Source: a virus
IMG/VR virus record: IMGVR_UViG_3300047480_000725
Span: 1 to 27,574 of that record
Length of the DNA: 27,574 nucleotides
Reading direction: 5' to 3' (one strand)
How positions within the stretch are numbered: position 1 is the stretch's first letter; each line of letters starts with the position of its first letter. Below the pieces are notes generated by a model. The model saw only the letters and a program-made list of their open reading frames with translations, was not told the DNA's origin and ran no database searches. Positions 1 to 27,574 of this stretch are shown piece by piece. A program made the position numbers and the translations under genes.

Positions 1-1225
1 AGTTCCAAGCATTATCAATAGAATTATTTAAATCTATAATTGATTGATCATATGCATCTATTGTATCTTCTTTATCTTGTAATTTATTTGCTGTGTTTAT
101 AATTGCAGCATTATGAGCAGTTGTTTTAGTTGTTAAAGTTTGATTATGAGTTGTTAAAGCTGAATTAGCAGAATTATATTCAGATACTTTAGTGTTACGT
201 ATTGCTAATTTAGTATTATAATCTTGTTGTGCAGCCGTTTTTGCTGCCTGCGCTGCAGACAAATTATCTAATTGTTGTTGTGTTGCACCTGATCCATAAG
301 AAAATGTATTAAGGTTACAACTAAATCCTACTCCCCATCCACCAGTATAAGCACATCCTGCACCAGTCCACCCACCTGGAATTGACCATCCGAGATGATA
401 AGATCCTGGGCCACCGCCGTTATACCACCATATTTCTACATCTAAAGTTTTATCTTGGCTAACATTATATATTGGAGAATAGGCGCTCCATGTAGCGCCC
501 TGTTCAACCCAATTGTCTACAGCAAGGTTGCCATCTACATACATTCTAAATCCGTCGTCTGTGTATCCAGCAAAGTATACGTTTGTCCAATCTGATGGTA
601 CTGTAATTTTGCCAGTAAATTTAACAATAATGTCTTCGTAGTATCCGCAAACTGGAAGATTCATGGAGTTTGAATTCCAGACACCTGTACATATGACAGA
701 GCCAGGTACCGCTATATGCTGCCCGTTAACATAGCCATCTCTTAATAGATGATAAACAGTATATTGTAACCCTGCTGATCCAGCATTGTTTACAGCATTT
801 TGAGCAATTTGAAGGTTAGTATTTGCTGTTGCTAAATTTACTGCTGATATATCTAATGCTGATTGAGCATCATTTTTTTCTTGTAGTTTTGTAGCCACAG
901 TAACAGTCTGTCCATCTACTGAAGTTTGAGCCAAAAGCTTTTCGTTTAATGCTGTGGCCTCTGCTTCTACTGCTGAATTGTAAACATCTGCAGCATCGTC
1001 TCTCGCATCCTTTGCGTCTACTGCATCGTCATATTTAGATTCCGCTATGTCTATTAATGATTGAAATTCTGTTTTATAGTTTAAGTCAGCTACGCTATCA
1101 TTTAATTCTTGTATTTCTTGAGCGGCTAAACTTAATGGATCATCGCTATAGGCAGGAGTTATAAATAGCCAACCAAAGCCTAAAATGGCGGCTAAAGATA
1201 ATCTCCATGCTTTAGTCCTAGTCAA
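1..1225 (-). CDS. Secreted PA14-like domain protein with coiled coils (C-terminus beyond window)
   Basis: The frame stays open from a TTG start at 1225 to the window edge, giving about 408 codons. The TTG is chosen because AGGAG lies six bases upstream. The first 27 residues look like a signal peptide: charged start (TRTKAWR), hydrophobic core, then PAYS before DD, which fits a signal peptidase I site after Ser27. Residues 30-150 are Ala/Asp/Glu-rich and look coiled-coil. Residues about 153-285 resemble a PA14/GLEYA carbohydrate-binding fold, with the segments GYTDDGFRMYVDG, AVDNW and GSYHLGW. A second coiled coil follows from about residue 313. An export signal is uncommon on a phage protein. 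It may act on the host surface or be a virion adhesin carrying host-like features. The PA14 call rests on motif resemblance only. Confidence 0.7.
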   Translation of the reverse strand, partial: MTRTKAWRLSLAAILGFGWLFITPAYSDDPLSLAAQEIQELNDSVADLNYKTEFQSLIDIAESKYDDAVDAKDARDDAADVYNSAVEAEATALNEKLLAQTSVDGQTVTVATKLQEKNDAQSALDISAVNLATANTNLQIAQNAVNNAGSAGLQYTVYHLLRDGYVNGQHIAVPGSVICTGVWNSNSMNLPVCGYYEDIIVKFTGKITVPSDWTNVYFAGYTDDGFRMYVDGNLAVDNWVEQGATWSAYSPIYNVSQDKTLDVEIWWYNGGGPGSYHLGWSIPGGWTGAGCAYTGGWGVGFSCNLNTFSYGSGATQQQLDNLSAAQAAKTAAQQDYNTKLAIRNTKVSEYNSANSALTTHNQTLTTKTTAHNAAIINTANKLQDKEDTIDAYDQSIIDLNNSIDNAWN

Positions 1226-1236
1226 CTATAACTCCT

Positions 1237-1253
1237 AAACAAACGTTTTGTTT
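1237..1253. repeat. Inverted repeat in the 5' leader of the PA14 gene
   Basis: AAACAAA (1237-1243) pairs with TTTGTTT (1247-1253) around a three-base centre, with AACGTT at the core. It lies between the predicted transcription start (near 1256) and the Shine-Dalgarno sequence (1231-1235). It could be an operator; the loop is too tight and the stem too AT-rich for a convincing terminator. Confidence 0.4.
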
Positions 1254-1256
1254 ATT

Positions 1257-1279
1257 TAGTTAATTATATCATTTAACTA
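1257..1279 (-). promoter_or_regulatory. Extended -10 promoter inside a 7-bp inverted repeat
   Basis: On the minus strand TATAAT (1263-1268) is preceded by TGA, an extended -10 element, and the string TGATATAATTAA recurs at 18230 in this window. The box sits between perfect arms TAGTTAA and TTAACTA (1273-1279 and 1257-1263), so a dimeric repressor could cover it. I see no good -35 box. It would drive the PA14-domain gene. Confidence 0.5.
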
Positions 1280-1459
1280 TTTAGGATTATCTGTCTTGTA
1301 AAAACCAGTGCCTTTAAATTGAACTCCGACTGTTCCGTAAACTTTATTCATTTGATTGCCACATTTTTCACAAAATTCTAAGGTATCTGCCTCTTCAAAT
1401 GTTTTGCTTACTTCCATACCGAAATCGCATTCTATACATGCGTATTCATATCTAGGCAT
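1277..1459 (-). CDS. FmdB-type zinc ribbon protein, 60 aa
   Basis: The protein begins MPRYEYACIECDFG and has a second CxxC (CEKCGNQM), the pattern of the FmdB/CxxC_CXXC_SSSS putative regulatory family, whose members start with M-P-x-Y-E-Y and end in an extended G-F-Y-x-T-D segment, as here (KGTGFYKTDNPK). I chose the start at 1459, not the ATG at 1534, because family proteins begin at this Met. The gene then overlaps the stop of the methyltransferase by only 8 bases. The molecular role of the family is unclear; it binds a metal and is proposed to regulate. Small ribbons of this type are common in phages. Confidence 0.8.
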   Translation of the reverse strand: MPRYEYACIECDFGMEVSKTFEEADTLEFCEKCGNQMNKVYGTVGVQFKGTGFYKTDNPK

Positions 1460-1949
1460 TATGTATAACCTTTGGCTCAAAAATTCCAACAAAAAGTTCA
1501 GAATTATCATCATAGCTAATCTCGATAACATCAAAATACTTTTCCAGATAAGGCATTAATATGTCATCGCTAAAAGACATTAACTTTCTGATGTAGGGAT
1601 TAAAATCAACACGACTTTTTACTACAAGCCTATAAGTCATGCTAGAGATATCCTTTAAATATTCATCTAATTCGTATGGATGTATATGTTGAAAAACAAG
1701 TGTAGCTATGACCTCATCATACTTATTTAATCTTATCTCATTCCAATCTGAAAAAATGGACACATTAGGAATTTCCCTTATATCCTGTGGAATATCCTTT
1801 ACCATTTCTGGAAAATCAAACAAGTGTATGCTTGAATAATTATCTTTAGTAATGCGACTATAGCCGCCGTCACCGCAGCCAAAATCTAATACGGAGCCCT
1901 GCTTGTTTAATCTACTTAAAACATTTTGATCTATTTTTGTATACCACAT
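1452..1949 (-). CDS. Class I SAM-dependent methyltransferase, 165 aa
   Basis: Motif I, VLDFGCGDGGY (residues about 20-30), is the S-adenosylmethionine-binding glycine loop. The post-I strand IHLFDFPEM and the motif IV-like strand YDEVIATLVFQHI with a typical helix after it complete a short Rossmann methyltransferase. There is no DPPY or NPPF box, so it is not an obvious DNA base methyltransferase. The substrate could be a small molecule, protein or RNA. The protein is shorter than most family members and lacks an N-terminal extension. It follows hsp20 after a 57-base gap and overlaps the FmdB-like gene by 8 bases, so the two are probably translated together. Confidence 0.75.
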   Translation of the reverse strand: MWYTKIDQNVLSRLNKQGSVLDFGCGDGGYSRITKDNYSSIHLFDFPEMVKDIPQDIREIPNVSIFSDWNEIRLNKYDEVIATLVFQHIHPYELDEYLKDISSMTYRLVVKSRVDFNPYIRKLMSFSDDILMPYLEKYFDVIEISYDDNSELFVGIFEPKVIHNA

Positions 1950-1971
1950 TTAATTATGTCCAATTCTATAA

Positions 1972-1994
1972 TGAGCAGTTTACACACATGCTCA
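1972..1994. repeat. Inverted repeat between hsp20 and methyltransferase gene
   Basis: TGAGCA (1972-1977) pairs with TGCTCA (1989-1994) around an 11-base loop. On the minus strand no U-run follows, so it is a poor terminator for hsp20. On the plus strand GGTG and then TTTTTTATTTATTT follow, terminator-like, but no plus-strand gene is present. It may be an operator or an mRNA-stabilising hairpin at the end of the hsp20 transcript. Confidence 0.35.
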
Positions 1995-2006
1995 GGTGTT
2001 TTTTAT

Positions 2007-2423
2007 TTATTTAATTTTAATTGTTTTGGGTTTCTTTTCTTCTGGGATATTTCGTTCCACAAAGATGTTAAGAATACCGTCTGCCATTTCAGCACGATCC
2101 ACCTCCATATACTCTCCAAGAGCAAAGGTCCGTGTGAACTTTCTGGTTGCGATACCCTTATGGAGAACTTGATTTTCATTCTCCTCGGCTTTCTCACCTT
2201 TAACTATTAATACTCCATTTTCTACCGAAACTACTACCTCATTCTTGCTAAATCCAGCAAGCGCAAGTGATAGCTGATAGGTATCCTCGTCAACCTTTAC
2301 CAAATTATATGGTGGGTAAGACTGATGAGTAGCCTCACGATAGATATTGGAAAATCGGGTATAGTTATCAAACCCGATAAAAAATGGATCTCTAAAAAGA
2401 TCCATAGCAAATTGTGTTACCAT
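2007..2423 (-). CDS. Small heat shock protein, Hsp20/IbpA family, 138 aa
   Basis: This is an ATP-independent holdase that keeps unfolding proteins soluble in the cytoplasm. The alpha-crystallin domain spans about residues 37-130: PPYNLVKVDEDTYQLSLALAG, then FSKNEVVVSVENGVLIVKGEK, and the late strand DGILNIFVERNIPEE. A C-terminal IxI-like anchor (TIKIK) is present. The start at 2423 is set by a strong AGGAGG five bases upstream; the longer frame to 2507 would run back into the upstream purine gene and lacks that site. Hsp20 genes are well known in T4-like phages of aquatic bacteria, where they are thought to help virion or scaffold folding. It has its own promoter-like sequence just upstream (2479-2507). 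Confidence 0.93.
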   Translation of the reverse strand: MVTQFAMDLFRDPFFIGFDNYTRFSNIYREATHQSYPPYNLVKVDEDTYQLSLALAGFSKNEVVVSVENGVLIVKGEKAEENENQVLHKGIATRKFTRTFALGEYMEVDRAEMADGILNIFVERNIPEEKKPKTIKIK

Positions 2424-2478
2424 TATTCCTCCTTTAAGCGAATAAGTTAATATAGGCCCCATTTGGCGACCTGAATTA

Positions 2479-2507
2479 ATTGTATCAAATTCTTTTGTTT
2501 GATTCAA
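2479..2507 (-). promoter_or_regulatory. Promoter for hsp20 (TTGAAT-17-TACAAT, extended -10)
   Basis: On the minus strand -35 TTGAAT (2502-2507), a 17-base spacer and -10 TACAAT (2479-2484) preceded by TGA make a good housekeeping-sigma promoter. The TGA is also the stop codon of the upstream IMPDH/GMPR-family gene. The -10 context TGATACAATTAA matches those at 1263 and 18230. Confidence 0.65.
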
Positions 2508-3543
2508 GTACCGACAAGGAGGATACCTCTATGTAGGTGGAATTATCTCTAAAGTGTTTTAAATCTGGAGAACCGCAATAAGACATACCACTTCGTATAT
2601 TATTTTCAAGCATCTGCAATGAATTAAATACTGGACCTCTTGGAGAAATTTTTCCAGAAGCCCCCTCAACATGAAGTGCTTTGAGATCATTTACTGCATC
2701 TGGATTTTGATTTATTTGGGCTTCTCTAGAAGCCAATCCTCTAAACACATGTTCACCATTAATATCCTTTTGACATTCATCATGTCCTGAAAAAAATGAA
2801 CCCATCATGATACCACTTGCGCCAGCAGCAAATGATTTAACGGCATCTCCATTATTTTTAATTCCTCCATCTGCAACAATTCCATTTATTTCATCATCTT
2901 TGACCTTATCATATATATCCATTATTGAAGCCAAAGTAGGAACACCAAATCCTGTGACTATTCTAGTTAGGCATGCCGCTCCTCCACCTATTCCAACCCT
3001 TATAGAGTCAGCACCAGCATCCATTAACGATTTATATGCCTCATAAGATGAAACATTTCCACACATTATATGAGTATCTTCAGAAACATTTTCTCTTAAT
3101 TTCCTAACAGATTCAACTGCTATATCTAGATGTCCTAATGCAGTATCAATAAGGATTATTCTTATTCCTCTTTTATTTAAATCTTCTAGCATGCTAACAT
3201 GATCAACCTCATGTGTAGAAATACAGAACCCAATGTTTTTGGGATCATTATTAAGTTCGATAGTTTCTTTTAGCTGTAGCATTCTATCATCAAGTGGTGA
3301 GAGTCTTGGTATAAATCCCACGCCTCCAAACTGAGCTACCTTGCTTATCATTAAGGAACTAGATATAAATTCCATTGGAGCCATAAATATTGGCACAGAT
3401 AATCTTAAAACAGATTTTGGCTGCTTTAAATTTCCTATTACAGACTCTATTATTACTGAAGACCTAGTAGGAATACTAGATTTTTTTGGAACAAGTAGTA
3501 TGTCATCAAAACATAAATTGCTGGTATTTAAATCTTTTATCAT
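2485..3543 (-). CDS. IMP dehydrogenase / GMP reductase family enzyme, 352 aa
   Basis: This TIM-barrel purine enzyme works on IMP, XMP or GMP through a cysteine thioimidate. The N-terminal FDDILLVP signature (residues 12-19), the phosphate-binding loop and catalytic Cys191 in GIGGGAACLTRIVTGFGVP, the GIVADGGIKNNGDAVKSFAAGA segment and the late SGMSYCG segment are all present. There is no CBS pair, and the length matches GMP reductase (about 345 residues) or a CBS-less IMPDH. The mobile flap (about residues 272-303, with an EG near HVEGASGK) is short, and I cannot decide between dehydrogenase and reductase. The start has GAGGAGAATAATG. The Shine-Dalgarno begins two bases after the CCA of the upstream tRNA, so translation depends on a tRNA-containing transcript. 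Confidence 0.88.
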   Translation of the reverse strand: MIKDLNTSNLCFDDILLVPKKSSIPTRSSVIIESVIGNLKQPKSVLRLSVPIFMAPMEFISSSLMISKVAQFGGVGFIPRLSPLDDRMLQLKETIELNNDPKNIGFCISTHEVDHVSMLEDLNKRGIRIILIDTALGHLDIAVESVRKLRENVSEDTHIMCGNVSSYEAYKSLMDAGADSIRVGIGGGAACLTRIVTGFGVPTLASIMDIYDKVKDDEINGIVADGGIKNNGDAVKSFAAGASGIMMGSFFSGHDECQKDINGEHVFRGLASREAQINQNPDAVNDLKALHVEGASGKISPRGPVFNSLQMLENNIRSGMSYCGSPDLKHFRDNSTYIEVSSLSVLESNKRI

Positions 3544-3553
3544 TATTCTCCTC

Positions 3554-3629
3554 TGGTGCCCCTAGTTGGATTCGAACCAACGCTTTTACGATTTTAAGTC
3601 GTATGCCTCTACCGCTGGGCTATAGGGGC
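3554..3629 (-). tRNA. tRNA with UAA anticodon (Leu by codon, class I shape)
   Basis: Seven-base-pair acceptor GCCCCTA/TAGGGGC, anticodon stem TACGA/TCGTA with loop CTTAAAA, T-arm GTTGG-TTCGAAT-CCAAC, discriminator A73 and an encoded CCA make a full 76-base tRNA. The anticodon is UAA, which reads UUA leucine. The variable region is only five bases (AAAGC), whereas bacterial leucine tRNAs normally carry a long class II variable arm. The D-stem has three good pairs plus a C-A mismatch. Charging identity is therefore uncertain. It lies between ahpD and the purine gene, seven bases after ahpD in reverse order. Confidence 0.9.
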
Positions 3630-3636
3630 GGTCTTG

Positions 3637-4146
3637 CTAAGAACTAAGTATTTTGGCTAAAGCATTGACAGTTGCAGCAATTCTTCCTATATCCCTTAAT
3701 TGCTCTACAGAAAATCCTTCTTGCTTTAGTGTATCATAATGTGCTTTCACACAAAAATGACATTTACCAATAATTGAAGACGCAAGCGAATAGGCTTCAA
3801 AATTAGCCTTTGTGGTGCCCCCGTGTGATGAAATGGCATTCATTCTTAATTGTGCTGGTAAGCCTTTTAAATTTGGATCATCAGTCATCTCAAGATATGG
3901 ATACCAAACATTATTTTGTGCCATAATTGCTCCAGCAGTCATTGCTGCATTCTTTTCTACTTCATTAGTACATGAAGCGGCAATAAAAGCAATGAGCTTC
4001 CCGTTACCAGTAGCAAAAGAAGCTGCAAGAGCTAGGTGGGTAGCTAGCTCTTGGTCAATTGTGCTACGATTAATGACAGCATCTAAATTCAATTTAATAT
4101 CTTTAGCATATTCTGGCAAAGATTCTTTTAGTTGCTCAACCCACAT
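3637..4146 (-). CDS. ahpD: Alkylhydroperoxidase AhpD, 169 aa
   Basis: In mycobacteria AhpD is a lipoamide-dependent reductase that regenerates AhpC, taking electrons from lipoylated SucB and Lpd. The redox site KCHFCVKAH gives Cys129, Cys132 and His136, and Glu117 is in FEAYSLA; this matches the mycobacterial Glu118-Cys130-Cys133-His137 set with a one-residue shift. The N-terminus (LPEYAKDIKLNLDAV) and RMNAI..HGGTTKANFEAYSLA also match the actinobacterial family, and the length (about 175 usual) is normal. The start codon overlaps the ahpC stop in TAATG, so the pair is translationally coupled. No lipoyl protein or Lpd is encoded here; those would have to come from the host. Nothing looks broken. 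Confidence 0.95.
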   Translation of the reverse strand: MWVEQLKESLPEYAKDIKLNLDAVINRSTIDQELATHLALAASFATGNGKLIAFIAASCTNEVEKNAAMTAGAIMAQNNVWYPYLEMTDDPNLKGLPAQLRMNAISSHGGTTKANFEAYSLASSIIGKCHFCVKAHYDTLKQEGFSVEQLRDIGRIAATVNALAKILSS

Positions 4147-4718
4147 TAAATTGTATCTCCGCCCAATGGTCTATTGCAGGCACACAACTCTCCTGTTTGT
4201 AACGCATCAAGAATTCGTAGTGTCTCTTCTGGGCTTCTTCCAACATTAAGATTGTTTACAGTTACATGCTGAATGATATTTTCTGGGTCAACAATAAATG
4301 TAGCACGTAGTGCAACTCCATCATCAGTTAAGATACCTAGTTGTTCAGCAAGTCCAGTATAACTTTCTTCTGTTTCACTAAATACCCAGCCACGTACTTG
4401 ATCTGCAAAAGACCATGAATTTGTCTTCTTCAAATCTTCATGAGCATTACGCCAAGCAAGTTTGCAAAACTCATTATCTGTTGATCCTGTAAGCAACACT
4501 GCATCACGATCATTAAAATCATTTACAAGCTTGTCATACGCAACAATTTCTGTTGGACAAACAAAAGTAAAATCTTTTGGATAAAACATAATAATCTTCC
4601 ACTTTCCTGGGAACGATTCCTCAGACAAAGTTTCAAAGACATCATCAGCTGCATCTAGTCTTCCTGGCTTTACACCAACAACTCTAAATGGATCTAATTT
4701 GTATCCTACTGTTTTCAT
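4146..4718 (-). CDS. ahpC: Peroxiredoxin AhpC (actinobacterial type), 190 aa
   Basis: AhpC reduces hydrogen peroxide, organic peroxides and peroxynitrite in the cytoplasm. The peroxidatic site DFTFVCPTE places Thr51 and Cys54, with the supporting Arg138 in ALRATFIVDP. The C-terminal GELCACNRPLGG gives Cys179 and Cys181, corresponding to the Cys174/Cys176 pair of mycobacterial AhpC; this double-Cys tail is the form that works with AhpD rather than AhpF. The extent (190 residues) is full length. AAGGAG lies upstream of the ATG with good spacing. It is preceded by a 180-base leader with clear hairpins and followed directly by ahpD. Finding this pair inside a phage genome, between tRNAs and a purine enzyme, is unusual. 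Confidence 0.96.
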   Translation of the reverse strand: MKTVGYKLDPFRVVGVKPGRLDAADDVFETLSEESFPGKWKIIMFYPKDFTFVCPTEIVAYDKLVNDFNDRDAVLLTGSTDNEFCKLAWRNAHEDLKKTNSWSFADQVRGWVFSETEESYTGLAEQLGILTDDGVALRATFIVDPENIIQHVTVNNLNVGRSPEETLRILDALQTGELCACNRPLGGDTI

Positions 4719-4898
4719 TTTTCTCCTTATATATAAGTGCCAGTCACGAAGTCCGTTTTTACGGAAGAATCAACTACTGGCTCTGTTCCCTAGATAAAAG
4801 TTTAATGGACACCTTCGACTGGTGCTACCCATAACTAGTACCCTTGTTGTTTTCGGGACAGTTGTACCTACCCTAAGTCGAACTCTGAATAGGCCTTG
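4719..4898 (-). other. Structured non-coding leader between tRNA-Asn and ahpC
   Basis: These 180 bases carry no credible gene. A two-level hairpin is visible: outer stem GCCAGT (4739-4744) with ACTGGC (4776-4781), inner stem TCCGT (4752-4756) with ACGGA (4761-4765) and a four-base loop. A second hairpin pairs CACC (4810-4813) with GGTG (4821-4824) around a seven-base loop. The first hairpin ends about 10 bases before the Shine-Dalgarno of ahpC. It could be a regulatory leader, a small RNA or a tRNA-processing spacer. I recognise no known riboswitch and no complete tRNA in it. Confidence 0.5.
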
Positions 4899-4971
4899 CT
4901 GGACCACCAGGGCTCGAACCTGGGACATTAGAGTTAACAGCTCTACGCTCTGCCAACTGAGCTATGGTCCA
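4899..4971 (-). tRNA. tRNA-Asn(GUU)
   Basis: Acceptor TGGACCA/TGGTCCA, D-arm GCTC-AGTTGGCA-GAGC, anticodon stem TAGAG/CTCTA with loop CTGTTAA (anticodon GUU), variable ATGTC, and T-arm CCAGG-TTCGAGC-CCTGG make a complete 73-base class I tRNA. Discriminator G73 agrees with asparagine. CCA is not encoded; CAA follows. Confidence 0.95.
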
Positions 4972-5062
4972 ATACTGGTTAGCGGCGCAGCCAGTCTGCG
5001 TGTTGTTCCTACATAGTCGTATGATCTATACCTAAGTATTACAGGGACGGTTCTACCGCATG
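4972..5062 (-). other. Spacer between tRNA-Arg and tRNA-Asn with two hairpins
   Basis: No gene is seen. CGCAG (4986-4990) pairs with CTGCG (4996-5000), and CGGT (5048-5051) pairs with ACCG (5055-5058). The segment would be removed when the tRNA precursor is processed, and the hairpins may guide that or stabilise the fragment. Confidence 0.35.
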
Positions 5063-5135
5063 CGCCCCTGAAAGGAATCGAACCTCTGACGCAGGCCTTA
5101 GAAGAGCCTCGCTCTATCCGCTGAGCTACAAGGGC
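5063..5135 (-). tRNA. tRNA-Arg(UCU)
   Basis: Acceptor GCCCTTG/CAGGGGC (one G-U pair), D-arm GCTC-AGCGGATA-GAGC, anticodon stem AGGCT/GGCCT with loop CTTCTAA (anticodon UCU, codon AGA), variable GCGTC and T-arm AGAGG-TTCGATT-CCTTT are all present in 73 bases. Discriminator is G and CCA is not encoded. AGA is a favoured codon in AT-rich phage genes. Confidence 0.94.
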
Positions 5136-5150
5136 ATCGCCTAAGTATAC

Positions 5151-5477
5151 TTAATTGTTATCAAATTTGTCAATATCTTCGATAGGGATTATTCCTTTTT
5201 TTAAAGCTATCTCAAAACCTTCTGGGGTCAAATGAAACGTAGCCTCTAAATTTTCATCATATTCTACATCGAGTAGCCCGTCTTGATATAACTCAATTAA
5301 AGAATTATCTACATATTGCATATGAGACTCCCATAATTCTGGAGCAAGCTCTTTTGTCCTTATTTCATCTATCTCAAAAACAATTTCTCCATTTTCATCA
5401 AGCCCAGCTTCTCTTATCGCACCTATATCTAAGTAGTGCTGAAGTCTAGCTAAAAATACCTCATCATCTTCTTGCAT
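5151..5477 (-). CDS. Acidic protein of unknown function, 108 aa
   Basis: I do not recognise this protein. It is strongly acidic, begins MQEDDEVFLARLQHYL and has a segment LTPEGFEIALKKGIIP, which resembles the beta-wing turn of winged-helix proteins (LTPEG is common there), with ESHMQYVDNSLIELYQDGLLDVEYDE before it. A small winged-helix or antirepressor-like protein is possible but unproven. The start at 5477 has AAGGAG eight bases upstream, and that site falls only a few bases after the 3' end of the CAU tRNA. The stop lies 15 bases from tRNA-Arg, so the gene is embedded in the tRNA transcript. Confidence 0.75.
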   Translation of the reverse strand: MQEDDEVFLARLQHYLDIGAIREAGLDENGEIVFEIDEIRTKELAPELWESHMQYVDNSLIELYQDGLLDVEYDENLEATFHLTPEGFEIALKKGIIPIEDIDKFDNN

Positions 5478-5489
5478 GTGTTCTCCTTG

Positions 5490-5563
5490 TGCACCAGGTA
5501 GGACTTGAACCTACGACTACCCGATTATGAGTCGGGGGCTCTGACCAACTAAGCTACTGGTGC
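5490..5563 (-). tRNA. tRNA with CAU anticodon, probably Ile2 (AUA)
   Basis: Acceptor GCACCAG/CTGGTGC, D-arm GCTT-AGTTGGTCA-GAGC, anticodon stem CCCGA/TCGGG with loop CTCATAA, variable TAGTC, T-arm GTAGG-TTCAAGT-CCTAC and A73 are present; CCA is not encoded. G1-C72 pairing excludes an initiator. C4-G69 and C5-G68 are pairs known to favour the lysidine synthetase TilS, and the T-loop matches E. coli Ile2, so reading AUA as isoleucine is more likely than elongator methionine. Confidence 0.93.
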
Positions 5564-5574
5564 TTAGCTGGTAA

Positions 5575-5823
5575 TTATACATTTGATTGATCCAATTTGT
5601 CAATGCTGTCTTCAACAATACTTTGAACATATTCAGAAAAATGTTTTCTTATGCTTCCTGGCGGTCTAGATCCAGACTCATTCCATATTCTTCTATATTC
5701 AATAATGTTGTCAAATGTCGTAGGGCAAACCTTTATGCCGTGGTACTCTTTTAGTCTGACTGGTAGCGGCACATGTTTTCCACAGCACTTACATTCTTTA
5801 GCCTTATCTTGGTATATACTCAT
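5575..5823 (-). CDS. Small cysteine-containing protein, 82 aa
   Basis: Unrecognised. The N-terminal half holds CKCCGKHVPLPVRLKEYHGIKVCP, with Cys11, Cys13, Cys14, His28 and Cys33-like residues that could bind zinc, while the C-terminal half is helical and charged. It begins with an ATGA overlap with the terminase large subunit stop, so it is translated directly after TerL and may assist packaging or be a nuclease cofactor. It is shorter than HNH endonucleases and lacks their HH/N/H motif. The last codon lies 12 bases before the CAU tRNA. Confidence 0.75.
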   Translation of the reverse strand: MSIYQDKAKECKCCGKHVPLPVRLKEYHGIKVCPTTFDNIIEYRRIWNESGSRPPGSIRKHFSEYVQSIVEDSIDKLDQSNV

Positions 5824-7616
5824 AGTATCTGCATTCTTTCTATTGTGTCCAATGTATCTCTTAGGTCCTGAGGCATTCTTGGTGCACGAATCATATTCAT
5901 CCTTATCTCTTCTTCTGGCTCTCTATTATACTTTATAGAATCATATGTATGAATTTCAACTTCTTTAAGTATATCATTTTTGCTCATGCTTATAGCATTA
6001 TAAATTGCGCCACAAACAGCATCAGCCAAATCTTTGGACCCCTTTCTTGGGTGGTCAACTTTATCCCTCATTATTTTTAGCTGCAGCAATTCATCTATCA
6101 ATAATTTAACATGAGGTCCGTGTAATCTTTCTTCTAACACAACCATTGCCATATCGTCATAATGTTTTTTCCCAACCGATAAAGTTTCTGTATTAATTCC
6201 ATATTGTTTTAACTGTTGCATCATGTCATGAGAATTCCATCTATCAAATGTACATAGTCTGATATTAAATCCTCTAGTCCTTAAAGACAATATATAATCT
6301 TTTACTTCTGTGAAATCTACTGACTTATCTGGAGTGGGAGTCCAATACCTCACAGCATCTACCTCAACTATTGGGGCTGGCTGTGAGTAAGTATCTGTTA
6401 CCTTGACATTAACCCACTTTTGAACGTGAGCTAAGGCAACGGCGCAATGGTCGTGCTTTTGAGCTAAGTCTACGTGTATAAAGTATTCTTTATCTGGATC
6501 TGCAGCAAACCAGTCTTGCAGCCTTCCAAAACTATCTATGGCTAAAGATAGATTACTAAATGCCTTTTCAATTTTTTCTCTAGATTTAAAAAACGCATCT
6601 ACAGCTTCTGGTGGCATACATGCAAATCTTGATAATGCGTCTGGCATATTTTTATAAAACTCTACCTTAAAATTCTCTATTGTTTTAGTTGGATTGATTT
6701 CCCATGTAGGTCTTTTTAAAGCATACACTTTTGGTATTGTGTATGATATTATATGATCTTCTTCCCACTCAACAGTAACCTCATTACCTTCAGTGCCATC
6801 TGGTAGGTCCTCTTCCATTTTTAAAGTTTTACTTCTAATAATTGTTTCTTTTTCTGCTATGACAGAGTCATAAAATTTTTGAATTGGATCATTTTTAAAG
6901 CGTGGGAATGAAAGCAATATAACCTTACCATAGTCTGGAAAACGAGAAACAACAGATCCTCTATACATATCATAAATCGCATCAGCAGTTTTTGCTTGGT
7001 CGTGCCCAGTCGTATTCTCTGTAGCGAAGCCTGAAATTTCATCCAGAATAACAGCAATTACGTTATAGCCTTCGAAAGCTTCTCTTTCTGAGTGTCCAGA
7101 ATAAACATTAACATTCTTTTCAAATCTGATTTCTGATGCCTTTGGATCATATTTACCAGCAAACCACGGGGACCTTTCGACTCTTGTTTTAAAGCCTTTG
7201 AAAAAAACATTGTTAGCTTGCTGTGCGTTAATAGCAATATTTATTATATCAATTGTATCTCCTGGAGGCTTTCCATAATATGTTGCTGGATCCTTAAGGC
7301 ATAATAGTAAATATACTATATACGATACTGATATAGTTGAGCAGTAATCTTTACCGCTACCTTTTCCTAACTGAGCAATTACTTCGTTACATGTTTGTTT
7401 GTAGCGACGGACACCTTCTTCTTCTCCGAAAAGCTTGATTAGGGTTGACTCTTTATAGATCTGGCTGCTCTTCTCAATGAGTGTATACTGGTACTCCGAT
7501 AATGGAGGGAGCCCAAGGTAATCTGGGCTAGTAACGAATGTTCGTAAATCGACTGGTCTTTCATCAAATTCCTCTCCGTCTAATATATCAATTAGATCAT
7601 TAAAATTAAGATCCAC
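5820..7616 (-). CDS. terL: Terminase large subunit (ATPase-nuclease), 598 aa
   Basis: This is the motor that pumps DNA into the prohead and cuts the concatemer. The ATPase half has Walker A GKGSGKD (residues 84-90), Walker B AVILDE (188-193) and motif III VILLSFPR (232-239). The RNase H-like nuclease half has HVDLAQKHDHCAVALAHV (Asp383), LCTFDRWNSHDM (Asp458) and KDLADAVCGAIYNA (Asp532). Length is normal for the family. It overlaps the small subunit by 11 bases and the downstream small gene by four. It is intact, so the genome probably packages its own DNA. Its place downstream of the replication genes rather than beside the capsid genes is a less common layout. Confidence 0.95.
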   Translation of the reverse strand: MDLNFNDLIDILDGEEFDERPVDLRTFVTSPDYLGLPPLSEYQYTLIEKSSQIYKESTLIKLFGEEEGVRRYKQTCNEVIAQLGKGSGKDYCSTISVSYIVYLLLCLKDPATYYGKPPGDTIDIINIAINAQQANNVFFKGFKTRVERSPWFAGKYDPKASEIRFEKNVNVYSGHSEREAFEGYNVIAVILDEISGFATENTTGHDQAKTADAIYDMYRGSVVSRFPDYGKVILLSFPRFKNDPIQKFYDSVIAEKETIIRSKTLKMEEDLPDGTEGNEVTVEWEEDHIISYTIPKVYALKRPTWEINPTKTIENFKVEFYKNMPDALSRFACMPPEAVDAFFKSREKIEKAFSNLSLAIDSFGRLQDWFAADPDKEYFIHVDLAQKHDHCAVALAHVQKWVNVKVTDTYSQPAPIVEVDAVRYWTPTPDKSVDFTEVKDYILSLRTRGFNIRLCTFDRWNSHDMMQQLKQYGINTETLSVGKKHYDDMAMVVLEERLHGPHVKLLIDELLQLKIMRDKVDHPRKGSKDLADAVCGAIYNAISMSKNDILKEVEIHTYDSIKYNREPEEEIRMNMIRAPRMPQDLRDTLDTIERMQIL

Positions 7617-8145
7617 TAGATTCCTCTGAATGAATTACAATTGGCTCAACTACTCCTGTTATTTGAGATAATCTTTTTGCTACTTCCATTTTGCATTTTG
7701 GACATCCAGCTGTAACATCTTTTAGTATGCCAACCAAAATTTCCTGCTTCTTTTCTGTTTCAGCTATTTGTGTTGCCAACTCCGCATTATCAAGCAGACC
7801 TACTTCCTGCAGCATTCCAATTCTTTTGCCTTCAATGTCTGCTATAAGCTTTAAGGATGTAGCCTTTACGTTTAATTGACCAGCCTGATCAGCATCCTCC
7901 ACAGTCTTCCATGCCTCTTTGATAAGCATGGCGTAGTGTTGGTCTGCTCCAGAGACGGCTTCCTTTGCCCTATCACGAGCACCAGAATCGCTTTTAACGA
8001 CCTCTTTCCACTCATCTATATACTCTAAGACCTCTGCTCTTTTAAAACCTGTTAGAGTGGCTATCTGGGTTGGGTTGTTGCCCTTGAGTAGCTCTTCGAC
8101 TACCCTATTCATTCGATCAAAATGATCTGCTAATTCGATATCCAT
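7606..8145 (-). CDS. Probable terminase small subunit, 179 aa
   Basis: Its place immediately upstream of terL, overlapping it by 11 bases, and an N-terminal helix-turn-helix (PTQIATLTGFKRAEVLEYIDEW, residues 25-46) fit a DNA-recognition subunit that brings TerL to the packaging site. The middle is helical and includes the common terS-like segment NVKATSLKLIADIEGKRIGML (residues 92-112). Near the C-terminus CPKC (148-151) could bind a metal; a matching second pair is absent, so zinc binding would need dimerisation. The ATG at 8145 has no clear Shine-Dalgarno, only AT-rich sequence, but a promoter-like extended -10 lies just upstream, so the mRNA leader would be about 8 bases or nearly leaderless. 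Confidence 0.75.
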   Translation of the reverse strand: MDIELADHFDRMNRVVEELLKGNNPTQIATLTGFKRAEVLEYIDEWKEVVKSDSGARDRAKEAVSGADQHYAMLIKEAWKTVEDADQAGQLNVKATSLKLIADIEGKRIGMLQEVGLLDNAELATQIAETEKKQEILVGILKDVTAGCPKCKMEVAKRLSQITGVVEPIVIHSEESSGS

Positions 8146-8153
8146 ATATATTT

Positions 8154-8176
8154 ATTATACCATCTTAGTTGACTAA
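8154..8176 (-). promoter_or_regulatory. Extended -10 promoter with inverted-repeat operator before the terminase genes
   Basis: On the minus strand TATAAT (8154-8159) is preceded by TGG, an extended -10. Immediately upstream is the inverted repeat TTAGT-CA-ACTAA (8165-8176), well placed for a repressor or activator. No good -35 is present. Transcription would start near 8147, two bases from the terminase start codon. Confidence 0.5.
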
Positions 8177-8178
8177 AA

Positions 8179-8511
8179 TCAGACAGATTTAGATTTTGCT
8201 ATCTTTAATAATACTAAATAGCCAATTAAATCATCAATATCATTGTCTCCAGGGTAATCTGTGCCCTTCATAAGCCTATTTAATTTATCATCAATACGAA
8301 CATGTAGCTGCTCTCTTGGACCCGCCTTTGAAAATATACGCACAGGGTCAAGAGCTGAATTTCCATAAGCAATATTCTTTTTGACCAACATATGTGCAAT
8401 TTCGTGGCAGGTCTCAAGGATCTCTTTACCAGCCTCTGTGCCTACTGTAAGTAAATATAAATCCTGACAATTAAAACCTTTTGAATCTGGAAATACTGGC
8501 TCTAAACTCAT
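8179..8511 (-). CDS. Possible nucleotide-modification-associated protein (Nmad1/DUF1599-like), 110 aa
   Basis: The run CHEIAHMLVKKNIAYGNSAL followed by IDDKLNRLMKG and a terminal DNDIDDLIGYLVLLKIAK resembles the DUF1599/nucleotide modification associated domain 1 family: an E/K-containing helix, a YGN-like turn, then a D-D helix. This all-alpha fold is related in appearance to MazG-type pyrophosphohydrolases, and family members occur in phages with modified or altered nucleotide pools. The assignment is by resemblance and no activity can be read from it. It overlaps the upstream 46-residue HTH gene by four bases (ATGA). Confidence 0.7.
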   Translation of the reverse strand: MSLEPVFPDSKGFNCQDLYLLTVGTEAGKEILETCHEIAHMLVKKNIAYGNSALDPVRIFSKAGPREQLHVRIDDKLNRLMKGTDYPGDNDIDDLIGYLVLLKIAKSKSV

Positions 8512-8648
8512 TTGATAAATCCATTATCCTTTAATGCTCTATATATGGTCATAACGGTTACACCACACTCTTTAGCAATTTCTTCCATACTCTTTCTTTG
8601 AACCACATATCTTCTATGTAGCCAATCTTTACTTTTATATAGCTTCAT
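8508..8648 (-). CDS. Tiny helix-turn-helix protein, 46 aa
   Basis: The frame starts ATG AAG CTA TAT at 8648 and ends TGA at 8508. It encodes a protein that is almost only a DNA-binding motif: WLHRRYVVQRKSMEEIAKEC, then GVTVMTIYRALKDNGFIK. This matches the small HTH module (W-L-x-x-x-Y-x(5-6)-S-x-x-E-I-A-x-x-x-G-V-S-x-x-T-V-x-R-x-L-x-x-x-G) often attached to phage HNH endonucleases or sigma-like regulators, here on its own. It overlaps its upstream neighbour by 14 bases and its downstream neighbour by four, so it belongs to the same message. A regulatory or DNA-ends-recognition role is possible. Confidence 0.8.
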   Translation of the reverse strand: MKLYKSKDWLHRRYVVQRKSMEEIAKECGVTVMTIYRALKDNGFIK

Positions 8649-8934
8649 CTGGTGACTTTCTTACAGCAGTAATAATAGCCTTAGTTCCTTCCCACCTTAC
8701 TCTACCCTTACATCCAACGTTGTATTTAGTATCTCCTTCATATTCAGAAGAAATGGCATATGCATATCCGTGAACTTCAAAATCGCTAGCTAAACTCTGA
8801 TTGCCATTAATAAATATTCTCCATACTAATGGATCCCCTTGCTCTGCCTTTGTATTAAATCTTAATATGATTTCATCATATGGCTTCATCCATCTATCTT
8901 TTACAATATGCAATATATATTTAATCTTTTTCAT
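8635..8934 (-). CDS. Hypothetical beta-rich protein, 99 aa
   Basis: I do not recognise this protein. It begins MKKIKYILHIVKDRW, has no Cys-metal motif or signal, and its middle (LVWRIFINGNQSLASDFEVHGYAY) and end (VGCKGRVRWEGTKAIITAV) look like an alternating beta sandwich. It is co-translated with the kinase-nucleotidyltransferase gene upstream (ATGA overlap) and with the tiny HTH gene downstream, which argues for a real small phage protein. Confidence 0.75.
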   Translation of the reverse strand: MKKIKYILHIVKDRWMKPYDEIILRFNTKAEQGDPLVWRIFINGNQSLASDFEVHGYAYAISSEYEGDTKYNVGCKGRVRWEGTKAIITAVRKSPDEAI

Positions 8935-9692
8935 ATACCCATCTCCTTACGCTTTTGAGTAGCTGAGATTGCATGAATATCTGCCCCTAAATCTACTTGC
9001 TCAATTTTATATCCCACATCACGACCATAGACAATGTTAGTAATGTTTGGTAATCTTAATACCATCGCTCCATCTATAAATTCATCTTTAGCGATATATC
9101 CCTTAACCTCATTAAATGTTAGTGGATCTTTTTCGCTTGTATTATAAGTATTACGAACTCCTAGCAACACTTGATCAGTTCTTTTGCCAGCTTCCTTGTA
9201 AAGGGCATGGTGTCCCTCATGCCAAGGCTGATACCTTCCAAGCATAAGTGTAGTTGGAGCAGACCAATCGTGCAGCCCATAGTATTCAATAACTGATGTT
9301 GCTTTTTCATCAGGATCTTTACTGTGGTCTAAAAACATTATGTCATAAGAGGAAGGATCCTGAAACATCTTATTTGTATCCTCAAATCTTCCTTCTTCAA
9401 TTGTATTCATCCAAATAAGGATGTCTGGTTGTCCAAACGCTGAACGAGTTAATTCTGTAGGACATACAAAGTCTACAATTACTGGAGCGACTCCCTGCTT
9501 AGCAATTAGTCTTGCCATTTCTCCCATGCGACGAGCCTGCTCAATTCTATCTTCGTGAGTAAACCCTAAATCTGAATTAACTGTTGCACGAACCTCATCT
9601 GCATTTAAATGTATTGCATTAATACGTTCTTTTAGAGCTTTTGCCAGCTCTGTCTTTCCAGATCCTGGAAGCCCAATAATTTGGATAATCAT
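8931..9692 (-). CDS. CysC-like kinase fused to nucleotidyltransferase, 253 aa
   Basis: Two catalytic modules share one chain. Residues 1-125 resemble APS kinase (CysC): Walker A GLPGSGKT (7-14), LNADEVRATVNSDLGFTHEDR (29-49) and RRMGEMARLIAKQG. Residues about 145-253 are an HxGH-type nucleotidyltransferase: GRYQPWHEGH (152-161) and the terminal ISATQKR (242-248), as in NMN or phosphopantetheine adenylyltransferases. A bifunctional NAD, cofactor or sugar-nucleotide enzyme is likely. Order (kinase first) is opposite to NadR, which is transferase then kinase, so it is not simply NadR. Substrates cannot be read. Both active sites look complete. It overlaps the RuvC-like gene by four bases (ATGA) and its downstream neighbour by four. 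Confidence 0.85.
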   Translation of the reverse strand: MIIQIIGLPGSGKTELAKALKERINAIHLNADEVRATVNSDLGFTHEDRIEQARRMGEMARLIAKQGVAPVIVDFVCPTELTRSAFGQPDILIWMNTIEEGRFEDTNKMFQDPSSYDIMFLDHSKDPDEKATSVIEYYGLHDWSAPTTLMLGRYQPWHEGHHALYKEAGKRTDQVLLGVRNTYNTSEKDPLTFNEVKGYIAKDEFIDGAMVLRLPNITNIVYGRDVGYKIEQVDLGADIHAISATQKRKEMGI

Positions 9693-10255
9693 CTTTTTGT
9701 TAAAACCTCATTCGCATAATAAGCAATTCCAAATGAATCTGCTACATCAAAATCATTTAGGCTAACGCCATATTTTTTATTAAAGTAATCTACTGTACGC
9801 TGCTTTCTAATTTCCCGCATCTTTGCCTTATACCAAGATTCAGCATATCCAGGATTTTCAATCCTAAGTCTGTCTTTCTCAGCTTTTGTTGGGTTCTTAT
9901 TTCCAATATGAGCCTGCCAAGATGAAGGAGATATAGTGATAACACTAGCGCCACTAGACATAAGCTCAGCGATAACGACACCATATACATAAGATAATTT
10001 TATCACAGCATCTGCAGATTTGACAAGTATTGCGCCTTCAACTGCTATATAATCTGACTTTAATTCTTCTATAATGGCAGACACTTTAATTTTAGCGTCG
10101 TATATCTTTTCGTATATATCATTTCCAGTTAGATGTATTTTACCCCATTTTATTGGGGTATTATTTTCTAGCAGGCAAAAGGCTACGGAATTAGTAGATG
10201 CGTCTATACCAAGAACTCTATTAGCTTTTGATTTAACTAAACTAGCCAATGTCAC
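9689..10255 (-). CDS. RuvC-like Holliday junction resolvase, 188 aa
   Basis: The RNase H-fold nuclease signature is complete: Asp18 in VLGIDASTNSVAF, Glu73 in YIAVEGAILVKSADAVIKLSYVYG, and Asp170/Asp173 in NDFDVADSFGIAYYA. RuvC-type phage enzymes cut branched DNA before packaging or during recombination. The start is GTG at 10255, which gives the conserved frame beginning MTLASLV and has GAGG nearby; no ATG precedes the active-site Asp. It overlaps the zinc-finger gene upstream by 14 bases. A RecA-SSB-Cas4-RuvC set in this stretch argues for a recombination-dependent replication pathway. Confidence 0.9.
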   Translation of the reverse strand: MTLASLVKSKANRVLGIDASTNSVAFCLLENNTPIKWGKIHLTGNDIYEKIYDAKIKVSAIIEELKSDYIAVEGAILVKSADAVIKLSYVYGVVIAELMSSGASVITISPSSWQAHIGNKNPTKAEKDRLRIENPGYAESWYKAKMREIRKQRTVDYFNKKYGVSLNDFDVADSFGIAYYANEVLTKR

Positions 10256-10520
10256 TTAACATCCTCAACAGTTTTGACCTATCAGATGCCGAATTATTCT
10301 TTTCACACTTGGAACATATAGATAATTGATTATATCTACTTAATCTAGCTGAGCATTTCTTACAATATCTTTTTGAGCCAGATCTAATTGCTTTTTTCTC
10401 ATAATACTTTTCCATAATCTTTTTATTTGTAGCAATTCTACAACAGTCATCGGAACAGTATTTTTGATTATGAGTCTTAGCATCAAACTCTTTTGAACAT
10501 TCCTTATTGGCACATTTCAT
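10242..10520 (-). CDS. Double zinc-finger protein, 92 aa
   Basis: I take the start at 10520, where ATGAAATG overlaps the stop of the Cas4-like gene (ATGA), rather than the longer frame from 10577. The protein has one finger near the N-terminus (MKCANKECSKEFDAKTHNQKYCSDDC, with Cys-x4-Cys and Cys-x3-Cys) and a CxxC-type pair near the middle (YCKKC and ICSKC). Between them lies a basic helix (ATNKKIMEKYYEKKAIRSGSKR). It looks like a small nucleic-acid-binding protein. It lies between two recombination nucleases, which suggests an accessory role, but no family is recognised. Confidence 0.8.
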   Translation of the reverse strand: MKCANKECSKEFDAKTHNQKYCSDDCCRIATNKKIMEKYYEKKAIRSGSKRYCKKCSARLSRYNQLSICSKCEKNNSASDRSKLLRMLSDIG

Positions 10521-11293
10521 ATTTTTATTGGCTCGTACGGCTCTATCTGAACTGTACCAGTTTCTCTTTCCCAGCAATCCTTTTTAATCTTACAATACTT
10601 ACATGCAGAGCTAGATTTAGTAAATGGTCTGATTGGTAGATCTCCATTTATAAAATTGTCATACACTTCGCACATCCACACAAATAAATCTTCAATTATC
10701 TTTTTATTTTTATCATTCATGTGAATTGGTATAATTAATAACTCTTGAGTGTTCTTATTTTCATACAAGAAGAATCCTTCCTGTATATCTTTAAGCTTCA
10801 TGTATGTTAGTAACTGAAGCAGATGGTTTGGGGATGGAGACATCTTAGCCTTATATACATCCCAAGACTCTTGCTTGGCAGTTTTAATTTCACCAATAAC
10901 ATCTTTATTATTCCAATCAACTATGACATCTATAAATCCTCTGATTGGGGGATATTCATTAATTACCTCCTGCTCTTCATACTTAAGTATGCCCATTTTT
11001 TTAATTATCCCCTGGATTCTTTCATGAGCTTGAGTTCCCTGGGACATGTTAGCAACAGCTATTGAGTCATTATTATCTATAAATACAGCACCGCTAAATG
11101 CCAGATACCAATATCTTGGACAATTACCGCTTCCATACCCCAAAGAACTTGGGCTAAAAGAAGTCTTGGTCATAGACTGGTCACTTCTTTTAGTAGATAG
11201 ATATGCATCATCAAGCATCTTGCCAAAAGACTCTGGATCAAAATTTCCAGAAATCTTTTTAAACTTTAAATTATTTACAATATCTCTACCCAT
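10517..11293 (-). CDS. Cas4/RecB-like PD-(D/E)XK nuclease with Fe-S cysteines, 258 aa
   Basis: Nuclease core: His90 (GTQAHERIQ), Asp122 in RGFIDVIVDW and Glu135-x-Lys137 in IGEIKTAK, then Gln160 in NHLLQLLTY. Cys58 (GNCPRYWYLAF) together with Cys231, Cys234 and Cys240 (CKYCKIKKDCW) forms the four-cysteine 4Fe-4S arrangement of Cas4 and AddB-like nucleases. This is a family of 5'-3' or 3'-5' exonucleases; phage Cas4-like proteins process DNA ends for recombination. No Cas1 or CRISPR repeat is near, so this is not a CRISPR adaptation gene. The start overlaps the upstream stop by 8 bases with a weak ribosome site, and the stop overlaps the zinc-finger gene. Confidence 0.88.
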   Translation of the reverse strand: MGRDIVNNLKFKKISGNFDPESFGKMLDDAYLSTKRSDQSMTKTSFSPSSLGYGSGNCPRYWYLAFSGAVFIDNNDSIAVANMSQGTQAHERIQGIIKKMGILKYEEQEVINEYPPIRGFIDVIVDWNNKDVIGEIKTAKQESWDVYKAKMSPSPNHLLQLLTYMKLKDIQEGFFLYENKNTQELLIIPIHMNDKNKKIIEDLFVWMCEVYDNFINGDLPIRPFTKSSSACKYCKIKKDCWERETGTVQIEPYEPIKI

Positions 11294-11621
11294 TGTATCT
11301 TACGACATACTTGAGGGCATCCACAAGCTTGTCTATTGACTCCTTCGCTGAATAATAAATATTTTTCTTGTTGTTATTAACTGTGCCAGCCTTATCTTTT
11401 GCTATAGTTGAATAAACCGACGCCATCATAGAAAACTTTGTTGACATGGCCTGCAACTCTATAATTAATTGAGGTGCTTTTGCTGCGGGAACATCTGGAT
11501 TCATCAACAATTTTACCACAATTGCTAAAGCTTTATCTAACTGTGAATCTTGCATATATTCATGCAAATCATTAAATTCAGTAATAGAATTGATGAGTTC
11601 CAGAGTGTTCACGTCAGACAT
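11286..11621 (-). CDS. Hypothetical helical protein, 111 aa
   Basis: Unrecognised. From the ATG at 11621 the protein reads MSDVNTLELINSITEF and is mostly amphipathic helix (LDKALAIVVKLLMNPDVPAAKAPQ and LQAMSTKFSMMASVY), ending KESIDKLVDALKYVVRYNG. The start at 11621 is preferred to 11663 because it overlaps the XapX stop in TAATG; the longer frame would be read inside the XapX gene. Helical proteins at this place, ahead of a Cas4-like nuclease, have been found in actinophages, but I cannot name it. Confidence 0.78.
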   Translation of the reverse strand: MSDVNTLELINSITEFNDLHEYMQDSQLDKALAIVVKLLMNPDVPAAKAPQLIIELQAMSTKFSMMASVYSTIAKDKAGTVNNNKKNIYYSAKESIDKLVDALKYVVRYNG

Positions 11622-11782
11622 TAACCAACCACTACCTTTGTAATAATAGCATATCCGATCCAAAGACCTACAATGCCCATCAATGCAGAAAATTCTGGTG
11701 GCGCTGGAATTGGCAACTTAAATGCACTAAAAACTCCACCAACTAGTGCTCCTACAAATGTAGTCAATAAAACTTCTTTCAT
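11621..11782 (-). CDS. XapX-domain small membrane protein, 53 aa
   Basis: The frame runs ATG at 11782 to TAA at 11621. It starts MKEVLLTTFVGALVGGVFSAFKL, then PIPAPPEFSALMGIVGLWIG and a second hydrophobic stretch to KVVVG. The core L-P-x-P-A-P-P-x(3)-A-L-x-G-I-x-G-x-x-x-G and two membrane helices are the signature of the XapX family, small membrane proteins found beside varied bacterial genes and of unknown function. It is co-translated through TAATG overlaps with SSB upstream and the next gene downstream, so its expression is tied to replication. It could also be a holin-like or pore-forming protein, but the family match is stronger. Confidence 0.85.
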   Translation of the reverse strand: MKEVLLTTFVGALVGGVFSAFKLPIPAPPEFSALMGIVGLWIGYAIITKVVVG

Positions 11783-12159
11783 TAGAAAGGAACCTCTGTC
11801 TCTTCAAAATATCTACCTGAAGATGTTTCCTTTTGAAGGCTATAGGCTGTTACAGCAACACTATCTGCTCTAACTTCATAAGAGCTTCTTTCGTTTCCGC
11901 TCTTATCAACCCAATTTTCTTCATATATCTTGCCGACAATAGTAATCTCTTGTCCCTTTTTAATAGTAGACTTTGTTTGCTCTGCTAATCTACCCCATAC
12001 CTTTATTGTCCACCATGAGGTAGCAGAATCTTCATACTTTCCAGTTTCTTCATTCTTTACCCGATCATGTGTAACTACACGCAGTCTTAATCCCTTTTCA
12101 CCTATAGGTGCTGGATCTTGACCAAGCCTACCCACCAATGTAATAGTTGGATTTGGCAT
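11782..12159 (-). CDS. ssb: OB-fold single-stranded DNA-binding protein (SSB), 125 aa
   Basis: The opening NPTITLVGRLGQDPAPI, then the OB-fold strands LRLRVVTHDRV, SWWTIKVWGRLAEQTKSTIKKGQEITIVGKIYEENWVDKSG and YEVRADSVAVTAYSL are typical of bacterial SSB. The tail is short and acidic, ending EETEVPF, a version of the DDIPF tip that docks partner proteins. The start at 12159 (GGGAG upstream) is favoured over 12213 because the N-terminus then matches family SSBs and abuts the upstream stop. Co-translated with XapX. A second, gp32-like ssDNA-binding protein is encoded at 17513-18181. Confidence 0.92.
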   Translation of the reverse strand: MPNPTITLVGRLGQDPAPIGEKGLRLRVVTHDRVKNEETGKYEDSATSWWTIKVWGRLAEQTKSTIKKGQEITIVGKIYEENWVDKSGNERSSYEVRADSVAVTAYSLQKETSSGRYFEETEVPF

Positions 12160-12161
12160 CT

Positions 12162-12470
12162 CTATATCTCCCTGTTCTCCCAGGCATCCATTAGCTCTTC
12201 TAATAGTGCCCATTCAATTACAGCTAATCTTGTTTTGTTACTTGCTGAACCCAAGATTAACTTTAGTACTGGATACTTATCTCTACTTACTTTAAAAGTA
12301 TCAGTACAAATCTTTGCCCACATTTTTTCTGATATTGATATGCTAGAAGCATATTCTTTATAATCTACAACAAAGCTTTTCCATTGTGCGTCACCCTTGC
12401 CATAATCCCCACGTCCACTATTTTTTTGCTGCTTAGCACCATCACGTTTTGCCTCTCCACGCTCTGTCAT
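12162..12470 (-). CDS. Hypothetical protein between zinc ribbon and SSB, 102 aa
   Basis: No family is recognised. Residues 1-27 are charged and flexible (MTERGEAKRDGAKQQKNSGR), and the rest is a compact alpha/beta piece ending LAVIEWALLEELMDAWENREI. The stop lies two bases before the SSB start and the start overlaps the zinc-ribbon gene by four bases (ATGA), so it is co-translated with SSB and RecA. The flexible basic start and position suggest a recombination accessory protein, but that is inference from neighbours only. Confidence 0.75.
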   Translation of the reverse strand: MTERGEAKRDGAKQQKNSGRGDYGKGDAQWKSFVVDYKEYASSISISEKMWAKICTDTFKVSRDKYPVLKLILGSASNKTRLAVIEWALLEELMDAWENREI

Positions 12471-12661
12471 GCGTTTACCTTTAAGGAATTATTATGTCCA
12501 TTTGGGCAAGTCCAAGTCATGATGAAATTAACTGTATCCCAAAAATACTCAGAGGAATCTAGATCACATTTTGAGCATGGCTTATTACCAACTATAGACT
12601 CTATACTACTATTCTGTTTTTCTGTTGGCTTGGGCCCAATAAACTCATTAATGTTTGGCAT
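12467..12661 (-). CDS. Small zinc-ribbon protein, 64 aa
   Basis: CSKCD in the middle and CPNGH near the end give a Cys-x2-Cys ... Cys-x3-His zinc-binding arrangement after a flexible polar start (MPNINEFIGPKPTEKQNS). ATG at 12661 overlaps the recA stop by 14 bases and the stop overlaps the next gene by four. The tryptophan and aromatic-rich loop (SSEYFWDTVNFIMTWTC) is compatible with DNA or protein binding. I cannot place it in a named family. Confidence 0.78.
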   Translation of the reverse strand: MPNINEFIGPKPTEKQNSSIESIVGNKPCSKCDLDSSEYFWDTVNFIMTWTCPNGHNNSLKVNA

Positions 12662-13652
12662 ATACTTTTTTATTCAACTCCTCTACAACATCTGGGTTCT
12701 CTCTTAAATACTGCACAGCTTTTGCTCTACCCTGAAATCTTTCTTCTCCAATTGTGTACCATGCGCCACCTTTTTCTATAACTCCACACATTTCTGCTAC
12801 GTCTAAAGTTTCTCCAACAGAGTCTACGCCTAGCGATTCTCCTTGAAAATAAAAGTCGTATTGTCCTGATAAATTCGGGGGCCCAAGTTTGTTGTAATCA
12901 ATAATCCAATTGACTGGCCGTCCGACCCTTTGCTCAATAATCTTGTCGCCAACTTTAACACCAGACTTAATAGCATTAGCTTCGGCTTCTGAAGACCATA
13001 ATTTAATAACAGTAGAGGAAAAGAACTTGACTGCCATACCTCCAGTTGGGATGTGGCTGGCATGCATAGATCCAAACTGATTTCTTTGTTGTGAGATAAG
13101 AACAAGTAATGTGTTTTTGTTTGCATAATTTAACATTTTGACCGCATGGGTCATATCCTTTGCTTCTGCTCCAATTTGCTTGGTGTCCTCTAGCTTCTTT
13201 AGCTCAGAACTATCTTTCTCAAAATATATGGCTGGCAATAATGCTGAAATAGAATCTACCACTATAATGTCAACCTCAGCTTCCATCAACTGAGTTGCAA
13301 CATCTACCATATCGTTAACTGTTTTTGCAGATGAATAAATTAATTCTTCAGAATTAACACCTAGCTTTTCTGCCCAAGACTTATCATATGAATGCTCAGC
13401 ATCTATCCATGCACAAGTTTTACCAGCTTTCTGTGCTTCGGCTATCATTTGCAGGCAAAATGATGACTTACCTGCAGACTTATTGCCCCAAACTAATACT
13501 TGTCTACCAAATCCCAACCCTCCACGGAGTGCCAGGTTAAGACCAATACTTGGAGTAGGTTGTTTTTCAACAACTACTTCAACTGCTGATTGTACTCTAT
13601 TTCTAGTTTTTGGATCTAGCTTTGCTAGGATATCATCTATTTGTATAGTCAT
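12648..13652 (-). CDS. recA: RecA recombinase, 334 aa
   Basis: RecA forms ATP-dependent filaments on ssDNA for strand exchange. Walker A is GNKSAGKS (56-63), the catalytic Glu86 lies in DAEHSYD, Walker B is VDIIVVDS (127-134), and the DNA-binding loop/Q motif VLISQQRNQFG and GGMAVKFFSSTVIKLW follow. Length is close to bacterial RecA (about 350) and shorter at both ends; the bacterial acidic tail is missing. It resembles phage RecA/UvsX-type proteins that drive recombination-dependent replication. A weak GAGA site precedes the ATG; a promoter-like sequence lies just upstream (13672-13700). Confidence 0.95.
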   Translation of the reverse strand: MTIQIDDILAKLDPKTRNRVQSAVEVVVEKQPTPSIGLNLALRGGLGFGRQVLVWGNKSAGKSSFCLQMIAEAQKAGKTCAWIDAEHSYDKSWAEKLGVNSEELIYSSAKTVNDMVDVATQLMEAEVDIIVVDSISALLPAIYFEKDSSELKKLEDTKQIGAEAKDMTHAVKMLNYANKNTLLVLISQQRNQFGSMHASHIPTGGMAVKFFSSTVIKLWSSEAEANAIKSGVKVGDKIIEQRVGRPVNWIIDYNKLGPPNLSGQYDFYFQGESLGVDSVGETLDVAEMCGVIEKGGAWYTIGEERFQGRAKAVQYLRENPDVVEELNKKVYAKH

Positions 13653-13671
13653 TATTCTCTTTCTTTATATA

Positions 13672-13700
13672 AGTATAGCATTAAAAACGGTTTCCGTGAA
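13672..13700 (-). promoter_or_regulatory. Promoter-like sequence before recA (TTCACG-17-TATACT)
   Basis: On the minus strand TTCACG (13695-13700), a 17-base spacer and TATACT (13672-13677) sit 20-50 bases before the recA start, partly over the end of the MazG-like gene. The match is four of six at -35 and five of six at -10. Confidence 0.45.
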
Positions 13701-14022
13701 GTATTGGTCTTTGTTTATTTTTATCAATTTTATTTTGCAATATTTCATCTAGGCTATGAATAACCATTTCTTCATTTCGCATTGCTGCGTATAAGTCTAA
13801 AATTCTAATAATAATATCGGCAATCTCTTCTACTATCTTTTCAGATCCATGATCTTTTCTAATTGCCTCTAATACTTCTGTTACTTCTGAATGGACAAGG
13901 GCTAACTTATTGCCAACCTTATCGTAATTGTACTCTCCGTCCCAGAAACCTTTATCTCTGGCAATTTCATGTAGAATTGCTGATAATGCATCTAGACCAT
14001 AATCAGTCATTAACGAGTTCAT
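13681..14022 (-). CDS. MazG-like nucleotide pyrophosphohydrolase, 113 aa
   Basis: The all-alpha NTP pyrophosphohydrolase signature is present: HSEVTEVLEAIRKDHGSEKI, then VEEIADIIIRILDLYAAM, giving the E-x2-E and E-x2-D metal-binding pairs of MazG. Such enzymes hydrolyse NTPs or dNTPs to monophosphates; in phages they are thought to remove ppGpp or trim nucleotide pools. Start is chosen at 14022 (AGGA five bases upstream); 14010 would also work, and the ATG at 14079 would read deep into the upstream gene. It overlaps that gene by 20 bases. Confidence 0.85.
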   Translation of the reverse strand: MNSLMTDYGLDALSAILHEIARDKGFWDGEYNYDKVGNKLALVHSEVTEVLEAIRKDHGSEKIVEEIADIIIRILDLYAAMRNEEMVIHSLDEILQNKIDKNKQRPILHGNRF

Positions 14023-14227
14023 ATTCATCCTGCTCTCCACCATCACGCAACTTGAATTCAAATGAAAGAGTTTCATCATTATATGTTACTGATAGCTGCT
14101 TATCTTCGTTATTTGCAGACATAAATAATTCTGTTGGAATCTCCACAGTCCCTAGCTTTGTTAAGATTGCTACTAAAATGCGAGAAGCATTCATTGCCTG
14201 GAATACATCTTCTGGCGTTTGTGTCAT
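14003..14227 (-). CDS. Hypothetical acidic protein downstream of dnaE, 74 aa
   Basis: Unrecognised. MTQTPEDVFQAMNASRILVAILTKLGTVEIPTEL is helical, followed by a two-strand segment (KQLSVTYNDETLSFEFKLRD) and an acidic tail (EQDEYELVND). The ATG overlaps the dnaE stop by four bases, so it is co-translated with the polymerase and may be a partner or small regulator of it. Confidence 0.75.
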   Translation of the reverse strand: MTQTPEDVFQAMNASRILVAILTKLGTVEIPTELFMSANNEDKQLSVTYNDETLSFEFKLRDGGEQDEYELVND

Positions 14228-17200
14228 TTTATTTCCTTTATCATTAAAGTGCCATCATCTAATTTTTTTAGAACTGGCTTACATACCATACCTTCACGCA
14301 TTTTTGCCAATGCTATTGGATACATGCTTGAAAAGGCAATTGCTCTTGTTAAGTTTTTATCTTTATCGGACATTACTATATGTGCCATAGTCTTACCCTG
14401 CTTAGTTTTATACGGGCTAAAGCTTATCACAAACATATCATCTTCGTCAATATCGTATCCACTAGAATATAGATACTTTGCAAACATATCATCTGAATCT
14501 TCTTTTAAATCATCAACCTTTATGTATCTAGCTATTCGATTATCTCCCACCAAAATAAAATACATTTTGCCAGTTTCTATTGGAGTCTGTTCATTGTGAA
14601 ATAAGCCTACGGATCCAGTTTCATCAACTAGTTCTATTCTTGCCCAGCCAGACCCTCTTTTAATGTTCTTAACCATTCCAAACATTGGGAAAGACCCTAG
14701 GTCATCAAAGTCTGCTATTGGTTTAGCCTGAGCTTTTATTTTAGGGTGCATGCCAACATTAAATTGAGGTATATTTAAAAACTCATAGTAATTTTGATCT
14801 TCTTTACCAGTTCTGGGATTGTCGTCAAACGCTGCTCCACCTACTGCATTTAGCGCAGCAATTGCTCGTGAATTAATTCCACTGCCCTTTTTAGATGCCT
14901 TTGCAATAAAGTCTGAATAATCTACATAAGGTCTGTTATCAATAATTTTATTAGCAATATTATCTGATATAAACTTTACCTCTGCAAGGCCAAATCTAAT
15001 AGAATCTTTTTGTAATGAAAAGTAAACATCAGATTCATTAACATGTGGCAGTTTTATCTTTAGTCCCAATCTTTTTGCTTCAATTAAATATTCTGTTCTG
15101 GCATCTTTATCGTTTTCATTTTTAAGGATCGAGAATAAAAATTCCAAAGGATAATGATGCTTAAGCCAAGCGGTATAATAAGAAAGCATAGAGTAAGCAA
15201 CAGCATGAGACCTATTGAACGAATAGCCTGCGTGGGCTTCAAAGGTTTTCCAGAGGTGCTCTGCTTCGTCTCTGCTGATATGCTGCGTAGCGCCTTGAAT
15301 AAATTTATCTTTAAACGGACTGAGTTCTTTTGCATCCTGCTTCTTTCCAATTACCTTTCTAACCTTATCTGCTTCAGACCAGGTCATACCTCCTAGATAA
15401 ACACACGCCTGCATTACCTGTTCCTGATAAATAATAACCCCATATGTATTTTCAGTAAATGGCTTCATGATGGGGTGAATATACTTTACAGCCTCCTGGC
15501 CATGCTTTCTCTTAATATATGACAAACCTACCGTATCCATAGCTCCTGGTCTAACTAGAGCATTAGATGCTGCTAAATCTTCAAATGTTGAAACCTGCAT
15601 CTTAATTAATAGGTTTGTATATGGAGTTGCTTCAGCTTGGAAAACTCCCATAGTATAACCATCACTCAAATTCTTATAAATAGATGAGTCGTCTAGCGAT
15701 AATTTAGACAGGTTTATTTCTTTGCCGTATCTATCTCTTATTGATGACAATGTATCAGAGATGACTGAAAGTGTTTTAAGACCTAAAGCATCAAGCTTAA
15801 TTAGACCAATATCGGCAACAGTATCCATGTCATAAGCAACAACTGGAATTCTTCCTGAAACCTTATCTTGTGCATCCTCACGAGATTCTATTGGAGCATA
15901 GTTTCTAATCTCATCTTTAGCAACAACAACTCCAGCGGCATGGACACCAACACTTCTAATCTTTCCACGTAATCTTTCAGCTAGCCAAGTAACCTCTGGA
16001 TATTTAGTTCTAAACTCAAATGTATTCGGTGAATCAAGATAGTCTTCGAATGTATCTATAGACTTTAGTGCACGATTTACATCAGAAAGGGGGACCATGA
16101 ATACACGTGCCGCATCTCTGACAACACCTTTATCCTTGAAATAAGTATATGTAGAAATGGAAGCAACATGTTTAAACTTATTCTTTAAATAGTTTTTTAC
16201 TTCTTTTCTACGTCTATCTTCAAAGTCTGTATCGATATCTGGGAAGTCATTACGTTCTGGATTAATAAATCTAAAAAATAGCAGATCGTATTTAATTGGG
16301 TCAACATCAGTAATGCCCAATGAATAACATACTAAAGATCCTGCCGCAGAACCACGGCCTGGACCAACCATAATAGAGTTAGATTTGGACCAATTAATCA
16401 TGTCTGCAATAACTAAAAAGTATGAGGCGAACTTCTTATCTTTAATTATTTTTAATTCTTCTTCTACACGCTCAATATAATTGATGTCTTGATCTAATCC
16501 TCTTTCCTTTAAGCCTTTATAGGAAAGCTCTTTTAATTTTTCATCAGCATTTGTTTTTGGCACAGGCAACAAATCCAGGGCTCTATAAAAATCATAATCC
16601 TGAACCTTATTAGCAATCTCTACTGTATTTTCATATATATCTGTGCGTGTAATTCCTGACTTACGAAAATCTTCTGAAATTTCATCGTATGTCTGAATAA
16701 ACAAATTATAGTCTTGAAAGGTAATTCGTCTATCTGGATAAAGATAATTAAATCTATCCAGCATGTCTTTCATGTTTCTGGACATTTCAAAGTCTGCATC
16801 TTTATCTACCTTAGGATTTGTAGATAAGATAAGCATAGCTTCTTCTAAAACTCTATCTTCACCCTTAGCAAAATGAGCATCACCTGTTGCCACCGCCTTG
16901 ATTTTTAGTTCATCTGCTAACTCTAAAAGCTTTTGATTTATTTCTGGCGGATTATGCGACTGTACCTCCACATAAAAATCATCTTGAAAAGTTTGCTTAA
17001 AATCCTTGAGTAAAAGCTTTGCTTCCCCCAATTCGCCTTTTTCGATGCACTTACTAATAAGCCCATTAAGGCATCCACTAAGAACAATAATACCTTCTGC
17101 ATATTCTCGTAAAACCTCTCTATCAATTCTTGGCTTATGATAAAAGCCTTCATTCCAAGCTAGCTCTTGAAGCGTGTTAATGTTTTCAAGCCCCTTCTTA

Positions 17201-17490
17201 TTCTTTGCCAATAGAATAATATGGTTATAAGCCTGAATTGATTTATCTGTTTTCGACGACCTATCAAACCTATCAGTTGGAGAAATATACGCTTCTACTC
17301 CCAATATAGGCTTTATTTCCTGGTCTTTACATGCTATTTGAAAATCTCTATGAGAAGATAGTGTGCCGTGATCTGTTATAGCAATAGCATTTTGCCCTGC
17401 ATCTTTAGCAGCTTTAACAAGATCAGCTGGAGAGTTAAGTCCATCCATCAATGAATAATAGGAATGCACATGTAAATGTACAAATTTCAC
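14224..17490 (-). CDS. dnaE: DNA polymerase III alpha subunit (DnaE-type), 1088 aa
   Basis: Replicative polymerase with its own PHP domain. PHP metal ligands all remain: His7, His9 and Asp16 (HLHVHSYYSLMDG), His41 (ITDHGTL), Glu66 (GVEAYI), His90, Cys140 (LSGC), Asp204 and His206 (GDAHF), the set that supports proofreading in mycobacterial DnaE1. The palm has GPGRGSAAGS (376-385), Asp420/Asp422 in FPDIDTDF and Asp567 in KLDALG; HAAGVVVA, the OB-fold end and the tail are present. At 1088 residues it is a little shorter than bacterial DnaE (about 1160). Start is GTG at 17490 with GGAGAG four bases upstream. It is not a T4-type or T7-type polymerase. Confidence 0.96.
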   Translation of the reverse strand: MKFVHLHVHSYYSLMDGLNSPADLVKAAKDAGQNAIAITDHGTLSSHRDFQIACKDQEIKPILGVEAYISPTDRFDRSSKTDKSIQAYNHIILLAKNKKGLENINTLQELAWNEGFYHKPRIDREVLREYAEGIIVLSGCLNGLISKCIEKGELGEAKLLLKDFKQTFQDDFYVEVQSHNPPEINQKLLELADELKIKAVATGDAHFAKGEDRVLEEAMLILSTNPKVDKDADFEMSRNMKDMLDRFNYLYPDRRITFQDYNLFIQTYDEISEDFRKSGITRTDIYENTVEIANKVQDYDFYRALDLLPVPKTNADEKLKELSYKGLKERGLDQDINYIERVEEELKIIKDKKFASYFLVIADMINWSKSNSIMVGPGRGSAAGSLVCYSLGITDVDPIKYDLLFFRFINPERNDFPDIDTDFEDRRRKEVKNYLKNKFKHVASISTYTYFKDKGVVRDAARVFMVPLSDVNRALKSIDTFEDYLDSPNTFEFRTKYPEVTWLAERLRGKIRSVGVHAAGVVVAKDEIRNYAPIESREDAQDKVSGRIPVVAYDMDTVADIGLIKLDALGLKTLSVISDTLSSIRDRYGKEINLSKLSLDDSSIYKNLSDGYTMGVFQAEATPYTNLLIKMQVSTFEDLAASNALVRPGAMDTVGLSYIKRKHGQEAVKYIHPIMKPFTENTYGVIIYQEQVMQACVYLGGMTWSEADKVRKVIGKKQDAKELSPFKDKFIQGATQHISRDEAEHLWKTFEAHAGYSFNRSHAVAYSMLSYYTAWLKHHYPLEFLFSILKNENDKDARTEYLIEAKRLGLKIKLPHVNESDVYFSLQKDSIRFGLAEVKFISDNIANKIIDNRPYVDYSDFIAKASKKGSGINSRAIAALNAVGGAAFDDNPRTGKEDQNYYEFLNIPQFNVGMHPKIKAQAKPIADFDDLGSFPMFGMVKNIKRGSGWARIELVDETGSVGLFHNEQTPIETGKMYFILVGDNRIARYIKVDDLKEDSDDMFAKYLYSSGYDIDEDDMFVISFSPYKTKQGKTMAHIVMSDKDKNLTRAIAFSSMYPIALAKMREGMVCKPVLKKLDDGTLMIKEIK

Positions 17491-17512
17491 TTAACTCTCC
17501 GCCTATCTAATA

Positions 17513-18181
17513 TTACCAGTCTACACTACTTGATGTAGACTCTGACTCTTCTTGCCCACCTTCTCCGTTAAAGAAAGCTTCTTGTTCTGCATATTTCATA
17601 TCACGAACTGCAGTCTCTTCTAGCTTATACAATTCCAGTGCCGAACCATCAAATGGCTCTTCGTCTTTTGCAAGAGGGATGATTGTGTAGCTTGTATCTG
17701 TCTTTGTGCCAGTTCTTTTAATTCTCCACATTAAATTAGTGATAGAACCCATTTCTCCAGCATACTCAATTAATGTTGGGGTTATTGTTTTACCACTTGA
17801 ACCCTGAGAAAGAATTGCAACATATGGATCATCCTTGCCATCATCAACTAGAACATTGATGTATAAACGTGAACGTCCTTTCCACCCAGCTTTATAATCT
17901 TTTCTATGTTGTTCGCAGCCCCAGCATTTTCCCTGGTCTTCCATTGTGCATAAAAGCTTTCTGCGATAATCCTTTGGATTTGTATGCTCAACTGCAATAA
18001 ACCCTAATCCAAACTTATCATTATATGTTGGTGAATCTGGGTCGAGCTCTTGGAGAAATCTGACCTTAATGCTTTCTCCGTCTTCAAGCTTTACCCAACG
18101 TGCCTTACTGCCTTCGCCACTATTTGACTGTGGCTTATCTAGTGCTTTATTTAAGTCTTTTAGACCTTTTACTATACCCAT
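17513..18181 (-). CDS. gp32-like ssDNA-binding protein with zinc site, 222 aa
   Basis: The layout follows T4 gp32: a short basic N-terminus (MGIVKGLKDLNKAL), an OB-fold core with an internal zinc site of Cys78, Cys86, Cys89 and His92 (LCTMEDQGKCWGCEQH), and a Ser/Glu-rich acidic tail (GEGGQEESESTSSSVDW). It coats ssDNA at the fork and the tail recruits partners. AAGGAG precedes the ATG. It heads an operon with dnaE, with a promoter-like box and a hairpin just upstream. A second SSB is encoded at 11782-12159, so the phage makes two kinds. Confidence 0.87.
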   Translation of the reverse strand: MGIVKGLKDLNKALDKPQSNSGEGSKARWVKLEDGESIKVRFLQELDPDSPTYNDKFGLGFIAVEHTNPKDYRRKLLCTMEDQGKCWGCEQHRKDYKAGWKGRSRLYINVLVDDGKDDPYVAILSQGSSGKTITPTLIEYAGEMGSITNLMWRIKRTGTKTDTSYTIIPLAKDEEPFDGSALELYKLEETAVRDMKYAEQEAFFNGEGGQEESESTSSSVDW

Positions 18182-18203
18182 TTTATATCTCCTTAATATA
18201 GTT

Positions 18204-18220
18204 GACGGTATATATCCGTC
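18204..18220. repeat. Inverted repeat just downstream of the gp32-like/dnaE promoter
   Basis: GACGG (18204-18208) pairs with CCGTC (18216-18220) around a seven-base AT loop. It lies at about +4 to +20 of the predicted transcript, where a repressor could block initiation, or where the RNA would carry a 5' stabilising hairpin. Confidence 0.4.
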
Positions 18221-18229
18221 TGTTTTTTA

Positions 18230-18238
18230 ATTATATCA
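18230..18238 (-). promoter_or_regulatory. Extended -10 promoter before the gp32-like/dnaE operon
   Basis: On the minus strand TATAAT (18230-18235) preceded by TGA, in the string TGATATAATTAA. The TGA is the stop codon of the upstream primase gene. No clear -35 is seen, as expected for extended -10 promoters. Confidence 0.55.
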
Positions 18239-19234
18239 TGGGTTCCAAGATCGATATTCGAAATCGGAAACTGCGTTATTTATGCATGCCTTAATATCTT
18301 CATCAGACATGTCGCCTGCGTCTTTTGCGCCATTAGGATATATCTTACCATATGAATGAGCCGCCCACAAGATGTTCTTATTTTTTAATTTGGCAGCAAT
18401 AGATACTCCAAGCTCTCTTCCTGCTGGATCTGCATCAGTCATTAATATAATTGTATTAAAATATCTATTTAATAATTTTATATTGTCATGAGATATATGC
18501 CCACCTAAAGTTGCAACGACATTTGGGAATCCAGCCTGATGTATTCTAATTGCATCAAAAGTGGATTCTACGATAATTACCTTATCGCCAATTCTTTTTG
18601 CTCGATGTATATTGAACATTGTTTTACTACGTGGTAAATTATTGCTATTCTTAAATCTTTTTTCAGATATGGATCTGCCTACTAGCCCGACTGGAGCTCC
18701 ATCTGGACTATGCACTGGAACAGTGACCATTCCTAAATTAGAAGAATAGCCAAGTTTAAAGTAATGCATAGAGTCAACATTAATTCCTCTATGCTGAAAA
18801 TACTCCTGTGCATGTTTATTTTTACCCAGATTCTCATATAGATCATCTAATGTTTGCTGAGAAAACTCCACAAACTCTGGCCTATCTTCAAACATTGATT
18901 TTAATTCTTCATCAAAATTCTCTATAGATTCAGACTGCTTTGACTCAATGTATCTTAGTGATTGGTATTCGTTTTTATCTAAAGACTTTTTTACTAAATC
19001 TATTAATGTACCTGTCTCGCCACAGGATGGATTAAAGCATATATATGCACCTTTTGTTCTACTTATGCTAAAGCTAGGTGTATGCCTATTAGAATGAAAT
19101 GGGCAGTATGAAAGATAATCATTTGATGTTTCTCCAGCTATTTCTATTCCCAAGCTCTTAATTACTGATTTTATGTGAGCTGGCGTATACTCCGTTTGAC
19201 TGGCTTGTTTTGGGCTATACCCTCTAATTCCCAT
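18236..19234 (-). CDS. DnaG-type primase (zinc finger plus TOPRIM), 332 aa
   Basis: This makes RNA primers at the fork. The CHC2 zinc finger is YCPFHSNRHTPSFS ... YICFNPSCGETGTLIDLV, with Cys44, His47, Cys66 and Cys71. The TOPRIM core has Glu223 in VIIVESTFDAIRIHQAG and Asp267/Asp269 in ILMTDADPAGRELG. There is no C-terminal helicase-binding domain, and the length is short for DnaG (about 580). Helicase contact may come from elsewhere. I place the start at 19234, because the longer frame to 19285 has no better ribosome site and would overlap the upstream gene more; the site is weak in either case. Overlap with that gene is 64 bases. Confidence 0.9.
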   Translation of the reverse strand: MGIRGYSPKQASQTEYTPAHIKSVIKSLGIEIAGETSNDYLSYCPFHSNRHTPSFSISRTKGAYICFNPSCGETGTLIDLVKKSLDKNEYQSLRYIESKQSESIENFDEELKSMFEDRPEFVEFSQQTLDDLYENLGKNKHAQEYFQHRGINVDSMHYFKLGYSSNLGMVTVPVHSPDGAPVGLVGRSISEKRFKNSNNLPRSKTMFNIHRAKRIGDKVIIVESTFDAIRIHQAGFPNVVATLGGHISHDNIKLLNRYFNTIILMTDADPAGRELGVSIAAKLKNKNILWAAHSYGKIYPNGAKDAGDMSDEDIKACINNAVSDFEYRSWNP

Positions 19235-19461
19235 GCCTTCTTCTTTCCAACATAAACGCCATGGATAGTCATTAAGAACTTCCATGTCTCACCCGTGAAT
19301 TCTACCGAAAAGGCTGGGTCTATGTCAAGTACCCTTACGTATCCAGCATCACGCATTTTACCAGTTAATAAGTTTTCGTACTGGTTTCTAATTCTAATAA
19401 TATCAGAATCATCTAGAAACTCTACATCAACCTGAAATCGTTTTATGTGCTTGTGAGTCAT
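19171..19461 (-). CDS. Hypothetical protein between helicase and primase, 96 aa
   Basis: Unrecognised. The first part (MTHKHIKRFQVDVEFLDDSDI) leads to a mixed alpha/beta middle (DIDPAFSVEFTGETWKFLMTIHGVYVGKKKAW) and a basic end (NKPVKRSIRQLT). It shares 64 bases with the primase start and 35 with the helicase end, so the sequence is under strong double constraint. Its fixed place between helicase and primase suggests a replication accessory role. Confidence 0.75.
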   Translation of the reverse strand: MTHKHIKRFQVDVEFLDDSDIIRIRNQYENLLTGKMRDAGYVRVLDIDPAFSVEFTGETWKFLMTIHGVYVGKKKAWELEGIAQNKPVKRSIRQLT

Positions 19462-20692
19462 TGTTTACTTCTGGTAGATTTTCATATATAGGCTTAATTA
19501 TTCCACGATTAATATCCCAATCAAGGAAGAATCTAAAGTCTTGTCCGTGACGATTTTTTCTAGATACAACCTCAATCATGTCTGTGTTTGCGTGTTTATG
19601 AATTGCCACAGCCATATCGGCATCGTACTCAATAGCTTTAGACCATGCTACTTGGCTCATCATTGGAGGCTCGTCTTGGTCGGAAATATCATCTGCTGTA
19701 GCAGCTGTAATATCGATAATAGGAATATTATTTGTTACAGCTAACAGCTTAAAGTCTCTTGATATATTTCTATTTCTTTCAACTTCCGAATTACTTCTCT
19801 TGTTATCATTAAATAATTGATGGTAATCCAAAATAACTAAATCTGGTTTGTGCTGATCAATCTTTCCTTGAATAGTTGCAGGTGTGACTTCCGCTGTACC
19901 CTCATTAGAAACAAGAACAAAGCTGTTCTTTCCCTGCGTGGTTTTTGTTGCCCATGATCTGAAGTCATCTAAATTAATATCTCCCTTTGATAAATCGCTT
20001 GCACGGAATAATCCAGAACCAAGCATTGTATAAATACGGTCACGCATATTTTCTGGAGCCATTTCAAGCGAAACTATCATTGGCTTAAAACCCTGCTCCC
20101 AAGCTTTACAGGCTAGGTAGGAGGTAAACCATGTCTTACCTCTTCCTGGCCATCCTATGGCCACTATAAGGTGTCCTGGGGCCATTCCAGTTGGATAAGC
20201 TTTGTCGATAGCCTCAAAGCCAGTTAGAATTCCTGGACTGCCTCCCATGGCGGTGGATCTATCTTTTACAGACTGATAGTGTCTTTCTGCAGATTCAATA
20301 TCTGTTACGTCGACGTCTCTTACATTATTAGTATATCGACTTAATGTAGCCAACTGGCTTTGCATTGTGCCAAGAACTCTTGCTGCAGCATCCTCTTTAA
20401 GAGAAGACCCAGCTTGAAGCATGATAGTTTTAAGCCTAGCAGAAACAAATTCATTTTTTAACTTATCTAAATAATATCCAGTTTCAGCTTTAGTTTGAAC
20501 TGGCTCAAAATCTTTAAACTTATCCTGAAGCACTCCGACTTCTGGAACTGCTCTAAATTTATAATAATAAGACTTTAGCCCTTCCCAAATATCCTTATGA
20601 GAATTAAACAAATCATCGGCGTTGTCGGCAAGAAGTGTGCTGATGTCTTTATTTTTACATACAGCAGAAATTAATTCAGCTTCTGTATTCAC
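19427..20692 (-). CDS. dnaB: DnaB-type replicative helicase, 421 aa
   Basis: This is a ring helicase of the RecA-fold DnaB/gp41 class. An N-terminal helical domain (1-150) precedes ILTGFEAIDKAYPTGMAPGH, Walker A GWPGRGKT (180-187), the SLEM motif with catalytic Glu210, Walker B LVILDY (285-290) and a late SRKNRHGQDFRFFLDWD segment with the arginine finger-type Arg. It starts with GTG in GTGA, overlapping the stop of the preceding gene. Length matches phage helicases. It sits in the expected order before primase, ssDNA-binding protein and polymerase. Confidence 0.93.
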   Translation of the reverse strand: MNTEAELISAVCKNKDISTLLADNADDLFNSHKDIWEGLKSYYYKFRAVPEVGVLQDKFKDFEPVQTKAETGYYLDKLKNEFVSARLKTIMLQAGSSLKEDAAARVLGTMQSQLATLSRYTNNVRDVDVTDIESAERHYQSVKDRSTAMGGSPGILTGFEAIDKAYPTGMAPGHLIVAIGWPGRGKTWFTSYLACKAWEQGFKPMIVSLEMAPENMRDRIYTMLGSGLFRASDLSKGDINLDDFRSWATKTTQGKNSFVLVSNEGTAEVTPATIQGKIDQHKPDLVILDYHQLFNDNKRSNSEVERNRNISRDFKLLAVTNNIPIIDITAATADDISDQDEPPMMSQVAWSKAIEYDADMAVAIHKHANTDMIEVVSRKNRHGQDFRFFLDWDINRGIIKPIYENLPEVNNDSQAHKTISG

Positions 20693-21003
20693 TCTTCTTC
20701 TACCAACCTTCTAGTTTCTTCCAATAGACGAGCACGATTTGCTATGTCTTTATTTACCTGAACCATCATATCTTCTAATCTATCAAAATTATTATAGAAG
20801 AATGTTAGTGGGTGCCCAGACTTTCCTGTTCTAAAGTAATATTCAAGTATTTCTTTTGCACGAGTATATCCTACACTATCTATAACATCTTGCATAGCCC
20901 ACTTTTCTCTATACTTATTAAGTCTTGGCTTTTTATTATATGCCTGAGCATATAGCCCTTCATAAATAGAAATCAGGATATATGGCTCTTTACTTGCCGC
21001 CAT
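20689..21003 (-). CDS. Hypothetical protein, possible helicase loader, 104 aa
   Basis: No family can be named from the sequence. It is helical and basic (KKPRLNKYREKWAMQDVIDSVGYTRAKEILEYYFRTGKSGHPLTFFYNNFDRLEDMMVQ), ends in a charged helix, and its GTGA overlap puts it immediately before dnaB in one message. Small basic helical proteins at this spot act as helicase loaders or replisome organisers in other phages, so that is a reasonable guess; a Cys or ATP site is absent. GAGG stands before the ATG. Confidence 0.75.
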   Translation of the reverse strand: MAASKEPYILISIYEGLYAQAYNKKPRLNKYREKWAMQDVIDSVGYTRAKEILEYYFRTGKSGHPLTFFYNNFDRLEDMMVQVNKDIANRARLLEETRRLVEEE

Positions 21004-21199
21004 TTAATTCCTCTTCAACTTCTTGAGTTTTTGCAATTAATTTACTTTCAACAAATTTATAGACCCTATCAGTTGCAGCATCAACTGTCTCATTATCCCT
21101 AACAAAATCATCTACACCAATTCCAATTTTAATACTTTCAAAATTGCCTAGGTTTCTTGTAAATGATAGATCTACTCTAACCTGTGTCCTGTCTCCCAT
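20990..21199 (-). CDS. Hypothetical small protein, 69 aa
   Basis: Unrecognised. MGDRTQVRVDLSFTRNLGNFESIKIGIGVDDFV looks like a beta strand pair and ends in a long acidic helix (DRVYKFVESKLIAKTQEVEEELNGGK). GGAG lies before the ATG. It overlaps the possible helicase loader by 14 bases and is coupled by a TAATG overlap with the tiny zinc finger upstream. Confidence 0.72.
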   Translation of the reverse strand: MGDRTQVRVDLSFTRNLGNFESIKIGIGVDDFVRDNETVDAATDRVYKFVESKLIAKTQEVEEELNGGK

Positions 21200-21306
21200 T
21201 AATGCTCCGCCTTTCTATGTCTACTTAATGTGTCGTGGCCAAAAATACCCCAACGCAATTCTATTTCTTTTTTACATATCTCGCAAACTACAAATCTGCC
21301 AGACAT
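21199..21306 (-). CDS. Tiny C2H2 zinc-finger protein, 35 aa
   Basis: The frame runs from ATG at 21306 to TAA at 21199. It encodes MSGRFVVCEICKKEIELRWG followed by IFGHDTLSRHRKAEH, a single Cys8-x2-Cys11-x12-His24-x5-His30 finger of classical spacing, with nothing else. It is tied by TAATG overlaps at both ends, which argues strongly that it is a real gene and not chance. Single-finger proteins of this sort are usually DNA or RNA binders. Confidence 0.78.
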   Translation of the reverse strand: MSGRFVVCEICKKEIELRWGIFGHDTLSRHRKAEH

Positions 21307-21788
21307 TACTCAGCCTTCCAAACTGGAACAAAGTTCCCGTCTGTTGTCTTAGTATACAATATTGTATTGTGTTTGAGAAGAGCTTTAAGCTCTGTTTTTG
21401 ATGGCATATTTTTTGAATATCCTGACTCAAGAATAAACTGGTGTATTTCTAATACATCAGACTCGCTATACATAAACTTGTACCATTTGCTTTCTGGATT
21501 ACTTATAGGATATACACATTGAGGTTTTTTTATTTTCCCCTCCAATATATAATCTTCTATAGTAACCTTATGTTTATTTAATAGTATTCCTACTTGAAGA
21601 GTAGTATAAGCATTTTGCATATTTTTTATTACATCAGAATAAGAGTAAAGCACTCTTTTTTTATCTGGATAGCACCAGGCGATTATCTCATCTTTTGCCC
21701 TAGAAGATTTAAGTACTTTATGAATCTTATTGTTTAGGAAGAAATAGCTAAATCTTTTAGTTTGTTTTTTTCTGCTTGTTCCAGCCAT
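21306..21788 (-). CDS. Possible winged-helix DNA-binding protein, 160 aa
   Basis: The middle TTLQVGILLNKHKVTIEDYILEGKIKKPQCVYP with SKWYKFMYSESDVLEIHQFILESG looks like a MerR/excisionase-type helix-turn-helix-wing (a helix, IEDYILEGKI and a strand pair). The end (MPSKTELKALLKHNTILYTKTTDGNFVPVWKAE) is charged. The start at 21788 overlaps the upstream zinc-ribbon gene by 55 bases. A short AGGA lies close to the ATG. A transcription regulator of the early region is possible; I am not sure of the family. Confidence 0.72.
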   Translation of the reverse strand: MAGTSRKKQTKRFSYFFLNNKIHKVLKSSRAKDEIIAWCYPDKKRVLYSYSDVIKNMQNAYTTLQVGILLNKHKVTIEDYILEGKIKKPQCVYPISNPESKWYKFMYSESDVLEIHQFILESGYSKNMPSKTELKALLKHNTILYTKTTDGNFVPVWKAE

Positions 21789-21922
21789 CGTCCTAATGGG
21801 CTCGTATCCTTATTGATCATCCATCGTTTTCCACACATTATGCAAAACAACTCTACATGTAGTTTTTGTGAAAACACCCTATCAACAAAAACTCTACCGC
21901 TGCATCTACTACAAAACATCAT
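21734..21922 (-). CDS. Small zinc-ribbon protein, 62 aa
   Basis: MFCSRCSGRVFVDRVFSQKLHVELFCIMCGKRWM contains two CxxC knuckles about 25 residues apart, the classical zinc ribbon. The last third (SPLGRWLEQAEKNKLKDLAISS) is a basic helix. It starts in an ATGA overlap with the metallophosphoesterase stop and overlaps the next gene by 55 bases, so all three are made from one message. RNA-polymerase- or DNA-contacting roles are usual for such phage ribbons. Confidence 0.8.
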   Translation of the reverse strand: MMFCSRCSGRVFVDRVFSQKLHVELFCIMCGKRWMINKDTSPLGRWLEQAEKNKLKDLAISS

Positions 21923-22719
21923 AAAGTAAATACCTTTCCGTCAACAACACATGAATAGTCTGGGGCAATATGTATCATTTGAATATGAGGATAATCATTA
22001 ACAATATGTGCAATGGCAAACCCCTTTTGCCAATCGTGATGCTGCATATATTTCATTCCTGGACCCTTCTCATCACACATGTGTCCAATTTCATAACCAC
22101 GAATTGTTTCTCCAGCCCCATCGTTTCTAAGCTCGTATGTTTGCAAATGTGAGGCAATTCTATGCGAGTGTCCACGAATTAGTGATATCTGCAGATCATT
22201 CATATCTTTTCTAACAGCACCCGTATCAGCAATTGATAATCCATGGTGGACATGAATATCTCCAAAGCGTCTCTTAGGCAACTCATTATAATAAATATAT
22301 TCATACCCTAAGGAATCTAGGCTCCATAAAGATTCTGGAGTTACCTCATTAATATAGTCTGGAAGTTTTGCATCCACATAATTAAATATTCTAACATCGT
22401 GATTTCCTAGAGCTGAAAAAAGCTGTGCATCTGGAAGCATCTCTCTAGTTTTAGCATAAAAGTCACGAGCACCCTTGGCCTCATGTCGCATCATAGGAAC
22501 AATTAAATCTTTGCTATCAGTTTTATGCAAATTAAGGAATTCGGCTGAGCGTCCTTCTGTATATTTGCTGTAGCAAGCCTGGTCATCCGTATCTCCCAAA
22601 TAATCAACTACATCTGGCTTAAACCATTTCATTACTTTAAACCATAAGGCTATAGCCTTATCATCCTGATAGGGGAATTGCTGGTCTGATGACAGCATCC
22701 ATTTTAAATCGTTTGTCAT
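21919..22719 (-). CDS. Calcineurin-like metallophosphoesterase, 266 aa
   Basis: Dimetal phosphoesterase motifs are in order: SDQQFPYQD (Asp12, with Gln where many have His), DYLGDTDD (42-46), GNHD (105-108), VHHG (157-160) and GHSH (183-186). The Q-for-H change in motif I (D-x-Q-x-P) is familiar in phage phosphoesterases. Substrate may be DNA 2',3' ends, cyclic nucleotides or 3' phosphates; it cannot be read off. The start at 22719 has AAGGA eight bases upstream, and the longer start at 22755 would coincide with the predicted transcription start, so it is less likely. It is the first gene after the strong promoter. Confidence 0.92.
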   Translation of the reverse strand: MTNDLKWMLSSDQQFPYQDDKAIALWFKVMKWFKPDVVDYLGDTDDQACYSKYTEGRSAEFLNLHKTDSKDLIVPMMRHEAKGARDFYAKTREMLPDAQLFSALGNHDVRIFNYVDAKLPDYINEVTPESLWSLDSLGYEYIYYNELPKRRFGDIHVHHGLSIADTGAVRKDMNDLQISLIRGHSHRIASHLQTYELRNDGAGETIRGYEIGHMCDEKGPGMKYMQHHDWQKGFAIAHIVNDYPHIQMIHIAPDYSCVVDGKVFTL

Positions 22720-22764
22720 GTTTTCCTTATTAATTTTAGCCAGAAGGATATTCAAGCTTACTGA

Positions 22765-22792
22765 ATTATAGCATTAACGACCAGGCTGTCAA
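22765..22792 (-). promoter_or_regulatory. Perfect consensus sigma-70/sigma-A promoter (TTGACA-16-TATAAT)
   Basis: On the minus strand TTGACA (22787-22792), a 16-base spacer and TATAAT (22765-22770) fill the only gap between the structural and replication modules. Both hexamers match the consensus at all six positions. Transcription would start near 22758, giving a leader of about 38 bases before the metallophosphoesterase start. Confidence 0.8.
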
Positions 22793-22796
22793 TGGG

Positions 22797-23222
22797 TTAT
22801 GCTGACTCTATCTTTCTTTTTGCTACCGAAATATAATCTACGGAAAGTTTCTCCATAGTCTTTTTTCCTGAATTAGTTTGACTAACATTAATAGTCGGAG
22901 ACAATCTAGATCCACTTATAGATATATTAACATTGTAGTATTCTGGTTTTGAATATCTTGGTGTAGCAGTAGTGTAAACTACATCTCCATCAATAAAACC
23001 AAGGTCAATACCCTGTTCGTACTTAGTTCCGTTTTTTAAATTTTCAAAGGTTATATTTTCAGCACGTGTAATATACTGAAAAGTTTCAGTAGTGCCATCT
23101 GAAGTTCTATTAGCCAGGTCAAATGCATTGTTTGCTGTTGCACTTAATTCTGTAATTTGTTGCTGTAGACTCCTTAGCTTTTGCGGATCTACTGGCTCCC
23201 CATCTCTAAAAACTTCAGCCAT
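22797..23222 (-). CDS. Hypothetical structural-module protein, 141 aa
   Basis: Unrecognised. It opens MAEVFRDGEPVDPQKLRSLQ and has a heptad-like helix (LRSLQQQITELSATANNAFDLANRT), then a beta-rich C-terminal half (YYNVNISISGSRLSPTINVSQTN). The helix-then-beta pattern is common among tail or baseplate proteins. AGGTG stands before the ATG and it overlaps the 60-residue coiled-coil gene by 8 bases. It is the last gene of the structural block. Confidence 0.75.
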   Translation of the reverse strand: MAEVFRDGEPVDPQKLRSLQQQITELSATANNAFDLANRTSDGTTETFQYITRAENITFENLKNGTKYEQGIDLGFIDGDVVYTTATPRYSKPEYYNVNISISGSRLSPTINVSQTNSGKKTMEKLSVDYISVAKRKIESA

Positions 23223-23397
23223 TATTCACCTGTGCAATTTTTTCATCTAAAGAATCTGAATATTCTTGAGCAGCTTTATTAACTGATAGCTCTGTAAGCT
23301 CTGCTCTAAGAAGGGCTATTTGAGTTTCATAGCCAACAACTAATTCTCCGATTCTTTGCTGTAAGGCAGTTACAACTAACTCTATTTTTTTTGACAT
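23215..23397 (-). CDS. Coiled-coil protein, 60 aa
   Basis: MSKKIELVVTALQQRIGELV is followed by a heptad helix through LLRAELTELSVNKAAQEYSDSLDEKIAQ, a probable coiled coil over nearly the whole protein. The start (AGTAGG upstream) lies between two other small proteins. It could be a chaperone or trimer piece for a fibre. No family is recognised. Confidence 0.72.
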   Translation of the reverse strand: MSKKIELVVTALQQRIGELVVGYETQIALLRAELTELSVNKAAQEYSDSLDEKIAQVNNG

Positions 23398-23402
23398 TTT
23401 AC

Positions 23403-23618
23403 CTACTCTGCTAACGAAGTTTTTTCAACATTCAAAATATCTAACTTGGTTACGATATCGGCTAGCTTAGTGTTTAGTGAATTCAAAGTATCCTCGTCTG
23501 GGCTTGCAACAGCACCTTCGAGTTGTAGATCTAAATTTACACTATATCTTTGATAGTCTAAATTCTTAATCTTTTGATCAATGATTACTATCTTATCGCT
23601 ATTTGACAAAGTTGTCAT
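23403..23618 (-). CDS. Coiled-coil protein, 71 aa
   Basis: It is all helix with two heptad segments: VIIDQKIKNLDYQRYSVNLDLQ and LNSLNTKLADIVTKLDILNVEK, separated by a short turn (GAVASPDED). AAGGAG precedes the ATG. It is paralogous in style, not sequence, to the next small gene; both may be parts of a tail-fibre assembly. Unrecognised as to family. Confidence 0.74.
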   Translation of the reverse strand: MTTLSNSDKIVIIDQKIKNLDYQRYSVNLDLQLEGAVASPDEDTLNSLNTKLADIVTKLDILNVEKTSLAE

Positions 23619-23672
23619 AATTACTCCTTCTTATGCTAATTTGTTCTTCTTCTATATTTTAGCATAATATAG

Positions 23673-23678
23673 ATTATA
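23673..23678 (-). promoter_or_regulatory. -10-like box TATAAT upstream of the 71-aa gene
   Basis: TATAAT on the minus strand about 55 bases before the start codon at 23618, next to the end of the CPLNKW gene. There is no TGn before it and no clear -35, so it is weaker support than the other boxes. The palindrome CCACTTA-A-TAAGTGG, overlapping that gene's stop codon, lies just upstream. Confidence 0.35.
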
Positions 23679-23689
23679 CCCTATATTAA

Positions 23690-23926
23690 TTACCACTTAT
23701 TAAGTGGGCAAACCGCCAATTTAAGCTTAGTTTTTACCGCCATAAAACACCCACACTCATTACATCTTTTAGTTAGTTCATTTAACTCAGGGCACTTGAG
23801 GCATACAGAATATCTTTCTCCCGCCTCATCGTCAGACACATATTGCGTAGATGGCTTTAGTAGGTCCCAAGGCTTTACGTCGTCAGAAGTAACTACTTTT
23901 TTAATTTGCTCCCATTTACTAGACAT
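23690..23926 (-). CDS. Cysteine-rich CPL(G/N)KW-type protein, 78 aa
   Basis: The C-terminal half reads RYSVCLKCPELNELTKRCNE, then CGCFMAVKTKLKLAVCPLNKW. The CxxC, the CNECGCFM knuckle and the terminal CPLxKW are a pattern I know from small proteins of T4-like phages of aquatic bacteria. It probably binds zinc; its role is unknown. The start is at 23926 (AGGAG nine bases upstream) rather than 23947. It follows the fibre-like gene with a promoter-like sequence in between. Confidence 0.82.
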   Translation of the reverse strand: MSSKWEQIKKVVTSDDVKPWDLLKPSTQYVSDDEAGERYSVCLKCPELNELTKRCNECGCFMAVKTKLKLAVCPLNKW

Positions 23927-23947
23927 ATATAATTTCTCCTTTAGCAA

Positions 23948-23976
23948 ATATTAGCATATAGAGGTATTGTTGTCTA
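23948..23976 (-). promoter_or_regulatory. Promoter-like sequence before the CPLNKW gene (TAGACA-17-TAATAT)
   Basis: On the minus strand TAGACA (23971-23976) is five of six to the -35 consensus. A 17-base spacer and TAATAT (23948-23953) with TGC just before it follow. It lies in the 53-base gap downstream of the large fibre-like gene. Confidence 0.5.
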
Positions 23977-23979
23977 TAA

Positions 23980-26900
23980 CTAGTATCCGAAGCCTGGGAA
24001 GAATGGAGTCCCTCCGCCCCCAAAGAACGGTGGGAAGAACGGCGGGAAGAACGGCGGGAAGAATGGCGGGAAGAACGGCCCAAAGAATGGCGGGAAGAAT
24101 GGTGAAGGAGATTTAAAATATGGTGGGAAGAACGGCGGGAAGAATGGCGGGAAGAACGGCGGGAAGAACGGAGATGGAGCACACTCTATACATGAAGCAT
24201 TAGCAGCCGCAGATAAAGCTGCTGCTGATGTTGATCTATAAACAGTTTTAACTCTATTGGTCGATGCTCCTTCGGTAGTATCTGAAGGTATAGACCCAGT
24301 AGTTTCATATGGACCGCTTACGGATGGCATTGATGTATAACATCCACTCAATACATTACACCCTGATGTTCCAATATAATATATTGTTATAGATGGGAAA
24401 TATGGTGGGAAGAATGGAGGGAAGAACGGCGGGAAGAACGGTGGGAAGAACGGTGGGAAGAATGGTGGGAAGAACGGTGTTGGAACACAATTTACGCATG
24501 AAGCATTAGCAGCTGCTGATAAAGCTTCTGCATAAGTTGATCTATAAACTGTTTTAATTCTAGCGCTAGAAGATCCTTCTATAGTATCGGTTGGCATTGA
24601 TCCTGTTCCAGTAAATGGACCGCTTGCACTTGGAGATGATGAATAGCAACCACTTAAAACATTGCAAGTAGAGGTTCCAACATAATAAGTTATCTGATTC
24701 TGTGACCATCTGGCATAAAAAGTAATATTAGAAGTAGGTGTAAAACTTCCCCCATCAGAAACTTGATTTAAATAGTCGCCAGATGGGCTGTCCCTCCAGT
24801 AAAGGAATGTGTACCCAGACCTAGTTCCTGGAGATGGCGCAGTGTGTGAAGTCCCAGAATTAAATGGTCCAGTTGTTCCTCCGCCGTTGCCACCGTTAGC
24901 GTTCCAAGTTACTGTGTATTGAACTACTGACCATTGAGCGTAAATGGTTACTGATCCAGATGGAGTGAATTGAGTGTTTGCTAAACCTAAAAATGTACCT
25001 CCGCTAGGAGCTGTATACCATCCATTAAAAGTGTAACCATCCCTACTCGCAGAAGGTAAGTATACTGAAGATCCTGCATTTATTGTTTCTGGTGATCTGG
25101 CAGTACCTCCGTTAGCATTATAAGTAACAGTATACTGAGACACAGACCATCGTGCATAGAAGGTGATTCCTGAATATGGTGGATTGAATGTTCCTCCATC
25201 AGAAACTTGATACGCATAGTCTCCAGACACGGAATCTCTCCAGTAAAGGAATGTGTACCCAGACCTAGTTCCTGGAGATGGCGCAGTGTGCAAGGATCCA
25301 GCATTTAATGGTCCAGTTGTTCCTCCGCCGTTGCCACCGTTAGCGTTCCAAGTTACTGTGTATTGTTTAATTGACCATGAAGCATAAAGAGTTATATCGC
25401 TAGTGGGCTGATATTGTGTTGGGGTAGGCCCGCTTCCACCAACAAAAGATCCAGTACCGTTTGGACCCGTATACCATCCATTAAAAGTGTAATCTGCGTT
25501 TGCATTTGGAGTTGGAAGAGTTACTGTTCCTGGATACTGTACTGATATTGAAGAAGGAGTTCCTGCTCCTACCCCATAGTTAAAAGTAACAGTATATGTT
25601 TTTGCAACCCATTGTGCATAAAATTGAAAAGAGTAGGTGACTACCCATGGATCTCCAGCATTTAATAATATAGGGTCTCCTCCGCTTGCGGGATTTCTCC
25701 ATCTAGTAAAATCATAATTTTCTCTTGCAGAAGGTGTTGGAGCGTAAATGGTTGTACCAGATATTACAGTATCAGAAGTAGAGCTTGAGGTTCCATCATT
25801 TCTATTCCATGTTACTGTGTACTCTATGCCTGTCCAGCTAGCATAAAGTGTAATGTCGTCTGTTGGAGTATATGATGTTGGTGTTGGGCCTCCGCCGCCA
25901 ACAAAGGTGCCGCCGCCGTTTGCTTCCGTGTACCATCCATTAAATATATATCCCTCTCTAGAAGTTGTTGGAAGAAAAACTGAATCTCCATCATTAACAA
26001 TATCATCTTGAACAATTGATCCGCCTAACTCTTCATATGTTATTGTGTATTGTAATTCTGTTATGGGACCAATTGTGTTTGAATATGCTGGCAAGCTCTC
26101 AGCGCCATTAAATGCAATAACAGATCCAGAAACTGTATTTGAGGTTGTGCTGGTAAATGTGTAATCAAATGATATATCTGTAGTATACCCTGTAGAAGAA
26201 GGATGATATGCCAAAACGGTTCCTGCATTATTATTTAACTCTATTTGATATCTAAATTCAGTTGGTTCATTTGTCCATTCCCCACTTGAAAGAGTATAGG
26301 TTGAATTCTTTTTATTTTCTACACCATTTGTAAGAGTAAGAGTTGGATTAGTTATAATTTCTGGCTCATCCACAGTTGTTTCTAAATCTACGTATGCGTA
26401 ATCTGTTGTCTTGTCTTCTGTTTCTGTATACCCATCAGTTCCCACAACTTCTAGTTCAACACTATAAATTTTATTTGGTTCTATTAGTGGATCAGATAGT
26501 GTGTATGTAGTCGTAGGAGTTGGAATTGTTACAGATAAAACTAAAGTGTCTAACTCGTCATATACGTTTAACTTTTGAGAAAAAATATCTAGGTCTTCAT
26601 TTACTGTGTTTCCATTTACTAAGGCGGTATAAGACCAGTTAAATGTTGCACCGTCTGCTTCTTCATCATAAACTATAAAGCTTGCTATTCTAAAATCAAT
26701 TCTAGGCATTAAGGCTGTAGTCTCGTAAGAGTTTTCTAATCCGCCTGGAGTTTTTGCATCTACCTTACCTCTAAACTTATAACCTTGTCTAGTTTTAGTT
26801 TTAGATATAACTGGTCTAGATGCTGCATTTGCATCTGATGGGAATTTATTTGTAGACTGAGACTCTAAATATTCTTCATAGATTTTAGTAAAATCATATA

Positions 26901-27312
26901 GTGCAGACCATGTTCCTCCTGGTGCAAGCTCTTGAATTCTTAATCTAAATTCTTCTGGCTCTTCTGTCCAAGATCCTCTTGTAACATACATGCTTGACCC
27001 ATTAATTGGACTATCAATGGTCTCAAAGCCATCTGGCCAAATATAATAAAGCTCTGGATATGGGACTTTAGGAGTAGGTAAATTTGTTCCAGAAAATATT
27101 CTAATCCAAGTTCTAACACCATTAACTATTGAGTCTAAGCGCCAAGCGCTTTTTATTTTTAACCAACCATTTATAACCCATGGATTTTCACTTGCGTCAG
27201 AGTTTGCTTCATCTTGAGGTGAGGCTTTTCTCCAAATACTTTTCATTTGGATCCAACCGTTTATATTATGGCTGCCAGTATCGGTAGGACTAGCCTTTCT
27301 CCACCAACTCAT
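23980..27312 (-). CDS. Giant repeat-built fibre/adhesin-like protein, 1110 aa
   Basis: This is probably a tail-fibre or spike with host-binding parts. The N-terminus has repeated short tryptophan motifs (WWRKASP, GWIQMKSIWRKASP, GWLKIKSAWRL), familiar in phage tail proteins. Residues about 90-415 look like Ig-like beta domains (SGEWTNEPTEFRYQI and SWTEEPEEFRLRI). Six Listeria-Bacteroides/Flg_new-like repeats follow (about 418-872), each opening YTVTWNANGG-like and ending ITFYARW-like. Then come two four-Cys modules (about 873-945 and 971-1046), each followed by a Phe-Phe-Pro-Pro array, ending FFGGGGTPFFPGFGY. No signal peptide or catalytic motif is seen. The start follows the upstream stop directly (TAAATG). 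Confidence 0.88.
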   Translation of the reverse strand: MSWWRKASPTDTGSHNINGWIQMKSIWRKASPQDEANSDASENPWVINGWLKIKSAWRLDSIVNGVRTWIRIFSGTNLPTPKVPYPELYYIWPDGFETIDSPINGSSMYVTRGSWTEEPEEFRLRIQELAPGGTWSALYDFTKIYEEYLESQSTNKFPSDANAASRPVISKTKTRQGYKFRGKVDAKTPGGLENSYETTALMPRIDFRIASFIVYDEEADGATFNWSYTALVNGNTVNEDLDIFSQKLNVYDELDTLVLSVTIPTPTTTYTLSDPLIEPNKIYSVELEVVGTDGYTETEDKTTDYAYVDLETTVDEPEIITNPTLTLTNGVENKKNSTYTLSSGEWTNEPTEFRYQIELNNNAGTVLAYHPSSTGYTTDISFDYTFTSTTSNTVSGSVIAFNGAESLPAYSNTIGPITELQYTITYEELGGSIVQDDIVNDGDSVFLPTTSREGYIFNGWYTEANGGGTFVGGGGPTPTSYTPTDDITLYASWTGIEYTVTWNRNDGTSSSTSDTVISGTTIYAPTPSARENYDFTRWRNPASGGDPILLNAGDPWVVTYSFQFYAQWVAKTYTVTFNYGVGAGTPSSISVQYPGTVTLPTPNANADYTFNGWYTGPNGTGSFVGGSGPTPTQYQPTSDITLYASWSIKQYTVTWNANGGNGGGTTGPLNAGSLHTAPSPGTRSGYTFLYWRDSVSGDYAYQVSDGGTFNPPYSGITFYARWSVSQYTVTYNANGGTARSPETINAGSSVYLPSASRDGYTFNGWYTAPSGGTFLGLANTQFTPSGSVTIYAQWSVVQYTVTWNANGGNGGGTTGPFNSGTSHTAPSPGTRSGYTFLYWRDSPSGDYLNQVSDGGSFTPTSNITFYARWSQNQITYYVGTSTCNVLSGCYSSSPSASGPFTGTGSMPTDTIEGSSSARIKTVYRSTYAEALSAAANASCVNCVPTPFFPPFFPPFFPPFFPPFFPPFFPPYFPSITIYYIGTSGCNVLSGCYTSMPSVSGPYETTGSIPSDTTEGASTNRVKTVYRSTSAAALSAAANASCIECAPSPFFPPFFPPFFPPFFPPYFKSPSPFFPPFFGPFFPPFFPPFFPPFFPPFFGGGGTPFFPGFGY
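23983..24175 (-). repeat. 12-bp coding repeats for FFPP array, distal
   Basis: A GC-rich 12-base unit (plus strand gggaagaacggc and variants) encodes Pro-Phe-Phe-Pro. It holds two runs, one of four FFPP and another of four FFPP, broken by YFKSPSP and FFGP, then FFGGGG. Third positions vary between units, so it is drifted rather than freshly expanded. It is far more GC-rich than the rest of the window. Confidence 0.9.
24393..24480 (-). repeat. 12-bp coding repeats for FFPP array, proximal
   Basis: Six consecutive FFPP units ending YFPS, encoded by the same 12-base unit as the distal array. It separates the two cysteine modules of the fibre-like protein. Confidence 0.9.
24697..26058 (-). repeat. 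Six InlB/Flg_new-like protein repeats
   Basis: About 70-78 residues per unit; unit boundaries on the DNA are near 26058, 25825, 25600, 25365, 25140, 24921 and 24697. Each unit has the YTVT-W/Y/F strand, a G-Y-x-F-x-x-W turn (FNGWYT or FLYWRD) and an ITxYAxWS strand. Units 4 and 6 are near identical, while unit 2 is the most diverged. Confidence 0.85.
24794..25365 (-). repeat. Near-identical 128-bp direct repeats 444 bp apart
   Basis: Positions 24794-24921 and 25238-25365 match almost base for base apart from a short stretch near the middle. The 444-base spacing (148 codons) keeps the frame and equals two InlB-like units, so units 4 and 6 are a recent duplication or gene-conversion product. 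Confidence 0.85.
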
Positions 27313-27574
27313 TTATGCCTTTCTGCTCAGCCACACATCACCAACAACAAAATCTCTTCCGCCTTGTGCGGTACTTCTTGAAGTAGCACCATTTGGATAT
27401 TCATTGCCACCATAATAAAAAGCTCTTCCAGTTGTCAACAATCCATTCTTATCTTGAACAACTGTTGAATCTCCGAATGTACCATCTTCATTACTTACAA
27501 TATTTAAATAAAGCTTTGTATTAGTAATAGTTAATTGGCTAGATCCAGGATCATAAACTATTCTACCATTTCCC
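27313..27574 (-). CDS. C-terminal end of a structural-type protein (start beyond window)
   Basis: The open frame has 86 codons to its TAA at 27313-27315, immediately before the fibre-like gene's ATG. The visible part contains NGRIVYDPGSSQLTITNTKLYLN, VQDKNGLLTTGRAFYYGGNE and GATSRSTAQGGRDFVVGDVW. Beta-rich Gly/Ser/Thr repeats with a terminal VWLSRKA suggest a tail or fibre protein. Product and full length cannot be judged. Confidence 0.8.
   Translation of the reverse strand, partial: GNGRIVYDPGSSQLTITNTKLYLNIVSNEDGTFGDSTVVQDKNGLLTTGRAFYYGGNEYPNGATSRSTAQGGRDFVVGDVWLSRKA

Follow-up and report, generated by a model that had tools for sequence, protein, structure and literature searches.

A complete and conserved AhpC-AhpD pair, a peroxidase and its partner disulfide reductase, was found on a phage contig, and the finding lies far beyond chance. 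The sequence analyzed, referred to here as the window, is a linear IMG/VR record of 27,574 bases and is a fragment. The preferred reading, to which a probability of roughly two in three is given, is that the two genes form an auxiliary cassette of a large actinophage that would provide a haem-free peroxidase during infection, draw on host reductant and keep the cell working until lysis.

Both genes are intact open reading frames on the minus strand. ahpC (4146..4718) encodes a 2-Cys peroxiredoxin of 190 aa, with the peroxidatic Cys54 in the motif PKDFTFVCPTE and the resolving Cys179 and Cys181 in GELCACN; ahpD (3637..4146) encodes a CMD/AhpD-fold disulfide reductase of 169 aa with the catalytic set Glu117, Cys129-His-Phe-Cys132 and His136. 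AhpC matched PF00578 (E=9e-21, 74.5 bits) and had M. tuberculosis AhpC (2bmx) as its best PDB match (E=2e-41); it scored below the equivalog cut-off of TIGR03137, the E. coli AhpF-dependent type (96.6 vs 272 bits). AhpD matched PF02627 (E=7e-10), NCBIfam TIGR00777 over 166 residues (E=2e-35) and, by profile, M. tuberculosis AhpD 1gu9/1knc (E=1.5e-33), scoring below the curated cut-off of TIGR00777 (121.9 vs 191.95 bits) and above that of the core-domain model TIGR00778 (28.9 vs 27.8). An AlphaFold model of AhpD has the all-helical AhpD fold (pLDDT 88.8; TM 0.82 to 1knc); the AhpC model was poor (pLDDT 62), added little and was not relied on. The initial annotation had described the active sites of both proteins as complete, and every residue that it named was found and is conserved: Cys54, Cys179 and Cys181, together with the PKDFTFVC motif and Arg138, are invariant in 80 unique viral AhpC sequences, and Glu117, Cys129, Cys132 and His136 in 79 unique viral AhpD sequences, 75 of which also keep the His130 present in the window. 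Judged by its residues, AhpC is a typical 2-Cys peroxiredoxin with peroxidatic motif, conserved Arg and C-terminal CxC, and biochemical activity of the pair is likely.

The stop codon of ahpC and the start codon of ahpD share one base in the sequence TAATG (4144..4148, minus strand). Such an overlap couples the two genes, as had been proposed; of 142 viral pairs, 105 share the identical -1 overlap and another 13 have one of -4. A Shine-Dalgarno-like AAGGAG lies just upstream of ahpC (4721..4729, minus strand), and a similar GGAG precedes ahpD. The non-coding stretch between tRNA-Asn and ahpC spans 179 bases (4719-4897) in the window and ~32 bases in the closest relative, contig G015; a riboswitch or other RNA in this gap was considered and rejected, as an Rfam search gave only tRNAs.

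Median dN/dS among the viral copies (Nei-Gojobori) was 0.084 for AhpC and 0.064 for AhpD, values that are approximate since many pairs approach saturation in dS; by this estimate the pair is under strong purifying selection. The GC and third-position GC (GC3) of the pair match those of phage genes, which is consistent with long residence in the phage. These results bear on the proposal that the two genes are neutral passengers, recently picked up and of no benefit. Such genes could sit in a hypervariable slot and be missing from many relatives, as is the case here. The proposal is made very improbable by dN/dS ratios that are low at dS near or above 1, by the invariant active sites and by retention of the tandem across several phage lineages, and it was set aside on the selection analysis.

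Relatives of each protein are encoded by at least 590 IMG/VR stretches. Comparison of 150 loci, made up of the window's own region and 149 fetched loci (~125 distinct contigs; 126 by contig-name count), found both genes at 149. Among 50,697 deposited phage records there were no AhpD relatives, and the AhpC relatives had at most 36% identity to that of the window over most of the protein. Isolated ahpC genes are found elsewhere, in Microcystis viruses (PMC12542629), in Microcystis phage MaAM05 (prxU) and in Acinetobacter phage records; these peroxiredoxin genes either lie on viral records or were annotated in viral sequence data. A peroxidase role had been called unusual for a phage; this is true of cultured phages, with no AhpD in deposited records, but not of uncultivated ones, with many pairs in IMG/VR. 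When relatives were selected by DnaE instead, AhpC was present on the contigs of 6 of 36, a lower bound because the contigs are fragments, and AhpC is on this count dispensable. One locus binned as Bacteroidota (L151, JAURFW010000053.1) contains ahpC, two additional ORFs, ahpD and an ORF of 242 aa; it closely matches the viral locus L062 and is probably a misbinned phage contig.

In addition to the pair, the window encodes a terminase, DnaE polymerase, primase, DnaB helicase, a UvsX/RecA-like protein and other phage genes. Its terminase is 64% identical to that of Streptomyces phage Kenrey (~130 kb) and its DnaE 56% identical to that of BillNye (~127 kb), a Streptomyces phage of the Stanwilliamsviridae. 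By these two proteins the window is assigned to an actinophage whose nearest isolates are Streptomyces phages, a comparison made from a 27.6 kb fragment; the window phages differ from the Stanwilliamsviridae in being low in GC (~37%), uncultivated and bearers of ahpC-ahpD, a pair found in no cultured relative. WhiB was encoded on 22 of 31 pair-bearing contigs, as against one control genome among 14 (the actinobacterium Corynebacterium), and a homologue of the window terminase on 21 of the 31, so the bearers are mostly actinophages. The pair was seen on contigs of 97-118 kb together with phage terminases. Fewer pair-bearing contigs came from other phages: G039 (with UvsX and DnaB), G052 (168 kb) and the L062/L079 group, where the pair lies near ribonucleotide reductase. 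In most pair-bearing contigs the genes for WhiB and thioredoxin lie ~1-5 kb apart, a proximity that suggests a second conserved redox/regulatory cluster.

Two other ORFs of the window were inspected by eye. An ORF of 1110 aa (23980-27312), for which no PHROG match was found, has Listeria-type (Flg_new/InlB-like) repeats and a C-terminal FFPPFFPP run and coincides with a sharp change in GC skew; it is possibly an adhesin or tail fibre. An ORF on the minus strand that is truncated at the end of the window (1-1250) has a signal-like N-terminus, a coiled coil and a PA14-like stretch, and is probably a surface or tail protein.

The pair occupies a tRNA-rich slot beside the large terminase gene (5820..7616), its fixed neighbour; all features described here are on the minus strand. 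Two small conserved phage ORFs of 108 and 82 aa (5151..5823), found in relatives with and without ahpCD, frame tRNA-Met(cat) (5489..5563), which together with tRNA-Arg(tct) (5062..5135) belongs to the conserved flank of the slot. tRNA-Asn(gtt) (4898..4971) marks the upstream edge of the cassette and tRNA-Leu(taa) (3554..3629) its downstream edge, beyond which lie an IMPDH/GMP-reductase-like gene (2485..3543) and an Hsp20 gene (PHROG 432; 2007..2507). The order terminase, small ORF, tRNA-Met, usually ORF108, tRNA-Arg, other tRNAs or cargo, and ahpC-ahpD is common to the window and contigs G015, G002, G037 and G041, in all of which the pair is followed by further tRNAs or cargo and then by the IMPDH-like gene and/or Hsp20. 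The same terminase flank was found without ahpCD in G001, G003, G004, G005, G008, G009, G011 and G026; the ahpCD-negative stretches have Hsp20 in most cases and the IMPDH-like gene in some. As the flanks recur with and without the pair, the pair constitutes a separate cassette that may be present or absent, within a cargo region rich in tRNAs and variable in content, and both its fixed position beside the terminase and the empty sites in relatives support the cassette reading. The tRNAs, Hsp20 and purine enzyme had been taken together with the pair as a stress-survival block; this grouping does not hold, since Hsp20 and sometimes the IMPDH-like gene persist without ahpCD and the neighbours vary independently.

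A tRNA gene lies within 1.5 kb of the pair at 87 of the 109 loci with enough flanking sequence; at L334 (G037) ~23 tRNA genes of many specificities stand directly upstream of ahpC-ahpD (4051-6405). The slot in ahpCD-negative relatives (L325, L327, L328, L331, L332) is often filled by other large ORFs of 280-690 aa, so that it has the look of a site for cargo in general. On the far side of the terminase, a phrog_10255 gene (8931-9692) combines a kinase with a nucleotidyltransferase and is NadR-like by architecture; it is placed elsewhere in G015, G002 and G003 and so moves within the genome.

Because both proteins are of bacterial ancestry, the window could in principle be a join of phage and host DNA produced by assembly error, or contamination with prophage or host sequence. 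The flanks (terminase, small ORFs, tRNAs, IMPDH/Hsp20) repeat in independent metagenomes, however, the pair occurs on the long terminase-bearing contigs noted above, its GC and GC3 fit phage genes, and phage AhpC forms a clade of its own. With empty sites also found, a chimera or host contamination was in practice ruled out, its probability being negligible, and the assumption that the window is a single viral contig is borne out by the repeated synteny.

The ancestry of the pair was examined by identity and by phylogeny. In an unselected tblastn search of plasmids, the closest AhpC was that of Cupriavidus gilardii (64%), followed by Bradyrhizobium (57%), with Rhodococcus and Tsukamurella at 48-49%; for AhpD, Cupriavidus gave 49% and Rhodococcus 42%. 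Overall, AhpC is 60-64% identical to Burkholderiales proteins compared with 48-49% to actinobacterial ones. The closest genomic AhpD, apart from the phage-like L151, was from Burkholderiales (50-59%), in a scan based on sequence patterns, with possible bias. In the maximum-likelihood tree, phage AhpC forms one clade (98/90) beside proteobacterial proteins, and the AhpD tree has a main phage clade and, placed with Burkholderiales, a small phage group (L053, L062, L073, L151). The actinobacterial rows (Mycobacterium, Rhodococcus, Tsukamurella) form their own clade away from the phage proteins in both trees (AhpC 100/95; AhpD 100/100). The C-terminal double Cys of AhpC had been read as the mark of an actinobacterial form. 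That assignment is not sustained: Burkholderia AhpC has the CxC as well (PMC6626918), and both phage proteins, judged by the trees and by identity to plasmid copies, group with Burkholderiales-type proteins, far from Mycobacterium and Rhodococcus. That the pair is not mycobacterial-type is the one firm reading of its ancestry from these trees, which left out freshwater actinobacteria, Bacteroidota and Verrucomicrobia.

The AhpC-AhpD operon of Burkholderiales, as described in B. thailandensis (PMC6626918), is the nearest known cellular system by identity (AhpC 60-64%, AhpD 49-59%) and by tree, and shares with the phage pair the tandem ahpC-ahpD arrangement, a peroxidatic Cys with two resolving Cys at the C-terminus, and the CxxC of AhpD. 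The phage copies differ in forming a separate clade, in their one-base overlap, in an AhpC insertion of variable length at about residues 108-122, and in being carried by actinophages, not betaproteobacteria; oxyR, which adjoins several plasmid pairs, was not seen beside phage pairs. The AhpC/AhpD system of M. tuberculosis, working with SucB and Lpd (2bmx, 1knc/1gu9), provides the nearest solved structures and shares catalytic residues and folds; identity by structural alignment is 42% for AhpC and ~39% for AhpD, and the branch is a different one in both trees.

Electron donors were searched for in the 31 contigs that carry the pair; these include several of 96-118 kb and one of 168 kb. None encoded a lipoyl-domain protein, and none a pyridine-nucleotide disulfide reductase (Pyr_redox_2) above cut-off; a phage-encoded lipoyl/Lpd donor was therefore rejected. 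On 20 of the 31, a protein of the thioredoxin family scored above the Pfam cut-off. One of these is G015, the closest relative of the window (terminase 96% identical), in which the gene lies ~13 kb from the pair. The initial annotation had assigned the donors, lipoylated SucB and Lpd, to the host. Their absence from the phage contigs stands, but the account was incomplete, as near relatives encode thioredoxin, a plausible second reductant. In B. thailandensis, AhpC is reduced preferentially by AhpD/SucB/Lpd and less efficiently by TrxC, the former being ~5-fold more efficient for cumene hydroperoxide, and either C-terminal Cys can resolve (PMC6626918). By analogy with these preferences, and given the counts of 0/31 for lipoyl/Lpd and 20/31 for thioredoxin, the host E2 and Lpd would be expected to act as the principal donor, with thioredoxin second.

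The roles of the two donors could also be reversed, with thioredoxin, of the phage or from host Trx/TrxR, as the main reductant of AhpC in vivo and AhpD mainly a thioredoxin-like adaptor. The frequency of thioredoxin genes on the pair-bearing contigs, their presence in G015 and the reduction of B. thailandensis AhpC by TrxC in vitro speak for this arrangement. It is nevertheless rather unlikely, given the efficiency of AhpD/SucB/Lpd in B. thailandensis, the equal conservation of AhpD and AhpC and their translational coupling, the distance of the thioredoxin gene in G015 and its absence from other pair-bearing contigs, and the other proteins that phage thioredoxins serve.

In the preferred reading, of a cassette supplied with host reductant, H2O2 or an organic peroxide would oxidize Cys54 of AhpC, and Cys179/Cys181 would resolve the oxidized residue as a disulfide. 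Cys129/Cys132 of AhpD, aided by Glu117 and His136, would then re-reduce AhpC, and AhpD would in turn be re-reduced, with consumption of NADH, by Lpd and the lipoylated E2 of a host 2-oxoacid dehydrogenase. Thioredoxin (the host's, or in many relatives the phage's own) would serve AhpC as a secondary donor. The infected and probably peroxide-sensitive cell, and with it phage DNA and protein synthesis, would thereby be kept working until lysis.

The target may also be other than bulk peroxide: the pair could protect or tune a redox-sensitive phage or host factor (the WhiB iron-sulphur regulator, ribonucleotide reductase), remove peroxynitrite or act as a chaperone. WhiB accompanies AhpC-AhpD on 22 of the 31 contigs, in another group of phages the pair lies close to ribonucleotide reductase, and Burkholderia AhpC reduces peroxynitrite (PMC6626918). 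WhiB is common in actinophages generally, however (PMC6802176), so that its co-occurrence is expected, and the active sites are of the ordinary peroxidase type; an alternative target is accordingly considered improbable.

Cultivation of freshwater acI actinobacteria required added catalase, and a KatG that was tested proved inactive (PMC7527133, PMC7308576). If such bacteria are the hosts, a haem-free peroxidase would be a sensible gift; it may be only a supplement, as all non-photosynthetic genomes examined in one of these studies had peroxiredoxin genes (PMC7527133). A broader proposal is offered tentatively and with considerable doubt: phages of catalase-poor, haem-auxotrophic actinobacteria such as acI may widely carry a haem-free peroxidase relay that was taken up from a betaproteobacterium-like source and runs on a host lipoate-dependent dehydrogenase, and infection itself would then raise the resistance of a peroxide-sensitive host to peroxide.

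Phage-mediated defence against reactive oxygen species (ROS) has been proposed for freshwater phages, many of them actinophages identified by whiB (Kavagutti 2019, PMC6802176), whose genes, like those of the window, were suggested to shield the infected cell against ROS. The main text of that study names ferritin, SOD, glutathione peroxidase, thioredoxin, glutaredoxin and Met/PAPS reductases, and does not name AhpC or AhpD. ROS-defence genes of phages are already on record there, and the AhpC-AhpD relay in its complete form is apparently a variant not yet described: such genes were previously known as single enzymes, and here a two-protein relay is conserved across many uncultivated phages. 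If the reading is true, phages would be direct players in peroxide handling, and it yields a testable prediction for hosts that rely on their neighbours for catalase.
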